Below, piece by piece: positions 1-61,203 of a stretch of 61,203 nucleotides of DNA. Source of the stretch: a virus; the IMG/VR virus record IMGVR_UViG_3300042564_004703, positions 1-61,203 of that record, one strand, 5' to 3'. The notes beneath the pieces were generated by a model that worked only from the letters and a program-made list of their open reading frames with translations, was not told where the DNA came from and searched no databases. The first letter of the stretch is position 1, and each line of letters opens with the position of its first letter. The translations under genes were made by a program, and so were the position numbers.

Positions 1-50
1 GTATTAAACTTATTAAATAATACTTCTTCTATCTCTTGTATTTTATCCAT
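1..50 (-). CDS. 5' part of a gene running off the window edge
   Basis: An open frame reads from an ATG at 50 (minus strand) to the edge of the window and begins MDKIQEIEEVLFNKFN. The preceding gene stops at 73, and the short A/T-rich gap fits the tight gene packing of this region. Too little is visible to assign a function. Confidence 0.45.
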   Translation of the reverse strand, partial: MDKIQEIEEVLFNKFN

Positions 51-72
51 AATATTAATACCTTAATCTTTT

Positions 73-276
73 TTATAAATCTGTTAAATAAGCATCTGTT
101 TTACAATGCGGACAAGCCCAAAAACTATTCTCATAGTCGTTTATATACTCCATTGAGTGTACTTTTATACCTTTAATATCGTATTTCTTTGCGTTTATTT
201 GTGGGTTTTCGTCTATTAACAACCTTTCACAATTATTACATTTGCAAAGTTCTGTTCCGTTTTCTTTTGTTTTCAT
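73..276 (-). CDS. small zinc-ribbon-like protein, unknown function
   Basis: 67 residues with two Cys-x2-Cys pairs, CNNC near residue 13 and CPHC near residue 55, so it is probably a small zinc-binding protein. Its ATG overlaps the TGA of the upstream gene (ATGA), which indicates translational coupling. No function is recognised; small Cys-pair proteins are common in phage early regions. Confidence 0.8.
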   Translation of the reverse strand: MKTKENGTELCKCNNCERLLIDENPQINAKKYDIKGIKVHSMEYINDYENSFWACPHCKTDAYLTDL

Positions 277-1196
277 AGTGTTATTTCATTTTTCCAAAAA
301 CTTCTACACATTCCATAAACTTCATTAATAGAATATCCATTGGTTTCATCTATTAATAAACTGAAACTATCATACTTTGTTAGATTCTTTTTGCGTGGTA
401 CTTCTAATTTAATAGTAAAATCTCTTTGTAAAGCCATTTCTAAAACACTTCCTCCACCAAAAGTATCACTGAATAAACCACAATAGTTTCCTTTTGGTAT
501 AGTTACTTCTTTTAGTTCAAAGTTGTTATCTATTAAAGTTTGAATATCTAATAAACCTGTAAAAACTAATAAGTTTGCGCCGCAACTACTATTTTCAAGT
601 TCTTGCCAAAAATCCGCATAAGAAACTAATTCTTTACCATCTCTATACTTATAGTTAGGAAAACTACCATAAACTGCAACATCATTTTCAACTAATAACT
701 TCTTAACTTTTGCAGGATTCAAATTTAAAACATCAACCATATCTCCAAAATAAGATTCTCTATAAGAATAACCGCCTTCAAAATGGTGTGAATTGATACA
801 ATCATAGTTTGAGTATAAAGGTATTCTAACTTCTAAACTGCTTGAATTACGTACTAAATCTTTTAAAACTGTACTATCATCAACACTATAATAATGGTTG
901 TTAATTTCATCTCTATACTCTTCAATAATTTCTTCTGCCTCTTCCTCTTCAATTTCAAACTTACTGCAAATATCTGAAATAAGTTCTTTGTCTAAACTTT
1001 CAAACTCATAAAAAGGACTTTCAGAATACCATTTATCAATAGCTTCATAGAGCGCATCTGCATTTTTGTTGTCAATACATTTTTGAATAAGTTTTGTATG
1101 TTCGTCTAAATTATCATTATAATTAACATAGTATAAACTTGTTCTTGTTGGTAATAAGTCTTTTATTTCTTTAAATGTTATTTTAATTGCTTCCAT
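273..1196 (-). CDS. conserved hypothetical acidic protein
   Basis: 307 residues, strongly acidic in the first third (run of Glu near residues 80-92). The C-terminal part contains GNYCGLFSDTFGGGSVLEM, which resembles a segment I associate with uncharacterised proteins of Bacteroidota mobile elements; that is a recollection, not a search. There is no signal peptide or membrane segment. It sits between a 48-residue gene upstream and the zinc-ribbon gene downstream, to which it is coupled by an ATGA overlap. Its leader contains a T-run/CGGC/A-run motif seen before several neighbours. Function unknown. Confidence 0.85.
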   Translation of the reverse strand: MEAIKITFKEIKDLLPTRTSLYYVNYNDNLDEHTKLIQKCIDNKNADALYEAIDKWYSESPFYEFESLDKELISDICSKFEIEEEEAEEIIEEYRDEINNHYYSVDDSTVLKDLVRNSSSLEVRIPLYSNYDCINSHHFEGGYSYRESYFGDMVDVLNLNPAKVKKLLVENDVAVYGSFPNYKYRDGKELVSYADFWQELENSSCGANLLVFTGLLDIQTLIDNNFELKEVTIPKGNYCGLFSDTFGGGSVLEMALQRDFTIKLEVPRKKNLTKYDSFSLLIDETNGYSINEVYGMCRSFWKNEITL

Positions 1197-1234
1197 TTTG
1201 TTTGTTTTTAAGTTTTATTCTGCCGAAAAAAGAA

Positions 1235-1381
1235 TTAAGAAAGGGATTTTAAATGTTCTCTAACAATCAACTGTTGTTTGCTTTGTGGTATTAAAGATAA
1301 ACAAAGGTTAGTTAATTTAAGTTTTTTAAGGTTGTTATTATCAACTGCTAAAATTTTATTAAGTTTGGTTTCAAATTTCAT
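1235..1381 (-). CDS. 48-residue hypothetical protein
   Basis: A short frame from ATG 1381 to TAA 1235, sequence beginning MKFETKLNKILAVDNNNLKK, basic and probably helical. It fills the gap between two clear genes on the same strand and uses the same Lys/Asn-rich codon style, so it is likely real although short. No homologue is recognised. Confidence 0.55.
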   Translation of the reverse strand: MKFETKLNKILAVDNNNLKKLKLTNLCLSLIPQSKQQLIVREHLKSLS

Positions 1382-1485
1382 AATTTTTGTGTTTTAAATT
1401 CTCTGTAAATGTATAAATAATTTCCGCAATAAAAAAATAAAAAGACAGAAATATTTTAATTTATAGTTATTCTAAATAAAGATTA

Positions 1486-1968
1486 CTATTCTTTATACCT
1501 TGTTAAATTCAGTTTATAACCTTGTCTTGTATATCGAGGTTTCAACCAAAATAAACTATTTTCCGCATCAAAAAATGGTCTTGCTTTAAAAGGCTCTTTA
1601 CCTAAACCAACAACTGTAACATAAGTTTTATTTTTGGCTAACCCTTTTATTTTTTCTTCTGTTGGTTGTTGCCAATCTTTATAGGTTTCTTTGTAATTCT
1701 CTATTTGTTCAAAAGAATTTTTATTGTTTAGATAGCTTTGAGAATTATAAACAAATCTACTTAATATTTTTTCATCTAAATTCAAGTGTTTACAATGTTC
1801 GGCAACTGTTGAGTTATAACAATATATGCCTTTACTTTTCAAATCCTCAATTACTTCAACTATTTCTTTTAAGTAGTGTTTAAAACTGTCTTTGTAATTT
1901 TCAACTTCGCTTAAATTAATAAGTACCATTTGTTCAAATGCTTTTGCTTGTAATATTATTTCTATCAT
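1486..1968 (-). CDS. hypothetical protein
   Basis: 160 residues, soluble, mixed helical, with a basic C-terminus (LKPRYTRQGYKLNLTRY). No domain is recognised. The leader carries CTTTTTTCGGGC followed by an A-rich stretch up to the ATG, the same layout as several neighbouring genes. Probably an accessory early function. Confidence 0.8.
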   Translation of the reverse strand: MIEIILQAKAFEQMVLINLSEVENYKDSFKHYLKEIVEVIEDLKSKGIYCYNSTVAEHCKHLNLDEKILSRFVYNSQSYLNNKNSFEQIENYKETYKDWQQPTEEKIKGLAKNKTYVTVVGLGKEPFKARPFFDAENSLFWLKPRYTRQGYKLNLTRYKE

Positions 1969-2017
1969 TTTGTTATTGTTTTTAAATTTTTGCCCGAAAA
2001 AAGATTAAAAAGAACTG

Positions 2018-2224
2018 TTAATTTTTAGGGTGCAATTTACAAGCATAATTACTTAATAAGTTTCTTTGATAGTCTGAAAGGTTTAAATCTTTACAAAAAT
2101 AATCAACTTCATCATTAATTAGTTGTCTTATCATTGGTTTATCGTCTGCAAATCTTTGTTTAAATTCTTCTGCACCTATTTTAAGTGCTATTTTTACTTG
2201 TTGGTACTTTGATAGTATTTTCAT
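2018..2224 (-). CDS. hypothetical protein
   Basis: 68 residues, basic and helical, with one Cys near each of residues 44 and 62. No domain is recognised. It stops 49 nt before the next gene on the strand. Typical of the small unknown early genes here. Confidence 0.75.
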   Translation of the reverse strand: MKILSKYQQVKIALKIGAEEFKQRFADDKPMIRQLINDEVDYFCKDLNLSDYQRNLLSNYACKLHPKN

Positions 2225-2320
2225 AAGATAATGTTTTAAAATGGTTAAAAATAGTGTTAAATTAAATGTTTGAGGGTTTTGTTAGAATAAATCCGCCGTA
2301 AAAAGAAAACTGAAAAGAAA

Positions 2321-2536
2321 TTAAACAACCTCAAACTCATACTCATATAAAGAATAAGGAACACTTAAACCACTTTCCAATACTTCTAAATCACAAAGAT
2401 ACATACCATTCATACTACTGTCATAAAATTGATTTTCTCTTACAGAATTAACTGATTCAACAATAATTAAATCAATCCCTAAAAATTCTGTGTAATTATC
2501 ATTATCTGATATAATACGAACTACTTTATTTATCAT
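2321..2536 (-). CDS. hypothetical acidic protein
   Basis: 71 residues, acidic, beta-rich (VVRIISDNDNYTEFLGIDLI). No domain is recognised. The gene begins about 120 nt downstream, in transcription order, of the parS-like palindrome, so that element lies in its upstream intergenic space. Confidence 0.75.
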   Translation of the reverse strand: MINKVVRIISDNDNYTEFLGIDLIIVESVNSVRENQFYDSSMNGMYLCDLEVLESGLSVPYSLYEYEFEVV

Positions 2537-2659
2537 ACTTCAAATGTTAACGGTTGTTAATTTATTTTATTTATTTAAGAACAAGCCACTTTTTACTTTA
2601 TATTTCAAAGTCCTTTGTAGAATAAAGGATTTTGTTTGGTGGGGGTTGTCCTCCCCTAT

Positions 2660-2675
2660 TGTTCCACGTGGAACA
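2660..2675. promoter_or_regulatory. perfect parS-like palindrome
   Basis: TGTTCCACGTGGAACA is a perfect 16-bp palindrome in a 158-bp gene-free gap. It matches the parS consensus recognised by chromosomal ParB proteins (TGTTNCACGTGNAACA), including the central CACGTG. No parA or parB is visible in the window, so if it works it would use host ParB or a protein encoded elsewhere on the genome. The match is seen directly; the function is inferred from the ParABS literature. Confidence 0.75.
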
Positions 2676-2683
2676 CTATAATT

Positions 2684-2699
2684 TTTAGACTTGTCTAAA
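2684..2699. other. inverted repeat at gene end
   Basis: TTTAGAC-TT-GTCTAAA forms a perfect 7-bp stem with a 2-nt centre. It overlaps the stop codon of the gene ending at 2695 and lies 8 nt from the parS-like site. It could be a weak terminator, an operator, or part of the same partition or regulatory locus. Confidence 0.45.
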
Positions 2700-3021
2700 T
2701 TTTATTTTCGTTATACCATTTTATAAATTCTACACAAGCATTATAGGTAGCTTCTATTTTACTTTCTTCTACCATTTCTCTTGTTTTGGAATAACTTTCT
2801 CCCATTACATCGGTTAAATAAAAAATAATCATTACAGAATTACCATTTCCTATACAAACTGCTCCACCCATATTCTCAATCTTCTCTACTACTTCCATTA
2901 ACCAATTCCAGTCAATATGGTATTTAAAACTGCCTAAATCCTCTTTTATATTATCATTCATATCAATAGTAATATTTTGCATAAACTTTGCAATCAATAC
3001 GTTGTTTTCTGTTGTATTCAT
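2695..3021 (-). CDS. hypothetical protein
   Basis: 108 residues, acidic, with a hydrophobic central strand (GNSVMIIFYLTDV) and helical flanks. The start has an A-rich leader with a GC core (TCGCGC). It lies directly upstream of the parS-like site in transcription order. It does not look like ParA (no Walker motif) or ParB (no recognisable helix-turn-helix). Function unknown. Confidence 0.8.
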   Translation of the reverse strand: MNTTENNVLIAKFMQNITIDMNDNIKEDLGSFKYHIDWNWLMEVVEKIENMGGAVCIGNGNSVMIIFYLTDVMGESYSKTREMVEESKIEATYNACVEFIKWYNENKI

Positions 3022-3071
3022 AATTTCTGTTTTTAATTTTCTTTTGCGCGATTTTATAAGTTTTTATTCCG

Positions 3072-3293
3072 TTAAACATTGAATTTTATGTTTTTACCTC
3101 TACTTTGATTACTTAAATCATTAGTTTTTGATATATTCCACCCCTTAATAAGTTTATCTTTGTACTTATTTGAGTTAATTTGATAGAATTTTGTTATAGT
3201 TGAGTAGTTGCACCCTATTAAATCGGCTATTTTGTTTGCTCCTTTACTGTAATATACTTCATTTGTCGTTATATTCCTTGCTATAAATCCCAT
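3072..3293 (-). CDS. NUMOD-like helix-turn-helix protein
   Basis: 73 residues. The N-terminal half (ARNITTNEVYYSKGANKIAD, then LIGCNYSTITKFY) has the form of the NUMOD-type modules that accompany homing endonucleases, a short strand pair followed by a helix-turn-helix. The C-terminus is basic. It is probably a DNA-binding remnant or stand-alone module; no nuclease motif is present. Confidence 0.65.
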   Translation of the reverse strand: MGFIARNITTNEVYYSKGANKIADLIGCNYSTITKFYQINSNKYKDKLIKGWNISKTNDLSNQSRGKNIKFNV

Positions 3294-3393
3294 TTAGTAG
3301 CTTTTTTAGTCGTTAAACATTGATTTCTTGACAAATGTAATACTTTTATTTTAATCCACCAAACAAAAATGTTTTTATTTTTTACCTGCCAAA

Positions 3394-3507
3394 TTAAATT
3401 ACTAAACAAATTTTACCTTCGCCCACCCATAAAGTCTTATAACCTTGTTGTTTAAGTTCTCTATATCTGTTTATTTCGTTTGAGTTAATTATTATTTGTG
3501 CTTCCAT
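3394..3507 (-). CDS. 37-residue hypothetical protein
   Basis: Frame from ATG 3507 to TAA 3394, beginning MEAQIIINSNEINRYRELKQ. It has an A-rich leader and fills an otherwise empty gap between two genes on the same strand. Codon use matches the neighbours. Function unknown. Confidence 0.5.
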   Translation of the reverse strand: MEAQIIINSNEINRYRELKQQGYKTLWVGEGKICLVI

Positions 3508-3566
3508 TAGTTTTCAAATTTTAAGTTGTATTTTTGTTTTCTTATTTCAATTGTTTTTTGCGAAAA

Positions 3567-4133
3567 TTAATTAATCAACTGTAATACTTCCAATTCATCA
3601 TTGCTAAATAAACTACACATTTTATCATACTCTTTAGCAACTGCTTTATATGTTTTTTTCGCCGTTCTACTGTCTGTGTCATAACCAAAACCACTGCAAA
3701 AATCTTCAAAAGTTCCCACATCATACTTTTGTAAACAAGCTAGTACATCATATAAAGTTGGTGTAATAGGTTTAGATATTGTATCACAAATTGAGTTAAA
3801 AGGTATTTTTGACAATGTTCTAACTTTAAAATATAAATCTGTATTTTTTAGGCTTAAATATTTTCTATCTAATTGAGTAATACAATTACCTTGTTTAGCG
3901 TAAAAACCGCTTTTATTTAGACTTTGCCCAAACTTAAAAGTGTATTTTCTTTGCCCTCGTTTCAAAGTAATATTATAAATATCTCTTGTTTCTTTATCGC
4001 CTTGAAAATGCAAACCATTCTCTAAAAATTCTGCTTTAAATTCAAGGTTAAAAGATTCAGCTAATATATTAACTGCTTCGTTATATTGACTGTTATCAAT
4101 TAAATTTTCTATTTGTGTGCTTAATGCTTTCAT
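3567..4133 (-). CDS. hypothetical protein
   Basis: 188 residues from the chosen ATG at 4133. A longer frame begins at 4196, but the extra 21 residues would overlap the upstream gene and come from the GC-core plus A-rich leader that precedes other genes here, so the inner start is preferred. The protein is soluble with a Lys/Arg-rich middle (LKRGQRKYTFKFGQS). No domain is recognised. Confidence 0.75.
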   Translation of the reverse strand: MKALSTQIENLIDNSQYNEAVNILAESFNLEFKAEFLENGLHFQGDKETRDIYNITLKRGQRKYTFKFGQSLNKSGFYAKQGNCITQLDRKYLSLKNTDLYFKVRTLSKIPFNSICDTISKPITPTLYDVLACLQKYDVGTFEDFCSGFGYDTDSRTAKKTYKAVAKEYDKMCSLFSNDELEVLQLIN

Positions 4134-4173
4134 AATTTTATTTTCTGTTTTTAGTTTTTTACCCGCCGTTTTG

Positions 4174-4398
4174 TTACTCCTCCTCTTCATTTTCAATTCC
4201 TAACATTTCAAAAATCCAATCCTCCTCAAACCAAAGTAAATCATTTAAAGCCGTTTCGCTTAAACCATCGGGATAGAGTTCATCGATTAAATTATCGAAG
4301 TCGTTTGCTTTGCCCTCGTTTATGATTCTCTCTTGTGTTTCTTCTGCTCCACTCCAAGCGTTAAAATTTACTAAATTTGTTTCGTTAAATGTTTTCAT
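4174..4398 (-). CDS. small acidic hypothetical protein
   Basis: 74 residues, very acidic, with a C-terminal Glu run (IENEEEE). Small acidic early proteins in phages are often DNA mimics or inhibitors of host enzymes, but nothing here proves that. It follows the 54-residue gene by 4 nt. Confidence 0.75.
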   Translation of the reverse strand: MKTFNETNLVNFNAWSGAEETQERIINEGKANDFDNLIDELYPDGLSETALNDLLWFEEDWIFEMLGIENEEEE

Positions 4399-4402
4399 GA
4401 GA

Positions 4403-4567
4403 TTATATTTTTTCTGTTATTAAAGTTCCTTTTTTGATTTGTTCCTCTCGTTGTTGCTTAACGTATTCGTTTAACAATTCCCATGCCTCAACGCCCTCTA
4501 TACTTCCAACTTCAAAATGTAATTGTTTCAAAGCGTTTTCAACTACTATAATAGATATTTTTTCCAT
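4403..4567 (-). CDS. 54-residue hypothetical protein
   Basis: Frame from ATG 4567 to TAA 4403, beginning MEKISIIVVENALKQLHFEV, followed by a charged helix (LLNEYVKQQREEQIKK). It lies 4 nt upstream of the acidic 74-residue gene, so the two are probably co-translated. Function unknown. Confidence 0.65.
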   Translation of the reverse strand: MEKISIIVVENALKQLHFEVGSIEGVEAWELLNEYVKQQREEQIKKGTLITEKI

Positions 4568-4688
4568 TGTTTTAAATTTTAATTGTTATTAACTTATACA
4601 AAGATATAATTTATTTTTTATACTTTGCTATTGTTTTTTAATTATTTTTGTTTTATCTTTGCTTTTTTCAATTTTTTTTCGCGAAATT

Positions 4689-4946
4689 TTAGTAAATAGG
4701 TAAACTTTTATAAACTTTTTTATCTATTAATCCCACTTTTTGAGGTGTAGAAGTAGTTAAGCCATTTTTTGCATTATATCTTTTAAACCCTACAAAACCG
4801 CTACTACTTTGTAATTTGTAAACCTTAAAACAATCATTTTTACAAGTTGCTTTTAAACCGTCTAAAATTCCAGTTCCTTCAAGTGTAATTATATCGCCTG
4901 TTTTAGCTACTTGTTTATATTCTTCTAATGTATTAAATATTTTCAT
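4689..4946 (-). CDS. hypothetical protein
   Basis: 85 residues, basic, beta-rich (GDIITLEGTGILDGLKATC), with two Cys spaced four apart near residues 34-38. It may be a small OB- or SH3-like fold; this is only a guess from the strand pattern. It follows the gene ending at 4958 by 11 nt. Confidence 0.75.
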   Translation of the reverse strand: MKIFNTLEEYKQVAKTGDIITLEGTGILDGLKATCKNDCFKVYKLQSSSGFVGFKRYNAKNGLTTSTPQKVGLIDKKVYKSLPIY

Positions 4947-4957
4947 TTTCTTAATTT

Positions 4958-5161
4958 TTAAAGTATTACTTCAACCCTCCCAAAATCTTTGCTTCTCAAT
5001 ACGTAGATAGTTTTAAACCCTCTTTGTACTTTTGTGTGTTTGACTTTTAAGCGTTGCATTTGCTTTTTTAGTTCGGTACTTCCTGCAAAGATTAAAGCCG
5101 TTTTTATTGCCGTTTCTTTTAGTGTGTCTATTTGTTCAAATGTGATGTTTTCTATACTCAT
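4958..5161 (-). CDS. hypothetical protein
   Basis: 67 residues; N-terminal helices, then a basic C-terminal strand pair (FKTIYVLRSKDFGRVEVIL). No domain is recognised. Its leader is the stop region of the upstream gene, CCGCCGTAA followed by an A-rich tract. Confidence 0.75.
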   Translation of the reverse strand: MSIENITFEQIDTLKETAIKTALIFAGSTELKKQMQRLKVKHTKVQRGFKTIYVLRSKDFGRVEVIL

Positions 5162-5192
5162 AATTTCTATTTTTTTAATTAAATTTTTGTTT

Positions 5193-5426
5193 TTAGTTTT
5201 TTACGGCGGTTTTTAATACTTCTAAAATAGCTTTTTTAGTGTTGGTTTTGTTACCATAATTAAAACCTATTCCACTATGCAACCCTTTGATTTTGAATAT
5301 TTGTAAATCGCATTCCTTTGCACCTATATACAATTTTATTTGTATATCGTTTTCAACATCGTTGATAAAATTCCATTTATTTTTACCATTTTTAAAAGCG
5401 TCGTTTATTGATTCAATTGCATTCAT
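5193..5426 (-). CDS. hypothetical protein
   Basis: 77 residues, basic, with alternating strands. No domain is recognised. It is preceded by CTTTTTTGCGCG plus an A-rich leader, a clear case of the shared leader pattern of this region. Confidence 0.75.
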   Translation of the reverse strand: MNAIESINDAFKNGKNKWNFINDVENDIQIKLYIGAKECDLQIFKIKGLHSGIGFNYGNKTNTKKAILEVLKTAVKN

Positions 5427-5481
5427 ATTTTTATAGTTTTATGTTTATTTTTTCGCGCAAAAAAGCTAAAAAAGAAACTGA

Positions 5482-5649
5482 TTAATTTAAGTTAAAATGA
5501 AATAAAGATAGTTTAAAGTCGTAGATTTCCCACAACTGACAAATCAAATCATTGAGCGAAAACGCTAATAAATTACTGCCTAAAAAAGTAGCTTCATAAA
5601 ATATAAAACCGTCTTTTAATTGTTTACGTCTTATTTGTAAGTTTCCCAT
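5482..5649 (-). CDS. 55-residue hypothetical protein
   Basis: Frame from ATG 5649 to TAA 5482, beginning MGNLQIRRKQLKDGFIFYEA. Its start overlaps the end of the upstream gene by 19 nt, which suggests coupled translation. Mixed hydrophobic content, no clear membrane helix. Function unknown. Confidence 0.65.
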   Translation of the reverse strand: MGNLQIRRKQLKDGFIFYEATFLGSNLLAFSLNDLICQLWEIYDFKLSLFHFNLN

Positions 5650-5813
5650 TTGTTGTTTATTTTTTCGTGTGAAATAAAAGCATTATAACCAATACGATAA
5701 CCGATTTTATTATAGCCGTTTAACGTTGCATAACGTTTGCACCCTCTTAAAGTCTTTGACGTATCAATTAAACAATTATTATTGTCAATGATACCGTATA
5801 TTTTTGATTCCAT
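5631..5813 (-). CDS. 60-residue hypothetical protein
   Basis: Short basic protein with a strand-rich N-terminus (KIYGIIDNNNCLIDTSKTLR) and a Tyr/Asn-rich second half. Overlaps the 55-residue gene downstream. No homologue is recognised. Confidence 0.7.
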   Translation of the reverse strand: MESKIYGIIDNNNCLIDTSKTLRGCKRYATLNGYNKIGYRIGYNAFISHEKINNKWETYK

Positions 5814-5824
5814 AATATTAAAAA

Positions 5825-5950
5825 TTAAAAAGCGTTAGCCACTATTATACGTATTATTTGCGCCGTAAAAAAGATTAAATAAAAGATAATAGTAAACTGC
5901 AACCAATTAGCAACTATGTAAAAGCGAATGATTTTAAATTTAGTTTTCAT
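5825..5950 (-). CDS. 41-residue membrane protein
   Basis: Frame from ATG 5950 to TAA 5825. After a basic N-terminus (MKTKFKIIRFY) come about 27 hydrophobic residues forming one membrane helix. The T-run/ACGGCG motif that is an intergenic leader elsewhere is here inside the coding frame. It may be a small inner-membrane protein, for example an exclusion or inhibitory peptide. Function unknown. Confidence 0.55.
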   Translation of the reverse strand: MKTKFKIIRFYIVANWLQFTIIFYLIFFTAQIIRIIVANAF

Positions 5951-6029
5951 AACATATAAAATTAAATTAATAAAAATTATCTTTTTTAATTTGTTTTCCC
6001 GCCAAAAAAGATAAAAAGCTTCATTATTA

Positions 6030-6224
6030 TTAGTTGTTCATTGTCAATGAACGCCTATTAATTTTGAACAACCCTAAATTATAAAATCTCAATGCTCCGT
6101 TAATTGGGATGTGTGTATTAAGTTTTATATTTATTTTATCATGAATATCTAAAGTACTTCTTTTATTCATAATTCTATCTAAAGATAAAAAATATAAGTT
6201 TGAATTGTGATGATGTGTCTTCAT
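6030..6224 (-). CDS. hypothetical protein
   Basis: 64 residues, basic, with a His run (MKTHHHNSN). No domain is recognised. It is the first gene of the minus-strand series after the 6.2-6.95 kb gene-free region, so that series probably begins near here. Confidence 0.6.
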   Translation of the reverse strand: MKTHHHNSNLYFLSLDRIMNKRSTLDIHDKINIKLNTHIPINGALRFYNLGLFKINRRSLTMNN

Positions 6225-6517
6225 AATAATATAAGATTAAATTAATAAATCGTTGTTGTTATTTGATGGAGCAAACATACAACGAACAACAATAATAAAA
6301 CAAATAAAATCGTAAATAATCGATAAAATGCACAATAAAACCGATGAACTACACAATCAATAAAGTATATTCTTACAACGAATGAAAAGCAATTAATTAA
6401 AATAACTATCTAATAAACTAAAAAATCCCGCAAAAAAATAAATATAAAGAAACATAAACAACTGAATAAATAAATATAACCTATCTAACAACTAACAAAC
6501 ATACAACTAACAACAAA

Positions 6518-6556
6518 TAAAAAACCCTCAAAACAAAAACGATTTTAAGGGCTTTT
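6518..6556 (-). terminator. rho-independent terminator
   Basis: On the minus strand CCCTTAAAA pairs with TTTTGAGGG (one G-T pair) and is followed by TTTTTTATT. It would end transcription entering from the 6.95-9.2 kb operon. Confidence 0.6.
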
Positions 6557-6872
6557 AAGCAACGAAAATAGAAAAGTGTAGTGTTGACCCAGGGTAGGGG
6601 AAAAACGAGGTCAGTACCCGTGAGGTTATAGGGTAAGTCCTCCAAGACAAGGGTACGTTTTATATATTTCCCAAAAAGACACTTCCTCTCTCTCTCCACA
6701 AAAGGCATATTGAATCCCCAAAAAGAGATTACCCCCTTCTCCTTTTACATATAAAAATCCCCTCAAAACAATTTTAATAAAGATACAATGATGTGTGGGG
6801 TATAGAAAAAGAATTGATTGAGGGTGGGGGTGTGGAAAAAGAATGGGTTCTATATAAAAGAACTTTGTTCCA

Positions 6873-6901
6873 AAAGAAAACCCCTACGCAGTGTAAGGGT
6901 T
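6873..6901 (-). terminator. rho-independent terminator after the 55-residue zinc gene
   Basis: On the minus strand AACCCT...AGGGGTT forms a stem followed by a T-rich tail (TTTTCTTTT). It lies about 53 nt after the stop at 6954, the right place to end the operon that starts near 9.2 kb. Confidence 0.65.
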
Positions 6902-6953
6902 GTGGTTATTATTCTGTTCTATGTTATTTGAAGCCATCTTGTTTTTGTCTAAA

Positions 6954-7121
6954 CTAAAGCTTTTCTTCGCCGATTTTCCTAAACAGAAAAAAGTCTTTAC
7001 TAGCTTCTCCTGTTTCTCTGTAAGCTATACTTCCACAACAGGGAGTGCTTCCTACCCAATTGTCATATTGTTGTTTGCATACGTTGCATTCTACTGTAAA
7101 ATCTGTTTCTTTATTTTTCAT
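6954..7121 (-). CDS. 55-residue zinc-finger-like protein
   Basis: Frame from ATG 7121 to TAG 6954. It contains CNVCKQQYDNW and then PCCG, four Cys in a compact zinc-ribbon arrangement. It is last in its operon, just before a terminator. Probably a small zinc-binding regulator or adaptor; function unknown. Confidence 0.7.
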   Translation of the reverse strand: MKNKETDFTVECNVCKQQYDNWVGSTPCCGSIAYRETGEASKDFFLFRKIGEEKL

Positions 7122-7169
7122 TTTTAAAAAACTCTCCTGAACTGATGTAAAATTTTAATTCTGTATATT

Positions 7170-7484
7170 TTATAATAAATCTAATTTTTTAGCTCGTTTT
7201 AAAAGTGTCTTTACTTTCTTGTAGGTTTCTCTCCAATCAAGTCCTTTTTCTTTTAGCCCTTCTTTACACTCCTTTTTAAATTCTTTTTTGCCGCACGAAA
7301 TGAAGAAGGTTAAATTATCCCACGATAAAGGTTTGTCTTTAATTGAGCCATTTGTAATTTCAAAGTACCCAAATTGGTAAAGAGGTTCAAAATCTTTATA
7401 CCCAGATAAATCTTCTTTAACCGAAATGTTTAATTCTACTTCATCTAGTAAGAATTGTATGTATGTGTTTATGTCTTTTTTCAT
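7170..7484 (-). CDS. hypothetical protein
   Basis: 104 residues, Lys/Glu-rich, helical C-terminus (WRETYKKVKTLLKRAKKLDLL). It follows the next gene by one nucleotide, so co-translation is likely. No domain is recognised. Confidence 0.8.
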   Translation of the reverse strand: MKKDINTYIQFLLDEVELNISVKEDLSGYKDFEPLYQFGYFEITNGSIKDKPLSWDNLTFFISCGKKEFKKECKEGLKEKGLDWRETYKKVKTLLKRAKKLDLL

Positions 7485-7485
7485 T

Positions 7486-7716
7486 TTATAAACTATTTAT
7501 TAACTCTTCTTTTGTGGCGAAAATATCTTTTTCATTTACAACATCATCAAGTATATATTGCCTATCCTCTGTTTTTTTAAAAGTATATATTATTTCTTCT
7601 TTTCCTTTTTCAGAATCATAACTGAAATCTATTTTAAAAGGTTTATCTTTTCTTGGTTTGTTATTATACATAAACCAAACTTCTTGATTTATGTTGTATT
7701 TAGTTTCTATTTTCAT
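7486..7716 (-). CDS. hypothetical protein, small beta-barrel-like
   Basis: 76 residues from the chosen ATG at 7716. A longer frame from 7758 would overlap the upstream gene by 59 nt; the inner start, MKIETKYNINQEVWFMYNNK, matches the usual opening of small phage proteins with an SH3- or KOW-like barrel. Coupled to the upstream gene by a 17-nt overlap. Function unknown. Confidence 0.75.
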   Translation of the reverse strand: MKIETKYNINQEVWFMYNNKPRKDKPFKIDFSYDSEKGKEEIIYTFKKTEDRQYILDDVVNEKDIFATKEELINSL

Positions 7717-8089
7717 ACTGTTCAACTGCTTCTTTAAATATTTTTTGCGCCAACTCAACTCTATCTTTTAGTTCTACTAAATGTTTTTCTTCTGCTTCTT
7801 TTCTTTCTTTGGGCGATAAAATAAAACGAGCCAAAGAAATATTAACAGAACTATTTTCCATACAGAAGTCATACCAATTTATTAGCTGTTCTTCAGTAAC
7901 ACCTAACTTATAGCAAATTAAAACATCTGAAAAATTAAAAAAATAATCTCCATAATTAAAAACTCCACCAATATCATCAGCTACATAGTAGTAGGAAGGG
8001 TCATTGTCATCAAAATAATCATATAAAAACTGATTTGTTAGTTTTATAGTTTGATTTTCCCATTTCTCTATTTCTTTATTTATCTTCAT
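7700..8089 (-). CDS. hypothetical protein
   Basis: 129 residues, acidic first half (DYFDDNDPSYYYVADDIGG), then a Lys/Glu-rich helical tail (RKEAEEKHLVELKDRVELAQ). One nucleotide is shared with the next gene upstream (stop/start overlap at 8089). Function unknown. Confidence 0.8.
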   Translation of the reverse strand: MKINKEIEKWENQTIKLTNQFLYDYFDDNDPSYYYVADDIGGVFNYGDYFFNFSDVLICYKLGVTEEQLINWYDFCMENSSVNISLARFILSPKERKEAEEKHLVELKDRVELAQKIFKEAVEQYENRN

Positions 8090-8424
8090 TATAAACTGTT
8101 TATAAACTCCTCAATTTCCTCATCTGATTTACCACCAATAATGTTTCCATAATTTGTGTGGTATTTATTAAAGTCAATTGCTTTTCTAATATCTTCTAAA
8201 TTATATTGTTTTTCCAGGAATTTTTCTGTGTCGGGTAAATCACATTTAAAATAATCATCTTCTTCTGCATATCCGTGTTCTAAAAGAAATCCTTCAAATT
8301 CCCAATACACTCTTAAAAACTGTTTTTTATCTATTTTACCCATCCAAAAGTTGAACATAGTTTTTCTTATCGTACCTGCAATTCTTATAAGTTCTTCTTT
8401 AGTTCCGTATTCTTCTATTCCCAT
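8089..8424 (-). CDS. hypothetical protein
   Basis: 111 residues, helical, acidic. It overlaps the gene before by 10 nt and the gene after by 1 nt, so the genes at 7170-8840 form one tightly coupled operon. No domain is recognised. Confidence 0.8.
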   Translation of the reverse strand: MGIEEYGTKEELIRIAGTIRKTMFNFWMGKIDKKQFLRVYWEFEGFLLEHGYAEEDDYFKCDLPDTEKFLEKQYNLEDIRKAIDFNKYHTNYGNIIGGKSDEEIEEFINSL

Positions 8425-8840
8425 CTCAATAAAGTTTTAATTTCTAATAACTCAAATACTTGATTAAATTCTTCTTCTGTTTTTAATTCTTTTCCGTCGA
8501 AAATAGTATCCTCTTCACCTCTGTTACTTCTCCACCAAATTAAAGTGCCACCACTATCACTTGCTATAAATAAACTACTATCATAGCCTGTTCCTGCACC
8601 CAACTTTCTTTTCTTTGACTGAAAAACTTCATTTTCATTATCATAAGTGAAATTCTTTCTTAAAAAACTGAATATTTCAGGAATAGATTTTATATTCTTC
8701 CACACATCAGCAGAATCACCATCTAAAAAACTTTCAATAATAGTAAAATTCTCTAATTTATTATTTTCTCCCAAATCTTTTAAATCAATGTACCAATTTA
8801 CAAAATCAATTACTTTATTTGTGTTCCACTCTTGTTTCAT
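8415..8840 (-). CDS. hypothetical protein
   Basis: 141 residues, acidic, with a central strand segment GTGYDSSLFIASDSGGTLIW that resembles the core of SMI1/KNR4-type folds, a weak resemblance only. First gene of the coupled series running down to 7170. Confidence 0.75.
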   Translation of the reverse strand: MKQEWNTNKVIDFVNWYIDLKDLGENNKLENFTIIESFLDGDSADVWKNIKSIPEIFSFLRKNFTYDNENEVFQSKKRKLGAGTGYDSSLFIASDSGGTLIWWRSNRGEEDTIFDGKELKTEEEFNQVFELLEIKTLLRWE

Positions 8841-8903
8841 TTAAGTTGTTTTTAGGCGTTCTGAGCCATTATTAATTATTTTTAATAGTCTTATATACTT
8901 TGA

Positions 8904-9170
8904 TTAAAAATCTACGTTTAAATCATCAATTTTAAGTTTATCATTTTCTTTTCCAAAATATAATTCTAATTCTTTTTCAAATGGCTTATTAACCTCATCA
9001 AGTTTATCTGCAATAGCTCTTAAAGTATATGCTGACCAACAACCTGATAAATCAGATTTCTCCCAAAAATAATAAGAACCGTTAGAATCTAATTGAAAAC
9101 TTCCTATTTCTTTACCTGTTATAGTTTGAACAGAATAACTTTTATTTAATTTCTCTATTTTAATTTCCAT
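8904..9170 (-). CDS. hypothetical protein
   Basis: 88 residues: an N-terminal beta sheet (SVQTITGKEIGSFQLDSNGS) followed by an acidic helical end. Its first codons overlap, in another frame, the remnant of a truncated frame (see 9155-9241). Function unknown. Confidence 0.75.
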   Translation of the reverse strand: MEIKIEKLNKSYSVQTITGKEIGSFQLDSNGSYYFWEKSDLSGCWSAYTLRAIADKLDEVNKPFEKELELYFGKENDKLKIDDLNVDF

Positions 9171-9241
9171 AATCTGTAGTAAAAGTTATCTATAAATATT
9201 TGTGGGTCGTTTAACTTTTCGCTCTCTGATTTGTAATATTC
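9155..9241 (-). pseudogene. C-terminal remnant of a small gene
   Basis: An open stretch of 29 codons ending at TAG 9155 reads EYYKSESEKLNDPQIFIDNF and then YYRLWKLK, protein-like and in the style of the neighbouring genes. It is preceded directly by a stop and has no start codon. The tail runs into the next gene's start, as coupled genes here do. Probably the end of a deleted gene. Confidence 0.25.
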
Positions 9242-9303
9242 CTAAAGCCAATTATTATTCAGTTTTTGAGAGTTTCTCTGTTTTATGTAACCGTCTTTGT
9301 AAT

Positions 9304-9807
9304 TCAAAATCTAAATATTCTAAATGTTATTCCTGCGCCTACTTGTGGTGTTGCTATTACGGTAGGTAGTGGTGTTGTTATTAATGAAAGTCCATATCCC
9401 GCATAAAGACTGAAAGAAAATTTTTTAGCTGCTTTTCGTTTTAACTTTTCATTTTCTTCTGTTAAAATTGCATTATTTGTTTCCTCCTCTTTAATAAGAG
9501 TGTCAGATTTAACTATTACATCTTTTGCTTTTGGAAGTAATGCTTCAGCTTTAAGTCTTAGAAAACGTTCATTATCTAATAACTTTTTATAATATTCTAC
9601 TCCACCAATTGCAATCTTATTAACTTTTTTTAAGTCTTTATTTTCGGCATTAATTTCTTCACATTCATAAATTCTATGTAACACCCACTCTCCTGCTTCA
9701 TAAGAAACTTTTACACTATCTTTTGATATTTCTTGACTTATACAAAGATTCGATGCTATCAGAGATAACAGAAGAATAAACATTTGTTGTGGCTTTAATT
9801 TTTTCAT
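9304..9807 (-). CDS. exported lysis-type protein, o-spanin-like
   Basis: 167 residues. An N-terminal signal peptide (KKLKPQQMFILLLSLIASNL) is followed by a helical, charged middle (residues 40-130) and a short C-terminal strand region ending in aromatic residues (AGITFRIFRF), as in outer-membrane strands. It is not a classical lipoprotein, since no good lipobox is seen. Its start lies 92 nt inside the preceding membrane-anchored gene in another frame, the arrangement typical of Rz/Rz1 spanin pairs. It probably links to the outer membrane during lysis. The spanin role is inferred from topology and overlap. Confidence 0.55.
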   Translation of the reverse strand: MKKLKPQQMFILLLSLIASNLCISQEISKDSVKVSYEAGEWVLHRIYECEEINAENKDLKKVNKIAIGGVEYYKKLLDNERFLRLKAEALLPKAKDVIVKSDTLIKEEETNNAILTEENEKLKRKAAKKFSFSLYAGYGLSLITTPLPTVIATPQVGAGITFRIFRF

Positions 9808-10105
9808 TTGTTTTAATTTTAATTGTTTTATAAATTATTTCTGTTGGTCTTGGAGTGCTTAGTAAGCTGTCGTTTTGAAGTATTAAATAATCATTCACTA
9901 AATTAATACTGTCTCTACTTTTTTCATAGTCGTTTTCGGCATCCTTTAGTTGTTGCTTGGCTATTATAAGCTCTGTTTTTGCATTAGTTAAGTCTCTGTT
10001 TGTTGGCTGTTTAGTTTTTAAGATTAGCATAATACTTAAAATTAGCGAAATAGTAAAAAATAATATTGCACTATTTTTCCAGGTTATGTATTTTTTAATT
10101 TCCAT
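9716..10105 (-). CDS. i-spanin-like membrane protein with coiled coil
   Basis: 129 residues from the chosen ATG at 10105 (a longer frame starts at 10183). A short basic N-terminus (MEIKKYITWKN) leads into one membrane helix at residues 12-32, then a periplasmic coiled coil (residues 38-95, rich in Ala, Gln, Lys, Asp). That is the layout of an inner-membrane spanin. The next gene is nested into its 3' end out of frame. Its partner, the endolysin, lies far away at 47.8 kb on the other strand. Confidence 0.55.
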   Translation of the reverse strand: MEIKKYITWKNSAILFFTISLILSIMLILKTKQPTNRDLTNAKTELIIAKQQLKDAENDYEKSRDSINLVNDYLILQNDSLLSTPRPTEIIYKTIKIKTNEKIKATTNVYSSVISDSIESLYKSRNIKR

Positions 10106-10215
10106 TTGTTTTAATAATTTTTGTAATCCGTTTTTATTTTTAATTTTATCTGAAAATAAAATACTAATTAAATGGCTGTCCATTTTAATTTTTATAAGTT
10201 ACGTTTTAAAGACTT

Positions 10216-10413
10216 TCACGTCTTATTATATTCCTTTTCTATTATTTGTCTGCATGTTTTACTTCGTTCCGTTTGTTTTTTCGGCTTTTCAGCAACTCCA
10301 CAGTATAGTAGTAAAAAGACAGAAAGAGGAAAAATAACACCGAAAAATATTCGGAATAATTTGATACTCCACAACTCTTCGGTATACCCAACTCTCGATT
10401 GATTAATTGTCAT
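10216..10413 (-). CDS. small membrane protein of a truncated cassette
   Basis: 65 residues with one hydrophobic segment (residues 22-42: FFGVIFPLSVFLLLYCGVA) and a basic tail. The leader just upstream of the ATG carries GTTTAG-A-rich-CTAAAC, the same hairpin leader found before the minus-strand genes of cassettes 2 and 4. The gene ends up just before repeat R1, as in those cassettes. It is therefore probably the surviving half of a further, truncated cassette. Confidence 0.55.
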   Translation of the reverse strand: MTINQSRVGYTEELWSIKLFRIFFGVIFPLSVFLLLYCGVAEKPKKQTERSKTCRQIIEKEYNKT

Positions 10414-10468
10414 TGTTTAGTTTATTTCTAAACACTGCCTGTCATTTCAGCACTTACGCCATACAATG

Positions 10469-10603
10469 ACACACAACGTTTTGTGGCTTTGCGAGGTTTG
10501 GGGAAAGCCTTCCCAATTTTTTGATTTATCAATATTTTTCCAAGTACAAAACAGAGTTTCAGTTTATCACTTCCGCCCAAATCTTGCAAAACCGCTGTTA
10601 GCC
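10469..10603 (+). repeat. attC-like repeat R1
   Basis: Left box CACACAAC followed by GTTTTGTGGCTTTGCGAGG; right arm CTTGCAAAACCGCT ending in GTTAGCC. The arms pair over about 22 bp with mismatches and with an extra GTTTT-type bulge in the left arm, as in the seven related repeats. Length 135 bp, in the range of integron attC sites. Confidence 0.8.
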
Positions 10604-10677
10604 GTTCGGTTTTATTCTTTTGCTAATTTAGTTTCTTTTTTATATTTTAGCAAATTAATTAAATATTCTTATATACT

Positions 10678-11079
10678 ATGTCTGACCAACCTTTAGTTCC
10701 ATTCAAAGCTTACTTTGAGTTTCAATATAATGATAACTTAAATAAGTTATACCCTGAACATTTAGAAACTTATTTACAAAGGTCTTCCGATGATGCTCAA
10801 ACAGTTAAAACAGCAACTTTTTTAAAAAACTACTTAACAGGTGCAAAACTTCCAATATTTTTAAAAGACAGAAAAGTAGATTTTGATTATCACACTCGTC
10901 ACTCTATTTATCCTGAAAGTTTTTCGGTTACAAATTTAAGTCAGTCTGTTGAATTTAAGGTTAAGTCTGATGAAGTTACTGTTATACAAATAGTAAAAGA
11001 TGATATTACTTTTAGAACCTCAAGTGGTGAGGTAAGGACTGAAACTTTAACAGACCAAATTAAATTATTTAGTCTTTAG
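10678..11079 (+). CDS. cassette 1 protein, unknown
   Basis: 133 residues, soluble. N-terminal half helical, C-terminal half beta-rich (SVEFKVKSDEVTVIQIVKDD). It starts 75 nt after the cassette boundary, behind an AT-rich stretch that could carry a promoter. Its stop overlaps the stop of the opposing gene by 4 nt. Integron cassettes mostly carry proteins of unknown function, and this fits. Confidence 0.75.
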   Translation: MSDQPLVPFKAYFEFQYNDNLNKLYPEHLETYLQRSSDDAQTVKTATFLKNYLTGAKLPIFLKDRKVDFDYHTRHSIYPESFSVTNLSQSVEFKVKSDEVTVIQIVKDDITFRTSSGEVRTETLTDQIKLFSL

Positions 11080-11285
11080 ATTTTTCTGCTTTGAGATAAC
11101 TTTTCATCTGCACTTTCTAAAATTTCAAGTAAGTCTTTGTAAGTTGTCTCAAATCTTTTTCCTTCTTTTTCGGTACTGATAAGTATTTCTACTTTATCTT
11201 TTTCGTCTGCAATTGTTCTATTCATATTTTTGTCTGTGAATAGAAAGAACTCTACTTTGTTTTTTGTTAAATAACTTTCTGTCAT
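11076..11285 (-). CDS. cassette 1 convergent small protein
   Basis: 69 residues, charged (FFLFTDKNMNRTIADEKDKV). Starts only 37 nt inside the cassette end and reads back towards its partner. Overlap of 4 nt with the partner suggests the pair is maintained as a unit; an antagonist or immunity relation is conceivable but unproven. Confidence 0.65.
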   Translation of the reverse strand: MTESYLTKNKVEFFLFTDKNMNRTIADEKDKVEILISTEKEGKRFETTYKDLLEILESADEKLSQSRKI

Positions 11286-11321
11286 TTTTTATGTCTTTTT
11301 TAGCACGTTTTGCCAAACTGA

Positions 11322-11449
11322 CGGCTAACGTTTCGCAGCTACACGAGGTGCAAGGCTTCGTGACTGCTGGGTTTATATTTAATTTTATGTTTTTCTTGCG
11401 GTTTTGCAATTCCACTAAATCCTTGCATCTTGTGTAACTGCTGTTGTGC
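11322..11449 (+). repeat. attC-like repeat R2
   Basis: Left box GGCTAAC, then GTTTCGCAGCTACACGAGG; right arm CATCTTGTGTAACTGCT ending GTTGTGC. The arms pair through GCAG-TACACgAGgTGCAAGG with mismatches. Same polarity as R1. Confidence 0.8.
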
Positions 11450-11548
11450 AATCGGCTTTTTGTTCACTTCGTATTTTCGACTATACTTTTTTCACCGCAA
11501 TTTAATAATATTTTACTATTTTCGCATTTCACTTTAAACAATTTTATT

Positions 11549-12031
11549 ATGGATTTTACTCAAGAAATACTTCCTTATATAAATTCTGCTATTTTAGTTT
11601 TTGGAGGTTGGTTTTTAAAACGTATTATTAATGACAAAAATTCCCAAATAGAAACCCTAACTAAAAACAGTAATTCGACTACAGAACTTTTAAATTCTAC
11701 TAAAGTGTTAATAGAAATGTATGATATACAAAAATTTAAAGAACACTTAGATTTTACAATTAATACTTTAGAGGAACGTCATAAAGTTGAAATTGAAAAA
11801 GTTTTTAAACTTTCAGAGCAAAATGTTAAAGATAAGATATTAGAGTTGGCTTCTCCTTGGTTAATTAAGTATCAAGAGCTATTAAACTATCAATTCCATT
11901 TTCTACTTCAAATGTCAGAGGAAGATTTAGAAAAAGTCCTTAAATCGCTTCCTGAAAATAAAGAGTTTATACAATATCAAATTAAAGCTATAAAGGAAAC
12001 TGGTAATCTTAAAGAACTCCCAAAGAACTGA
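11549..12031 (+). CDS. cassette 2 membrane-anchored coiled-coil protein
   Basis: 160 residues from the ATG at 11549; the longer frame from 11444 runs into the attC-like repeat and is rejected. One N-terminal membrane segment (residues 7-22) is followed by a long charged helix (residues 25-110) typical of coiled coils. It is probably an inner-membrane protein with a cytoplasmic helical domain. Function unknown. Confidence 0.7.
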   Translation: MDFTQEILPYINSAILVFGGWFLKRIINDKNSQIETLTKNSNSTTELLNSTKVLIEMYDIQKFKEHLDFTINTLEERHKVEIEKVFKLSEQNVKDKILELASPWLIKYQELLNYQFHFLLQMSEEDLEKVLKSLPENKEFIQYQIKAIKETGNLKELPKN

Positions 12032-12221
12032 TTTTGTCAACTCTGTTTCTATAATACATTTTTTTCATTTCAATATAATTTTCCATTGTTGTTACACCAA
12101 GAGCTACAAAATATAAATGCTCTTTGTCAAAAGTATCAAGAAAATATTTTTCACAATCACAATCTAATTTTTTAGATTGTAAAAACTTTATAAGTTTAGT
12201 ACACAACCATTTTTTTAACAT
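12009..12221 (-). CDS. cassette 2 convergent small protein
   Basis: 70 residues, basic N-terminus with Cys residues (CDCEKYF). Its leader contains TGTTTAG-A-rich-CTAAGC directly before GAAAAATG, the shared hairpin leader of cassette minus-strand genes. Overlaps its partner by 23 nt at the 3' ends. Confidence 0.65.
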   Translation of the reverse strand: MLKKWLCTKLIKFLQSKKLDCDCEKYFLDTFDKEHLYFVALGVTTMENYIEMKKMYYRNRVDKISSLGVL

Positions 12222-12279
12222 TTTTCGCTTAGTTTTTTTCTAAACATTGTGTTTTCAGCGTTAGTTCTGTTAAGCTGTT

Positions 12280-12418
12280 GCACAACGTTTTGTGGCTTCA
12301 AGAAGTGGCGTAACTTCAAGACTGCCGTTAATAAATAATTACTGTTTTTTAGTTTTTACGCCGAAACTTTACTGATAAATCCTAAGCCTAGCCATTTCTT
12401 GAAACCACTGTTAGCAAA
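12280..12418 (+). repeat. attC-like repeat R3
   Basis: Left box GCACAAC, then GTTTTGTGGCTTCAAGAAG; right arm GCCATTTCTTGAAACCACT ending GTTAGC. The arms pair through GTGG-TTCAAGAA-TGGC, one of the clearest stems of the set. 139 bp. Confidence 0.85.
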
Positions 12419-12491
12419 TCGGCTTTCTTTTTTCTTCCACAATTTAGTTATTTTTTCTTACTTTTGGTAAATCATTTTAAAACTTTAAATT

Positions 12492-12710
12492 ATGAACTAT
12501 CAAGAAGCTTTAGGTTATTTAGATTTAAACCTTTCAAAATTTCAAGAGTTATACCCAAATTCTATTTTTATTATCTCGCCATACTTATATAAAGATTTAG
12601 AAAGATTTATAAAGGATATAAATGAAAAAGGTATAAATAATGTAGATGTTAAAGATTATTCTTCTGATGGTCGTTTTGGTGTTTACGAATGGCGTTATAG
12701 AGCGTTGTAG
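12492..12710 (+). CDS. cassette 3 protein, unknown
   Basis: 72 residues, soluble and acidic (MNYQEALGYLDLNLSKFQEL). A TTAC-TTTTGG element lies about 30 nt upstream and may serve as a -7 box. The last 62 nt overlap the opposing gene. Function unknown. Confidence 0.65.
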   Translation: MNYQEALGYLDLNLSKFQELYPNSIFIISPYLYKDLERFIKDINEKGINNVDVKDYSSDGRFGVYEWRYRAL

Positions 12711-12972
12711 GATTAGTTGTATATCTGTTTATATTTAAAGATACTTTTACAATATCTGAATTTTCTATTTTAAAAGTTGGAAGAACTAAATATTTATTTT
12801 TAAATTCTAAAATAGTGTCGGCTATTTTATTCTCTAACTCTTTTTCTAATTCATCGTATTGAGATTCTGTGTAAGTTTCACTATCAGAAGCTAAATAGTT
12901 AATTCCTTCCTCGTTTCCTTTGTCAAAATTTTCTGAATATTCTTTTAAAATGTTTAAATCTTTTTCTGTCAT
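12649..12972 (-). CDS. cassette 3 convergent protein
   Basis: 107 residues from the ATG at 12972. An upstream in-frame ATG exists at 13005, but the stretch between contains GTTACT-A-rich-AGTAAC, a hairpin leader like that of the other cassettes, so the inner start is preferred. Acidic, helical middle; no domain is recognised. Confidence 0.6.
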   Translation of the reverse strand: MTEKDLNILKEYSENFDKGNEEGINYLASDSETYTESQYDELEKELENKIADTILEFKNKYLVLPTFKIENSDIVKVSLNINRYTTNPTTLYNAIRKHQNDHQKNNL

Positions 12973-13051
12973 TTTTGTTACTTGTTTTTTTAGTAACATT
13001 ATCAAACTGCTATTTTCCGTTTTAGTTTTTTGCGGATTTTTGGTTAAGCTG

Positions 13052-13189
13052 TTTGCTAACGTTTTGCTACTAGGCGATGTAGCGGGTTAAATATTCACTG
13101 ACTTTTAAGGTTCGCCTAAACTTTAAAAGTATAAAATTTCCATTCAGTTAAGCCTGTTGCCGCTATATTCGCTTAGTAGCTGTTGTGTG
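13052..13189 (+). repeat. attC-like repeat R4
   Basis: Left box TTTGCTAAC, then GTTTTGCTACTAGGCGATG; right arm CCGCTATATTCGCTTAGTAGCT ending GTTGTGTG. The arms pair through GCTACTA-GCG-TAGCGG with mismatches. Confidence 0.85.
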
Positions 13190-13249
13190 TTCGTTGTTTT
13201 TTATTTTATCAAATAAATTTTTTCTATCTTCGGCAAAAATTAATTTATT

Positions 13250-13672
13250 ATGACTTATGAAAAAATTTACGAAGAATTAAAAGATAACATAAAAAAGTTA
13301 CTGATTAATATTGCTTTCTTATTCCCTTTTTGGGCGTTGGCTATTTTTATCACAAAACCCTCTTTTTTAAAAAACCCTATTCATATTCAATTTATTTTGA
13401 CTTTCTGTTTAAGTTTTATGTGGTTATTAATTTATTTCTTAATTGCTGTTTTTATTGCAAGACTTTTCATAAAAAATAATCCATACATTATTCTTGAAAT
13501 TGGTAATCTTTTAGGTATTATGTCGCTTTGTGTATTTATAAATATAGCATATCACTATAATCAATCTTTAACAGATTTATTACAAAACAGTTTTTTATTC
13601 TCTACTTTCTTTTTAGCATTGGTAGCCATTCTAAATTTTGCCAACCATATTCAGAAGTCCAAAAAAGTATAA
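13250..13672 (+). CDS. cassette 4 membrane protein, four helices
   Basis: 140 residues with four predicted membrane helices (about residues 18-36, 46-72, 80-100 and 112-130). No family is recognised. A TATCTTCGG element lies about 20 nt before the ATG and resembles a Bacteroidota -7 box. It overlaps its convergent partner by 71 nt. Confidence 0.7.
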   Translation: MTYEKIYEELKDNIKKLLINIAFLFPFWALAIFITKPSFLKNPIHIQFILTFCLSFMWLLIYFLIAVFIARLFIKNNPYIILEIGNLLGIMSLCVFINIAYHYNQSLTDLLQNSFLFSTFFLALVAILNFANHIQKSKKV

Positions 13673-13853
13673 AACCTATACACATTATTGGTATCCCAAT
13701 ATATGCTGATTTAATAAATAGTTCCATAGAAAAAAAGTTTAGAGTTTCTCTATCTACTATTTCTATTTTAAAAGGGTTTTCTCTTTTAAAGATTATTACA
13801 CCCATATAAAACATCCATAAAAACAAACACAGTAAAATTAAGTTGATTATCAT
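13602..13853 (-). CDS. cassette 4 convergent membrane protein
   Basis: 83 residues with two hydrophobic segments (residues 2-22 and 50-68). The leader contains GTTTAG-AAAAAAA-CTAAAC directly before GAAAAATG. Both products of this cassette are membrane proteins, which suggests they act together in the envelope. Confidence 0.65.
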   Translation of the reverse strand: MIINLILLCLFLWMFYMGVIIFKRENPFKIEIVDRETLNFFSMELFIKSAYIGIPIMCIGFILFWTSEYGWQNLEWLPMLKRK

Positions 13854-13916
13854 TTTTCGTTTAGTTTTTTTCTAAACACTACCTATCATTTTCAGCACTT
13901 ACGCCATACAATAACA

Positions 13917-14044
13917 GCCAACGTTTTGCAGCTACAAGAAGTTGCGTACTTCATTCACTGCTGATTATTAATTAGTTATTTTTTTGTTTGGGGTGTTTCC
14001 GAATACACAGCAATTCTAGCAATTTATTGTAGGTGGTGTTATGG
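13917..14044 (+). repeat. attC-like repeat R5
   Basis: Left box GCCAAC, then GTTTTGCAGCTACAAGAAG; right arm GCAATTTATTGTAGGTGGT ending GTTATGG. The arms pair through CTACAA-AA-TTGC. It directly abuts the stop codon of the groES-like gene, where the forward cassette array meets the phage replication genes. Confidence 0.75.
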
Positions 14045-14275
14045 TTAAATCCACCTCAAAATCTGCTTGTCAATGACATAGCTTTCTCCATTAACAAGGA
14101 AGTCTCCTGTAACTAAAAGACTATCTCCAACTTTAACTTGCCTTTTAGAACCCTGTTTAAAATCTTCACCTATCCCTAAAACTATAACTACTCCTTTGAA
14201 TTCTCCCTTAGAGTCCATAGCAGTCCTTTTTTCTAAGACTCTTTCTACTAATAATCTATCCCCAAATATATTCAT
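14045..14275 (-). CDS. groES: GroES-like co-chaperonin
   Basis: 76 residues, shorter than bacterial GroES (about 95). It shows the Cpn10 pattern: N-terminal FGDRLLVER, then GVVIVLGIGED, VKVGDSLLV and the C-terminal VIDKQIL. The mobile loop that contacts GroEL (about residues 14-24) is short. It would cap the phage GroEL-like chaperonin encoded at 30172, or host GroEL, to help fold virion or other phage proteins. It lies on the early strand while groEL is late. The small upstream gene overlaps its start by 20 nt, so expression is coupled. Confidence 0.85.
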   Translation of the reverse strand: MNIFGDRLLVERVLEKRTAMDSKGEFKGVVIVLGIGEDFKQGSKRQVKVGDSLLVTGDFLVNGESYVIDKQILRWI

Positions 14276-14426
14276 CTTTTTGACTGTTTAATGAGTTATG
14301 TTGATTAATAAACTCCTCTTTATCTAAGACCCAATCTCCTGTCATATTTTCATAGATTTCAAATAGGTCTTCTGATTTTTTTAGTCTGTTGTAAGCGGTT
14401 TTATATGCTGTTTTATTCGATTTCAT
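14256..14426 (-). CDS. 56-residue hypothetical protein
   Basis: Frame from ATG 14426 to TAG 14256, beginning MKSNKTAYKTAYNRLKKSED. Overlaps the gene before by 14 nt and groES by 20 nt, so it sits in a coupled series. Charged, helical, no domain recognised. Confidence 0.7.
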   Translation of the reverse strand: MKSNKTAYKTAYNRLKKSEDLFEIYENMTGDWVLDKEEFINQHNSLNSQKDEYIWG

Positions 14427-14628
14427 TTATTTTCTGTTCTATTACTTCTAAATCTTTATCTGTTAATTCAAATATTTTTTTAGGTAGTATTATTTCAAAA
14501 CCTTTACCATTCTTTTTAACTTTTACTGCGTCGACATTTAACCATTGATTCTCATCTTCATTAAAATACTTTGTCTTGCAAAAGCTAATAAAAGAACACC
14601 CCGTATTACTTTTTATCTGATTCAACAT
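14413..14628 (-). CDS. hypothetical protein
   Basis: 71 residues with a basic strand region (VKVKKNGKGFEIILPKKIF) and an acidic helix at the end. Coupled by overlaps on both sides. Function unknown. Confidence 0.75.
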   Translation of the reverse strand: MLNQIKSNTGCSFISFCKTKYFNEDENQWLNVDAVKVKKNGKGFEIILPKKIFELTDKDLEVIEQKINEIE

Positions 14629-15067
14629 TTACTTGTAGATTTAATTCTTCTTTATCTTGCATTTCTTTTTGAAGAGTTTCAATTAAAACTGTTCTTCCTG
14701 CCTCCGCTTCATTGTGATGTAGTTCCACCATACGTCTTTTAAACTCTAAAAGATTAAGTAAATTTCTAAATTCAATTTGTGCATCTTCAGGATAGTTTGA
14801 AGTAAAACTGAAACACTCTACTAAATTACTTGGAGTAAAAGTTTTATTTGCGTCAAAAATATAAGTTAATTCTTTTTTCTGTTCCTCTGTTGGGTTTTCT
14901 ACAGGCTCTCCATCTTTGTCAATCCATTTATAATGCTTTGGAAGGCAATGTCCTGAAAGCGTGTTTAAATATGTGTCAACTGCATTCTCACTTAATAAGA
15001 AGTCAATACCTTGTATTTCTATTTTTTGTTCAGGTCTAAATGAACTGTTTTCTATTGTTTTTTTCAT
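14606..15067 (-). CDS. hypothetical protein next to SSB
   Basis: 153 residues. The second half is helical and charged (EFRNLLNLLEFKRRMVELHH). A motif LSGHCLPKHYKWIDKDGEPV lies near residue 37. Between SSB and groES it may belong to replication or recombination, but no family is recognised. A CCCACTC/GAGTGGG hairpin precedes its ATG. Confidence 0.75.
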   Translation of the reverse strand: MKKTIENSSFRPEQKIEIQGIDFLLSENAVDTYLNTLSGHCLPKHYKWIDKDGEPVENPTEEQKKELTYIFDANKTFTPSNLVECFSFTSNYPEDAQIEFRNLLNLLEFKRRMVELHHNEAEAGRTVLIETLQKEMQDKEELNLQVNVESDKK

Positions 15068-15088
15068 GTTTTGTTTTTATAAACTCCA

Positions 15089-15110
15089 CCCACTCTTATT
15101 GTTGAGTGGG
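15089..15110. other. hairpin between SSB and next gene
   Basis: CCCACTC-8 nt-GAGTGGG forms a perfect 7-bp GC-rich stem in the 92-nt gap. On the minus strand no U-run follows, so it is more likely an mRNA-processing or regulatory hairpin than a terminator. Confidence 0.5.
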
Positions 15111-15159
15111 CTTTGTTTGGAATTTTTAATTAATTATAAGCGTCTGATTATCAACGAGT

Positions 15160-15921
15160 TTAAAAAGGAAGGTCGTCGTTGGCAGGGTTATTTGGGTTAT
15201 AATTTGTCGCAGGCTCGAATGCCTCTTTTGCTGTTGCTGTAGGTACTGCGTTCTTAGGTACCTCCGCTTTTGGTTGTGGCGTAGAAGTCTGTTCTCCTTG
15301 AACCCACTGTAATCTATCAGTTTCTTTTTTAACCAAATCTAATAAATATTCATTTTTAGCTTCTTGTGAAACAGCAGTCGGTTTATTCTTTCCAAGTTTA
15401 TTTACTTTCCACTCTAATGCAGGAATATCTCCATCTACAAACTCCTTTGTTTCATTCCCATCTGTGTCTGTTACTTTTTTAAAATACGCATTAGTTAATT
15501 TTGATTTTAATTTTTCTTCCCCAACAGTTATAGACATACCAATTGAAGCGTACTGCTTATCTTTTGGTATAAAATTATAACCTCTAACTTTTACGTTGTC
15601 TCCTTTATTTAAAAGTGGTAGTAATTTAATTAAGCTCTCTGCATAGGTATCTACATTATCACCTTGGTCTGAAACTGCTACAGGTAAGTAATAAACATTA
15701 TCTCCATCTTTAACATTCATAGAAATTTGAGTACCGAATTTTGACTCATAAAGAGACACTGACTCTAATACACCACTAACTCCTTCTTTGTAATACTTTC
15801 TATAAGATTTATTACCTTTTGTTGAAGTATGCTCTTCATACCCCTCTTTTGGTTCTTTTGAGTAATCAAAGAATAACCCTGAACCGAATTCTAGTTGCAA
15901 AAAATTTTTTTCAATTGCCAT
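15160..15921 (-). CDS. ssb: single-stranded DNA-binding protein
   Basis: 253 residues. The N-terminal ~160 residues are beta-rich with aromatic residues, as in an OB-fold; the tail is Pro/Asn-rich and disordered and ends NPANDDLPF. That acidic DDLPF tip is the hallmark by which SSB proteins recruit replication and repair enzymes. It would coat ssDNA during replication and assist the phage RecA at 21758. Longer than bacterial SSB (about 170) but typical for phage versions. The SSB call rests mainly on the tail and genomic context. Confidence 0.8.
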   Translation of the reverse strand: MAIEKNFLQLEFGSGLFFDYSKEPKEGYEEHTSTKGNKSYRKYYKEGVSGVLESVSLYESKFGTQISMNVKDGDNVYYLPVAVSDQGDNVDTYAESLIKLLPLLNKGDNVKVRGYNFIPKDKQYASIGMSITVGEEKLKSKLTNAYFKKVTDTDGNETKEFVDGDIPALEWKVNKLGKNKPTAVSQEAKNEYLLDLVKKETDRLQWVQGEQTSTPQPKAEVPKNAVPTATAKEAFEPATNYNPNNPANDDLPF

Positions 15922-15959
15922 TTTCCTAACTTTATTTAATTATTATTTATTAATTTGAG

Positions 15960-16469
15960 TTAATTTTCAAGTAACTCCTCTTGTTTATAATCTATTTGAT
16001 TTTCAGGTCGTGAGAACAGCTCTTCTAAATTTACTGTTTTCTTTCCTGTTATTTTATTTTTTAGAACGTAGTTCCTACATTGGCGCAAAAAAGATTTAAA
16101 AGACAGATGTTTTTTCTCAATCCAACTCATATTTATATATTCCAAATATGTATCAATTTCCCAAACTTCCTCAGCTACCGTATACATCATATTACTCTTA
16201 GTATATAAATGAGTACCACCATCTGTTGAAGATACCCAACTATCTAAATTATCAATAGGCATTGTTAAAGGAACTGTAATATAGTCAACATCATCTTCCT
16301 CTAATACTACTCTACCGTCTTCATCTGTTTCTACTTCATCTTTGGGAGTTGGTAATCCTAAAGCTTCATAGTTTATTCTTGGCTCATCTCTATTTGTGGC
16401 TTTTTGTATTTTTTCTTCTCCTGCTTCATTAGGAATACTAATAATACAATTTAAATATAGTAATTTCAT
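15960..16469 (-). CDS. hypothetical protein with leaderless start
   Basis: 169 residues, acidic N-terminal half (KDEVETDEDGRVVLEEDDVD), basic C-terminal half. No domain is recognised. Its ATG lies exactly 4 nt after a TACATTTG promoter box, so the mRNA should be leaderless. It heads the transcription unit ssb to groES. Confidence 0.75.
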   Translation of the reverse strand: MKLLYLNCIISIPNEAGEEKIQKATNRDEPRINYEALGLPTPKDEVETDEDGRVVLEEDDVDYITVPLTMPIDNLDSWVSSTDGGTHLYTKSNMMYTVAEEVWEIDTYLEYINMSWIEKKHLSFKSFLRQCRNYVLKNKITGKKTVNLEELFSRPENQIDYKQEELLEN

Positions 16470-16473
16470 AGTA

Positions 16474-16505
16474 CAAATGTAGTGATTATTTTTTAATTAT
16501 GCAAA
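16474..16505 (-). promoter_or_regulatory. early promoter for 16469 gene, ssb and groES unit
   Basis: Minus strand: TTTG, 20 nt, TACATTTG, then 4 nt to the ATG. Fits the Bacteroidota -33/-7 consensus. Confidence 0.75.
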
Positions 16506-16530
16506 TAAAATGTAATCTTTTTATAAATTA

Positions 16531-16667
16531 TTTTTAACGTTTCGTGGCTTTATGAAGTTGCTGATTAGCAATCACTTAACCTTTGATTAATAATTATTTT
16601 TTACAAGTACACACTTGCCTTTTGTTTATTTACCACAGCAGTAATTTTATAAAACCACCGTTGTATT
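16531..16667 (+). repeat. attC-like repeat R6 (solitary)
   Basis: Left TTTTTAAC, then GTTTCGTGGCTTTATGAAG; right arm TTTTATAAAACCACC ending GTTGTATT. The arms pair through GTGG-TTTAT-AA-TT-CTG. No cassette with matching ends lies on either side. It is inserted between two minus-strand promoters. Confidence 0.75.
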
Positions 16668-16677
16668 ATTTCTTCTG

Positions 16678-16709
16678 CAAATATACAACATTAATTTATA
16701 TTGTGCAAA
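16678..16709 (-). promoter_or_regulatory. early promoter
   Basis: Minus strand: TTTG, 20 nt, TATATTTG, followed by CAGAAG. The predicted transcript enters repeat R6 at once before reaching the gene at 16469. Confidence 0.7.
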
Positions 16710-16710
16710 T

Positions 16711-17607
16711 TTATTTTGGATTATTTTTTAATTGGTCTAGTATCATTGAAGCATTACATAAAACAGCAGATAAATGGTCTTTATAAGTTTCTTCATCTTC
16801 TTCTATTGGCTGTATCATCTTTTTTACGTGGCGAAATAAAGCCCATTCTAAAGATTTTACATCGATAGGTTTTTTCATATTACCTTTCGGGTACTTATGC
16901 TTATTAGCTGTAAATCGTTCTGCCATTAAATCAAGTATTCCTAAATTAATTTCAGAGTAATCCACTTTACCGTTTGTTTCTTTTACTCCTTCTGGTCTTA
17001 TGCTAAAAGAGTTAGGTCTATCAAATTTTCCTGTTAATGTATCTACCCAATCTGTTAGTAATAATGAAAAATCTAATGGTTCGTATGGTGGTAGTTCTTC
17101 TTTATGTATTTCACTGTCTTTTGGGAATACTAAATTTTCTTCAGTTTTATTTTCTTTTGCGGAATTTTTATTAAATTCTTCGATTATTTCATTTATTTTT
17201 TCTCTCTGTTCAGGATTTGTTTCAAGGGTAATTGTTGTAGTTGTATATTCAGGAAAATTTTTTGTTTTTGTTTCTTTTTCCGCCGAATTTGTCTGCTCCA
17301 AAACTTCATCTAAAAAATGTGGAGAAACTTTTGCTTGTGGTGGTTTATTTATACCTTCCAAATCTCCTACTATTTTTAAGTTTTCTTCTTGCTCTATAGC
17401 TTCATCTAAATACGTCATAGTTTTTCCTGCTTTATGTCTTGTACTTAATCCTGCTGTTTTGTTTTTTTCGCCGTCAAAATAATTAGAAAACGGTTGTTTA
17501 CTAACATCCCAACCAGATACAGTAGTAACCCAATCACCAGCTATGTTAAAAAACTCATCTCTTGTTACTTCTTTACCACCTACTATGTATCTAAAGTTTT
17601 CTTGCAT
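16711..17607 (-). CDS. dATP/dGTP pyrophosphohydrolase-like protein with long N-terminal extension
   Basis: 298 residues. The C-terminal ~85 residues (KVDYSEINLGILDLMAERFT, then KHKYPKGN, FRHVKKM and DHLSAVLCNASMI) match the all-alpha NTP pyrophosphohydrolase family of phage dATP/dGTP diphosphohydrolases (DUF5664), with the charged and His residues of the active helix bundle. The enzyme would trim dNTP pools. The first ~200 residues are low complexity with Lys/Glu/Thr-rich stretches, and the opening NFRYIVGGKE resembles NFRYFLDGKE of the small gene upstream, suggesting a partial duplication. Confidence 0.65.
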   Translation of the reverse strand: MQENFRYIVGGKEVTRDEFFNIAGDWVTTVSGWDVSKQPFSNYFDGEKNKTAGLSTRHKAGKTMTYLDEAIEQEENLKIVGDLEGINKPPQAKVSPHFLDEVLEQTNSAEKETKTKNFPEYTTTTITLETNPEQREKINEIIEEFNKNSAKENKTEENLVFPKDSEIHKEELPPYEPLDFSLLLTDWVDTLTGKFDRPNSFSIRPEGVKETNGKVDYSEINLGILDLMAERFTANKHKYPKGNMKKPIDVKSLEWALFRHVKKMIQPIEEDEETYKDHLSAVLCNASMILDQLKNNPK

Positions 17608-17734
17608 GTATAATTAAATTTTCACTGTTAACTTCTATCTCCACTTGCACGTTTTTAATTGCCTTTTCAAAAGCATCAAAACTATCATATTCTTTACCGT
17701 CTAAAAAATACCTAAAATTACCTTGTGTCTTCAT
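17591..17734 (-). CDS. 47-residue hypothetical protein
   Basis: Frame from ATG 17734 to TAG 17591, beginning MKTQGNFRYFLDGKEYDSFD. Its N-terminus resembles that of the gene it overlaps by 17 nt downstream (NFRY..-GKE..). Probably a small module duplicated as the N-terminus of the neighbour. Confidence 0.65.
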   Translation of the reverse strand: MKTQGNFRYFLDGKEYDSFDAFEKAIKNVQVEIEVNSENLIIHARKL

Positions 17735-17740
17735 ATTGTT

Positions 17741-18379
17741 TTATTTTAACTCCATTAATCTGTCAACTCCAATTGCAAATCCAACACCTCCTTCGTACTC
17801 TCCACCACCACAAACTTGTTTACTACTTCCTAGTTCTTCACAAGTAATTTCAAAACCTTTGCCTTCTTTATAATAATCTAATCCTCTTTTAACATCAAAA
17901 TTAAAATTAATAAATATTTCTTTAGTGTACTTTGCAATCAAGTTACTTGCTAATTGTGGTAACTTAAATCCACTTCCAATATAATCAGTTGTTGGGTTTA
18001 TAATTTCAACACCTAATTGTGTAAACTGTCTCCAACGTCCGAATTGTGGTTTTTCTCCGCGGAAACATTCAGCAACATAAAATAGCTTAATATCTTTTTT
18101 ATCTTTAAAATATGTAGAAGCTAACTTTTGCACAACAGCTGTATACTCTGGAGCTAGACATAAATCTCTACCACCTCTATCAGTTAAATTATACATCATG
18201 TTGTTATTTTCTTCTCCTACTTTTCCCGCAAAAATTTCAGAATGTTGTATAACAGGAATTTGAATTTCAACAAAACCTTCTTCTTTTAAATACTCTCGGC
18301 ATTTTTGTAAATATTCTTGTTTTTCATTCCCTAAAAGAATCCTAGTTCCTTTGTAACAAGTTTCTTTAATTGTCTCCAT
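17741..18379 (-). CDS. minimal histidyl-tRNA-synthetase-like protein
   Basis: 212 residues, about half of bacterial HisRS (about 420). Class II motifs are in order: motif 1 region GFVEIQIPVIQ (35-45); LTDRGGRDLCLAPEYT (65-80); motif 2 FRGEKPQFGRWRQFTQLGVE (106-125) with the conserved Arg; the HisA motif RGLDYY (165-170); and the HisB/motif 3 region CGGGEYEGGVGFAIGVDRL (190-208). The insertion and anticodon-binding domains are missing. It keeps residues for ATP and His binding, so it could activate histidine without normal tRNA choice, act on another substrate, or act like HisZ. It lies directly after a structured RNA locus. Confidence 0.75.
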   Translation of the reverse strand: METIKETCYKGTRILLGNEKQEYLQKCREYLKEEGFVEIQIPVIQHSEIFAGKVGEENNNMMYNLTDRGGRDLCLAPEYTAVVQKLASTYFKDKKDIKLFYVAECFRGEKPQFGRWRQFTQLGVEIINPTTDYIGSGFKLPQLASNLIAKYTKEIFINFNFDVKRGLDYYKEGKGFEITCEELGSSKQVCGGGEYEGGVGFAIGVDRLMELK

Positions 18380-18554
18380 ATAACTCTTTCAATTTATACT
18401 GCAACTCTCTATTTAACTCTATATCTCTTTCATACTCACTTTTAAATTTAGACGAATACATAGAATTTTCGTGAGAATAAAGACAGTCTAATAAATAACC
18501 ATAAAACTCTTCGTCTCTTTTAAAGAACCACCAAAGTAATTTAATTTTTTTCAT
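18366..18554 (-). CDS. small hypothetical protein upstream of HisRS-like gene
   Basis: 62 residues, basic start (MKKIKLLWWFFKRDEEFYGY) with many aromatic residues, then a charged helix. Overlaps the HisRS-like gene by 14 nt, so the two are co-translated. It follows the structured RNA region directly. Function unknown. Confidence 0.7.
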   Translation of the reverse strand: MKKIKLLWWFFKRDEEFYGYLLDCLYSHENSMYSSKFKSEYERDIELNRELQYKLKELYGDN

Positions 18555-18574
18555 ATTGTTTTAATTTTTAAATT

Positions 18575-19240
18575 TAAAGGCTTGACGATATTGTTCCAGT
18601 AGAACCTCACACTTAGCTTATATCCAGATACTTCCGCTAAAAAGCACAGAAGCGATAAGCACCTTAAAAAGAGATTTGGACGTGGACTCAAAGTTCCTTT
18701 ACCTCTTCGGTATCTCTACTAACATTGCGTTGTTAGACCTATCTTTCACGAGTGTGTAAAACTCTAAAGACTCTCCCTCTGCTAGTTACACCTTCAAGGG
18801 ACTGGTTGTTAGTGTGGTAGGGTTTGCACCTACAATGGTCTATCAGTTCTTTCTTTTTGACGGGCGATATAAAGTCCACTTTATACCTCCACTACTACTG
18901 ATATAGCGTCTACGTCTCTTTGTTTGCACTCTACCTTTTACAATTTACCCAACCTACTTATCAGTTGGAACGCCTTTTCGCCACACACTATCCACGTTTT
19001 TTACAGAAACAATTAAACTGATATCATCTACTATTACTCATAGTATTTTGGTTTTGATATGAAACCACGTTTTAAAAGCACTCGTGCCTCGTTGTCCGCC
19101 GACAAAAAATTAAAAAAGAAACTGATATAGATTTACATCAAAAGTTTTTACAGCTCTACAGTACACTGCTCTTACTCACTTTTAATCACTATATCAACCA
19201 TTGACTGTGAACTTGGTTTTGTCTCTGTGTTTTTAATTCT
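18575..19240 (-). ncRNA. candidate large structured RNA (or very long 5' UTR)
   Basis: About 660 nt without a gene, downstream of its own promoter at 19245-19276. Many stems can be read. Domain 1 pairs 19189-19196 with 19123-19130 (TGATATAG/CTATATCA), with an inner stem 19178-19183 with 19140-19145. Domain 2 pairs 19016-19023 with 18959-18966 (AACTGATA/TATCAGTT). Domain 3 pairs 18897-18903 with 18841-18847, enclosing a 7-bp hairpin at 18868-18885. Further stems include GTAGG/CCTAC at 18817-18833 and AGAGAT/ATCTCT and GCTTAT/ATAAGC nearer the 3' end. Size and phage location recall the GOLLD and ROOL ornate RNAs, but identity is unproven. Confidence 0.55.
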
Positions 19241-19244
19241 TCTG

Positions 19245-19276
19245 CAAATATACGAAATTATTTTTAATTATCCAAA
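19245..19276 (-). promoter_or_regulatory. early promoter for the structured RNA and HisRS-like genes
   Basis: Minus strand: TTTG, 20 nt, TATATTTG, then CAGAAG. It lies in the gap right after the phoH stop, which argues that the region downstream is a separate transcript. Confidence 0.75.
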
Positions 19277-19927
19277 TTATTTTCCATAAATATAATCTAA
19301 AATTTCTCCAACTAAACCACTTCTATGATTTTCCTTTAGTTTTATCCATTTAATACCTTCTATATTTTTTGATAATTCTATTGCAAAATCTAATCCTGTA
19401 TAAGTTTCATTAGTGTCCCTCTGAGATGAATCCCCGTTAATTACTATTTTTCCAGTTGTTCCTAGTCTTGTTAATATAGCCTCCATTTCCCCTTTTGTTA
19501 AATTTTGAGCCTCTTCAACAATTAAAATATCATCAATAGTTTTACCTCTAATAAACTGTATAGGTAGCGCTTGTATTTTTCCATTTTTAACAAGCTCGTC
19601 TATTTTTAATTTATCCGTACACTTATATAAATTTTCTACAAGGGCTTCCATATAAGGATTGAATTTTTCTTTCAAATCTCCTGGTAAAAATCCTAAACTT
19701 TTTCCTACTTCAATAGCACTTCTAGCAACTAATACTTTTTCACATTGTTTTGTGTTTAGGAAATCTAATGCTGTAATTGCTCCAACTAAACTTTTTCCAG
19801 ACCCAGCTCTTCCAGTTACAATTACAATTTGATTATTTAAAATTAAAGCTTTAGCTTCTTTTTGTTCTTCATTAAGTTGTACATTATACTTAATTTCACT
19901 CTTTCTAACTCTGTTTGGTTCTTTCAT
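19277..19927 (-). CDS. phoH: PhoH-like ATPase
   Basis: 216 residues from the ATG at 19927 (a longer frame starts at 19972 inside the upstream gene). Walker A is TGRAGSGKS (about residues 38-46) and Walker B is IVEEAQN (about 136-142), with KIVINGDSSQRD further on, as in PhoH/RecD-like P-loop ATPases. Phage PhoH proteins are widespread; a nucleic-acid helicase/ATPase role is known for the wider family but the phage role is unsettled. It is near RecA and a Seg-like protein. Confidence 0.9.
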   Translation of the reverse strand: MKEPNRVRKSEIKYNVQLNEEQKEAKALILNNQIVIVTGRAGSGKSLVGAITALDFLNTKQCEKVLVARSAIEVGKSLGFLPGDLKEKFNPYMEALVENLYKCTDKLKIDELVKNGKIQALPIQFIRGKTIDDILIVEEAQNLTKGEMEAILTRLGTTGKIVINGDSSQRDTNETYTGLDFAIELSKNIEGIKWIKLKENHRSGLVGEILDYIYGK

Positions 19928-19929
19928 AT

Positions 19930-20340
19930 TTATTTTAGTAATTGTTTTTGATAAACTCGGCAATAAACCCATCTGTTCAAACTATTCTCATCTGTAAGGC
20001 AGTTGTTGCAGATTATGGCTTGTGTTTCTTTTAGTGTTAATTCTGATTTACTGTATGCAAATTCAAGGATTGTTTTTTTAATCTTTTTTCCGCCCTTAAT
20101 CAAAGCTTTAACCTCCTTGCTTGAACTTTCGTAATTTCGCCAAGCGGATTCTTTTGTTACAGCTTTTTTCCCGCGCCCACGAGTAGAAGTAAGATTCTTT
20201 TTTCCGTAATAGTAAAAAGGAGTTCCAATTATTTCTATGAGGTATGTGAAGCCTATAGCTAGAGGAGGTACAGTAAAATCTTTACTACCTTTATATTCCC
20301 ATTGTGCTTTTTCTGCTGTTGTTTTTTTAACTGCCATCAA
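19930..20340 (-). CDS. Seg-like / GIY-YIG-type phage protein
   Basis: 136 residues. The core FYYYGKKNLTSTRGRGKK, then SAWRNYESSSKEVKALIKGG and SKSELTLKETQAIICNNCL match the pattern of Seg-like homing-endonuclease-family proteins found in many large phages (YIGKK..., W..Y.GSSKE, E-rich third motif). Start may be the second Met. It could be an active nuclease or a domesticated DNA-binding protein. It ends 2 nt before the phoH start. Confidence 0.65.
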   Translation of the reverse strand: MMAVKKTTAEKAQWEYKGSKDFTVPPLAIGFTYLIEIIGTPFYYYGKKNLTSTRGRGKKAVTKESAWRNYESSSKEVKALIKGGKKIKKTILEFAYSKSELTLKETQAIICNNCLTDENSLNRWVYCRVYQKQLLK

Positions 20341-20494
20341 ACATTTTATTTAGTTCTTCTTCTGTTTCGTATGTATAATCTTTATTTTTCCACCTTTCAA
20401 ATGCACAATCTTTTACCCAACAATCACATATTAAACATTCTCCGTTGTGGTCTGGTTTACATGGTGTTTCTTTTTTATTTATTTTTGGCGGCAT
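20327..20494 (-). CDS. 55-residue Cys-rich protein
   Basis: Frame from ATG 20494 to TAA 20327. Five Cys in CKPDHNGECLICDCWVKDC suggest a zinc site. Overlaps the downstream gene by 14 nt and the upstream gene by 20 nt. Both it and the upstream gene begin MPPK. Function unknown. Confidence 0.65.
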   Translation of the reverse strand: MPPKINKKETPCKPDHNGECLICDCWVKDCAFERWKNKDYTYETEEELNKMFDGS

Positions 20495-20780
20495 CTAAAT
20501 ATTGTTTAAAAGTTTCTTTCAGTTCAATCATTGGTTTACCAAGATTTTTATTTTCCAAGAATAACGATGAATATAAATCATATAAATCTTCTTTTATTTC
20601 TTTTTGTACCTCTAAAAGATTTTGACCCCAAGCATAAACAGGAAAGTCTCTTACTGTTAAAATATATTCTCCGTGCTCTTTTATTATATCTACTTTTATT
20701 GGTTTTTCAAGTTTTATTTCTTTAAAACTTCTTAATTCCCAATATGTTTCTGTTACTGTCTTTTTAGTTTTTGGCGGCAT
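20475..20780 (-). CDS. HicB-like hypothetical protein
   Basis: 101 residues. The middle (YILTVRDFPVYAWGQNLLEV, then a Glu/Leu helix) has the strand-strand-helix pattern of HicB-type partial RNase H folds. No HicA partner is seen and no DNA-binding domain follows, so an antitoxin role is unlikely without more evidence. Confidence 0.6.
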   Translation of the reverse strand: MPPKTKKTVTETYWELRSFKEIKLEKPIKVDIIKEHGEYILTVRDFPVYAWGQNLLEVQKEIKEDLYDLYSSLFLENKNLGKPMIELKETFKQYLDAAKNK

Positions 20781-21135
20781 ATCTTTTCTGTATTAATCTG
20801 TTGTGTCTTTTGGCTTGTTTATTACTATCTTCCGCAAAATCGTTTAGCATCTTTAACATTACTTCCTTACTTCTATCTTCATTGTTTTCTACGGCGTTTT
20901 TCCAATAATTCGTGAAATAAAAATGACAGATAAATGTTATTTCATTTCTTAACCACTTAAACATTGGGATTTGACTTATTAAGTATAGTAAAACCCACGG
21001 CGCGCCAAAAAGAAATAAAACAGAAAAAGTCACAAACTTCTTAATCCCTTTATCATCATTAAAAGTATCAAACAAATAATTACCAGCAATAAAACTGTTT
21101 ATTATCAAGTATATGTATATTATGTGTGTTGTCAT
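20764..21135 (-). CDS. membrane protein
   Basis: 123 residues from the ATG at 21135; the longer frame from 21216 reads through the GC-core/A-rich leader and is rejected. Two membrane segments (about residues 3-22 and 34-56) are followed by a charged helical cytoplasmic tail ending KRHNRLIQKRYAAKN. Possibly a superinfection or host-membrane factor; function unknown. Confidence 0.7.
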   Translation of the reverse strand: MTTHIIYIYLIINSFIAGNYLFDTFNDDKGIKKFVTFSVLFLFGAPWVLLYLISQIPMFKWLRNEITFICHFYFTNYWKNAVENNEDRSKEVMLKMLNDFAEDSNKQAKRHNRLIQKRYAAKN

Positions 21136-21277
21136 ATTTTTATTTATTATTTTTTCGCGCCAAAAAAAGTTTAAAACGGAAATATCTAAAACAGAAATTA
21201 TCCTCACTCTCAACACAATGGTTAAGACACATTTTTAAAAACCAAATTTTTAGCTTGTTCATTTTTTAAGTTATAAT

Positions 21278-21306
21278 TCTGGCAAAAATGTTTAGTTTCT
21301 GCCAGA
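21278..21306. other. hairpin downstream of the 147-residue gene
   Basis: TCTGGCA-15 nt-TGCCAGA, a perfect 7-bp stem, 6 nt after the stop at 21313 on the minus strand. No U-run follows, so it is probably an mRNA 3'-end or processing hairpin. Confidence 0.5.
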
Positions 21307-21312
21307 TGTTAA

Positions 21313-21756
21313 TTATTTATTTTGTCTGTCTCTGCATAATGTAATATAACCTTGTAAGTCTTCTCTTAAATCTGCTACGTTTACAAAACTTTCTTTGTGA
21401 AATGTTCTTTGGTCTAAAAACTCTTTATATTGTTTTGTGGCGGCGGCATATTTATCGGCATTTGAAATTGTTGGTGGCTTATCATACATTGGTTTTTCGT
21501 TTTCTCCAAATTCGTATTCATCTTTAACCATAGCAACCGCAATTCTCATCTTAATCGCAGTGGCTCCTTTATCGCTGCGCATTTCAGCTGCGTGCATCAT
21601 TTTAGTGTGCCAAGGTCTTAAATCTGCTTTTAAATCTAAAAATCTTTGTTGATATTCTAACAAAGTATCTTTATTTGCATCCCCGACAGAAGTAAAGTTT
21701 TTAAAAGACTGTCTTGTATTTTCGTATTCTTCAATTATTTCTTCTAACGGTCTCAT
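21313..21756 (-). CDS. hypothetical protein following recA
   Basis: 147 residues, almost entirely helical and charged (EEYENTRQSFKNFTSVGDAN; LKADLRPWHTKMMHAAEMRS). It starts 1 nt after the RecA stop, so it is co-translated and probably acts with RecA or on DNA. No named family is recognised. Confidence 0.75.
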   Translation of the reverse strand: MRPLEEIIEEYENTRQSFKNFTSVGDANKDTLLEYQQRFLDLKADLRPWHTKMMHAAEMRSDKGATAIKMRIAVAMVKDEYEFGENEKPMYDKPPTISNADKYAAATKQYKEFLDQRTFHKESFVNVADLREDLQGYITLCRDRQNK

Positions 21757-21757
21757 A

Positions 21758-22744
21758 TTATAACTGCTGTTTTAAAAATTCAAAATCTTCTGGGTTTGCT
21801 TTTAAGTATTCTGCAAATTTATCTGTTCCTTGTACTTTCTTTTCTTCGCCGAATCTGTCAGGAAATGTAATCCAACCTGCTCCGCCTACTTTTGCAACTT
21901 CTGTTTCACAAAAAATTTGTGCGCACTCATCTGCTTCTTTAAAACCGCCATCATAATAAAAATTTAAAGTAATTACTTCTTTTTTATCAAAAGCTCCTGC
22001 TTTACTTTTACGGATTCTAATATCTAATTTGTGACCTACGACATTTTTATTTTCATCTCTAATTAAATCTTTTTTAGTAAAATCTAAATGAGTAAAAGGC
22101 ATATATTTGTTAAATTGTCCTCCAGGTAAAACTTTGCTATCACCGTGCATTACTCCAGGGTTTTCTCTCCACTGATTTAATATAATTAAAGCTGTTCCTC
22201 TTCTAGCACAATTTGCATTAATGATTGGTAATCTTGTGCCCAGTTTCTTTGCTTCAACACCTATAGAATACTCCTCAGCAGATTTTGCTTCCACGGCAAC
22301 AGAATAAAAAGCTTTAATAGAATCTACAATAATTCCACAAATATCTTCACTTTGAGAAAAAGCTTCTGCTGTATCTAACATGTTTTCAAGAACAGAGTCT
22401 TTATAAACAATCAGTCTGTTTTTATCTAATTCAAATCTTTCTAAATGGTTGTCTGTTATTGTTTGCTCACCATCAAGCATAACAACTGTTTTATTTGGGT
22501 ATTTTGTTTGAAGTTCTCTTGCCATAATTAAAGCAATACTACTTTTTCCACTTCCCTCCCAGCCAGTTAACAATGTCATAGCTCCTAATGGAACTACTTT
22601 ATTGTCCATGTAATAATCTAAATAAGCACTTCCAGAAGAACTGAAATCTAGATTTAGTGTCTCAATTTCTGATACTTTTTTTACTTGGTCTTGTTCTGCT
22701 TTTCCTTTGTTTAATTTTTTAAGTGTTTCTTCTAATGTGGGCAT
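21758..22744 (-). CDS. RecA/UvsX-like recombinase
   Basis: 328 residues. Walker A GWEGSGKSS (61-69), catalytic region MLDGEQ (89-94), Walker B CGIIVDSIKAF (136-146), and the L2-type motif ILNQWRENPGVMHGDS (188-203) followed by LPGG. It would form filaments on ssDNA and catalyse strand exchange for recombination-dependent replication and repair, with the SSB at 15160 and the ExoX-like protein at 24210 as likely partners. Close in length to RecA (about 350) and UvsX (about 390). Confidence 0.9.
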   Translation of the reverse strand: MPTLEETLKKLNKGKAEQDQVKKVSEIETLNLDFSSSGSAYLDYYMDNKVVPLGAMTLLTGWEGSGKSSIALIMARELQTKYPNKTVVMLDGEQTITDNHLERFELDKNRLIVYKDSVLENMLDTAEAFSQSEDICGIIVDSIKAFYSVAVEAKSAEEYSIGVEAKKLGTRLPIINANCARRGTALIILNQWRENPGVMHGDSKVLPGGQFNKYMPFTHLDFTKKDLIRDENKNVVGHKLDIRIRKSKAGAFDKKEVITLNFYYDGGFKEADECAQIFCETEVAKVGGAGWITFPDRFGEEKKVQGTDKFAEYLKANPEDFEFLKQQL

Positions 22745-22755
22745 AATTTGTATAT

Positions 22756-23499
22756 TTAATCTGTTATTTCTACTTTATAGTTAATTAATGCTTGATAAAC
22801 TTCGGGTTTTATTTTATCTTTCCACTTATCAGCTTTTTCTTTTACATAATCTTCTTTTGCTGTTTTATATGCTTCTGACGCTTCTTTTGCTGTTTTATAA
22901 GTACCTATTCTAAATGACTTATTATCTTTTGATAAATTAGCACAAAAATTTCCAACTATACTTAAAGTTACACCAATAGGTAGTTTTTTATTTCTATAAT
23001 CAACATATAAGAGACTATTTATTTCTTGCGGAACAAAACAACAAGTTTCAGGAGAATATATTTTATTACCTTTCACTAAAATATCCTTATCTAATTGCCA
23101 AGTATTATCCATCCAAGGTTTCCAGTTTTCTTCATACCATTTTGCAAAATTTTGAAAATTATACCATTCTTCACATACTGTCTTATCCGAATAAGATTTT
23201 TGCTTAACATGAAAATTTTCATCGTAACATCTCCATAAAACTAACTTCCACAATGAAAATGCTTTTTTATAAACACCTGTACTGTATTTTCCAAAACCAA
23301 TATAACCTTTATTATAAAAAGATTTATTGTTTTTATTTTTTACCTTCCCTTTTGTTAAGTTATGATATGTTATATTTTTAATTATAGTACTATCGTTTAG
23401 TTTTATAGTAATATTTTCAGAGTTAAAATACTCTATAATTTCTGCTTCAAACCCTTCATTAGTTGTAAACTTTTCACCTATTCTACTCAAATCTTTCAT
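22756..23499 (-). CDS. HNH/AP2-type homing endonuclease-like protein
   Basis: 247 residues. The middle block LVLWRCYDENFHVKQKSYSD, then CEEWYNFQNFAKW, LDKDIL and YSPETCCFVPQEIN is the pattern of a phage homing-nuclease family. The C-terminal part (LPIGVTLSIVG, then FRIGTYKTAKEASEAYKTAK) looks like an AP2 DNA-binding domain. It lies directly upstream of recA in transcription order, a place homing genes often occupy. Confidence 0.7.
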   Translation of the reverse strand: MKDLSRIGEKFTTNEGFEAEIIEYFNSENITIKLNDSTIIKNITYHNLTKGKVKNKNNKSFYNKGYIGFGKYSTGVYKKAFSLWKLVLWRCYDENFHVKQKSYSDKTVCEEWYNFQNFAKWYEENWKPWMDNTWQLDKDILVKGNKIYSPETCCFVPQEINSLLYVDYRNKKLPIGVTLSIVGNFCANLSKDNKSFRIGTYKTAKEASEAYKTAKEDYVKEKADKWKDKIKPEVYQALINYKVEITD

Positions 23500-23869
23500 T
23501 ATGTTTATAATTAATTCTTTCTGATATTATTGGTATTAAATTTTTAAATACTTCTTGTGCTTTTGGATATATTTTCATTTGCTTTATTTTTTCTTGTGAT
23601 AAGTTGTCAAATTTTAAATGGCATTCATTATCACTGTACAAACCACAAAGATATAAAACATTTAAGTCTGAACACATTACAGATTTAAAATATTGCTTAG
23701 GAAGTACATGTGCCACCTCTGAAACATCACCTCTCAATTGCTCGCCACAGTTCTCACAGCACTTTTTCTCTTTTTTAATAATATCTACATGTTTCATAAA
23801 AAAATTTGGTAGACACTCTCTTTCGGATTTTCTTTTTTCTAATCCTTTTTTACTATATCGCCTAATCAT
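23483..23869 (-). CDS. HNH endonuclease-like protein
   Basis: 128 residues. CCENCGEQL (zinc pair), then EVAHVLPKQYF with the central His, then CGLYSDNECHLKFD with a second Cys pair and the last His give an HNH layout with structural zinc. Overlaps the homing-type gene downstream by 17 nt. It could be a homing enzyme or a DNA-processing nuclease. Confidence 0.7.
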   Translation of the reverse strand: MIRRYSKKGLEKRKSERECLPNFFMKHVDIIKKEKKCCENCGEQLRGDVSEVAHVLPKQYFKSVMCSDLNVLYLCGLYSDNECHLKFDNLSQEKIKQMKIYPKAQEVFKNLIPIISERINYKHNERFE

Positions 23870-24146
23870 TTATGAAGTAAGCAGCATGATTGTACTGTTT
23901 ATAGTAATGGTCCAGATAATACACCTTATCGCCGTCGGTCAGGTAAGTTCTTAATTTTTTCAATTTTCTTGTTCTTTTTATAATGCCGTTTAAATGTAAA
24001 AATCTAAACTGCTCTGGTGACATGTATTCGTAGTTTGGATTTTCGCGTATATTTTTAACTTCGGCGATTTGCTCTTCCGTATATCCTATTTTAATTAAGA
24101 ATTCTCTATATTCTTCCCAAACAATTCTTTTATAATTATCTTCCAT
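23862..24146 (-). CDS. hypothetical protein
   Basis: 94 residues, basic, with a helical first half (WEEYREFLIKIGYTEEQIAE). Overlaps the HNH gene by 8 nt. It is first behind the promoter at 24167-24197. Function unknown. Confidence 0.75.
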   Translation of the reverse strand: MEDNYKRIVWEEYREFLIKIGYTEEQIAEVKNIRENPNYEYMSPEQFRFLHLNGIIKRTRKLKKLRTYLTDGDKVYYLDHYYKQYNHAAYFIND

Positions 24147-24166
24147 TTTTTAATTTTTTATTATTG

Positions 24167-24197
24167 CAATAATACGAAATTTTTTTGAATTATGCAA
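24167..24197 (-). promoter_or_regulatory. early promoter for the HNH to recA unit
   Basis: Minus strand: TTG, 20 nt, TATTATTG. One change from TAnnTTTG; the spacing is the same 20 nt as in the other early promoters. Confidence 0.6.
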
Positions 24198-24209
24198 GTT
24201 TTTCGTGAA

Positions 24210-24590
24210 CTATTTTAAAATTTCTATTATTTGCTGTTTTAGTTTTTCTTGCGCCGAATTAAAGTTAAAATTGTCTCGCATCCAACTCAAATATTTCTTA
24301 TCTTCTATAAAGGCTTGTTGAACTGTTTTGTCTTTTAACTTACCAACAGGAATTATTTCGTCAAAAACTCTAGGTTCTTTTTCTAATATTCCTTTTTCCC
24401 TTGGTACGTATGCTTTTTTATTTCTTTTTATATAATCTATTAAAGCAGTTCTTAATTCTTCTTTATCCGTTTCTCCTGCCGCCCATTTCACTTCGTTATC
24501 TTCGTCTAAATAATAATGTGCATCTTTTACCCACCAATGACTACTTTTATCTTTAAACTGCTTTATAAGAATTTCTGAAGATTTTTTCAT
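24210..24590 (-). CDS. protein with ExoX-like C-terminal domain
   Basis: 126 residues. The end, IIPVGKLKDKTVQQAFIEDK, then KYLSWMRDNFNFNSAQEKLK, matches the short domain found at the C-terminus of ExoX-type exonucleases (GK-x-KGKTIEEV...YL-W). No exonuclease domain is attached, so it may be an accessory or DNA-binding part of the recombination module. Confidence 0.65.
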   Translation of the reverse strand: MKKSSEILIKQFKDKSSHWWVKDAHYYLDEDNEVKWAAGETDKEELRTALIDYIKRNKKAYVPREKGILEKEPRVFDEIIPVGKLKDKTVQQAFIEDKKYLSWMRDNFNFNSAQEKLKQQIIEILK

Positions 24591-24739
24591 AAATTTCGAG
24601 AACTTTCATAGTTAAAGTATTGATTTTATTGATGTTTTTTATTAGTTGTACATATATAATAGTTAGCAAACAGCTTTGTTGGAATGGAAAAAAGAAACTA
24701 CCAAGAAAGTTTATTGTTATCGTTATTAAAAAAGTAACA

Positions 24740-24979
24740 ATGGAAGAAGTAATAAAACTAAAATTTAAAAGATGTCCACCGTTTGAAAAGGAAAAGCACT
24801 TAAATTTTACTTCACAACAAGCAAGATTTTTCAAAAAAATTGAAAATTATTGTGAGTCATCAACCGAAAAACAAATAGAAGTGTTAATAGATATTATTAA
24901 ACCTTATTATACAAGACAATCAAAAGAGTCTTTAGGCTTTCCTTTAAAGTATAATTTACTTAATGTCTCTACGAATTAA
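24740..24979 (+). CDS. cassette 7 convergent small protein
   Basis: 79 residues, basic and helical (MEEVIKLKFKRCPPFEKEKH). A longer frame begins at 24620 but would cross the cassette end. It is the only plus-strand gene between 14 and 29 kb, explained by the convergent-pair design of the cassettes. Overlaps the partner's end by 24 nt. Confidence 0.6.
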   Translation: MEEVIKLKFKRCPPFEKEKHLNFTSQQARFFKKIENYCESSTEKQIEVLIDIIKPYYTRQSKESLGFPLKYNLLNVSTN

Positions 24980-25354
24980 TGTGTGTTCGTAGTCGTAAAG
25001 GTCTCGATGTGAATAGTTTCTGATATTACCATTTTCATCTTTACATTTGTATAATACCTCATTTGAAATTTCATTGTCAATAAAAATATCAATTATTTCG
25101 TACCATTGTGGTTTTACTTTACGTTGATTAGAATGAAAATACACTTCTTGACCAACCCTAAACCAAGCTCCTGGAAATACCTCATTTGTTAGAAAAAGAT
25201 TATTTTCCATATCTCTGTAAGTTACTCCATCTTGGTGCGTAAAATCATAAACAGGTATATTATGCGAGGTTTTGTATGTGTTAACTTTAGTTATTGTAAC
25301 TAAACTATTATCTAAACCCCAATAAACTTTTTGAAACAAATTGAATCTTGGCAT
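24956..25354 (-). CDS. cassette 7 protein with two barrel-like repeats
   Basis: 132 residues. Two halves look alike: FNLFQKVYWGLDNSLVTITK near residues 4-23 and RVGQEVYFHSN near 67-77, each opening a small beta barrel (KOW/SH3-like) and ending with an aspartate/aromatic motif. It starts about 74 nt after the cassette boundary. Function unknown; such barrels often bind nucleic acids or proteins. Confidence 0.65.
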   Translation of the reverse strand: MPRFNLFQKVYWGLDNSLVTITKVNTYKTSHNIPVYDFTHQDGVTYRDMENNLFLTNEVFPGAWFRVGQEVYFHSNQRKVKPQWYEIIDIFIDNEISNEVLYKCKDENGNIRNYSHRDLYDYEHTLIRRDIK

Positions 25355-25419
25355 GTGTAAATTTTTAAAATTTTTACCAAACTTACGAAAATATTTATAA
25401 CTTTGAAAATAAAAGCCGA

Positions 25420-25555
25420 TTTGCTAACAGCGGTTTTGTGCAAGTGGCAGGTTAGTGAGTGTTTGAAAGCACTCGGCACGAATAAAAAACAGTAATAATC
25501 GGCAAAGTTCAGGCTCAATCGTGCCACCTGACACAAAGCCACAAAACGTTATATG
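25420..25555 (-). repeat. attC-like repeat R7 (reverse)
   Basis: Minus strand: CATATAAC, then GTTTTGTGGCTTTGTGTCAGG; right arm CTTGCACAAAACCGCT ending GTTAGCAAA. The arms pair through GTGGCACG-type inner and GYGG-TTTGTG outer segments. The left arm is nearly identical to R1 and R3. Confidence 0.8.
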
Positions 25556-25626
25556 AAATGCCTTGCTTACCGTTTCCAATTGAAGTTCCGTTAATGAAAA
25601 ACAAAAAGAAAAAAGCCACCGCACTT

Positions 25627-26304
25627 TTAAAATAAGGTGTTTTCAATATATTTATCTTTAACCTTATAACTTGCATCATATCTTTGGTTATCTCCTTTTG
25701 GGTATGGTTCAATCTTAAATTTCAATTTCTTTAGCATATCATTTTTTTGTCGTTTATCTCCTATAAAATAAAAATATCTATGCTTCCTATCTCTTTCAGC
25801 AAAATACAAATCATCTCCAAATTTTTCTTTTAGCCATTTACCTCTGTCTTTTTGCCCTCTACTCATATCAAAAATTGTAGATGTATGCAAGTGTTCCATC
25901 CCTCTTACTTTATAATCACTAACTTTAGCTGACAATCCCGTATAAATCCAATTTGTAGCTTGATAAATATAACCGTTATGTCCTTTTGATGTATCGGCAT
26001 AACTAACAATCACATTGGGTTTTGGGATATGATTTAAACATTTTGATAAGAACCAACTTAATATATTTTTCTCTAATCCTTCATCAACACAAAGCCTATT
26101 TAATTCAATAACATTATAATCAGAATATACACTTCTAATTGCGTTACTTGCAGGAGTTCCAAAGCTACATATACCTTTGATTTCATTATCTAAAATCAAA
26201 CCAAATAAAAATGTAATTGGTGGCATACGTTTAGCATAGTGCTTGTTTAAAATCCACTCCTTACCTTTTTCTTTAGGTATTATTTCTACTTTATAATTTA
26301 GCAT
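25627..26304 (-). CDS. Mom-like DNA-modification protein (GNAT-type)
   Basis: 225 residues. The features of the Mom family of phage adenine-modifying proteins are present: HYAKRMPP near residue 22, FLFGLILDNEIKGICSFG (GNAT core strands), a SYADTS segment near residue 100, and the C-terminal YPKGDNQRYDA. Mom converts adenine to a carbamoylmethyl-type derivative that blocks restriction enzymes; a similar anti-restriction role is inferred. It overlaps the small gene before it by 7 nt. Carried as cassette cargo, it is likely a recently acquired defence-evasion gene. Confidence 0.75.
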   Translation of the reverse strand: MLNYKVEIIPKEKGKEWILNKHYAKRMPPITFLFGLILDNEIKGICSFGTPASNAIRSVYSDYNVIELNRLCVDEGLEKNILSWFLSKCLNHIPKPNVIVSYADTSKGHNGYIYQATNWIYTGLSAKVSDYKVRGMEHLHTSTIFDMSRGQKDRGKWLKEKFGDDLYFAERDRKHRYFYFIGDKRQKNDMLKKLKFKIEPYPKGDNQRYDASYKVKDKYIENTLF

Positions 26305-26480
26305 ATCTCTTGTATTCTTTCAGGAAATATTCTTATTATTTCTCCTTTTGAGTTATGCAATTCAACAAACAAAGTATCATTTTCATAATAATCATTTGTA
26401 TAAATCATTACTTCTTCTATCTGTGATATTGTGGTTTCATCTAAACCATCTGTATCAATTACTTTTACATTTTTTGCCAT
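26298..26480 (-). CDS. small partner gene of the Mom-like protein
   Basis: 60 residues, acidic (MAKNVKVIDTDGLDETTISQ). First gene of cassette 8, overlapping the Mom-like gene by 7 nt. Mom genes often need a regulator or partner; this may be one, but no domain is recognised. Confidence 0.65.
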   Translation of the reverse strand: MAKNVKVIDTDGLDETTISQIEEVMIYTNDYYENDTLFVELHNSKGEIIRIFPERIQEIC

Positions 26481-26548
26481 CGCTTTTTTTCTTTTTGTTT
26501 TTCTGTTTAGTGTTTCAATTGGGGTTTATCGTAAATAAGTCGGCACTT

Positions 26549-26636
26549 CATATAACACGGGTTTGGCAAAATGGCTTTCCGACACACAAGCCAACGCTAA
26601 AAGCCACTTCGCCAAGCCCGATAACGTTAGTGGCAA
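26549..26636 (-). repeat. attC-like repeat R8 (reverse, short)
   Basis: Minus strand: TTGCCACTAAC, then GTTATCGGGCTTGGCGAAG; right arm GCCATTTTGCCAAACCCGT ending GTTATATG. The arms pair through CGGG-TTGGC-AA-TGGCTTT. At 88 bp it is the shortest of the set because the central loop is short. Confidence 0.85.
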
Positions 26637-26881
26637 TTTTACTCAACACTCCGAAAGACATCAGCATTGAAATATTTAGCCAAGTTTTCAACCTCTTGCT
26701 TAAATTCGTTTTCATCACGCATTGTCTTTGATAACATTACTTCAAACACTCCATCTACTTTTCTTCCAAAGCAATAAGCAAGAGCATCTTTGTCATAGGT
26801 ATCAACTCCCATTACATATTCAGGCTGTTTGATAGTAGCTTTCTCCAACAATGCTTTGTCGAATAAAAAACTGCCACTAAC
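26626..26881 (-). mobile_element. integron-like gene cassette 9, fused to upstream gene
   Basis: Minus strand: begins GTTAGTGGCA (at 26881) and ends TGCCACTAAC (at 26626), a 10/10 match. The start lies inside the open frame of the gene 26639-26938, behind half of an attC-like right arm. Confidence 0.6.
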
Positions 26882-26938
26882 AGCACCTAAACAAGATGGC
26901 TGGCTTTGTGATTCTAATGAAGTTTTTTCTGTACTCAT
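26639..26938 (-). CDS. chimeric small protein spanning a cassette junction
   Basis: 99 residues. The first ~20 (MSTEKTSLESQSQPSCLGAV) are encoded partly by an attC-like right arm; the rest comes from cassette 9. The cassette part has YVMGVDTYDKDALAYCFG, the form of a first RNase H-fold strand with an acidic residue, as at the start of nuclease domains of terminases, but the fold is incomplete. It is probably a fusion created by the cassette insertion; whether it is functional is unclear. Confidence 0.6.
   Translation of the reverse strand: MSTEKTSLESQSQPSCLGAVSGSFLFDKALLEKATIKQPEYVMGVDTYDKDALAYCFGRKVDGVFEVMLSKTMRDENEFKQEVENLAKYFNADVFRSVE
26871..26905 (-). repeat. attC-like half site (right arm only)
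   Basis: Minus strand CATCTTGTTTAGGTGCT followed by GTTAGTGGCA closely matches the right arm of R2 (CATCTTGTGTAACTGCT, then GTTGTGCA). No left arm is found upstream. Confidence 0.55.
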
Positions 26939-26953
26939 AATTTGTTTATTTAT

Positions 26954-27181
26954 TTATATTTCGTTTTTTAATATATCGGACAAAGTTTTAAAAATAAAAA
27001 CTAAACCTTCTCTTTCTATTGAGCCTTTTATTTTAAAAGATGTTTCAATGTTTTCAATTGAGTCTGACTTTATATACACTTCTGTTATTGTTGAATTGCC
27101 TTCGTATTCCCCAAGCCTTACTCCAAAAACTATTTCTTCTGGTGAATTTATAAATCTCTCTATAGTTTTTAACTTTTCCAT
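26954..27181 (-). CDS. hypothetical protein
   Basis: 75 residues from the ATG at 27181 (MEKLKTIERFINSPEEIVFG). The longer frame uses a TTG inside the promoter -7 box and is rejected. Beta-rich with an ordered hydrophobic pattern. Function unknown. Confidence 0.75.
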   Translation of the reverse strand: MEKLKTIERFINSPEEIVFGVRLGEYEGNSTITEVYIKSDSIENIETSFKIKGSIEREGLVFIFKTLSDILKNEI

Positions 27182-27199
27182 TTTTAATATTTTAGACTG

Positions 27200-27230
27200 C
27201 AAATATACAAAAAATAATTATATTTTGCAA
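27200..27230 (-). promoter_or_regulatory. early promoter
   Basis: Minus strand: TTG, 20 nt, TATATTTG, then CAGTC. It overlaps the last codons of the primase gene and drives the gene at 27181 and the cassette region. Confidence 0.75.
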
Positions 27231-28405
27231 GTTTTATTCAACATTTCTATTTCTTTTTTATAATCTTTATAATATTTTTCAATTGTTTTTTTTGAAATAT
27301 TATGATTTTTATAAATACTTTGCTGTGTTATTTTTCCTAATTTAACAAAATCCCAACAATCTAAAATATTTTGTATCTTCTCTCGTGACGCTTTTTCTTT
27401 AGATTCGGAAGACACTTCTCTACAAACTGCTAATTTTTCGTTTTTACTTAATCCGCAGTATTTACCGAATAAAGCTTTTCTTTTTATAACCCCAGTAGGT
27501 CTTAAAGTACCTTCTTTTTTGTATTTTAAAACAGAGCTAATAATCCTTTGTAATTGTGGCTCGTCAACAGGGTTTGTAAAATTATTAAAGTTTACTGCTG
27601 TCATAATAGCGTGCAATCTATCTTCGTATATATTTGGGTTTAACCAAACTAAATTTGTACAATATGCTAATAATATATTATTTCTATTTTTTGATACTTT
27701 TTTGTAAAGTAGTTTTGCTTGTATAAAATCAAAGCCTTCTATATTCTTTATAACAGACTCTTCATTTTCTAAATAGTCTGCTCGGTTATCAAATCTTACA
27801 TTGTTTCCATTTTCCCCCCACTGTGTGCTATATGCTTTCTTTTTTTTATTTATTTCACAAAGGGGGGAAAGATTAATACTTTTAAATATTTTAGATTTAG
27901 TATTAAGGTAAAGATTCTCATCATAAGAAAGTACATTGAATTGTGTAGTTTTTTTAGCTCCTAAATCAACATAATTAGATATTTCTAATTTAGAACATAC
28001 GTACGCATAGGTTTCGTTAAAATTATCTTCTGTTAATCCGTCTACACGTATAACAATAGAATAACCTTTACCACCAAATGATTTATAGTATGCAAAAATA
28101 TCTGATTTATTTACATTTTCTATTTTAAAATCTGGTGCATCAATATCAATATATAGTAACCCAGTAGGTGCAACTATGTTTGACTTATTTTTATAACCGT
28201 TAAAATTAAAGTTGTAAACAACACAAGGAAGTTGTTCTGTTTTTGTTGTATCATAATCTAATTCTCCATTTCTAGCTTTTAATATTAAATCTGAATACTC
28301 TCCGTTTTTAATATAGTCAAACCAGTCATAAACAGAAATTTGTTTTATAACGTTACAATTCTTTGTGCAATAAAAGTAATCTAATATATAATTATCTTTT
28401 TCCAT
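27218..28405 (-). CDS. archaeo-eukaryotic-type primase (BT4734/VirE-N-like)
   Basis: 395 residues. LLYIDIDAPDF (83-93) supplies the paired aspartates of an AEP active site, and SFGGKGYSIVIRV (109-121) the following glycine-rich motif. The middle helical part (about residues 215-315) resembles the accessory helical domain of such primases, and the end (QQSIYKNHNISKKTIEKYYK) is a helix-turn-helix. It would make primers for phage replication. The replicative polymerase and helicase are not in this window. Confidence 0.75.
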   Translation of the reverse strand: MEKDNYILDYFYCTKNCNVIKQISVYDWFDYIKNGEYSDLILKARNGELDYDTTKTEQLPCVVYNFNFNGYKNKSNIVAPTGLLYIDIDAPDFKIENVNKSDIFAYYKSFGGKGYSIVIRVDGLTEDNFNETYAYVCSKLEISNYVDLGAKKTTQFNVLSYDENLYLNTKSKIFKSINLSPLCEINKKKKAYSTQWGENGNNVRFDNRADYLENEESVIKNIEGFDFIQAKLLYKKVSKNRNNILLAYCTNLVWLNPNIYEDRLHAIMTAVNFNNFTNPVDEPQLQRIISSVLKYKKEGTLRPTGVIKRKALFGKYCGLSKNEKLAVCREVSSESKEKASREKIQNILDCWDFVKLGKITQQSIYKNHNISKKTIEKYYKDYKKEIEMLNKTCKI

Positions 28406-28432
28406 TTTATAAAATGCGAAACCCCCAGTAAC

Positions 28433-28463
28433 AAAAAATGAACCTAATTGTTAGAGCGGGTTC
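28433..28463 (-). terminator. rho-independent terminator of structured RNA 2
   Basis: Minus strand: GAACC...GGTTC stem, with an extra TAA/TTA pair above a small bulge, followed by ATTTTTTG. Ends the gene-free transcript that starts near 28857. Confidence 0.6.
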
Positions 28464-28801
28464 ATCATTGCTAAAGAGGGTTTACTTCTTTATATTATTT
28501 TTAGTTTGTTTAGTATGCTCTAACCTATACTATAAACTCCGATATGTAAAATTAAATCTAACTCTGTAAGTTAGAAGCGTATCTTTAGGTAATACGTTTG
28601 TGAAAATTAATTTCAACCAAGTCCTTTACTATTTTAGTAATGACTAATTTCCGCTGATAAAAAATAAAGCCGTTAAAAAGATACTCGGATAAACATATCA
28701 ACAGCTTTATAGTAAAGAAGTTCCGATAATTATTTTTAAAAGTAACGACACAATAGAATACCTCTCTGTCCAAACGTCCAAAACGTTTTACTTATTAATT
28801 T
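28434..28801 (-). ncRNA. candidate structured RNA 2
   Basis: About 370 nt without a convincing gene, between its own promoters and a terminator. Hairpins readable on the minus strand include CTTTA/TAAAG, TTACT/AGTAA, CGTAT/ATACG, CTAACT-TACAG-AGTTAG, and a long one with TAGTAT/ATACTA flanked by GTTT/AAAC. It begins after a 17-codon leader frame. It could be a regulatory or packaging-type RNA. Only weak sequence likeness to the RNA at 18.6-19.2 kb is seen (both have a T-run followed by a GCGGA core). Confidence 0.5.
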
Positions 28802-28855
28802 TTAAACTTCTGTTCCGCCACCTAAAGCAGAAAAAGCAATCATATCATTTTTCAT
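28802..28855 (-). CDS. 17-residue leader peptide frame
   Basis: ATG at 28855 lies exactly 4 nt after a TATATTTG box, and the frame MKNDMIAFSALGGGTEV ends at TAA 28802. The position matches three other predicted leaderless starts. It may be a leader peptide controlling the structured RNA, or translated but without its own function. Confidence 0.45.
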   Translation of the reverse strand: MKNDMIAFSALGGGTEV

Positions 28856-28859
28856 ACCG

Positions 28860-28890
28860 CAAATATATAACATTATTTTCATGTATGCAA
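28860..28890 (-). promoter_or_regulatory. early-type promoter of structured RNA 2
   Basis: Minus strand: TTG, 20 nt, TATATTTG, then 4 nt to the ATG of the leader peptide. Confidence 0.75.
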
Positions 28891-28891
28891 G

Positions 28892-28929
28892 CAAAAGTAG
28901 TAAAAAGTTTTAAAATAAGCAAAATCCTT
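28892..28929 (-). promoter_or_regulatory. late-type promoter of structured RNA 2
   Basis: Minus strand: AAGGATTTTG, 20 nt, TACTTTTG. Same box and spacing as the plus-strand late promoters at 35854, 38742, 41686 and 59294; it lies directly upstream of the early-type promoter. Confidence 0.75.
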
Positions 28930-28942
28930 ATAAAATTACTTT

Positions 28943-28967
28943 AAAAAAGCCTCTCCGAAGAAAGGCT
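28943..28967 (-). terminator. rho-independent terminator, TTCG loop
   Basis: Minus strand: AGCCTTTC-TTCG-GAGAGGCT (8 bp with one G-T pair), followed by TTTTTT. It lies 16 nt after the stop of the 83-residue gene at 28984 and separates it from structured RNA 2. Confidence 0.9.
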
Positions 28968-28983
28968 CAATTTTTCTAAACAA

Positions 28984-29235
28984 TCAACTATTAAAATCTA
29001 CAAACTCTCCATTATCATAAAGACTTGGCTTATAATCAAACAAGTCTTTGAAAAAAACTTTTATAACCTCAGCATAAACAATTTCGTTTACATTTTTAGT
29101 TTCATATTTTCTAAACATGGAATAAGTTAGGTGTCTGATAAACTCCTGATTTTCTTCTCTATATTTATAAGAGACATCTGACTGAGAAATATAATCTCGC
29201 CAAATAAAATTGTAAAAATCTTCGTATTCTAGCAT
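28984..29235 (-). CDS. hypothetical protein, monocistronic
   Basis: 83 residues from the ATG at 29235 (MLEYEDFYNFIWRDYISQSD). The upstream ATG at 29256 is inside the promoter -7 box and cannot be used. It has its own promoter and terminator, which marks it as an independently controlled gene at the early/late divide; a regulator is possible, but no DNA-binding motif is clear. Confidence 0.75.
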   Translation of the reverse strand: MLEYEDFYNFIWRDYISQSDVSYKYREENQEFIRHLTYSMFRKYETKNVNEIVYAEVIKVFFKDLFDYKPSLYDNGEFVDFNS

Positions 29236-29253
29236 GTTATGGTTTTTAAAATG

Positions 29254-29285
29254 CAAACATACAACAAATTTTTGAATTGTGCAAA
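29254..29285 (-). promoter_or_regulatory. early promoter, minus strand
   Basis: TTTG, 20 nt, TATGTTTG. It is divergent from the promoter at 29329, with 43 bp between them. Confidence 0.8.
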
Positions 29286-29328
29286 TAAATGATAAAAATA
29301 CTTATTTTGTTAAATGAATGTTAAAGTA

Positions 29329-29360
29329 TTTGCATATAAGAAAATAATTACTTATCTTTG
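29329..29360 (+). promoter_or_regulatory. promoter for the plus-strand operon starting at 29378
   Basis: TTTG, 20 nt, TATCTTTG, then about 17 nt to the ATG at 29378. Early-type; no AAGGATTTTG box. Confidence 0.8.
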
Positions 29361-29377
29361 CCCTTTGATTAAAGTAT

Positions 29378-29770
29378 ATGCACGCAAGAGTTAAAGATAA
29401 AAACATATTTTTTGATATAATAAAACCAAAAAATCAAATAGATTTCATAGAATCTATCTTGAAGGTATATTCTGCATTAAACTTTGACGAGAAAAGTAAT
29501 TTACCAAAAGCGGAGAGAACAATCTTAGCTTATTATGTACTTCACGGTTTGACAGAGGAAACTCTAAAAAATGTTCTTATAGATTTTCCAAAGTATGCAA
29601 AAGGAGAATATTTACACCAAATGAATAAGAATTTAAGAGATAAGGGTTATTTAGTAAGAGAAGTGAACAACTTTAAAAAATTTCACTTAAATGGAGATTT
29701 GCAACATATAAGAGAAAAATTTATAGAAGATAAATGTAAACATTATTTAATTAAGTTTGAAACAGATTAG
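29378..29770 (+). CDS. hypothetical protein, possible regulator
   Basis: 130 residues, basic and helical (SNLPKAERTILAYYVLHGLT; DKGYLVREVNNFKKFHLNGD), with a pattern that suggests a winged-helix DNA-binding fold. First gene of the plus-strand series, opposite a divergent promoter. It may control the switch to late expression; this is inference. Confidence 0.7.
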   Translation: MHARVKDKNIFFDIIKPKNQIDFIESILKVYSALNFDEKSNLPKAERTILAYYVLHGLTEETLKNVLIDFPKYAKGEYLHQMNKNLRDKGYLVREVNNFKKFHLNGDLQHIREKFIEDKCKHYLIKFETD

Positions 29771-30188
29771 TTTTATAGATGATATTTTTGAAGAAATAGG
29801 GGCTGACAAAGAACAGCAAATGGCAATAAAGTTTTGGTTAGATTATGTCGCAAAAGAAACAAAAGAAAATGAAGTATTTGCCATAGACATTCCAAAGATA
29901 GGAGTTTTACATAGAAACAGAACTTTAACTCAAAACTCTAAAAAGTATCTAAACAGAGACAGCGAAGAGTACGCAGAGATAATGAAGATGCTTTTAGAGA
30001 TGCAATATTTCAAAGAACAGAAAAATGAAAAAACCCCACATTGTAAAACACCATACACATACATAACAAGTAGTTATTTAAAGAAAAAATATGAATTACC
30101 ACAAATAAATAATTCAGATAAACAAGTAAAAGAAGTATATTCAGCAATAGAAAAAGAACAACAAAAACAGTATGAGCGAGGCTTTTAA
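29757..30188 (+). CDS. hypothetical protein upstream of groEL
   Basis: 143 residues, helical. A segment AIDIPKIGVLHRNR recalls the arm region of IHF/HU-like proteins (IP-x-hG-x-h), but the rest does not clearly fit. Overlaps the gene before by 14 nt and groEL by 17 nt. Confidence 0.7.
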   Translation: MKQISFIDDIFEEIGADKEQQMAIKFWLDYVAKETKENEVFAIDIPKIGVLHRNRTLTQNSKKYLNRDSEEYAEIMKMLLEMQYFKEQKNEKTPHCKTPYTYITSSYLKKKYELPQINNSDKQVKEVYSAIEKEQQKQYERGF

Positions 30189-31761
30189 ACACCAAGTATT
30201 AAGTAGAGAAGAAACACAAGAAAAAATTAAACAAGGAATTGATTTAGTAGTAAATCCTGTAAAGGTAACTTTAGGAAGAGGAGGAATGAATGTATTGTTA
30301 ATTCGAGATAACTTACTTCCTGTAATTACAAAGGACGGAGTTTCAGTAGCTAGAAACATACAACATGAAGACCCATTTGTGAACGCAGGAGCTATGTTAG
30401 TTAAGGAAGTATCTGCAAGAACAGAAGAATTATGTGGAGACGGTAGTTCAACTTCTAGTGTATTAGCTCAAGCAATATTTAATGAGGTTCAAAAGCACAA
30501 AAATATAAATCCAATTCAACTAAAAAAAGATTTAGAAAAAGTAACAGAAGAAGTTGTTGGACACCTAAAAAAATTAAGTCAAAAACCTAAGTCAAAAGTA
30601 AGACTTAAAGAAATTGCAGATATTTCCGCTAATGGAGATAAAGAAGTAGCTGATTTAGTTTATAAAGCTATTCAAAAAGTAGGAGAGACAGGAGTAATTA
30701 AAGTTGAAGAATCAGAAGATGTAGATTCAAGAGTAGAAGTTGTAGATGGTTATCAATTAGACACTCCATTCTATAATGCAGGTTTTATCACAAATCACGA
30801 TAAAATGACAGCAGAATTCTCCAATATGAATGTACTTTTATATGAAGGATTTTTAGAAACCTTTGACGATTTAGTCCCAACAATAAACGCAATAACAGAT
30901 TTTACAGACCCTGAAAACCCAAGAGTAGGTGGTTTATTAATTTTGTGCGACACAATCGACCCAAACACAGAAAACCAAATACTAAACTTTAAATCATTAG
31001 GACATAACTTTATGATTTTAAAAACTCCTTTATTTGGAATTCAAAGAACAGAGCTTTACCAGGATATTGCAACTTTAATCGGAGCACAAGTCTACTGCAA
31101 AGAAAAAGGAAAACCACTTACAGAAGTTAAATTAGAAGGATTAGGAAAAGTTAAGAAAGTTGTTTCTGACGTAAATAAGACACTATTAATAGGCACAGAA
31201 GGAAATACATCAGAAAGAATAAATACCATCAAAGAACAGCTTAAAAACTACCAAGGCGCGTCAAAAGAAAAACAAACAATAAAAGACAGACTTGGAAAAT
31301 TAGAAGGTGGTGTTGCAATGATTTATGTTGGTGGTGGCTCAAAATCCGACAAAAGAGAAAAAACAGATAGAGTAGATGACGCACTAAAAGCAGTTAAGTC
31401 TTGTATTGAAGAAGGATATGTAGCAGGAGCAGGAGTAACTTATTTAACTATTTCTAATATGTTGCAAGGAACTAATGAAGCCACACAAGTAATGAAAGAG
31501 GTATTAAAAGCACCTTTCTTACAAGTATATGAAAACGCAGGGATAAACGGAGAAGATTATTTAGATTATGTTTTAACTTCAGAATACGGCTCAGGAATTG
31601 ATATTGATAATGGAGAAAAAGTCAATCTTTTTGACATTGGAGTAATTGACCCAACAAAAGTAAGCAGATTAGCTTTAGAAAACGCAGTATCTGTTGTAAG
31701 TTTATTTACTTCTTTAGGAGCTTCAAGTTTTAATTCAGAACCTTTAATGCAAATGAGCTAA
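30172..31761 (+). CDS. groEL: GroEL-like group I chaperonin
   Basis: 529 residues, close to GroEL (548). Nucleotide-binding elements are present: VTLGRGGMNVLL (32-43; usually LGPKGRN), KDGVSVA (54-60), CGDGSSTSSVLAQ (88-100, with the catalytic-region Asp), GGVAMIYVGGG (379-389) and RVDDAL (400-405, matching the ATP-hydrolysing Asp of GroEL). The C-terminal Gly-Gly-Met tail is missing. It would form a folding chamber for phage proteins, probably capsid or tail proteins, with the GroES-like protein at 14045. It precedes the packaging and capsid genes, which suggests that role. Confidence 0.95.
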   Translation: MSEAFKHQVLSREETQEKIKQGIDLVVNPVKVTLGRGGMNVLLIRDNLLPVITKDGVSVARNIQHEDPFVNAGAMLVKEVSARTEELCGDGSSTSSVLAQAIFNEVQKHKNINPIQLKKDLEKVTEEVVGHLKKLSQKPKSKVRLKEIADISANGDKEVADLVYKAIQKVGETGVIKVEESEDVDSRVEVVDGYQLDTPFYNAGFITNHDKMTAEFSNMNVLLYEGFLETFDDLVPTINAITDFTDPENPRVGGLLILCDTIDPNTENQILNFKSLGHNFMILKTPLFGIQRTELYQDIATLIGAQVYCKEKGKPLTEVKLEGLGKVKKVVSDVNKTLLIGTEGNTSERINTIKEQLKNYQGASKEKQTIKDRLGKLEGGVAMIYVGGGSKSDKREKTDRVDDALKAVKSCIEEGYVAGAGVTYLTISNMLQGTNEATQVMKEVLKAPFLQVYENAGINGEDYLDYVLTSEYGSGIDIDNGEKVNLFDIGVIDPTKVSRLALENAVSVVSLFTSLGASSFNSEPLMQMS

Positions 31762-32147
31762 TGAATATAAACAATATTAAAGTAGTTGACGCAGAAATAA
31801 TAAAAGTAAAAAAACCTCATTGGGTTTGGTTAGCTATAAAAAGTAGATTTTTAAAAGGAAGAGAACCTTGGGTAAAAGAGAGAATAGAAAAATGTGCTAA
31901 TTGTGTTTACAACTCAAAGAACTTTAAAGAGAAGAAAACACTGAAACAAAAAACTCTAAAATTCTTCTCAGATTTACTATCCTTAGTAACTTTATCATTT
32001 CATAAGGATTTAGGACAATGTTTAAGTCCCACATGTGGTTGTAGTGTGCACGAAAAATCAAAAATAAAGGAGGAAGATTGTCCTGAAAATTATTGGAGAA
32101 GTATTTATGTACCAAACTCAAGTCAAACTAAAAACGGAATAAAATGA
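31761..32147 (+). CDS. zinc-ribbon-type phage protein
   Basis: 128 residues. Cys residues in CANCVYNS, CLSPTCGCSVHEKSK and DCPENYW form a zinc-binding pattern seen in uncharacterised Bacteroidota phage proteins near the late genes. Start and groEL stop share one nucleotide (TAATG). Confidence 0.75.
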   Translation: MNINNIKVVDAEIIKVKKPHWVWLAIKSRFLKGREPWVKERIEKCANCVYNSKNFKEKKTLKQKTLKFFSDLLSLVTLSFHKDLGQCLSPTCGCSVHEKSKIKEEDCPENYWRSIYVPNSSQTKNGIK

Positions 32148-32386
32148 ATGTAGAACTAGGAACAGTAAAAAAAGGAAGTAGTATATCAAAAGAATTTACA
32201 CTTCCAAAAATAATTAAGCAAAGTAAAGCGGGGTGCATGAGTTGCACTAAAACAAAATTTAATGAAAATAATTTAACAATCGCTTATAAAGCGGTTGATT
32301 CAAAAGGGACTTGGAATAAATCAGTGACAGTAACCTTTGAAGATGATACAACAGAAAAAATAATATTCACAGTAAAAGTAGTATAA
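32144..32386 (+). CDS. small Ig-like (DUF1573-type) protein
   Basis: 80 residues, beta-rich, with GCMSC near residue 30 and a C-terminal strand pair (SVTVTFEDDTTEKIIFTVKV), the form of a DUF1573-like Ig domain. ATGA overlap with the gene before. Possibly a virion decoration or periplasmic-like domain; function unknown. Confidence 0.65.
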   Translation: MNVELGTVKKGSSISKEFTLPKIIKQSKAGCMSCTKTKFNENNLTIAYKAVDSKGTWNKSVTVTFEDDTTEKIIFTVKVV

Positions 32387-32387
32387 A

Positions 32388-32624
32388 TTGAGATATAGAA
32401 ACGAAGCTCTAAGAGCAATGCAGTTAATGCCAAGTAATTATAATTTAGGAGATGTTTTGTTTGCAGTTTTTCAAACAGAAGCAGTACAGAATGGAATTTC
32501 ATTAGACTTTCTAAGAAGAATGGATGATGAAGATGTTTATACGAGAGTAGAACAAGCACTAAAAATTGAAACGGCGGAAAAAGAACTAACAGAAGAAGAA
32601 AAACAAGAATGGATAACCAAATAA
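32388..32624 (+). CDS. hypothetical protein, TTG start
   Basis: 78 residues, helical, starting at TTG 32388, one base after the previous stop; no ATG lies nearby that would keep the conserved-looking N-terminus. It resembles small proteins that precede terminase genes and could be a helper of packaging. Overlaps the next gene by 16 nt. Confidence 0.65.
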   Translation: MRYRNEALRAMQLMPSNYNLGDVLFAVFQTEAVQNGISLDFLRRMDDEDVYTRVEQALKIETAEKELTEEEKQEWITK

Positions 32625-33118
32625 ACAAACTATACGACATTATTGTACAAAAGTATGATGATTATACTAACTACAATAAAATCGTAGAAAAAGAAAAAGA
32701 ACAGATAAAAGAAAAAGATAAACTTCTTGCTTCTCAATTCTTTAAAGATAACGAAGAAACAGATAAAGGAAAAGAAGTAATAACAGACAAACTAAAACAA
32801 CTATTTGTAGAAAAAGTTATCTTTTTAGATGTTTATGCAAAAGATGCTCAACTATTATTTTACAATCTATATAGTTTAGTTGAAACTTATATTCAGTTAG
32901 ACAACGCACCAATCCTACCAAAGAAAATTACAGAAGCATGTGAAGAATATGCACATGTAGTACCAAAAACCCAAATGGTCGCCGAAAAAGAAAAACTGCA
33001 AGAAAGAGTAAAAGGCACAATAGACGGTTATGTAAAAGCAACCTTAGAGAATGGAGCTTATGATTATTACATAGAAAAAATGGTTGAACAAATGAAACAA
33101 CAAAACCCTCAAGATTAA
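32609..33118 (+). CDS. hypothetical helical protein before TerL
   Basis: 169 residues, Lys/Glu-rich, mostly helical (YNKIVEKEKEQIKEKDKLLA). Its position immediately before the large terminase makes it a candidate small terminase subunit, but no helix-turn-helix can be shown. It ends 1 nt before TerL. Confidence 0.7.
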   Translation: MDNQINKLYDIIVQKYDDYTNYNKIVEKEKEQIKEKDKLLASQFFKDNEETDKGKEVITDKLKQLFVEKVIFLDVYAKDAQLLFYNLYSLVETYIQLDNAPILPKKITEACEEYAHVVPKTQMVAEKEKLQERVKGTIDGYVKATLENGAYDYYIEKMVEQMKQQNPQD

Positions 33119-33119
33119 T

Positions 33120-35840
33120 ATGTCACATTATGTAGATACATTCATAAAAGACCACAGAGAATACTTTACAAGGAATAAGTCTATAATAGAAAACAATAAT
33201 TGGAACGATACAGAACAATATAATAGTAAAATAAACTCTTTTACAGAACAACTTTATCAAATACAAGAAAGCAAGGACAAAGATAAGGAAAAAAAGATAA
33301 AAGAAATAGAGTCTAATATTAAAAAGTATTTAGAAACATCTTCCAAAAATAAACGGGCATTATTCAAACAAGAAAATAAGCTTACTAACTCAATTGTTGG
33401 TAGGCTTTCTGAGTTTATATTAGAGACTCAAAAAAGTGGCGATAGAAAACAAGAAAAAGAGAAAGTACAAAAATTTATAGATTTTACAGTTGATATAATA
33501 CAAATACATTTAAAAAAGTGTACAGAGTACCTTAGATATGGTTCTGATATTATAAATAAAGAAGCTATAACAGAAGATGAGATAGAATACAATGACCAGG
33601 AAATAGATTTTCAAGATGATATTTTTCTAAAAAAAGTAGATATACAAAATACTTTAAACAGTTTAAACATTGCAGGAGAAGTAGATAATACCAAAATAGA
33701 GTTTTTCAAAGACCAAAAAGCTACTATTCCTATGATGACTGTACTTCCTTTATTTAATGACGACATTAAAGAACTTACGGAAAAACTAGGATTATCTGAT
33801 GAAATATATGATAAAGAGTTTTTAATACATAAAGACCCAAAAGATATACCTAAATGGGAAGATAAAAAGCATTATTGGGAACAAAAACCTGAGACTATAA
33901 AATTTTGGTATAATGAATGGATGAAAATTACAAACGGTTTTGAAGTAGATGGATACTTCTTTCATCCTTGGTTATACTATCATTTAAATTACTTTAAAAC
34001 ACCTATCCCTCAAGCAGATGGTAAAGAATCTGTAGTTACTCCAATGTTTAGAGATAATGAACACTATATTGCAGAGTTATTAAAAAAAGCCGAAGAAAAA
34101 AAGAACAGAGGTGTATTACTGTATGGAAGTAGACGTATAGCAAAATCAACTGACATGGCATCTGTGTGTGAATGGAAAGCTTTAGTAAAAGACAATGCAT
34201 CAACAGCTATCACATCAGGTTCAGCAGGAGATTTAGCAGAATTAGCTCATAAGATAAAAACATCTATGAAGTTTAAAGTCCCTGCTTTTAAACTTCCTAT
34301 TCAAAAACAAGAGTGGGATGGAGGAACAGTAGAACTTGGTTTAAAATGGGATGCAAGTACACTGTTAGAACATTCGAGACACACTATTAAAAATTTATCT
34401 TCAGGAGCAACATCTTCTACTCAAAAGAGTGCGGGAGGTGCTCCTAGTGTATACTTAATTGAGGAAATAGGTAAATTTGCATGGGAAAAATCTTACCTTG
34501 CGGCTCAACCTTCATTTGAAACGGAATTCGGATGGAAATCAGTTGTGATAGCTGTTGGAACATCGGGCGAAGCCTCTTTATCAGGAGATGCAATGAGAGC
34601 TGTAACAAACCCTGACTCATTTAAGTTTTTAGAGATGGATTGGGATGAATTTGAAAGCTACTTACCTACAGGATATACACCTACTTGGAAGAGAAGAACT
34701 TTTGCTAATTTTGTACCTGCCCAAATGGCTTACAAAACGGGGTTTAAAAGAATAGAAAGAAAGTTTGGAGAATATCTAGGTATAAAATCAGAGTATTTAG
34801 ATAAGATAATTATATATCAAACAGATTGGGTAAATAATACAAGAGTGCTACTTGAAGATAGAGAAAGAGTAAAAAAAGACGCTTTGAAATATCAACAAGA
34901 GTGTGTACAATATCCAATGTGCCCAACCGATTGTTTTTTATCTGCAAATAAAAACCCATACCCTGCAAAAGAAGCACAGCTTAGAAAAGAATATCTACTA
35001 CAATCAGGTGAGTGGGATAGAAGAAGAATGATATATAGAGGAGATGATGGTAAACTAAAGTCAGAGTTTTTAGACATGCCTTTAGCTGAATACCCACATA
35101 AAGGTGGTACAATAGAAGCTCCGATATTAATATTTGAAGACATACCTGAAATACCACCTGTTGAAAATTTATATATTGCTAGTTTTGATGATGTTAAACA
35201 AGATGACTCAGACACAGATTCTGTAATCTGTTTTCAAATTTGGAAAATGGAAACTTTTAATGATGAGTGGGGAGGAAGACTTGTTGTATCATGGTCATGC
35301 AGACCTGAAAATAGAAAGCCAATGTATGAGAAATGGTTATTGTTGCAACAGGCATATAATGCTAGAGCTTTTCCTGAGAATGAGGATATGGGATATAAAA
35401 CTTTCCTAGAGGGTAAGCATTTAGAAGAGAAATGGTTAATATCGGCAGTAGATTTTACAAGTAATATGGGTATTAATAGTAACAATAAAAGAAAATTTGG
35501 TTGGACACCAAGGCAATCTAAAAAGGTATTATTAGGACTATCTCAAGATAAATTTGACAATGAACTTTATTTAGGAGAAGATGATAATGGAAGTGAAATA
35601 ATGGTAAAAGAAGTAAGTCTGATAAATGATATTGTATTTTTAGATGAGATAATAAATTATAATGAAGAAGCAAACGTAGATAGACTTTCAGCATCATTAG
35701 GAGCAATTGGGTGGATGCATTATTTAAGAAGTAACTTTATAACACCTAAACACGCTTCAAGTAACTTAAATCAAGAACAAAAAAAACCGCATATAAAAAG
35801 AGTTTTAGGTGGAAGTAGAAGAAGCAGATTATTAGGTTAA
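33120..35840 (+). CDS. terL: terminase large subunit
   Basis: 906 residues, much longer than usual (500-750). The ATPase part has LLYGSRRIAKST at about residues 333-344, a terminase-type Walker A, and YLIEEIG at about 445-451 as Walker B with catalytic Glu. The nuclease part begins with LYIASFDDVKQDDSDTDSV (Asp about 689-690, RNase H fold); a further acidic residue lies in VDRLSA near 854. The N-terminal ~300 residues are an extension rich in Lys/Glu. It cuts and pumps DNA into the prohead through the portal encoded next. Confidence 0.9.
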   Translation: MSHYVDTFIKDHREYFTRNKSIIENNNWNDTEQYNSKINSFTEQLYQIQESKDKDKEKKIKEIESNIKKYLETSSKNKRALFKQENKLTNSIVGRLSEFILETQKSGDRKQEKEKVQKFIDFTVDIIQIHLKKCTEYLRYGSDIINKEAITEDEIEYNDQEIDFQDDIFLKKVDIQNTLNSLNIAGEVDNTKIEFFKDQKATIPMMTVLPLFNDDIKELTEKLGLSDEIYDKEFLIHKDPKDIPKWEDKKHYWEQKPETIKFWYNEWMKITNGFEVDGYFFHPWLYYHLNYFKTPIPQADGKESVVTPMFRDNEHYIAELLKKAEEKKNRGVLLYGSRRIAKSTDMASVCEWKALVKDNASTAITSGSAGDLAELAHKIKTSMKFKVPAFKLPIQKQEWDGGTVELGLKWDASTLLEHSRHTIKNLSSGATSSTQKSAGGAPSVYLIEEIGKFAWEKSYLAAQPSFETEFGWKSVVIAVGTSGEASLSGDAMRAVTNPDSFKFLEMDWDEFESYLPTGYTPTWKRRTFANFVPAQMAYKTGFKRIERKFGEYLGIKSEYLDKIIIYQTDWVNNTRVLLEDRERVKKDALKYQQECVQYPMCPTDCFLSANKNPYPAKEAQLRKEYLLQSGEWDRRRMIYRGDDGKLKSEFLDMPLAEYPHKGGTIEAPILIFEDIPEIPPVENLYIASFDDVKQDDSDTDSVICFQIWKMETFNDEWGGRLVVSWSCRPENRKPMYEKWLLLQQAYNARAFPENEDMGYKTFLEGKHLEEKWLISAVDFTSNMGINSNNKRKFGWTPRQSKKVLLGLSQDKFDNELYLGEDDNGSEIMVKEVSLINDIVFLDEIINYNEEANVDRLSASLGAIGWMHYLRSNFITPKHASSNLNQEQKKPHIKRVLGGSRRSRLLG

Positions 35841-35853
35841 ATAGTAAAATTAT

Positions 35854-35891
35854 AAGGATTTTGCAAAAATAAGGATAATAAACTAAATTTG
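35854..35891 (+). promoter_or_regulatory. late promoter P1 (portal)
   Basis: AAGGATTTTG, 20 nt, TAAATTTG, with AAAATTAT before the box. The portal ATG follows 22 nt later. Confidence 0.8.
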
Positions 35892-35913
35892 CAAATTAAA
35901 TCTTTATTAATAA

Positions 35914-38697
35914 ATGAGTGACAGTATAAATCACGCTTTCTTTAGTAATGTTGGAAATAGTGGAAGTTATACAGACTCCCTACCTAATCAAACGAAAATT
36001 TCAAGTAAAAAGAAAGAAGCGTTTAAAAAAGGTACACTTGACCGACTTGAACAAATTGCGGAGAAACAATATATAAGAAATCAAGAGCTTGTCAAATTTT
36101 ACCAAATGGTAAGAGGTGAGCTTGTATACTCTGATTATGCTTTATCTGATGTTACTAATGAAATATTAGAACTTAGAGAGGAAGCTGGTATTCCCGCACA
36201 CGCAAAACACTATGACTTTTTAGGACTGATTATAAACCAAATAAAAGGAGAATATCCTAACTTTAGAGATTTATATCAAATAGCCACTAATGATGAAGAG
36301 TCAGATAATGAGTTTATGCGTGACCAAGAAGTTAAAGTAAAAGATTGGCTTACAAATCACTTTCAATTAGAACTTAAAGAAGGACTTTTAAAAAGAGGTA
36401 TCAATGTTGACACTCAACAACAGTTTCAATCAGAAGAGGAACAACAACAATATTTGCAACAAGTACAAGCTGAAAAAGATAAGTTAGTGCCACCTGAAAA
36501 AATACAGGAAAACTTACTTAAATCTTTCAAAACAGTTGCCTCAGAATGGGCGGAAAAAACTTTAGAAAGAGATTGGACAAGAGATGACTTCAATATGGAG
36601 CATGACAGTTTACTAGAAATAGAAGATTACATGCTAACAGGAAGATGGTTCAGACATTATCACATAGGATATGACTATTACAAACCTGAGCGTTGGCATC
36701 CATGTGAAGTATTCTTTTCAGAAGATTTAGATATTAGATTTCCTCAACAAGCAGAATACGTAGGCAGACTTACATTTATGAGTCCATCTAATATAGTTAA
36801 TAGATGGGGAGATAAGATTCCTGAAGATACTCAAAAAAGACTTTTAGGATTTTACAATGAGCCAAGCGAAACGGCAGGAAACGTAAAAACAAACAGCTTA
36901 GAAAAAATAGTTCAAAATAACTTTGGACAAACACAAATAGTACCATTTGAAGGTTATCACGATTATGACTTAACTTTACAAATGCAAAATCTTTTTGATA
37001 CACCATTTGGAGAAACAGTAGTTTTAGATAACGGCGAACAAAAGAAAGTGCCTGCTTGGTTCTCACCATTACAAAGAGGAAACTCTTTTATGAATAACTC
37101 TTACGCTAAAAACCTTAGAAGCGATATTATTCCAAGAAATGATTTAATTCAAACAGTAGAATGTTATTGGAGAAGTTGGAGAAAGGTAGGAGTATTAAAC
37201 TACACAACAGAAGACGGATTTTTAGACACAGTATTTGTAACAGACGATTTACTTCCTTACTTTTTAAAGGAGAATGAAATTAAAGTTTTAAAAAATACCA
37301 CTTTAGAAGAAGCAGAAAAAAATCCACAACCAAATACAGTTGTTTGGGATTGGATACCTGAAGTAAGATGGGGCGTAAAGATAAAAGCACATAATTCATT
37401 CTTAAATGAAGATTTATATTTAGGAGGAGACCCTGCACCTGTTCAAATGAAAGGTAGTAGTGAGGTTTATGATGTTCAATTACCTGTTGCAGGGTATATT
37501 GGAGATTCAATGGCTAAAAAACTACACCCTTACATCATTAAGCACAATATTGTAATGAACCAAATCTACTCTTTACTAGAGAAAGAACTAGGAACATTCT
37601 TCTTATTTGATGTAAAATATTTACCATCAGAATATAAAAATAACACAAATGTTCGAGAATCACTTGAACAAATGTATGACATTATCCAGGATTTAGGTAT
37701 TGTACCTGTCGACACCTCAAGAGCTAATATGGAAGGTTCACAACCTCAAATGAACGCTTTTGGTATGCAAAATATGGATTTTACTGCACAGATTAATAAT
37801 AGAATGCAGTTGGCTACCCAATTCAAACTACAAGCTTTAGAGCAGATTGGTATTACACCTCAAAGATTAGGAGTAGCAAGTCAGTATTCAACGGCAGAAG
37901 GAATTAAGCAAGGAATGACCGCAACTTACGCACAAACAGAAAGTATATTTAATGTAATGTCTGTTTCAAGTAAAAAAGCAACTTTATTACACTTAACAGC
38001 TTCTCAATACGCCCAAAAGAATTATAAAGATTATTTCTCAACATTTACAAAATCTGATGGCTCAAAAGCATTTATAGCATTATCAGACCCTAATTTTCCA
38101 CTAAGAAACTTTGGACTTACTTGTGTAAATTCTTCAACAGATAGAAAAGAATTAGAGCTTTACAAACAAACAATGCTTCAAATAAATACAGCTAATAATG
38201 ATATGTTAGCATTTGCAGAAATTGTTTCAGCTAAATCTATGACTACAGCTATTGATATAGGTAGAAGAAATAGAATAGAAGCACAAGCTCAAGAAGAAAG
38301 ACAAAGACAACATGAGTCAGAACAGAATGATAAACTTATTCAGGCTGATAAAGATATGGAAACTTTGAAACATGAAAGAGCTAAAGAGCTTGAAAATATT
38401 AGAGGTGAATATAAGCTAGAAGAACAACAAATTAATGCTTTTGGTAGAATTTCTCTAAGTGATAACCCTGAAGCAAGTTATGATAGATTAGACAAAACTA
38501 CTCAAAATGCTATCCAAAATAATTTTAAAGAAAAAGAAATTGGTTTAAAAGAACAAGAACAGTCAAGAAAAGTAGAGGAAGGGTTGACTAGTGTTAAAAT
38601 GAAACTAGCGGAGTTAAAACTAAAGCAAAATGAGCAAAGACTTAAAGAGAAAGCTATAGATACTCAACTACAAACAAGTTTAATAAATAAGAACTAG
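35914..38697 (+). CDS. portal protein
   Basis: 927 residues. Identified by its place between terL and scaffold/capsid genes and by long-portal features: an alpha/beta core rich in Trp and Tyr, an internal segment with many Asn/Gln (about residues 620-700), and a long Glu/Gln/Lys-rich coiled coil at the end (about 790-920). Longer than most portals, as in large podovirus-like phages. It forms the ring through which DNA enters and leaves. It has its own late promoter. Confidence 0.75.
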   Translation: MSDSINHAFFSNVGNSGSYTDSLPNQTKISSKKKEAFKKGTLDRLEQIAEKQYIRNQELVKFYQMVRGELVYSDYALSDVTNEILELREEAGIPAHAKHYDFLGLIINQIKGEYPNFRDLYQIATNDEESDNEFMRDQEVKVKDWLTNHFQLELKEGLLKRGINVDTQQQFQSEEEQQQYLQQVQAEKDKLVPPEKIQENLLKSFKTVASEWAEKTLERDWTRDDFNMEHDSLLEIEDYMLTGRWFRHYHIGYDYYKPERWHPCEVFFSEDLDIRFPQQAEYVGRLTFMSPSNIVNRWGDKIPEDTQKRLLGFYNEPSETAGNVKTNSLEKIVQNNFGQTQIVPFEGYHDYDLTLQMQNLFDTPFGETVVLDNGEQKKVPAWFSPLQRGNSFMNNSYAKNLRSDIIPRNDLIQTVECYWRSWRKVGVLNYTTEDGFLDTVFVTDDLLPYFLKENEIKVLKNTTLEEAEKNPQPNTVVWDWIPEVRWGVKIKAHNSFLNEDLYLGGDPAPVQMKGSSEVYDVQLPVAGYIGDSMAKKLHPYIIKHNIVMNQIYSLLEKELGTFFLFDVKYLPSEYKNNTNVRESLEQMYDIIQDLGIVPVDTSRANMEGSQPQMNAFGMQNMDFTAQINNRMQLATQFKLQALEQIGITPQRLGVASQYSTAEGIKQGMTATYAQTESIFNVMSVSSKKATLLHLTASQYAQKNYKDYFSTFTKSDGSKAFIALSDPNFPLRNFGLTCVNSSTDRKELELYKQTMLQINTANNDMLAFAEIVSAKSMTTAIDIGRRNRIEAQAQEERQRQHESEQNDKLIQADKDMETLKHERAKELENIRGEYKLEEQQINAFGRISLSDNPEASYDRLDKTTQNAIQNNFKEKEIGLKEQEQSRKVEEGLTSVKMKLAELKLKQNEQRLKEKAIDTQLQTSLINKN

Positions 38698-38741
38698 ATT
38701 ATAACCTTATAAAGTTTATAAGGAGTGTTAACCAAAAATAT

Positions 38742-38779
38742 AAGGATTTTTCGTATATCAAAATAATAACATAAATTTG
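38742..38779 (+). promoter_or_regulatory. late promoter P2 (scaffold/capsid)
   Basis: AAGGATTTTT, 20 nt, TAAATTTG, then 10 nt to the ATG. A CCTTATAAA/TTTATAAGG inverted repeat lies just upstream (38705-38722) and could end the portal transcript. Confidence 0.75.
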
Positions 38780-38789
38780 CAAAATAAAA

Positions 38790-39890
38790 ATGAACCAAGA
38801 AGAAACCACACAAGAATTTTCATTTGAAGACATAGCTAATCAATTCTCAGTTGAAGCTCCATCAGCAATGACAGAAGTAGAATTAGATTTAACAGAGGAA
38901 AATGAAGAACAACTTCCACCTGCACCAACTACAGAATTAGAAATAGAAGAAAAAGAGGTTGCGCCAAAAGAGGAAGAAGTAAAACAACCACTACAAAATT
39001 TTACAAATTATAATAGTGTAGTAAAAACATTATTAGACTCAGGAGAGTGGGAAGACATTCTAATAGAAAAAGAAGACGGAACAGAAGTTAAGTTATCTGA
39101 ATTAGGAGAAATCCCCGAAGAAGAATTTAAACAGATTATTCAAGACCAAAAAGCTTTAAAAGCTGAGGACACAAAAGATAAATATATTCCTGTTGAAAAT
39201 CTTTCAGAAGATAAAAAAGCAATCTTAGACATCTTATTAAAAGGTGGAGACTTAAAAGAAATCTTCAAAGAACCACAAGCTCTAGTAAAACCTTACACAG
39301 AAGAGTTAGGTTGGGATTTAGATAATGAAGTACACCAACAAGAAATTGCTTTTAGAAGATATAAGAGATTAGGTCATTCAGATGCAAAAGCAAAATCTTT
39401 AGTTGAAATAGACATTAAAGAAAGCGAACTTGATTTAGTAGCTAAAGAAGAAGTAAAACTTTGGCACCAAGATTACGACAGCAGACTTAAAAAAGTATCA
39501 GAAGATTTAGAAGCAGAAAAAGTCGCCGAACAAGAAAAACAGAAAGAGTATAAATCTAATCTTAATAAGTTAGCAAAAGAAGCTCAATATCCTGACACAC
39601 TTGTTAAAAAACTTGTAGACTTAGGAACTAAAAAAACAGAGAATGGTAATATAGCTTCAGACGAACTATATGAAAAGCTTATAGAAGACCCAAAAGAAGC
39701 TCTCGAATTAATCTTTTTTATGGCGGATAAAGAAAAGTATCTTGCTGAAAAAATGAAAGAAGTAAAGAGAGCTACACAATTTGATGGGATGAGAAAAATA
39801 AGTAGAATCGCCAAAGAAACATCTAAAAAACCTGTAGAAACAGAAACTTCAAAAGAAGATACGTTCTCAGTAGAAATCATAAACAATTAA
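38790..39890 (+). CDS. putative scaffolding protein
   Basis: 366 residues, very acidic N-terminal third (ELDLTEENEEQLPPAPTTEL), then long charged helices (residues 200-340), no hydrophobic core pattern of an enzyme. This composition, and its place directly before the major capsid gene, are typical of scaffolding proteins that guide prohead assembly. No protease motif is seen. Confidence 0.7.
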   Translation: MNQEETTQEFSFEDIANQFSVEAPSAMTEVELDLTEENEEQLPPAPTTELEIEEKEVAPKEEEVKQPLQNFTNYNSVVKTLLDSGEWEDILIEKEDGTEVKLSELGEIPEEEFKQIIQDQKALKAEDTKDKYIPVENLSEDKKAILDILLKGGDLKEIFKEPQALVKPYTEELGWDLDNEVHQQEIAFRRYKRLGHSDAKAKSLVEIDIKESELDLVAKEEVKLWHQDYDSRLKKVSEDLEAEKVAEQEKQKEYKSNLNKLAKEAQYPDTLVKKLVDLGTKKTENGNIASDELYEKLIEDPKEALELIFFMADKEKYLAEKMKEVKRATQFDGMRKISRIAKETSKKPVETETSKEDTFSVEIINN

Positions 39891-39911
39891 CAATTTAAAT
39901 AAAAACAAACA

Positions 39912-41630
39912 ATGAGCGTAACACAATCACCAATTAAGATGATTCACAATGGTGACTTAGTGATAGGTATGACAAATAAAAAGACTGTTCAGTCAATGGC
40001 AGGATACTTTGATACAACCACACTAAGTTCATTCTACGAACAAGACCCTGATAAATACAACTTAGGGCTTATGAAATTATGGGGACAACAAGCTAAAACT
40101 TCTTACCCTATCTATCAAGCTTTGATGGAGAAAAAAGCAATGTTAAATGTAAATGGAGCAGACGGTTCATTTACTTATGAAATTGCAATCAAAGATTCAG
40201 GAAAGTGTATGACTATCCGTGATTATTCGACTACTTATCCTAATGCAGGTTTAGATGGTTCTATTTTTAGAATTGCTACAAATAAAAGATATGCGCCAGG
40301 GGTAAAATTAACAGTTGACTTAATGTATGGCGAGCATCAAATTATTGTTACAGATGAAGAACCAATTCGTCAAATTCCTGGCGGATGGGACATGCCTGTA
40401 AAATTAACAGATGCAGACAGAGAAGCTTCTTATGACACTTCTTTATTAGTTTCAGGTATTCAATATTTCCAAGTAGGTCACTCTGTTTTTGGAGAATATG
40501 GTACAAACTATGAGAATTTTGATTTAATGGACACTCCAACTACCATGAAATGTATGTTCCAATTAGGGAATATGAGTGGAGCAGAATCTTATATGACAGG
40601 TAGAGCAGGAATGAAATCTTTCTCAGGAGCATCTTCAAGAGCCAAAGAGTATTTAAGTGAATTAGAATCAGAAGCAAATGACTACGGAGAATTCTCTTTC
40701 ATCACAGAGGCTACAAATGTAACAAAAGGTGAGAATGGAAAAGTAGGATTCAAAAAAGGAAGCTTACACTTAGGAAGCACTATCCAAATGTTGCTTCACA
40801 AAAAACACCAAAAATCAGTAGCAACAGAACTTTTATTCCAAAAAGCAGGTACAGTTCAAGGTACTAATGGTATTACTAAATTAAATGAAGGTATTTTCCA
40901 CCAAATCAGACGTGGTAAACTTATCCAATATGGTAGACCAATGGGTATTACTCGTGCTCACATTATGGAAGCTGTTCAATATATCTTTAGAGTTAGTGAT
41001 TTAGCAGAAGAATTAAGATTTGTAGAATTCTCTGTAGGTACTTATGCTAAACAAAATATGTATGAAATCTTTAAAGATGAGATTAATGCACAAATGCCAC
41101 AAATTGAAAGATGGTTAGGAGCAGATGGACAACTACCAAAACCTGTTGTAACAGGAGCAGATAATCTAAACTTAGTTTTAAACCCTGTACGTTTTGTAGA
41201 ATGTTATTTACAAGGTATTGGTAAAGTTAGAATTAAACACGACCCTGCTTTAGACCACTATCCAGGAGCTGATAGATTCCAATCAGGAATGTTCCAAGGA
41301 GGTTTAGCACACACAGCTTACTCTATGGTAGTTTGGGATGTAGCTGACCAAAAATATAGTAACAACAAAACTTTACCACAAGGAGCAACTTTGGTTGAAG
41401 GAGCAGATGCAGGAGCTAACATGTATATTGTTAAACCTGAACAAGCAATGACATATTGGGGTTCTGAAAATGGGCGTTACTCAATGGAATCAAATGCTAA
41501 CATTGTATCTTCAAGTAAGTACCAAACACAAGGGTTCTGGATTTATTCAATTTGTGCTTCCTGGGTCGCCGACCTCTCAAGATATGTAATTATTGAGTTA
41601 GACCCTTCTTATAGAAACGGATTAAACTAA
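39912..41630 (+). CDS. major capsid protein
   Basis: 572 residues, 21 nt after the scaffold gene. Mixed alpha/beta with the length and composition of HK97-fold capsid proteins of large phages; the N-terminal part up to about residue 60 could be an arm. It is followed by a strong hairpin, and codon use is richer in C-ending codons than in early genes, in line with high expression. Assignment is by gene order and size. Confidence 0.75.
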   Translation: MSVTQSPIKMIHNGDLVIGMTNKKTVQSMAGYFDTTTLSSFYEQDPDKYNLGLMKLWGQQAKTSYPIYQALMEKKAMLNVNGADGSFTYEIAIKDSGKCMTIRDYSTTYPNAGLDGSIFRIATNKRYAPGVKLTVDLMYGEHQIIVTDEEPIRQIPGGWDMPVKLTDADREASYDTSLLVSGIQYFQVGHSVFGEYGTNYENFDLMDTPTTMKCMFQLGNMSGAESYMTGRAGMKSFSGASSRAKEYLSELESEANDYGEFSFITEATNVTKGENGKVGFKKGSLHLGSTIQMLLHKKHQKSVATELLFQKAGTVQGTNGITKLNEGIFHQIRRGKLIQYGRPMGITRAHIMEAVQYIFRVSDLAEELRFVEFSVGTYAKQNMYEIFKDEINAQMPQIERWLGADGQLPKPVVTGADNLNLVLNPVRFVECYLQGIGKVRIKHDPALDHYPGADRFQSGMFQGGLAHTAYSMVVWDVADQKYSNNKTLPQGATLVEGADAGANMYIVKPEQAMTYWGSENGRYSMESNANIVSSSKYQTQGFWIYSICASWVADLSRYVIIELDPSYRNGLN

Positions 41631-41648
41631 GAATAAAAAATAGTGGAT

Positions 41649-41670
41649 AGCTCCTCTTTTTAGGGGAGCT
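41649..41670 (+). terminator. hairpin after the major capsid gene
   Basis: AGCTCCTC-TTTTTA-GGGGAGCT, 8 bp with one G-T pair, 18 nt after the capsid stop. The T-run is in the loop rather than after the stem, so it may stabilise the mRNA 3' end as much as terminate. Confidence 0.55.
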
Positions 41671-41685
41671 AAAAACTAAAATTAT

Positions 41686-41723
41686 AAGAAATTTGCACAG
41701 TTAAAATATTTGTTGTATATTTG
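41686..41723 (+). promoter_or_regulatory. late promoter P3 (homing endonuclease)
   Basis: AAGAAATTTG, 20 nt, TATATTTG, then 4 nt to the ATG. Two changes in the upstream box, same spacing as the other late promoters. Confidence 0.7.
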
Positions 41724-41727
41724 CCAC

Positions 41728-43200
41728 ATGAGAAGTGATACATTAACAACAGAACAATTTATCAAAAAAGCAAAAGAAGTTCACGGAGACCTATATGACT
41801 ATTCAAAAGTAGATTACAAAGGTTCTAGGACTAAAGTAGAGATAGTTTGTAATACGCATGGAGTCTTTGAGCAAAGACCTGACACACATCTTGGAGGAGC
41901 ACATTGTTATAAATGTAGCAAAGAAAAAATGGGTAAAGGTAATAGGTTGAAAAAGGAGGAAGTTATTAATAAAGCTACTGAAATACATAAAGGATTGTAT
42001 GACTACTCTTTAATTGAAGAGTATACAGGATGTAGAAATAAATACCCTATTATTTGTAAAAAACACGGAGTATTTAATATGAGATTTGATACTCATTTAA
42101 TGCAAAGAGGGTGTCCTAAATGTGGTTTTGAAATAAAAGCTAAGAATACCTTAATCCCACAAGAAGATGTATTAAAGAGGTATAAAATAGTACACAATGA
42201 AAAGTACAATTACCCTAACTTTGAGTATAAAGGTAGTGAATTTAAAGTAAAAGTAGAGTGTCCCACACATGGAGTATTTGAACAATATTCTAAACAACAC
42301 ATGAAAGGTAATGGTTGCCCAAAATGTGTAACTACTGAATCAAAAGCAGAAATAGAGATTAGAGATTTTATCAGTAAAAATGTAGAGATAATATACTCAG
42401 ACAGAACAATACTTAGAAGTAAAAGGGAAATAGATATTTTTATACCCTCTAAAAAATTAGCAATAGAATATAACGGACTATATTGGCATTCGGAAAATTT
42501 TATTGAAAACACATATCACTTAGACAAAACAGAAGATTGTTTGAAACAAGATATAAAATTAATTCATATTTTTGAAGATGAGTGGATTTATAAAAAAGAG
42601 GTAGTTAAATCAAGACTTTTAAATTTAATAGGTTTTTCAGAAAATAAGATTTATGCAAGAAATTGTGAAATAAAAGAAGTTAATTCAAGAGAGGCTTTAA
42701 AATTTTTAGATGAAAATCACATACAAGGAAAAGTAGGAGCAAAGATAAGAATAGGACTGTATTATAACAATGAACTTGTATCTATAATGACTTTTGGAGA
42801 ACTTAGAAAAAGTCTAGGAAATAGTAAAAAAGAAGGAAGCTTTGAGTTATTAAGATTTTGTAATAAGTTAAATACAAATGTAGTAGGGGGAGCATCAAAA
42901 TTGTTGAAGCATTTTGAAAATAACTTTGAATATGAAGAAATAATTTCTTACGCAGACAGAAGATGGAGTAACGGAGATTTATATGAAAAATTAGATTTTA
43001 CTTTCATTTCTAAAACAAGACCTAATTATTTTTATGTTAGACTAGATAAAAGAGAACCTCGATTTAAATACCGAAAAGACATCTTAGTAAAAGAGGGCTA
43101 TGATAAAACCAAGACAGAAAAAGAAATAATGAAAGAAAGAGGATACAATAGAATATATGATTGTGGCTCTTTAAAATTTGTAAAAACCAAGAAAAAATAA
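41728..43200 (+). CDS. zinc-ribbon homing endonuclease (Vsr/EDxHD-like)
   Basis: 490 residues from the ATG at 41728, 4 nt after the promoter box; the frame's earlier Met at 41710 would lie upstream of the promoter -7 box. Three repeats of about 65 residues at the N-terminus each carry a Cys pair (CYKC, CPKC, CPKC) and a THGVF or KHGVF motif. After residue 210 follows a PD-(D/E)XK/Vsr-like core, REIDIFIPSKKLAIEYNGLY with WHSE. A free-standing homing nuclease inserted between capsid and downstream late genes. Confidence 0.75.
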   Translation: MRSDTLTTEQFIKKAKEVHGDLYDYSKVDYKGSRTKVEIVCNTHGVFEQRPDTHLGGAHCYKCSKEKMGKGNRLKKEEVINKATEIHKGLYDYSLIEEYTGCRNKYPIICKKHGVFNMRFDTHLMQRGCPKCGFEIKAKNTLIPQEDVLKRYKIVHNEKYNYPNFEYKGSEFKVKVECPTHGVFEQYSKQHMKGNGCPKCVTTESKAEIEIRDFISKNVEIIYSDRTILRSKREIDIFIPSKKLAIEYNGLYWHSENFIENTYHLDKTEDCLKQDIKLIHIFEDEWIYKKEVVKSRLLNLIGFSENKIYARNCEIKEVNSREALKFLDENHIQGKVGAKIRIGLYYNNELVSIMTFGELRKSLGNSKKEGSFELLRFCNKLNTNVVGGASKLLKHFENNFEYEEIISYADRRWSNGDLYEKLDFTFISKTRPNYFYVRLDKREPRFKYRKDILVKEGYDKTKTEKEIMKERGYNRIYDCGSLKFVKTKKK

Positions 43201-43209
43201 AAACCAAAA

Positions 43210-44172
43210 ATGAGTGAAAAAATAACAGTATATAAAAAAGGAAATGGAGAAAAATTTGAAATTGAGATTGGGAAGTCTTATCAGATTATAAATAAGTTTG
43301 ATGCAAATGCATTAGACGGTTTCCAAAAACACAGAACAACAAAAGTACTAGACCCACAGGCATCTGTAACTAGAGTTCCTTTAGCTATTTGGGATGGTCA
43401 AAAAATGAGTTATGATATTGCACTTGATGAAAATTCAACAAGATTAAATAACATATTTAAAGATAAAGAAGACTTACAAAGACATTTAAAAGTAGTCACA
43501 AAAGAGATTTATAATAAACTGTTGTCTATCTATGGAAAAGATAAATTAGACGCTAAAAACATAGAATTTTGGGATGATTTTTGTTACCATATAACAGCAG
43601 ATAGTGTTTTAAATACAAATAAGCCTTTAGAATTAGCTCAATTATATTTCCTTATCATTCATGGTAAATTAGCACCTGTAGGTTTTGAAAGCGAAAACTT
43701 ATTTAAAAAATGTGCACAATTTTCAGTTGAAAATAAAGAAACAGTAGTTGGAGCAACACAAAAAAGAGAAATTGAGAAAAATAAAGCTATTGCAAAATTC
43801 GTTAATTTATTGGATGACGATAAAGAAGAACTAGCAACTTTATTAGAATATATAGGTATTACAGGATTAGATGAAGCTGATGAAGCATTAATGAACTCTG
43901 TATTTACAAATTGGTTGGATAAAGACGATAATCAAAATCCAAAACAATTCTTAGAAGTTTATGAAAAGTTCCACAAATCAAGTGCGGGAAAAACCTACAT
44001 GAAAATTTATAGAGCTTTAAAAGAACTGCACAGAAAGAAAAAGATTAAGAAGAATATGGATGGTGTAATATTTGAAGATGAAGTTTTAGGAAAAGACTTT
44101 AAAGAAGCTTCTAAAACAGTACAAAACTCTTCTGCTTTACTAGAAAAACTAGCAATTACCTTAGATGAATAA
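43210..44172 (+). CDS. late structural-region protein, unknown
   Basis: 320 residues, soluble, N-terminal small beta domain (KITVYKKGNGEKFEIEIGKS), helical remainder with acidic and basic patches (ALKELHRKKKIKKNMDG). Lies 9 nt after the homing gene and 2 nt before the neck-like gene, so it is probably a virion or assembly protein. Confidence 0.7.
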   Translation: MSEKITVYKKGNGEKFEIEIGKSYQIINKFDANALDGFQKHRTTKVLDPQASVTRVPLAIWDGQKMSYDIALDENSTRLNNIFKDKEDLQRHLKVVTKEIYNKLLSIYGKDKLDAKNIEFWDDFCYHITADSVLNTNKPLELAQLYFLIIHGKLAPVGFESENLFKKCAQFSVENKETVVGATQKREIEKNKAIAKFVNLLDDDKEELATLLEYIGITGLDEADEALMNSVFTNWLDKDDNQNPKQFLEVYEKFHKSSAGKTYMKIYRALKELHRKKKIKKNMDGVIFEDEVLGKDFKEASKTVQNSSALLEKLAITLDE

Positions 44173-44174
44173 AA

Positions 44175-44837
44175 ATGACAGCAAATCAAACCTATGAACG
44201 TTTCATAATTAAAATAAATGGAAACGCCACAACAGAACAATTAAGTTGTGATAAAGGTAGGTTTGCAAATATATATAACAATCAACAAAACAGAATGATT
44301 GAATATATATTAGAAAAGAGGTTTGAGGATGATATTAGGTATTTACAAAAAATATTAGTAGACGACAAAAGACTAATATCATCTTCGGTTCACCTTGACC
44401 ATGTAGACTTTACACTACCAAAAGATTTTTTTGACCATTCAAATTTATATTGTCTTGTTTCTAAAGACAAGTGTCAAAAACAAAAAATAAGTTGCTTTGA
44501 AATAAAAGATGATGACAGAAACAACATCTTAGACAATGAAATGATAAATCCATCATTCAAGTACAGAGAAGCTCCTTACCATTTTTCATCTGATAAAATA
44601 AAAATCTACACCGCAGATGAATTTACGATAGATAATGCAATCCTTTCTTACTATCGTTATCCACAACAAATTAAGTTAATAAATCCTGAAAGTCCTGAAA
44701 GTGATTTCTTGTCAGACCCTGAGTTTGATGATAAATTAGTAAATAGAATAGTTGATGCTTGTGTATCAGAATTCTTTTTAAATGGGGGCAATCAAAAATT
44801 TCAGGCAGAAAAAGTAAACTCGGTACAAAAACCGTAA
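44175..44837 (+). CDS. putative neck / head-tail adaptor protein
   Basis: 220 residues. Its pattern (helical start, beta middle, then AILSYYRYPQQIKLI and DDKLVNRIVDACVSEFFLNG) matches the adaptor or ring proteins of large phages, where a Tyr-Arg/Pro loop precedes a C-terminal helix. Expected at the portal outlet. Moderate confidence, based on pattern and place. Confidence 0.6.
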   Translation: MTANQTYERFIIKINGNATTEQLSCDKGRFANIYNNQQNRMIEYILEKRFEDDIRYLQKILVDDKRLISSSVHLDHVDFTLPKDFFDHSNLYCLVSKDKCQKQKISCFEIKDDDRNNILDNEMINPSFKYREAPYHFSSDKIKIYTADEFTIDNAILSYYRYPQQIKLINPESPESDFLSDPEFDDKLVNRIVDACVSEFFLNGGNQKFQAEKVNSVQKP

Positions 44838-44877
44838 TAATAACAATCAACAATAAATAATTTAAAACAAACAAAAA

Positions 44878-46857
44878 ATGAGTTTAGACAATTCACAAAA
44901 CAGAGCGTTTTTTCCTTTAGATGGTGCAGTACTTACATCAGGGGGTTCTTTGAACGTAACTGAAGGTGTATTAGCAATCGTGGATAATGACCCACAAGCA
45001 CTTACACAAAACGGAAAAAAAGTAGTTTCAAGTTTCGTAGGTTTACCAAAACATAAAGATTTCCAAATCTTGTTAGGTAAAAAAGACTTACCTGTAACAA
45101 GAAGCACAGACAACAAACCTTATGCTTCATTACCATTCAAATTGAGTGAAGTAGTAGATTTAAAAGTATTTGCACCAAAATCAGTAGGTGTAAAAGTAGA
45201 TGATTTCATTGTAGGATTCAACGGAACAGACGGAACAGAATTATCATTAAAAAGTAATTCATCTTCTGTAATTGAATTAACTCTTTGTGGAGAACCAATG
45301 TTACAATTAGGGTACAAAACAGGAGAAGTTACAGTAGCTGTTACTTTGCAAGCACCTTATGTAGATGATAACGGGGTAGCTTTAGTAGGCGAATTTGCTA
45401 CAATGCAAGAAAGAGTAGAGTATGCGGTAAAAGAGTTCCAAAGAATGACCTTACTAGGTGGAGCACCAATCACTGACTATGTAGACATTATAGCTGTAAA
45501 TAGTGAAAATGGAGATTTAACAGGGACGGCTTACACTTTTAGAACTTTGACAGTAACCGACGCAGGAGATTCAAATGCTTATGCAAGAGTTCAAGCTCAA
45601 TATCCTACAGTAAAAATAGGATTAGCAGAAAGAGTAGGAGATGAAAAAACTGTTTATACAGTATTAGTTCCTTCAGCAACAGTTTTAGCTGACTTTGAAA
45701 TTACAAGCGCAGGAAGTTTGAAAACTTGTGAGGATTGTCCAAGTGGTTTCACAGCAACAGACGCAGGATTTGTATATCATATTACAGTAGAAGACGATGG
45801 TGTAGACTTGTCAACAACAGTAGATAATATTGCAGGGTATGTTTCAGGTTCTATTTCAAGAAAAGGAAATGCAGATGGAGTAGGTGTTTATACAGTGATT
45901 ACAAATGACGCACCAACAGAAGCAGAAATTGCAACATATAAAGCGTCTGCGGCAGTATTAGGAACTTCAGTAGTTACATTTGTAGGAAAAGTTTCTGAGA
46001 TTTGTACTCCTGATGCTGTGGTAGATGAAATTGCATGGGAAGTGGGAAAAACTTGTTATGCTACAACTAAAACTTTTGAAATAGTAGTTCCTGACGATGA
46101 TTGTGGAAATTCAATATTAACTGAATTACAAGCAGCTTTCCCTAATTTAACTATTGCCGTAAAATTAAACGAGGAAGATGACCCTGTAAATGCACTTTGT
46201 CAAACAACTTATACAACTACAATTGCGACTAATATTGTATGCGAAGAGTGCTCAAATGAATTTAGAGATTTGTTCACAGTAGAAGCTCCTAGAAACTTTA
46301 AACAAATAGCATGGACTTTAGTAACACCTGAAGCTTTTGATGAAGACGCTAAAATGGGAATCCGTTTCATAGGTAAAGAATTTAAAATGATTGGTTCAGA
46401 ATACTTCAGAGATGATATGCCAATGTATTGGACTTCTACAAAATTAAAAGTAGCAGGAGGTCAACCTACATTTGTAGCAGAATCTTGGAACAATCAAGAC
46501 AAACCATATAAAATAACTGTACTTTCTATTGCAGCAGACCCTGAAGCATTTGGAGCACAATTATGGCAAACAGAAGACGAATCAAGATTTTATTTTGATG
46601 GACTTCCAAGATTTGAAGGTAATAACTACGCTAAGTGGTTGTGGGGACAAGAAACAAAATTAAAAGGAGATGCTCAATACATTGATTACCAATTGACAGT
46701 AAATCCAATTAAAGGATACCAATACACTCCACATGCTTCTGAACAAATCACTTACAGAATTTTAGTAGAAGTAGGTAGACACACAGAAGTTGAAGCATTA
46801 CTTAATGCAGTGGCTGTAGGAGCAGGATTACCAACAGTCCAAGCTTTCGGAAACTAA
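44878..46857 (+). CDS. major structural protein (tail-type or decoration)
   Basis: 659 residues, beta-rich, low Lys, with repeated Ig- or tube-like strands. Cys pairs (CEDCPSGF, CEECSNEF) flank a duplicated domain in the middle (about residues 195-290 and 390-450). The C-terminal ~180 residues have the compact strand-helix-strand pattern of tail-tube-like proteins. It ends with a strong terminator, as for an abundantly made protein. Tail tube, sheath or head decoration remain possible. Confidence 0.6.
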   Translation: MSLDNSQNRAFFPLDGAVLTSGGSLNVTEGVLAIVDNDPQALTQNGKKVVSSFVGLPKHKDFQILLGKKDLPVTRSTDNKPYASLPFKLSEVVDLKVFAPKSVGVKVDDFIVGFNGTDGTELSLKSNSSSVIELTLCGEPMLQLGYKTGEVTVAVTLQAPYVDDNGVALVGEFATMQERVEYAVKEFQRMTLLGGAPITDYVDIIAVNSENGDLTGTAYTFRTLTVTDAGDSNAYARVQAQYPTVKIGLAERVGDEKTVYTVLVPSATVLADFEITSAGSLKTCEDCPSGFTATDAGFVYHITVEDDGVDLSTTVDNIAGYVSGSISRKGNADGVGVYTVITNDAPTEAEIATYKASAAVLGTSVVTFVGKVSEICTPDAVVDEIAWEVGKTCYATTKTFEIVVPDDDCGNSILTELQAAFPNLTIAVKLNEEDDPVNALCQTTYTTTIATNIVCEECSNEFRDLFTVEAPRNFKQIAWTLVTPEAFDEDAKMGIRFIGKEFKMIGSEYFRDDMPMYWTSTKLKVAGGQPTFVAESWNNQDKPYKITVLSIAADPEAFGAQLWQTEDESRFYFDGLPRFEGNNYAKWLWGQETKLKGDAQYIDYQLTVNPIKGYQYTPHASEQITYRILVEVGRHTEVEALLNAVAVGAGLPTVQAFGN

Positions 46858-46873
46858 TAATAACCAAATATCG

Positions 46874-46899
46874 GGGAGGGTTAAAATCCTCCCTTTTTT
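46874..46899 (+). terminator. rho-independent terminator
   Basis: GGGAGG-8 nt-CCTCCC followed by TTTTTT, 17 nt after the stop of the major structural gene. Confidence 0.9.
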
Positions 46900-46903
46900 A
46901 AAT

Positions 46904-47023
46904 ATGAAAGTAACAATAGAAAGAAAACCTACTGAAGCAGAAAGAATAGCAATAGATAGAGCAGAACAAATACTATCAGAAGCTAAATTAACTTTAATAG
47001 GTACAAGACCAAAAGACAGGTAG
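46904..47023 (+). CDS. 39-residue hypothetical protein
   Basis: ATG 46904 to TAG 47021-47023, sequence MKVTIERKPTEAERIAIDRA and so on, helical and charged. Its stop overlaps the GTG start of the next gene by one base. Leads the lysis-type gene group. Confidence 0.6.
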   Translation: MKVTIERKPTEAERIAIDRAEQILSEAKLTLIGTRPKDR

Positions 47024-47373
47024 TGAAACTAATTTTATATTTAGCAACAGTAGTAAGTATATTGACATACTCATTTTGGCAGAGTTTTCCAAAGGGGTAT
47101 TTTTATTATGGTAATAGTTTTTTTATAACTTTAATATGTGCATATATTTATTATCAAGATAAAAAAAACTTCATAAAGTTTTTTCTTTTTGAGCTGTCAA
47201 TTGCTAACTTAATAAAAGAATTGTTTTTAGACCCTGGAAAATTAGAATTAGGAGAAGCTCTTCTAATAGTAATAATCCCAATAATATGGTATTTTAATAA
47301 TGACAAGTATAATAGAATATTGGAGAGAGATAGGTATAACCGTAGGTGGTATAATATCTTTTATAGTAGGTAG
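47023..47373 (+). CDS. small membrane protein, holin candidate
   Basis: 116 residues, GTG start. About three or four hydrophobic segments (residues 2-18, 28-44, 55-65, 77-92) and a strongly basic tail (RILERDRYNRRWYN). Membrane topology, size and place before the endolysin fit a holin or related lysis factor. Confidence 0.6.
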   Translation: MKLILYLATVVSILTYSFWQSFPKGYFYYGNSFFITLICAYIYYQDKKNFIKFFLFELSIANLIKELFLDPGKLELGEALLIVIIPIIWYFNNDKYNRILERDRYNRRWYNIFYSR

Positions 47374-47626
47374 AAAATCTACAAAAATACTAGAAAAAAA
47401 ACAAACGGTTGAAGCTATAGATGCGATGCAAAGGACTTATGATGTCTTTTTAAAACACTATCAAGACCAATACGACAAATTAGTAGAAAGATTAAATAAC
47501 TTAGAGTTAAGAAATGCTATTTTAACTGAAAGTGCCGAAACTTGGGAGAAGAAATTTAAAGACCTTGAAAAACAGTATGAATCACTTAAAAAAGAGTTTG
47601 AAGCTTATAAATCAAAACATAAATAA
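47300..47626 (+). CDS. membrane-anchored coiled-coil protein
   Basis: 108 residues: one membrane segment (residues 10-25), then a long coiled coil (35-105). Overlaps the holin candidate by 74 nt. It could be a second spanin-like or a holin-accessory protein. Confidence 0.65.
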   Translation: MTSIIEYWREIGITVGGIISFIVGRKSTKILEKKQTVEAIDAMQRTYDVFLKHYQDQYDKLVERLNNLELRNAILTESAETWEKKFKDLEKQYESLKKEFEAYKSKHK

Positions 47627-47844
47627 TGAGTAGAAGAGAGTTTGTAGACAGATATTTAAGTAAAGGTATTAGTAAAAAACTAACCGTCTTTATTATAGCA
47701 TCTGTAGCACTTTTCAGAGGCAATTTAACAGGAACTGATTGGGTAATAATTTCAGGAATTTATATAGGCTCACAAACAGTTATAGATATATTTAAAGCAA
47801 AATCAGGAGGAAGTGTTTATGATAGTAGCGGAACAACTTACTAG
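47626..47844 (+). CDS. small two-helix membrane protein, holin-like
   Basis: 72 residues, basic N-terminus (MSRREFVDRYLSKGISKK) and two hydrophobic segments (residues 20-32 and 38-55). Overlaps the endolysin gene by 32 nt. Good holin or antiholin candidate by size and place. Confidence 0.65.
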   Translation: MSRREFVDRYLSKGISKKLTVFIIASVALFRGNLTGTDWVIISGIYIGSQTVIDIFKAKSGGSVYDSSGTTY

Positions 47845-48415
47845 AAAATATAGAACTTTATTAAATAAATATAAAGTTAATACACCATTAAGATTAGCTT
47901 ATTTTTTTGCACAGTGTCAACATGAAAGTGGCTTAAAACTTGTACGTGAAAATATGAATTATTCTGCAAAAAGGATAGTTGAAATATTTAAGACAAGATT
48001 AGATAGAAACAAAGACGGTTGGTTAGATGAAAATGAAAAAGCTAAAATTAGAGAGATAGCAAACAATCCTGTAAAACTAGCAAATTTTGTTTATGCAAAT
48101 AGATTAGGTAATGGAGACGAATCATCAGGAGATGGTTTTAAATATCGTGCAGGTGGATTTTTAGGAACAACTTTTAAAAATAACTACATAGATTTAGAAA
48201 AATCAACAGGGATAAAGTGTGTATCAAACCCTGATTTATTATTACAAGAAGCTAATGCTTTAATTTCAGCACTACATTTTTGGCAAAAAAACAACTTAAA
48301 TAGCTTTGCAGATAGAGATGATTTAAGAGGTTCTACAAGAGTTATTAATGGAGGTTTTAATGGAATAACTAATAGAGAAGAGCACTTAAAAGTATATAAA
48401 ACAATATTTAAATAA
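47813..48415 (+). CDS. GH19-type endolysin with an EF-hand-like loop
   Basis: 200 residues (start at 47813 or the next Met at 47819). FFAQCQHESG (31-40) carries the first catalytic Glu of GH19 muramidases/chitinases; YANRLGNGDESSGDGFKYRA and GGFLGTTFKNNY carry the second acidic site and substrate groove; RVINGGFNG lies near the end. Between them DRNKDGWLDENE (64-75) fits every ligand place of a calcium-binding EF-hand loop. The enzyme degrades peptidoglycan at lysis after the holin-like proteins open the membrane. Confidence 0.85.
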   Translation: MFMIVAEQLTRKYRTLLNKYKVNTPLRLAYFFAQCQHESGLKLVRENMNYSAKRIVEIFKTRLDRNKDGWLDENEKAKIREIANNPVKLANFVYANRLGNGDESSGDGFKYRAGGFLGTTFKNNYIDLEKSTGIKCVSNPDLLLQEANALISALHFWQKNNLNSFADRDDLRGSTRVINGGFNGITNREEHLKVYKTIFK

Positions 48416-48664
48416 ATGAACTACTTTAACTTACCACAAGAATTAGACGCTTTACTAAGAAGTGTTTCAATAGTGAGACCAAAAACAACTTGGCATAATT
48501 TACCTGCACAATTAAGAGCAGTTAAGGTTCAATTGTTGTTAGCCAATGAAGATTTAGAAAATAATGATTTAGCAATTGTATTAGCCTCTATACCAAACGC
48601 AAACTTTTTTAATTATCTATCTGTGACACGTAAAATAAAAATAGCAATAAATATTATAAACTAA
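48416..48664 (+). CDS. hypothetical protein
   Basis: 82 residues, helical. Starts directly after the endolysin stop and shares one base with the next gene (TAATG). No domain is recognised. Position links lysis and tail-fibre genes. Confidence 0.7.
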   Translation: MNYFNLPQELDALLRSVSIVRPKTTWHNLPAQLRAVKVQLLLANEDLENNDLAIVLASIPNANFFNYLSVTRKIKIAINIIN

Positions 48665-49071
48665 TGACAATACTAGAAAAAATAAATAAATTAACATATT
48701 TTTCAGAAATAATAAAACTGAAAGATATTTTAAAAGAGTTATATCAACGTGGAGGTGAAAGCTTACCTTATAAAACTTACGTTGCTCAATTTGGAATATC
48801 TCAGATAACTGAAGATAAAATGGAATATACTAATGTTTTTGAAAATACAATAGGGGATATTACTATAACAAAAGCAGGTAGTCAATTTTTTATTGAGTCT
48901 GATAATTTATTTACAACAAATAAAACATTTGTTAATATAACAGGTGGTGGCGATAGTGTAGATAGTATAGTATATTTAGGAGAAAATATAACAACAACAT
49001 CTATAAGTTTTTTTATCTATGGTAGTGGGCAAAACTCAAATAACCATGTAGAAATAAGAGTATATAATTAA
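48664..49071 (+). CDS. putative fibre-region beta protein
   Basis: 135 residues: a short helical start, then beta-rich repeats with Gly and Thr (VNITGGGDSVDSIVYLGENI), as in fibre tips or receptor-binding domains. Probably a virion protein. Confidence 0.65.
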   Translation: MTILEKINKLTYFSEIIKLKDILKELYQRGGESLPYKTYVAQFGISQITEDKMEYTNVFENTIGDITITKAGSQFFIESDNLFTTNKTFVNITGGGDSVDSIVYLGENITTTSISFFIYGSGQNSNNHVEIRVYN

Positions 49072-49075
49072 TAAC

Positions 49076-49615
49076 ATGACAGTAGATATAAATTTCCAAA
49101 TATATAACACTCAAGACCCTAAAACTATAATCATAGGAGACCAAAGTACTTGGGGCGTAGCAGAAAATCATCCTGCATATTTACAAGTAACTCCACCAGG
49201 AACATCAACAGCTACACAAATAAATTTTGTAAAAAAGAATTTGATGCACTTAACCTCTATTAGTTTAGGTTTATCTTGTTCAGCAGTATGTGAAGAACAA
49301 AATTATGAAGATTTACCTGATGGTGTTTGGGAATTTTGCTTACAGTCTAAATTTGAGGGCTTAAATAAAAAAAGATTTTTCTTAAAAGATGACCAACTTC
49401 GCCAAAAAATAGATAAGATAAGAATAGGTTTATACGACACACAAGGATTCACCTATGTAAAAAATAAAACAACAGAACAGTTAGAAACAATAGATTTTTT
49501 AATCAGTGCATCTCAAGCTTTAATAAAAGAGGGTAGAAATAGTGATGCCATGAAAGCCTATAACGAAATAAATAAAATAGTAGATAAATTAAAAAAATGT
49601 AAAGACTGTATATAA
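49076..49615 (+). CDS. tail-associated protein
   Basis: 179 residues. Starts with a beta domain and has the block EDLPDGVWEFCLQS, then FFLKDDQLRQKI and C-terminal helices ending KLKKCKDCI. This pattern is shared by tail proteins of Bacteroidota phages as I recall them. One base shared with the next gene. Likely an attachment or base component for the fibres. Confidence 0.6.
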   Translation: MTVDINFQIYNTQDPKTIIIGDQSTWGVAENHPAYLQVTPPGTSTATQINFVKKNLMHLTSISLGLSCSAVCEEQNYEDLPDGVWEFCLQSKFEGLNKKRFFLKDDQLRQKIDKIRIGLYDTQGFTYVKNKTTEQLETIDFLISASQALIKEGRNSDAMKAYNEINKIVDKLKKCKDCI

Positions 49616-50931
49616 TGAATTATAAAATATACGCAATAGGTAACTATTTAAGAATAGAAAATATAGCAACAGGGGAGATTTATAACGGTCTTTCAAAAGA
49701 GGTATTTGTAGACAAAAACAATTTAAACAACAACCTTTATAAAATTCAAAATGTAAAAGATTGGGGTGCAAGAACAGCTTTAAACCTCAGTCAAATTAAG
49801 AAAGAAGATGGTTCTGATTATACTTTAAGTGAGTGGGAAACATTTTATACAGAGAACACAGGTGGGACTACTTCAGATGACCAAGTAACTATTATAACTC
49901 AATTAGACGAGGTTATAGCAGCTTTAAATACAAACTCAACTAATGAACAAGCTTTGTTAATATCTATTGACAATAAGCTTGAAGAATTGGCGCAAATTGA
50001 AGATGAGTTAGTTGCAGCTAATACTACCTTAACCAATATAAAAACGGATACAACAACTATCAATACTAATTTAGAAACGGTCATTGATAAATTAGATTTG
50101 CAAGTTACAGCACTTGAGGATTTAAAAGTTTTAGTTACTGAAACCAATACACAATTAACAACTGCAAACGCAACTCTTACTACAATTAGTAATGATATTG
50201 CAACGATTAAAAATGATATTAGTTTAATTAAAGCTGATATTTCTGAAATCAAAACAAGCGTTGCAAGTATTGATACTAAATTAATTTCGGTTGTTGATTC
50301 ATTAACTGCAATTGAAACTAAAATAGATACAGTTGTAACTGAATTGCAAACGATTAACACTACTTTACAAACCGAGTTTGACCAAACACAAGCTAAATTA
50401 GACGATGTAGTCACGGCTTTAGAGTATGCTCAAGATACTTTTCAAGTTGAGGATTGCGATGGTAATACTATTGGCGATTTAGAAAACGTTATTAAAACGG
50501 TTGTTTTAAATAAAACTACGGTTTCAGTATGTAATACATCAGATATTTCAGACCCTATTGTTCAGGCAATAAATGCACAATCTGCAATCGGTAAAAAGCA
50601 AGGTTTGATGACGTGGAGTGCTAACGTTGGTGATACATTAATAATTCCAAGTGGTAAGTTTAGTACTTTAAGTTTATTGGCTACAAAAGGCGAGTTTACT
50701 ATTTCAAATAACAATAATAATTTCACGAGTGATTTAACATTATCTGGTGGAAGTTTGGCTTTGGAAATTGAAATTTCAAACGATGGAATAGGAACTGCAT
50801 CGGGAGCAACAGATGTTGCACAAGGTATAGACACAAGAGCAAATTCAAATGATTTAGAAGCTTCTAATAATGGGTATACTATAACTTGCGTAAGAGATGG
50901 TATTTTATCATTAGAAATTTATAAAAACTAA
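49615..50931 (+). CDS. long coiled-coil tail fibre
   Basis: 438 residues: a globular start (1-85), then about 200 residues of repeated heptads (for example LISIDNKLEELAQIEDELVA and LTTISNDIATIKNDISLIKA), then a beta-rich tip from about 300. Elongated trimer-type fibre protein reaching towards the host. It is followed after 4 nt by the leucine-rich-repeat gene. Confidence 0.75.
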   Translation: MNYKIYAIGNYLRIENIATGEIYNGLSKEVFVDKNNLNNNLYKIQNVKDWGARTALNLSQIKKEDGSDYTLSEWETFYTENTGGTTSDDQVTIITQLDEVIAALNTNSTNEQALLISIDNKLEELAQIEDELVAANTTLTNIKTDTTTINTNLETVIDKLDLQVTALEDLKVLVTETNTQLTTANATLTTISNDIATIKNDISLIKADISEIKTSVASIDTKLISVVDSLTAIETKIDTVVTELQTINTTLQTEFDQTQAKLDDVVTALEYAQDTFQVEDCDGNTIGDLENVIKTVVLNKTTVSVCNTSDISDPIVQAINAQSAIGKKQGLMTWSANVGDTLIIPSGKFSTLSLLATKGEFTISNNNNNFTSDLTLSGGSLALEIEISNDGIGTASGATDVAQGIDTRANSNDLEASNNGYTITCVRDGILSLEIYKN

Positions 50932-50935
50932 AACT

Positions 50936-51595
50936 ATGCAAACGGAATTACAAGATTATTTTAATAGGCTTTGTTGTCCAACACCTGTAGTAAATTACAA
51001 CTTTGATGTTGACAGCTCAGATTGGGCAGGGTCAGGAATTACAGACCAAGCAAGTTTTGAAAGTGGACTAGGAGTAACCACTTCTGATTTTTTATTGAGT
51101 GGTAATAATATTAAAGCTAATATTTTAACAACAATTGGTAATGCTATAACTCTAAAATCAATGCAAATAACAAATATTGGCTACATAACTGTTAGTGGAT
51201 TAGTAAACTTAAATTTATCTGTTAATCAAATAGTAACATTTAATCCTACTATTGCTTTACCAAGTAGTTTACAATCTTTAAATTTATCTAGTAATCAAAT
51301 AGTAACATTTAATCCTACTATTGCTTTACCAAGTAGTTTACAATATTTAGCTTTAGACATTAACCAAATAGTAACATTTAATCCAACATTACCATTACCA
51401 ACAAGTTTACAAATTTTATATTTATCTAGTAACCAAATGACAACATTAGGATATACAGCAAGTGAACCTTGGGCAAATGGTATGCACACAGCACCAAGTG
51501 GTGGTGTAATTTATTTAAATGATAATACAGACTCCGCATCAGGAACAAATTTAGAAGCAATATTAATAAGTAAAGGTTGGAACGTACTATCTTAA
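50936..51595 (+). CDS. leucine-rich-repeat tail protein
   Basis: 219 residues. N-terminal ~80 residues attach it; residues about 85-185 are LRR-like repeats, LQSLNLSSNQIVTFNPTIAL-type units of 23 residues. The DNA also repeats at 69-nt spacing (51224-51430), nearly identical, which points to recent expansion. Probably binds a surface protein or glycan of the host. Confidence 0.75.
   Translation: MQTELQDYFNRLCCPTPVVNYNFDVDSSDWAGSGITDQASFESGLGVTTSDFLLSGNNIKANILTTIGNAITLKSMQITNIGYITVSGLVNLNLSVNQIVTFNPTIALPSSLQSLNLSSNQIVTFNPTIALPSSLQYLALDINQIVTFNPTLPLPTSLQILYLSSNQMTTLGYTASEPWANGMHTAPSGGVIYLNDNTDSASGTNLEAILISKGWNVLS
51224..51430 (+). repeat. three 69-nt tandem repeats inside the LRR gene
   Basis: Units start at 51224, 51293 and 51362, with a fourth partial unit from 51431. 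The first two share nearly all of their first 50 bases (AATCAAATAGTAACATTTAA and onward); the third is diverged in its second half. Confidence 0.9.
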
Positions 51596-51628
51596 AAATT
51601 TTTCATAGGGATTTAATACAATTAAATT

Positions 51629-53944
51629 ATGACTTTAATAAGACAAAATAAAAGAGTAATTGTGGAAGTTGCTACTTTACCCACAACGGGCGAAAGCAAA
51701 TATTTATACCACAATACTACTGACGGACATTTTTACGCTTGGAATAGCGTAACAAATTCATTTGATGATTTGTCCGCATCAAGCCCAGATGCAAGTGGTG
51801 CTGTTTTAGCTGCAAACGCTTGCGTAGGAACTTTAATTGAAATACCAACAAGTTTAGACGAAAAGACAGTAGGTACAGGCGGAGATTTTACCGACTTACA
51901 AACTGCAATTTCAGATGCTTCTGTATTAGATAACACTACACTTAAAGTAGTTTCAAATTTAACCATTTCCACAACTATAAACGTTACTAAAAAAGTAATT
52001 ATAGATGGTAATAGTTTTAACTTAGAAAGTGCAACAAATAACCCAGTTAATATGTTAAATATTACTGCGGGAGCAACAGTAAAAAACTTTGCTAAAATTT
52101 CGCACTTAAAAACAACAAATACTTCAATAGAAACAGTTATTTCTATAAACTCACCAGACCCAGTTTATATCTACAATAACACTATTGAATTACAAGAATT
52201 TGGTATTGTTGCAAGAGGTTCTTTCTTTATAGGAAAAAACACTTTCAAATATGTTGGGGCAAGTTTAACAAATTCCCACAGATTCATTGCTCTTTACGGA
52301 AATAGCGGAGAAAGTAGAATTTATGAAAACGATTTTGAATGTTCTGTAATGCCAGCGACTACAAGATATTCTAATTTCATTTATGCAACTTCAACTACAG
52401 GAACGGTTTACGATGGTAAATTATTTATAAACAATAATACACAAACAGCTGGTAATCTAAGACAATTTTATTTACACGATTCTGGAGTACCAACTGATAT
52501 GGAATTGTATGTTGCTAATAACACATTCAACGATTTTAATGGCGGTATTGGTATTTTTGGCGTAAACATTTACAACGGATATAAAAAAATTGGTATCTAT
52601 TCAAATACACAAGGAGCAGATTCGGCAGGAAATTATAAAGGATTATTCTTTTTAGACGGAACTGGTGCAATAAATGAAAGTGTAGTTGTAGAATACGGTG
52701 ATAATATTTTAGGAACTACAGCTTTAAGAGCAGATTATTTATCTTATTTAGAAGATGGAAGCTCTGAAATAGCAATAAAAAATACAGTTACTTTTATTGA
52801 TAAAAAAGAAAAAGTAACAATACAAGAGTCCCTTGAAAATTTAGGAATTATAATCCAAGATTTAAAAGGAAGAAAAACATATTTAAGCGGAGTTACAGGA
52901 ACAGGAACAGAGGAAGACCCTTACATAGTTCAAAGTTCTTTTTCTCTTTCAGACTTAACCGATATCGTAACATCTGGACTTGCTAACGGTCAAGTATTAG
53001 TTTACAATTCTACAACTGGAAAGTGGGAAAATAAAAATGAAACAAAGGCTAATTACACAGAAACAAATGCAACATCCGCAAGTTTTATTCAAAACAAACC
53101 TACAATAACAACTGGAGTAGGAACACCAATTGGTTCAGCTACAACAGGTTCTATTTATTTAGAAAATGATATTTTAGGAAATAGTATAGGAAGTTATGTC
53201 TACAATGGAACAGCTTGGGTATCATTGGCATTTAGTCAAGTACAAGCAAATTGGACAGAAGTAGATACAAGTAATGCAGCATTTATAAAGAATAAACCTA
53301 TATTAGCTAACGTAGCTATTTCTGGAGACTATAGTTCATTATTAAATAAACCTATAATTCCTGATGCACAAATACAGAGTGATTATGCACAAACGGATAA
53401 CACTCAATTAGATTTTATAAAGAATAAACCTAATTTAACTCTTTATGAATTAGTAGCAAACAAAGGAGTACCAAATGGATATGTACCATTAAATGGTTCA
53501 GGAACAATTGATGCAGCTTATTTAAATATAACAGGGACGGAATATAAAGGAACTTGGAACCCAACAACTAACACACCAACTCTTTCAAATGCAACTGGTA
53601 CTAATGGTTGGTTTTATTATGTTTCTGAAGACGGTTCAGTAAATTTAGGGGCTGGAGTAATTGATTTTCAAGAGGGTAACATAATTATTTTTGATGATGT
53701 TTCAAATGAATGGAAAAGGGTGGGGGGACAACAATTAATCACAAATGATTTAGATGCGTCTTTGACTGATTTTACAAATCCTTTAATTTATTATTATGGG
53801 GGTCTTACAGATGCAGGAGATTGGCAAGTAAATAAATGGGATATGACCTCGAATACAAAAACAATAGCAAACTTAACAAATAACGTTGGCGTAACAAATC
53901 TTGCAACAGCGTGGACAAATCGTTTAACTTTAAATTACTTATAA
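51629..53944 (+). CDS. beta-helical tail fibre/spike
   Basis: 771 residues. The N-terminal adaptor (1-80) is followed by a right-handed beta-helix-like domain (about 85-370: VIIDGNSFNL, VSNLTISTT, many Asn ladders). Then comes a stalk with three copies of a motif ending FI(K/Q)NKP (near residues 485, 555 and 595), common in fibre shafts, and a C-terminal tip. Likely host-binding or glycan-cleaving spike. Confidence 0.75.
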   Translation: MTLIRQNKRVIVEVATLPTTGESKYLYHNTTDGHFYAWNSVTNSFDDLSASSPDASGAVLAANACVGTLIEIPTSLDEKTVGTGGDFTDLQTAISDASVLDNTTLKVVSNLTISTTINVTKKVIIDGNSFNLESATNNPVNMLNITAGATVKNFAKISHLKTTNTSIETVISINSPDPVYIYNNTIELQEFGIVARGSFFIGKNTFKYVGASLTNSHRFIALYGNSGESRIYENDFECSVMPATTRYSNFIYATSTTGTVYDGKLFINNNTQTAGNLRQFYLHDSGVPTDMELYVANNTFNDFNGGIGIFGVNIYNGYKKIGIYSNTQGADSAGNYKGLFFLDGTGAINESVVVEYGDNILGTTALRADYLSYLEDGSSEIAIKNTVTFIDKKEKVTIQESLENLGIIIQDLKGRKTYLSGVTGTGTEEDPYIVQSSFSLSDLTDIVTSGLANGQVLVYNSTTGKWENKNETKANYTETNATSASFIQNKPTITTGVGTPIGSATTGSIYLENDILGNSIGSYVYNGTAWVSLAFSQVQANWTEVDTSNAAFIKNKPILANVAISGDYSSLLNKPIIPDAQIQSDYAQTDNTQLDFIKNKPNLTLYELVANKGVPNGYVPLNGSGTIDAAYLNITGTEYKGTWNPTTNTPTLSNATGTNGWFYYVSEDGSVNLGAGVIDFQEGNIIIFDDVSNEWKRVGGQQLITNDLDASLTDFTNPLIYYYGGLTDAGDWQVNKWDMTSNTKTIANLTNNVGVTNLATAWTNRLTLNYL

Positions 53945-53945
53945 T

Positions 53946-56900
53946 ATGGCATTTGCATATTCAATAGCAGTAGCAGGAGCAGGAACTGTATCTTGTGCAG
54001 GAACTACAACGGTAACAGGTTCGGGAACTTCTTTTGCCTTTGGACTTGGTAGTGTTCCAACAGGCACACAAGCAAGAGTTGGTGGGACTATAACAGTAGG
54101 TGCAAACACACGTACTATTACAGCTATTGCATCAGCTACTTCTTTAACAGTTGATACAGCTTTTCCAACTTTTACCGCTCAAGCTTTTACAGTTCAAACT
54201 GGTATTACACAAACTGGAACTGATACAATGAATTTAAGTTTAGGTTCTGCAACAGGTTTCCTAATTACCAATAGGGGAGATTTATTTAGAACTTTTGATT
54301 GTAGAGGTTTAGATTTAACTATTAACGGTACTTTAACAGTATCAAGTTCAGTTGCACAATTACGAAACGATGGTAGTTGTAATAATAGATTAACGGTTAA
54401 CGGTAGTGTTTCAGGTGGGGAGTTAATTTTTAATGGTAGAATATCAACTGCAGGTAATGGTCCTATTCCTTATGCTGGTCTTGATTGGTTAGGTACAAAT
54501 GGAATGGGTGGTGCAACAGCACTTGTTAGCACAAATGCTACTTATCCAGCAAAATTAACAGTAATTGATGCTTGTATTCGTTTTGGTGGCGATTGGTTTA
54601 CTGTGTCTAGTGGCAACTTTGCACGTATCACAACACAAGGGGACGAATGTTGGATTTTGTGTGCAAAGGGTACAGGAACTGTTCAAGCAAGAATTCGTTT
54701 GAATAATACAACACCTGTAATTGATTTACAAGCCACTCAAACTTGGATAGGTACTTGGTTAAATTTTGGAGTGCCTCAAATTAGTTTGAAAGGATTTACA
54801 CCAATTTTTACAGATGGACCAGAAATTAACCTGTCATCTGTATCAGTTGCTACAAGAATTAATATTGAGAATTATGATACAAGATATATTCAATCAGCAT
54901 ATTATCCTGGCTCTCAAATTGTACCTTATGGAGGTGCTTGGATTAGATTTAAAAATAACTTGTTAGGAACTAATATTGTATGGCAAAGTCTAAATGTTGG
55001 GGGTGCAAATTTTAATGTTATTGAATATTCAAAACAAATAAAAGCAATTTCAAAAGACGCTTTAGGTAATGTTTTAAATGATGGGTATTTCTATTTTCAA
55101 CCTGTGGGAAGTAATGTATCAGGAATTAGAGCAAAAGGTGGTACTTCGGATATTACTTTTGATTTAACACAAAAAAACATTTTAATTAGTGGTGGTTTTG
55201 CTGAAACTGAATTTATTTATGCTTGGGATTATGCCAATACAACTGGTTTAAAAAGCACGCCAAAATTTTTCTGTAGTGGTCAAACAAAAGGAGCGGAAAC
55301 ACACCCATCTTTTTTAAGTAGATACGGTTATGACAAACAACCTATTACACTTACTTTAAGTGGCAACAATACTTTTGAAGTTTCAGCATCTCACGCTTCA
55401 TTGCCAACATCAGATAAAGTAATCGCAACGGCAGCAGCAATCAGTGGTATTGCTTTTAATTTTAGCACAAAAGTAATGACTATTACAGGTAACTTAACCT
55501 ACCAACAAATTTATGATGCGTATCAATACGCTTTAAATATAACGGCAAATTTATTTCAAGCTAATGATTGTTTAACAACAGATTCTATTTTCAACTATGT
55601 AGGTTGGACTATTAATCTGGGAGCTGGAGTAACTATTTCTAACCCAAGTGGTTCTTTTACTACACTTAAAGCAAACACTATATCAATAGAAAGTGGTTCA
55701 TTAATTACAAGTACTTATGCGGATTCAACAGGAGTTTATGCAAAATTATTAGTAAATGGTTTATCGACTAATATGGTTGCTAAGTTAATCACTGGCTCAA
55801 CAGTTCTTTCAAGTATTGTATCAACTGGAACAAGTGGTTTTTTAGACTACTTTATTCCTACAGGAAGCACATCAATTTCAGCAACACTATACGTTGAAAG
55901 AGCAACAGGACAAACAAACGGATACAATCTTTATACCAATACTTTGACTTTAGGAGACACAGGAGCTACAACTACCGCAATTATGGCTATAGACACTTTC
56001 TACGGAAGAAGTGCGGGGCAAGCAGATAGAAGTAATGTGTCAGTAACTTGGAACTCTACAACAGGTGCACCAACAATTACTTTAAGTGGAGATGCAGATG
56101 TAAAATCAGTTTATGACGTAGTTTTAGAAAGTCACGCAACTACGGCAAATATAACTTTTAACAGACCAACTACAACAGATGGATTTACTTATCAGTTTAC
56201 AAATGCAATATTTACAGGAACTGGTAAGATGACAGGTAGTAAACAATTCTTTACAACAGGTGGTGTAAGTATCAACTACGATTTAATTTTGAATTATTTA
56301 AACACGTTAAACTTCTTACCAAATTCTTGGATTAAAGTTATTAAGTCAAGTGATAATTCAGTCTTATCTCCTTTTGCTTTAAATGTAGCAGGAAAACTAG
56401 AGTTGAATATGGGTACAGGTATTGATTATAAAGTATTCTTAAAAAAAGACGGATATAAACCTTTAGTAGAAGAGATAAATTCAGGAACTGGGCAAGCATT
56501 AACTTTGGACCAAAAAGCACAAGCATTTTATAATGCTACGACAAACATTTCAACTTTAATTCCGCTATTAGATGTAACAAACACAAGTGGTATTTTATCA
56601 ATAGTTTCTGTAGGAGAGATGAGAGCAACGTCTTTAGAGGTTTGTGCTATTATCGACCATTTACAAAAAGATGAAGACTATGCAGACGTAGCTTTATTTG
56701 CAGAAACAGGGGACATTTGGGAAATTATTTCTCAATATCAAAATACACCAGACCCTACATACATAAAAATTGAAAGAGAATCTTCACTAACAAACACCGA
56801 ACTTACAATTTGGGACACTTATTTTACAACATCTTCAACAGATGTACCAGATGAAGACATAACACCAATACAAGCTTCTACAGGTTTATGGGTAATGAGT

Positions 56901-57080
56901 AATCGCTCTGCTGTAGGGGAAGTAACAGTTAAAAACGAACAAGCTGTAGCAATTTCTCAAAATGCTTCAGAGTACGTTTGGAGTAAAATTTTAGAAAACG
57001 GTAAAACGGCAAACAGAAACGTTTCTCAATCTAATAACTTTGACGCAATCACTTCTATTGAAGTTCAAAAAACTAACTAA
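53946..57080 (+). CDS. very large tail fibre/adhesin
   Basis: 1044 residues, Thr/Ser/Asn-rich and almost all beta, with repeats of Gly-Thr-Thr and Ala-Thr elements at the N-terminus (AGTVSCAGTTTVTGSGTSFA). The last ~130 residues are mixed alpha/beta (SLEVCAIIDHLQKDEDYADV) and may be the trimerisation or attachment end. Largest virion protein in the window; one base separates it from the gene before. Confidence 0.75.
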   Translation: MAFAYSIAVAGAGTVSCAGTTTVTGSGTSFAFGLGSVPTGTQARVGGTITVGANTRTITAIASATSLTVDTAFPTFTAQAFTVQTGITQTGTDTMNLSLGSATGFLITNRGDLFRTFDCRGLDLTINGTLTVSSSVAQLRNDGSCNNRLTVNGSVSGGELIFNGRISTAGNGPIPYAGLDWLGTNGMGGATALVSTNATYPAKLTVIDACIRFGGDWFTVSSGNFARITTQGDECWILCAKGTGTVQARIRLNNTTPVIDLQATQTWIGTWLNFGVPQISLKGFTPIFTDGPEINLSSVSVATRINIENYDTRYIQSAYYPGSQIVPYGGAWIRFKNNLLGTNIVWQSLNVGGANFNVIEYSKQIKAISKDALGNVLNDGYFYFQPVGSNVSGIRAKGGTSDITFDLTQKNILISGGFAETEFIYAWDYANTTGLKSTPKFFCSGQTKGAETHPSFLSRYGYDKQPITLTLSGNNTFEVSASHASLPTSDKVIATAAAISGIAFNFSTKVMTITGNLTYQQIYDAYQYALNITANLFQANDCLTTDSIFNYVGWTINLGAGVTISNPSGSFTTLKANTISIESGSLITSTYADSTGVYAKLLVNGLSTNMVAKLITGSTVLSSIVSTGTSGFLDYFIPTGSTSISATLYVERATGQTNGYNLYTNTLTLGDTGATTTAIMAIDTFYGRSAGQADRSNVSVTWNSTTGAPTITLSGDADVKSVYDVVLESHATTANITFNRPTTTDGFTYQFTNAIFTGTGKMTGSKQFFTTGGVSINYDLILNYLNTLNFLPNSWIKVIKSSDNSVLSPFALNVAGKLELNMGTGIDYKVFLKKDGYKPLVEEINSGTGQALTLDQKAQAFYNATTNISTLIPLLDVTNTSGILSIVSVGEMRATSLEVCAIIDHLQKDEDYADVALFAETGDIWEIISQYQNTPDPTYIKIERESSLTNTELTIWDTYFTTSSTDVPDEDITPIQASTGLWVMSNRSAVGEVTVKNEQAVAISQNASEYVWSKILENGKTANRNVSQSNNFDAITSIEVQKTN

Positions 57081-57086
57081 TTAAAA

Positions 57087-57320
57087 ATGAGTCAACAATC
57101 AATAACTTTACTATCTAAGAGTAAGTTTGCACAAGAAGCAGACGAAATACTTATATATAATTTTGAGCAATATTTTTATTATAAAAATTTTAAATTAGGT
57201 TTAGGAGCAGATATAAGAGAAGCTAATTACTATTCAAAATTAAAAGAGGTTCTTTGTATAGATGAGTGTGAGATAGTAAACTATGTACAAGATAAAATAA
57301 AGGGAAAAATTAAAAACTAA
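57087..57320 (+). CDS. small tail-region protein
   Basis: 77 residues, helical (DEILIYNFEQYFYYKNFKLG), two Cys near residue 55. Follows the adhesin by 6 nt. Possibly a fibre chaperone or accessory. Confidence 0.65.
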   Translation: MSQQSITLLSKSKFAQEADEILIYNFEQYFYYKNFKLGLGADIREANYYSKLKEVLCIDECEIVNYVQDKIKGKIKN

Positions 57321-57326
57321 TAAAAA

Positions 57327-57674
57327 ATGAACAACTGTAACGATAAAATAAAACAACGTTGTACGAAAGTAGAAGCAGAATGTGTAAGATATAATAGAGA
57401 GCTACCATCTTTTTCAGAATTAACAGACTGTATTTCAATAGCAGAAACAACAGAAGAGCAATATGTATTAATAGGTGAAATTAAGGAGGAAATAGATTTA
57501 ACAACTTTAGATTATGATTGCGGAACGCTACCAACAGATAAAAACGTAAAGTCTTTAATTCAATTTCTTTTAGACAGAGATTGTGCAAGAGAAGAATTAA
57601 TAGAAACAATACAAGGTCATATAGAAACACTACAAAGCCAAGTTGATTCACTTCAAGAAAATAATTGCCCATAA
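57327..57674 (+). CDS. Cys-rich tail-region protein with coiled coil
   Basis: 115 residues with eight Cys (CNDKIKQRC, EC, DC, DYDCG, RDC, NNC) and a coiled-coil end (IQGHIETLQSQVDSLQENN). The first of three consecutive genes with unusually many Cys. Confidence 0.65.
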   Translation: MNNCNDKIKQRCTKVEAECVRYNRELPSFSELTDCISIAETTEEQYVLIGEIKEEIDLTTLDYDCGTLPTDKNVKSLIQFLLDRDCAREELIETIQGHIETLQSQVDSLQENNCP

Positions 57675-57686
57675 AAAATAAAAACT

Positions 57687-57923
57687 ATGTCAGATTTATG
57701 TTACCAAGGAACAACAGTTCCATTAGAATTAATAGAAGAGCCTTGTAATGGTGATTATACAAGTACAGCTTGTATATCAAGCCCTGTAGCCATAACAGCT
57801 TTAAACTTACCTGTAAATGCTACACAACAACAAATAAATAACGCTTTAGTTTTAGCTATACAAAACCTATCTAATCAGATAGCAGAGTTAACAGCAAGAG
57901 TGGTAGAATTAGAAACACCTTAA
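57687..57923 (+). CDS. small tail-fibre-type protein
   Basis: 78 residues: a Cys-containing start (CYQGTTVPLELIEEPC) and a coiled coil at the end (NLSNQIAELTARVVELE), the layout of a short fibre or fibre anchor. Confidence 0.65.
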   Translation: MSDLCYQGTTVPLELIEEPCNGDYTSTACISSPVAITALNLPVNATQQQINNALVLAIQNLSNQIAELTARVVELETP

Positions 57924-57933
57924 AGATAAAACC

Positions 57934-59202
57934 ATGAGTAATAATAATTGCGGATGCAATAATACAACAACAACACATGCTTGTAATTCTTGCCAATCAA
58001 CTCCTTGTACACCACAACCAATTTGTGATTGTCCAGGTGGTTATATGTCAAGCGATTGTGTAAATAATGTCAAGGCACAATTTGAATGCCTAAATATTGA
58101 AAGTAATCAAACACTTACAGAAACTTTTGAACAAATGGATTCAGCTATTTGTGATAAATTTGCTGAAGTTGATAGTCACTTTGACCTAGTAAACGTTGGA
58201 ACAGGTGAAGATGTGTATAAAGGAATTAACCTTTTGGGGCAAAAAGAAATAAAAACAATAAAGTCAGCAGGAGGGACAGTAACAATAACAACTTCTGTTG
58301 ATGGCAACGAAATAAATTTAGAAGCAGGGGACCCAACAGCAATTTCTATTACATCAGATGATGATAGCGTAACAATTACAGAAGGAGACGGTGTTATTGA
58401 TTTATCAGTTGACACAAGTAAAAGTTTTTTAGAGTTAACAGACACACCTAATGATTATAACTCAGACACTTTAAAATTAGTAAGAGTAAATTCAGCAGAG
58501 ACAGGATTAGAGTTTGTAGTGGATAATTCAGTGAAACAGTTAACTACAACCAATCCTGGAGGAACTCCAACAACATATTCCCCTACAGCAGGGGTAATAA
58601 ATTTACCTAACGCATCCCTTACGGAAGCAGGAATAATTACAAATACAACAACGGCTGATATTCAAAAATTTAAAGGTAGAAAAAGATTTGTAGGAGCTAA
58701 TAAAGGAATTGACCAAAATTCTGTATCTATTTTTGATGTACGTTCTGCGGACGAAACTGAATCTTTCTTAGCTGTTAGAGAAAGTGGTTGGATTTATATA
58801 ACAGGTAATATGTTTACTAATAAAATACTAGATTTCAAAGTTGACGAACCAATACCAGGGGACCCTCCAAATGGTAGCAGTTACACAGGAAGAATTCGTA
58901 GAAGCGGTGATAGACTAGTAATTGGAGAACAGACAAATGGTTCTAAAAGCATTACCTTAGACTTAAATACAGGAAACACAACAATCGGAGGTTCTGGAAC
59001 AGGCACTTCTACAACAACAGAAATATTTGAAGTTTTTGCAACAGACAAAGGCTCAATTCCATTTCCTAGAATGACTTATATAGAAAGAACAGGATTCACT
59101 CCAAGTAAAACAGGAACTCACGTATACCAAACAAACACAGCCAGTGGTTTTGCAGAAGGAGTTTATGTTTGGAAAACAAGTGGGTGGGTTTTTGCTTATT
59201 AA
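57934..59202 (+). CDS. Cys-rich tail fibre
   Basis: 422 residues. The first ~50 residues hold ten Cys (CGCNN, CNSCQSTPC, CDCPGGY), then a beta shaft with acidic repeats (SITSDDDSVTITEGDGVIDL), and a tip ending TNTASGFAEGVYVWKTSGWV. The Cys-rich start may bind metal or cross-link fibres after release. Last fibre gene before the terminators. Confidence 0.7.
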   Translation: MSNNNCGCNNTTTTHACNSCQSTPCTPQPICDCPGGYMSSDCVNNVKAQFECLNIESNQTLTETFEQMDSAICDKFAEVDSHFDLVNVGTGEDVYKGINLLGQKEIKTIKSAGGTVTITTSVDGNEINLEAGDPTAISITSDDDSVTITEGDGVIDLSVDTSKSFLELTDTPNDYNSDTLKLVRVNSAETGLEFVVDNSVKQLTTTNPGGTPTTYSPTAGVINLPNASLTEAGIITNTTTADIQKFKGRKRFVGANKGIDQNSVSIFDVRSADETESFLAVRESGWIYITGNMFTNKILDFKVDEPIPGDPPNGSSYTGRIRRSGDRLVIGEQTNGSKSITLDLNTGNTTIGGSGTGTSTTTEIFEVFATDKGSIPFPRMTYIERTGFTPSKTGTHVYQTNTASGFAEGVYVWKTSGWVFAY

Positions 59203-59209
59203 CAATAAA

Positions 59210-59231
59210 TCAGGAGGGTGGTTTTTCCTGA
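59210..59231 (+). other. hairpin downstream of fibre gene
   Basis: TCAGGA-10 nt-TCCTGA, 7 nt after the fibre stop codon. First of two hairpins that end the fibre operon. Confidence 0.6.
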
Positions 59232-59245
59232 ATATTTTTCTTGGT

Positions 59246-59276
59246 AGGGTGGTGGAGAAATCTATCACCCTTTTTT
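59246..59276 (+). terminator. rho-independent terminator of the fibre operon
   Basis: AGGGTG-14 nt-CACCCT followed by TTTTT. Directly upstream of late promoter P4. Confidence 0.85.
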
Positions 59277-59293
59277 AATTAAACCAAAATTAT

Positions 59294-59331
59294 AAGGATT
59301 TTGTATAAAATGTAATTAATTAGTAATTTTG
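59294..59331 (+). promoter_or_regulatory. late promoter P4 (ring/tail genes)
   Basis: AAGGATTTTG, 20 nt, TAATTTTG, then 4 nt to the ATG at 59336. AAAATTAT precedes the box as in P1. Confidence 0.8.
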
Positions 59332-59335
59332 CAGA

Positions 59336-60001
59336 ATGAATAATAGTAGCCTTGTTAGCCGAGTACAATCTTTATTGAAAGGGACTTCCAAAGATGGGAG
59401 AATCTCAAGAAGACTTATATTAAAAACTGCCGAATCAAAAGCAAAGTTTCTAATAGCTCAAAAACTTAATGACCGTTCTTTATATAGAGAACAAAATTTA
59501 TATCAAACTATATCTTGTATTGAACTTATAGACCAAGATATTATAAGATGCCCTATAATAGAATTTAAAAGTTGTAGAAGTTTAAAAAGAAGTAAGTTAA
59601 AATTGCCTGAACTAATACACAGCAAGTATGGAAACTCTTTAAAAGAAGTTACATCAATAGATGGACAATACTCTTTTGAACCTATAACACCTTCTCAATA
59701 TAGATTAAACAAAAAGAGAACTTTAAAAACAAAAACAGATTATTTCTATGTTCAAGATGGGTATTTATATTTACCTGATAGTGAAGTAGAAATGGTAAAT
59801 ATTATTATACTAACAACAGATTTATATGGGTTGGAACAGTGTTCTTCTTGCAGTGAGAATAAATGTAAGAGTGCATGGGATTTTGAATTTATATGTCCTG
59901 ATAAACTATTAGAAGTTGTAATACAAGAAACAATAAAAGAGTTGTCTTTAAATAAACAAATAAGAGAAGATGTAAACCCAAATCTAAATGAAGCCACGTA
60001 G
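59336..60001 (+). CDS. putative stabilisation/ring protein (crAss-like)
   Basis: 221 residues. Helical, basic start (LKGTSKDGRISRRLILKTAE) then beta strands and a Cys cluster (CSSCSENKCKSAW), ending in helices. Size, order and pattern resemble the stabilisation (Stab) or ring protein that opens the tail-assembly block of crAss-like phages. Leaderless start predicted. Confidence 0.55.
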   Translation: MNNSSLVSRVQSLLKGTSKDGRISRRLILKTAESKAKFLIAQKLNDRSLYREQNLYQTISCIELIDQDIIRCPIIEFKSCRSLKRSKLKLPELIHSKYGNSLKEVTSIDGQYSFEPITPSQYRLNKKRTLKTKTDYFYVQDGYLYLPDSEVEMVNIIILTTDLYGLEQCSSCSENKCKSAWDFEFICPDKLLEVVIQETIKELSLNKQIREDVNPNLNEAT

Positions 60002-60548
60002 TAAATACACAAGACCAAAAGAAGAGAACTACATAACTCCCAAATCTTTAAAGAAACTTCGCAAAATAAGAAAAAAAATAGAGCTTAGATTGAGTGAAGA
60101 ATTTGTAAACATAGAAGACACTTTTTCATATAGAATGTATGATGCTTATAAAAGGAAGTCTAAAAATCCAATGCTATTGACAGAGTATAGAAAACTTATT
60201 AGAAAGTTCTTTGTAGCCGTTAGAAAACATTTATTAAATAATGAAGCAGGAGTATTTTTAAAAGATTTTGGATATTTTTGTATTATAAGAAACCCAAAAC
60301 CACAGAGAAGAAATTTTAAGTTCTCTATGAAGCATAAGTTTGAACCGACTTTTATTCCTATAAGAAAAGATAACTTAATGCAAACTTGGACTTTAGATAA
60401 TACATTTTTACATTTTATACATTTTGTTTTGAGAATGAAAATGATGAAAGGTAAGAAGTATAAGATAGCATATACTATGTTAAATAACTTATATGGAACT
60501 TCGCAAGTAAACGTTTATAAAAAAGAAGTAGATGATAACAATAAGTAA
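59988..60548 (+). CDS. IHF-like virion protein (crAss-like)
   Basis: 186 residues, very basic. The middle VRKHLLNNEAGVFLKDFGYF resembles the strand-loop of IHF/HU-type proteins, as in the IHF-like genes of crAss-like phages that sit next to the Stab gene. Probably binds DNA at the portal or in the tail. Overlaps both neighbours by 14-17 nt. Confidence 0.5.
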   Translation: MKPRSKYTRPKEENYITPKSLKKLRKIRKKIELRLSEEFVNIEDTFSYRMYDAYKRKSKNPMLLTEYRKLIRKFFVAVRKHLLNNEAGVFLKDFGYFCIIRNPKPQRRNFKFSMKHKFEPTFIPIRKDNLMQTWTLDNTFLHFIHFVLRMKMMKGKKYKIAYTMLNNLYGTSQVNVYKKEVDDNNK

Positions 60549-61203
60549 TATAATTACCGACATAAAATCTGAATTAAAATCTTATTCTGAGGCAGGATTA
60601 ATAGATGAAATAACATTAAGACTTCACTTAATAAACGAGTTAAAACGTTTTGGTGGAAATATAATGGATGTCTATCCTGTCATTTTAGAGGTCAAAAATA
60701 GTAGAACAAAACTTCCTGAAAATTTCTTTTCTTTATACAGGGCAGTAAGAATTTATCCAAAAGGATATAGCTGTGAAGAAGATTGTACTTTAGATGAAAT
60801 AAACTTTGGACAGACTTTTTTTAGGGTAAGAAAAGAAGCCTCTACTACTTGGGACAATTTCTCAGGAAAATTTACAGAAGGAGATTACACAGAAGTGACA
60901 GAAAAGGTTTACATACAAAATAAAAATGTAAATATTCACTATGGAAATCAAACACTTTTACAATTAGTACAAGGTTTTGATAAATCTAAACTAGACCCTA
61001 AATGTGAAAATTTAAATATTCGACAAAGCCCTTATAAAATAAGTATAATAAATGAAACACTACAAACTAATTTTAGTAAAGGATTTATTTGTTTGTGGTA
61101 TCAGGGACTAAGAGTAGAAGAAGAAACAGATGACGTAATACTCCCTGAAGACCCAAATGCAAGACTATATGAATTTCTAATGTACACAGGTAAAGCAAAA
61201 GTA
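60532..61203 (+). CDS. tail tubular/ring-type protein, partial
   Basis: The frame starts at ATG 60532 (MITISNIITDIKSELKSYSE) inside the end of the previous gene and runs off the window (224 codons visible). The N-terminal helices and the beta part with YPVILEVKNSRTKLP and FFSLYRAVRIY fit the tail tubular proteins of podovirus-like phages. Incomplete. Confidence 0.55.
   Translation, partial: MITISNIITDIKSELKSYSEAGLIDEITLRLHLINELKRFGGNIMDVYPVILEVKNSRTKLPENFFSLYRAVRIYPKGYSCEEDCTLDEINFGQTFFRVRKEASTTWDNFSGKFTEGDYTEVTEKVYIQNKNVNIHYGNQTLLQLVQGFDKSKLDPKCENLNIRQSPYKISIINETLQTNFSKGFICLWYQGLRVEEETDDVILPEDPNARLYEFLMYTGKAKV

Follow-up and report, generated by a model that had tools for sequence, protein, structure and literature searches.

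The cassette array in the phage window

The window analysed here is a whole IMG/VR record of 61,203 bases, from a phage that encodes a terminase with a distant likeness to Cellulophaga phage terminases, a UvsX-like recombinase, a primase/helicase and GroEL. This phage is related to the Cellulophaga phages; its terminase has no relatives in the viral contigs, and the window region gave no DNA match to known phages. Between 10466 and 14049 lie five copies of an imperfect inverted repeat, in one polarity and with start-to-start spacings of 852, 957, 774 and 862 bp, much as the earlier note had described them from the sequence alone. All five are recognised by R1, a covariance model of the site family whose training alignment included four of the window sites, with site 5 and the two solitary sites at 16527 and 25417 outside it. 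An Rfam search of the window returned no family match. Strands of the array features below are given in the corrected polarity justified in a later section.

10399..10477, minus: start of a truncated unit, X1, paralogous to the start of cassette A (89% over 44 bp)
10466..10608, minus (true polarity; model match on plus): attC-like site 1; AAC/G box 10475-10478; R1 106 bits
10478..11329, minus: cassette c2 (site 1 and body); boxes match; convergent ORFs 11076-11285 (minus, 69 aa) and 10678-11079 (plus, 133 aa)
11318..11454, minus: attC-like site 2; AAC/G box 11327-11330; R1 75.5 bits
11330..12286, minus: cassette c3 (site 2 and body); boxes match; ORFs 12009-12221 (minus, 70 aa) and a 160-aa ORF (plus) ending at 12031
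12275..12421, minus: attC-like site 3; AAC/G box 12284-12287; R1 79 bits
12287..13060, minus: cassette c4 (site 3 and body); boxes match; a 116-aa ORF (minus) ending at 12649 and ORF 12492-12710 (plus, 72 aa)
13049..13193, minus: attC-like site 4; AAC/G box 13058-13061; R1 84.7 bits
13061..13922, minus: cassette A (site 4 and body); boxes mismatched; ORFs 13602-13853 (minus, 83 aa) and 13250-13672 (plus, 140 aa)
13911..14049, minus: attC-like site 5, right (far) arm degraded; AAC/G box 13920-13923; R1 52.2 bits
16527..16671, plus (model-match strand): solitary attC-like site outside 10466-14049; R1 72.3 bits
25417..25559, minus (model-match strand): solitary attC-like site in opposite orientation; R1 72.7 bits with filters off

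The site at 25417-25559 is followed by an ORF at 24956-25354 (minus), and no matching end box was seen in the adjacent sequence. Within the array, each cassette carries a pair of small, convergent ORFs of no clear family, and the two cassette proteins tested have no relatives in the viral contigs.

The start and end boxes of the units had been described as complementary unit by unit. This holds for three of the four, in which the boxes agree at positions 1-6 and 9 (GTTAGCCG/CGGCTAAC, GTTGTGCAA/TTGCACAAC and GTTAGCAAA/TTTGCTAAC), and fails for cassette A, which starts with GTTGTGTG and ends with CAGCCAAC. From random-pairing frequencies, a six-position match would arise by chance in about 0.4% of pairs, and matches in three of four units with a probability of about 3e-7. 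The box of X1, GTTGTGTG, matches that of site 4; given this match and the paralogy of the two unit starts, A and X1 would be copies of one older cassette, and the insertion of c2 to c4 probably took place between them. With its mismatched cassette A boxes and its degraded site 5, the array may be partly fossil.

A family of attC-like hairpins

Searching the viral contigs by pattern revealed the repeat in many other contigs. As a list of sites, the plain scan was rejected: it contained many chance matches and only about 95-107 real sites, the two kinds being separated by arm complementarity, which is bimodal among the matches. Alignment A1, comprising 62 sites, is the basis of R1. It describes a hairpin of ~140 nt in which AACGTTT.G and CTGTT are invariant, with a consensus of about NNRCYNNTAAC / GTTANNRGY and asymmetric spacers (GTTTT versus T). 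The long stem carries a conserved mismatch near its base and compensatory changes at 17 of 22 pairs; 92.2% of cells are paired, versus 65.2% after shuffling and 30-47% after sliding. By folding computation, the better-folding strand is the equivalent of the classical bottom strand in 183 of 211 sites. The covariance support on which the earlier note had staked its reading is thus present, both in the compensating pairs and in the scores of the window sites (52.2-106 bits).

Cassette boundaries and probable mobility

For neighbouring sites, the bases that follow GTT in the first were compared with those that precede AAC in the second. Among 217 adjacent site pairs of the chromosomal set (four of them the window's own), the boxes are complementary at 95-98% over positions 1-6, versus 27-60% under random pairing, and within a single site the pairing is at about random level. 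The same comparison over 113 phage site pairs gave 89-100%. Start and end complementarity, first noticed in the window, is therefore general in other copies. The figures for the 217 pairs rest on covariance-model coordinates, used in place of a regex search that recovered 75 sites and diluted the box test.

Two further observations locate the exchange. Identical cassettes recur at several positions of one array, and their identity starts and stops at the AAC/G of the left arm on both sides. Moreover, pairs of phage contigs are 100% identical around a site save for one cassette, of 756 bp in one pair (L109 and L112) and 476 bp in the other (L081 and L100), each ending at AACG^TT. The site of the cassette inserted in L112 belongs to a different sequence class, which argues against homologous recombination. 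As the unit boundaries of these relatives fall at the left-arm AAC/G, the crossover lies on the left arm and the attC on the minus strand; the polarity first assigned, with the boundary at the right GTT, was wrong. In the corrected polarity the unit runs, like that of integrons, as TT... body ... attC ... G. Of 227 chromosomal cassettes, 213 then have their longer ORF in the forward direction, and ORFs of at least 80 aa start at a median of 40 nt past the crossover.

Crossover at G^TT and one attC per mobile unit, features of integrons, are thus present in the identity breakpoints and one-cassette indels. The box matching, together with the one-cassette differences that break at AACG^TT, makes it very likely from sequence comparison that the cassettes move by site-specific recombination, as they do in integrons.

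Distribution of the sites

With a strict pattern over 84,980 species, 12 matches were found, all in Bacteroidota and nine in Flavobacterium or Flavobacteriaceae; the number of sites located by R1 ranged from 5 to 66 per genome in 12 genomes. At least one site was detected with R1 in at least 101 of 121 sampled Flavobacterium genomes and in at least 108 of 296 sampled Bacteroidota genomes, both lower bounds since at most 26 and 10 candidates per genome, respectively, were scored. Long unidirectional arrays are frequent in chromosomes, with about 30 sites in one genome (G057) and about 20 in another (G006). The arrays had been thought unusual in Bacteroidota and in phages; they are in fact common in Flavobacterium chromosomes and phages, and relatives carry different genes between the same repeats, as had been anticipated.

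Family sites are also carried by the isolated Flavobacterium phages filifjonk9-1, 6H and 1H and by plasmids of Flavobacterium and Myroides, and weaker or variant sites by Empedobacter, Riemerella and one Salmonella IncC plasmid. On the Empedobacter plasmid pLPY03, lnu(H) is enclosed by matching boxes (GTTGGCGG/CCGCCAAC). The cassettes of the family also include a reverse transcriptase and an Abi gene. Judged by their sites and boxes, cassette units of one kind are common to the chromosomes, the phages and some resistance plasmids of Flavobacterium and its relatives.

A recombinase and an attI-like site at chromosomal arrays

At ten loci a tyrosine recombinase gene lies at the end of the array that is its start in the corrected polarity, with the 3' end of the gene toward the array. 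Between the two is a short, conserved stretch that ends in TATA...WAG^TT and is followed by the box of the first cassette; it is the predicted attI at both chromosomal and viral loci. Two loci (L176 and L140) have the recombinase and no strong sites, and a Ferruginibacter locus (L177) has it with weak sites only. On four viral contigs, one of which also encodes a major head protein, a shorter recombinase and the same attI core accompany an array in the classical divergent layout.

Among Flavobacterium genomes, the recombinase was found in 37 of the 44 that have ten or more sites, in 24 of 57 with fewer and in 5 of 20 with none, these last five having a recombinase without sites; the contrast between 37/44 and 29/77 for all other Flavobacterium genomes is marked (Fisher p=6e-7). 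In 40 Flavobacterium genomes with sites, no recombinase match was found at E<=1e-50.

The enzyme resembles XerA and IntI and has an extra N-terminal domain of ~60 residues, for which one relative only gave a sub-threshold HARP-like match. In nine genomes it matches the integron-integrase profile TIGR02249 at E values of roughly 1e-28 to 1e-39, and in all 12 it is below the profile cut-off. The IntI-specific insertion is lacking: IntI4 residues 181-240 (~60 model positions) are replaced by ~18 residues. Two recombinase trees were built, a first with long branches and a second, pruned one; in both, the array recombinases do not group with the two IntI sequences, and neither tree fixes the order of array and IntI lineages. 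A search for an intI-type recombinase, proposed at the outset, thus had a divided outcome: the arrays of chromosomal relatives do have a tyrosine recombinase beside them, one that is not a typical IntI, and the whole 61,203-base phage record has no PF00589 tyrosine recombinase at all.

Interpretation and alternatives

We are confident in reading the region as a recombinase-less array of integron-type cassettes on a phage, each a circle-forming unit open to recombinase-mediated exchange at AACG^TT. The five clustered sites agree with the definition of a CALIN (at least two attC and no integrase nearby), as judged with R1 and not with IntegronFinder. The original proposal of a mobile, CALIN-like array is hence supported by the sites, the box matching and the lack of PF00589. 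A cassette would consist of a short gene body and one attC-like hairpin of ~140 nt. A recombinase of the Flavobacteriia family would bind the site in its folded, single-stranded form and carry out strand exchange at AACG^TT, so that cassettes could be excised and inserted at attC or attI without homology. Since the phage has no tyrosine recombinase, its cassettes would need the enzyme in trans, from the host or from another phage. We infer that the array recombinase is the enzyme, the single-stranded hairpin its substrate and the host the supplier to the window phage.

Could the hairpins instead be intergenic regulatory elements, such as terminators or processing sites, with cassette differences produced by homologous recombination between repeats? 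Many phage ORFs begin in or just past a hairpin and end at the TAAC box or close to it, and the repeats are alike enough to recombine. We nevertheless hold this explanation to be highly improbable: the breakpoints fall only in the AACG^TT box, even between sites of different sequence classes as in L112, the box match tracks the cassette and not the site, and one end of the chromosomal arrays has a recombinase and an attI-like site. An immobile relic captured from a host chromosome would fit the mismatched boxes of cassette A, the degraded site 5 and the isolated sites at 16527 and 25417. Yet three of the four cassettes have kept perfect boxes, the window ORFs lie on both strands, unlike chromosomal cassettes with their one dominant strand, and related phage arrays have gained or lost cassettes very recently; such a relic seems unlikely.

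A mobile array of integron-type cassettes being the preferred reading of the window, its ancestry is a separate matter. We lean, with some reserve, toward Bacteroidota having an integron-like system of their own, found in most Flavobacterium genomes and served by a recombinase lineage other than IntI, with a cassette pool shared by chromosomes, phages and resistance plasmids, in which phages would be carriers and sometimes owners of the recombinase. Under this reading the system escaped notice because the standard tools are built on IntI and its attC. Alternatively, the family might share its ancestry with ordinary IntI integrons and be a divergent branch of them, with attC sites that escape the usual models. 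The shared logic of attI, attC, G^TT, self-matching boxes and bottom-strand folding bias speaks for such a descent, as do the nine profile matches. Against it stand the sub-cut-off scores in all 12 genomes, the replaced insertion, the position, loosely placed as it is, of the recombinases apart from the two IntI sequences, and R1 itself, which matches nothing in two classical integron regions. We regard this descent as possible, though the less favoured account.

If the system works as proposed, a major way in which the phylum acquires genes has so far gone unnoticed. It might explain how Riemerella takes up the resistance genes lnu(H) and aph(3')-IVb without homology and, with cassettes that include a reverse transcriptase and an Abi gene, would constitute a further library of phage-defence genes. 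Phages would carry such arrays, some apparently with a recombinase of their own. The recombinase and the attI candidates make the system directly testable.

Comparison with known systems

With classical integrons the family shares tandem self-matching cassettes, crossover at G^TT in the corrected polarity, better folding of the attC bottom strand, an attI-like site beside the recombinase gene and the existence of recombinase-less CALINs elsewhere. It differs in that the Flavobacterium-type recombinase is without the IntI insertion, the box consensus is about GTTANNRGY versus the classical GTTRRRY and the spacers are asymmetric. In the sampled chromosomes the 3' end of the recombinase gene is toward the array, unlike in classical integrons. 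The integron of Treponema denticola also has its recombinase gene inverted relative to classical integrons, and by its usual description resembles the chromosomal loci reported here. The sites depart from the canonical attC consensus RYYYAAC / GTTRRRY (also quoted in PMC9892861). By sequence, the cassette system appears integron-like in its working and is not a proven IntI integron; we set it apart from the classical family because the recombinase feature that defines IntI was looked for and is absent.

Flavobacterium arrays are not listed as integrons in the integron surveys consulted, and IntegronFinder 2.0 reported one complete integron within Bacteroidetes proper, in Salinibacter (PMC9024848). 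CALINs in virulent phages have already been described, one of them in a phage infecting Polaribacter (PMC9892861). They share with the present arrays integrase-less attC clusters in phages and methyltransferase cassettes, and differ in that R1 is silent on the Polaribacter phage P12002L, a known phage CALIN, and in that the family here is widespread in chromosomes and comes with a recombinase lineage of its own.

In the literature, preprints and subscription journals aside, we found no description of the family, and a single attC-like unit in one 2026 paper (PMC13148043). There, aph(3')-IVb enters the Riemerella anatipestifer chromosome without homology as a gene with 27 bp and a 140-bp attC-like hairpin, similar integration having been seen earlier for lnu(H) and blaRATA; no recombinase is named in the paper, nor an attI, an array or a wider family, and the mechanism is called not elucidated (PMC13148043). 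The unit that integrates as a whole there, a gene with a short 5' part and a 3' attC-like hairpin of 140 bp, is built much like the cassettes described here, and lnu(H) is itself enclosed by boxes in our set. The Riemerella experiments lend independent support to units of this type.

Cassette orientation and a second hairpin class

Relative to the attC-like site, cassettes in phages are coded in the direction opposite to that of chromosomal cassettes, as at the viral loci L213, L209 and L109. This phage-type direction was found in 107 of 113 phage cassettes versus 14 of 227 chromosomal ones. Among these 107 phage ORFs, 39 start within the hairpin, and in 20 the TAA of the TAAC box apparently serves as the stop codon.

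A further class of hairpins, with arms GCATTGGC / GCCAATGC, scores weakly with the covariance model and shares with the main class the complementarity between the start box of a cassette and the end box of its own site:
L207 4863-5057, hairpin
L206 3874-4039, hairpin
L112 (phage contig differing from L109 by one cassette) about 961-1708, stretch with a hairpin of this class

Further genes

The phage itself encodes a GroEL-like chaperonin (PHROG match, E 4.6e-118):
window 30172-31761, chaperonin gene

A set of 100 cassette ORFs from the L170-L204 arrays includes at least one match each to Abi/DRT reverse transcriptase, AbiLi, AbiH, Pycsar cyclase-like and SMI1/KNR4 families.

Genome G057 carries several near-identical copies of a further tyrosine recombinase of 328 aa, one of them adjoining a solitary attC-like site:
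L185 3571-4554, recombinase copy
L185 7533-8516, recombinase copy

On the Empedobacter plasmid pLPY03, matching cassette boxes flank lnu(H) (L211 3820-4950), and related plasmids carry catB, an aminoglycoside phosphotransferase gene, ereD and tet(X) close to attC-like sites.

Follow-up and report, generated by a model that had tools for sequence, protein, structure and literature searches.

A half-size, catalytic-core-only histidyl-tRNA synthetase of large phages that probably charges G-1:C73 tRNA-His through the acceptor end

Introduction

What is the substrate of a histidyl-tRNA synthetase (HisRS)-like protein that has retained only half of the usual chain length? The question is raised by a gene in a 61,203-nucleotide virus fragment (IMG/VR record IMGVR_UViG_3300042564_004703; G+C content, 30%), the whole of which is referred to here as the window. 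An earlier note, made from the DNA letters, had placed the gene beside a structured RNA and had regarded that RNA as a possible substrate. The analysis described below points instead, with a probability of about 0.7 as judged from sequence-based evidence, to an active catalytic-core-only HisRS of large phages that would charge G-1:C73 tRNA-His by its acceptor end alone.

Identification of the HisRS catalytic core

The encoded protein (hereafter mini-HisRS) matched the Pfam family tRNA-synt_His (E = 3e-20), and the top matches in a PDB sequence search were HisRSs (E ~1e-18). With the NCBIfam profiles, it fitted hisS (E = 4.5e-41) better than hisZ (E = 7e-28), the hisS score of 141.2 bits being under the curated cut-off of 286.75 bits, as is expected for a half-length protein. 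The AlphaFold model, predicted with alignment rows from the fetched loci, showed a pLDDT of 87; the structure ranked at the top by Foldseek was E. coli HisRS with histidyl-adenylate (TM ~0.8), in line with the likeness proposed in the earlier note, and catalytic-domain-only pyrrolysyl-tRNA synthetase (PylRS) appeared lower in the ranking. A class II fold like that of the model is also seen in five viral proteins of 185–222 residues in BFVD (A0A6J5M2P2, A0A141HRQ2, A0A292GIB7, A0A2I7SAH4, and K7QJG2), some of which are from named phages.

Neither tRNA genes nor Rfam RNAs were found in the window, and no match to defence-system models was obtained. On the downstream side of the gene, a 47-aa ORF (17591–17734) resembles the N-terminal start of the next, 298-aa protein (16711–17607), indicating a local duplication; the C-terminus of the 298-aa protein matches the dGTP diphosphohydrolase N-terminal family.

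Table 1. Features of the mini-HisRS locus (window coordinates)
Feature	Position	Strand	Remarks
mini-HisRS ORF	17741..18379	minus	212 aa, ATG start; HisRS class II catalytic core without insertion and anticodon-binding domains
Motif 1 region, residues 38–42 EIQIP	18254..18268	minus	P42 invariant in 32-row alignment
LAPEYT loop, residues 75–80	18140..18157	minus	Histidine-binding loop of HisRS; E78 and T80 invariant
Motif 2 and loop, residues 105–119 CFRGEKPQFGRWRQF	18023..18067	minus	R107, Q112, R115, and R117 invariant
HisA, residues 165–170 RGLDYY	17870..17887	minus	His-specific motif, strict in window protein
HisB-like GGGEYE from residue 191 (191–195 GGGEY)	17795..17809	minus	Replaces GGRYD; Y195 kept
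Motif 3, residues 198–207 GVGFAIGVDR	17759..17788	minus	Class II motif
62-aa coupled gene	18366..18554	minus	Overlaps mini-HisRS start by 14 nt
722-nt gap without long same-strand gene	18555..19276	minus	G+C 38% vs window 30%; possible non-coding RNA
Bacteroidota-type promoter, TTTG - spacer - TATATTTG	19245..19276	minus	Head of 722-nt gap

Conserved motifs and missing domains

The three class II motifs, with motif 2 of the HisRS type, and both His-specific motifs that the earlier note had recognized are present in the protein (Table 1). HisB departs somewhat from its usual form: where full-length HisRS has the core GGRYD, the window protein has GGEYE, so that the Gly pair and the Tyr are kept and the Arg and Asp are relaxed. 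Across the family of related half-size proteins, Tyr195 is conserved and the Arg is not. In a comparison of 41 distinct minis with 65 full-length HisRSs from public genomes, fifteen residues (E78, T80, R107, Q112, R115, R117, Q121, E125, R165, Y169, Y170, F176, E177, Y195, and R207) were conserved in 40–41 of the former and in all 65 of the latter; the loss of active-site residues in homologues, which the earlier note would have counted against itself, was thus not seen. In HisRS, these positions serve in the binding of ATP and histidine. Residues specific to the family are K187–Q188 and C105.

In marked contrast to the well-kept active site, the accessory parts are gone. A median of only six residues follows motif 3 in the minis, compared with 102 in full-length HisRS, and neither Pfam nor the alignment revealed a C-terminal HGTP anticodon-binding domain in the window protein, which bears out its absence as originally noted. 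To this can be added the loss of the insertion domain, the distance from motif 2 to HisA being 36 residues as against 128, and the shortening of the HisB–motif 3 loop from 14 residues to three.

Family, distribution, and selection

The mini-HisRS family comprises about 40 distinct proteins of ~180–220 residues, nearly all from phage contigs, many of which exceed 400 kb. The alignment search yielded 50 IMG/VR loci, and an annotated phage collection added minis of two metagenomic phages of 635–642 kb and of the Sinorhizobium phage Phosso, whose gene had already been annotated as a histidyl-tRNA synthetase. The best 80 public prokaryote contigs held only two minis, both from one metagenome-assembled genome; one of these is on a 51-kb contig and encodes the same protein as the mini of a viral contig (L107). 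Against full-length HisRS, the minis form a single clade (SH-aLRT, 98). The dN/dS ratio was 0.05–0.15 in nine of ten pairs, dS being saturated in the tenth. The ~40 distinct homologues and this strong purifying selection exclude a chance origin of the gene. Three minis look broken or interrupted, with open frames of 66 (L114), 152 (L100), and 149 aa (L101), and may be split by introns or insertions, or decaying.

We surveyed 14 mini-bearing records for a possible source of the missing anticodon domain. Exactly one His-type catalytic domain was present in each of them, and no second, full-length HisRS was found. The HGTP anticodon domain (PF03129) was absent from the whole record in nine, among them the two genomes of 642 and 635 kb. 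The five records that do have it carry it within ORFs of 375–665 aa, mostly together with another class II core, and these are probably other synthetases. Because most of the records checked lack the domain altogether, its supply in trans was rejected.

Several of the same huge phages also encode a second half-size class II synthetase of 237–300 aa, nearest to glycyl-tRNA synthetase (GlyRS), at L255 (W03 367.2 kb), L256 (Phosso 172.4 kb), L257, L258, L260, and L263; the two that were scanned matched NF003211 with E-values of 1e-15 and 8e-17.

The conservation described above also bears on the identity of the protein with HisZ and on a role without charging. The minis keep the catalytic and histidine-transfer residues of HisRS and fit hisS better than hisZ, and identity with HisZ was rejected. 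It is rather improbable that mini-HisRS modulates translation or stress sensing by binding or sequestering uncharged host tRNA-His, as a HisZ-like regulator, or as a decoy: HisZ does show that a paralogue of HisRS can be devoid of adenylation activity (PMC9437257), but the retained catalytic residues, the position of the hisS model well above hisZ, and the strong purifying selection argue against such a role.

tRNA-His genes in the vicinity of mini-HisRS

The survey of phages for a conserved linkage to the upstream RNA, as envisaged in the earlier note, revealed no such linkage, and tRNA-His proved to be the recurrent neighbour, which could not be noticed in the window since the 61-kb fragment holds no tRNA. 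In most loci with a tRNA cluster, a tRNA-His(GTG) gene is located at most 6 kb from the mini-HisRS gene, and in several loci the two are adjacent, the distance being 7 nt in L102, 9 nt in L110, 12 nt in L109, 13 nt in L085, 18 nt in L100, 105 nt in L113, and 276 nt in Phosso. Within 500 nt of mini-HisRS, 12 of 59 tRNAs are tRNA-His, compared with 13 of 275 farther away (Fisher p = 2.6e-4, an optimistic value because the loci are related); a within-locus rank permutation gave p = 0.065. It should be added that tRNA-rich phages often have tRNA-His regardless of mini-HisRS. In two loci closer to the window protein (L075 and L078), the contig that bears the gene has its tRNA-His in another place, no tRNA-His was found on the 32-kb contig of its nearest relative (L002), and some minis are on long contigs without a detected tRNA-His (G003, 330 kb).

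The G-1:C73 pair is present in 18 of 23 well-paired tRNA-His, and among 453 other tRNAs in one, a poor call. With so few possible targets, anticodon-blind charging of non-His tRNAs was rejected. The phage tRNA-His of L089 and L195 and the second copy of L014 lack C73 or G-1. In both L109 and L110, a G-1:C73 tRNA-His beside the gene is accompanied by a second tRNA-His without G-1 and with U72; such second copies are located at L109:6698, L110:5006, and L220:9693 (L220 being Phosso). Separately, tRNAs with a CTA anticodon, which ARAGORN or the record assigned to Pyl, were seen in Phosso (L220:27232–27307), L110, and L196, and are possible amber suppressors.

Comparison of rhizobial phages

The strongest case for charging of G-1:C73 tRNA-His by the minis is provided by Phosso, which, as judged from sequence, carries a tRNA-His identity type opposite to that of a phage with a related host. 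The Phosso tRNA-His located 276 nt from mini-HisRS is of the G-1:C73 type, and its second one, located at 429192, combines U at -1 with G1:U72 and A73. A tRNA-His on psymB of S. meliloti, the host species, has no G-1 and has U72/A73, and Shinella shows the same pattern. In the Agrobacterium phage Atu_ph07 (490 kb, with a related host), the single tRNA-His found is of the host type, and neither a HisRS nor a class II G/H/P/S/T synthetase catalytic domain was found. Some alpha-proteobacteria are known to have lost G-1 and C73, with HisRS changed accordingly, and the identity elements in Caulobacter are A73 and U72 (PMC9976931); in Caulobacter, the organism, as distinct from Sinorhizobium, in which this was measured, HisRS and tRNA-His of E. 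coli behave as an orthogonal pair (PMC3875453). Our view of the G-1-less alpha-proteobacteria rests on this review, the Caulobacter paper, and the host sequences that we read. From the host-type tRNA-His without G-1 and the orthogonality in Caulobacter, we infer that the host would fail to charge the G-1:C73 tRNA-His of Phosso, which would need the phage enzyme.

These observations also bear on whether the histidine is destined for tRNA. Transfer of activated histidine to a protein, a carrier, or a small molecule, as by other stand-alone synthetase paralogues, would be compatible with the missing anticodon domain, and paralogues with non-tRNA or tRNA-modifying roles do exist (PMC9437257). We regard it as unlikely, since the residues of the motif 2 loop that should touch tRNA (Gln112, Arg115, and Arg117) are invariant, tRNA-His often adjoins the gene, and, in the comparison of the rhizobial phages, its G-1:C73 type goes together with the gene. 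Two further roles suggested in the earlier note, formation of an adenylate for another use and interference with host tRNA-His charging, gained no support from the analysis.

The upstream gap and the coupled gene

The region upstream of the gene and of the small coupled gene was described at first as a structured RNA. A 722-nt gap headed by a promoter is indeed located there (Table 1), but its structure is unproven: the folding z-score of the whole region is 0.19, no better than that of shuffled sequences, only two of twelve 150-nt windows come near z = -2, and no Rfam match was obtained. Beyond the promoter stretch, no relatives of the putative RNA were found in phages, plasmids, or the fetched loci, and three exact 20-mers had no match in IMG/VR. 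Its assignments as a GOLLD RNA, a group I intron, and a tRNA were rejected, none of the three giving an Rfam match at relaxed thresholds (RF02032 in the case of GOLLD); in addition, nhmmer with 11 phage GOLLDs gave no hit at 18555–19276, and ARAGORN made only implausible tRNA calls, at a relaxed threshold.

The corresponding place upstream of other minis is taken by a coding gene in many loci, by a GOLLD RNA in L011, and by a group I intron in L002. The proposal that mini-HisRS acts on the RNA of the gap draws on the fact that the two are neighbours in the window and are probably transcribed together from a single promoter, and on the presence of other RNAs beside some minis, namely those of L011 and L002 and a tRNA-Cys in L009/L010. 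However, the RNA is absent from the relatives and collections searched, coding genes lie upstream of many homologues, and neither an Rfam family, a tRNA-like structure, nor a fold better than shuffled was detected. With the linkage not conserved among relatives, the RNA was rejected as the substrate, and we consider this role very improbable.

GOLLD RNA was detected in 11 of 32 mini-bearing records (W01, W02, W03, G003, G007, G018, G020–G023, and G031), in six of them above the Rfam cut-off; it adjoins the mini-HisRS gene only in L011. In L002, the upstream stretch 3830–4980 has tmRNA-like ends by eye, for which ARAGORN gave no tmRNA confirmation, and contains the group I intron at 4135–4393.

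The promoter type suggests a Bacteroidota host for the window phage, and BLAST hits of the promoter stretch in flavobacterial phages agree with this. Similar sequences occur in tRNA-rich regions of relatives. Within the window, a 51-nt promoter region is duplicated with 80% identity (16666–16716 and 19233–19283), one copy preceding the 722-nt gap.

The small coupled gene mentioned in the earlier note was found as described (Table 1). In L079, the gene that immediately precedes mini-HisRS encodes a homologue of the 62-aa protein (E = 3e-5); the candidate homologue in L081 (E = 0.8) is doubtful. The overlap of the two genes and the same placement in L079, and doubtfully in L081, might indicate that mini-HisRS needs this or another small protein as a partner subunit for tRNA binding; but no homologue was found beside the remaining minis, and the 62-aa protein has no convincing family match, leaving this arrangement with little probability.

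Proposed mechanism and significance

What the sequences show in favour of a core-only HisRS is that the active site is intact, the gene is under purifying selection, the accessory domains are missing, tRNA-His is frequently close by, most of the records checked have no anticodon domain in any other place, and Phosso and Atu_ph07 differ in carrying opposite tRNA-His identity types. Mini-HisRS would form histidyl-adenylate and then pass the histidine to G-1:C73 tRNA-His, presumably recognizing the acceptor end alone by the motif 2 loop and the HisRS core, without reading the anticodon. The loss of anticodon reading could be tolerated because histidine identity, unusually, resides mainly at the acceptor end (G-1:C73). 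This pair suffices for HisRS charging of micro- and minihelices (PMC9976931), and both histidine activation and acylation of tRNA-His are carried out by HisRS urzymes, which are smaller than mini-HisRS (PMC4082485). In principle, therefore, specificity is within reach of a HisRS core that does not read the anticodon. The cognate G-1:C73 tRNA-His of the window phage may be encoded in a part of the genome that the fragment does not cover, or the phage may use that of the host.

The enzyme and its G-1:C73 tRNA-His may constitute, in some of the phages, a private pair that is presumably beyond the reach of the host HisRS. More tentatively, at somewhat below even odds, the natural HisRS core would read nothing but the 'operational code' of the acceptor end, G-1:C73, and would form with the phage tRNA-His a host-orthogonal histidine-decoding pair that keeps phage translation going when the host histidine tRNA or synthetase is unavailable.

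Accurate in-cell charging by a synthetase core alone has so far been studied with engineered fragments, and it appears that nature has done it. With the mini-HisRS clade, one could test directly whether the acceptor stem had a code of its own in the past, and would have at hand a small HisRS/tRNA-His pair that should be orthogonal in alpha-proteobacteria at least. A phage also appears here to bring its own charging rule, different from that of the host. If the reading as an orthogonal pair is true, the half-size GlyRS-like synthetases in the same phages would make stripped-down charging a general system.

Comparison with known systems

It is already known that huge phages encode synthetases, up to 15 each, and charging of their own tRNA variants has been proposed as the role (Al-Shayeb et al. 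2020, PMC7162821); the main text of that paper describes no half-size HisRS, accessory-domain loss, or G-1:C73 tRNA-His pairing. Nor did we find literature on a half-size HisRS clade or its G-1:C73 tRNA-His pairing among the openly accessible main texts searched.

By sequence, profile, and fold, the nearest known protein is bacterial HisRS (hisS, TIGR00442; PDB 1kmm and 4rdx), which shares the fold, the class II motifs, HisA, and the ATP and histidine ligands, but has the insertion domain, the HisB–motif 3 loop, the anticodon-binding domain, and the conserved HisB arginine that the mini lacks. HisZ, the regulatory subunit of ATP phosphoribosyltransferase, is paralogous to HisRS and, like the minis, lacks its anticodon domain. 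It makes no adenylate (PMC9437257), whereas the minis retain the active site. A natural catalytic-domain-only class II synthetase is also found in PylRS without the N-terminal domain (M. alvus PylRS, PDB 6ezd), which differs from mini-HisRS in its amino acid and tRNA and in its length (~275 aa), and is not the nearest by sequence. The engineered HisRS catalytic fragment (Ncat) and the urzymes likewise consist of the HisRS core without accessory domains and are likened here by function only; they are laboratory constructs, whereas mini-HisRS occurs in nature as a family under selection and is accompanied by a tRNA.
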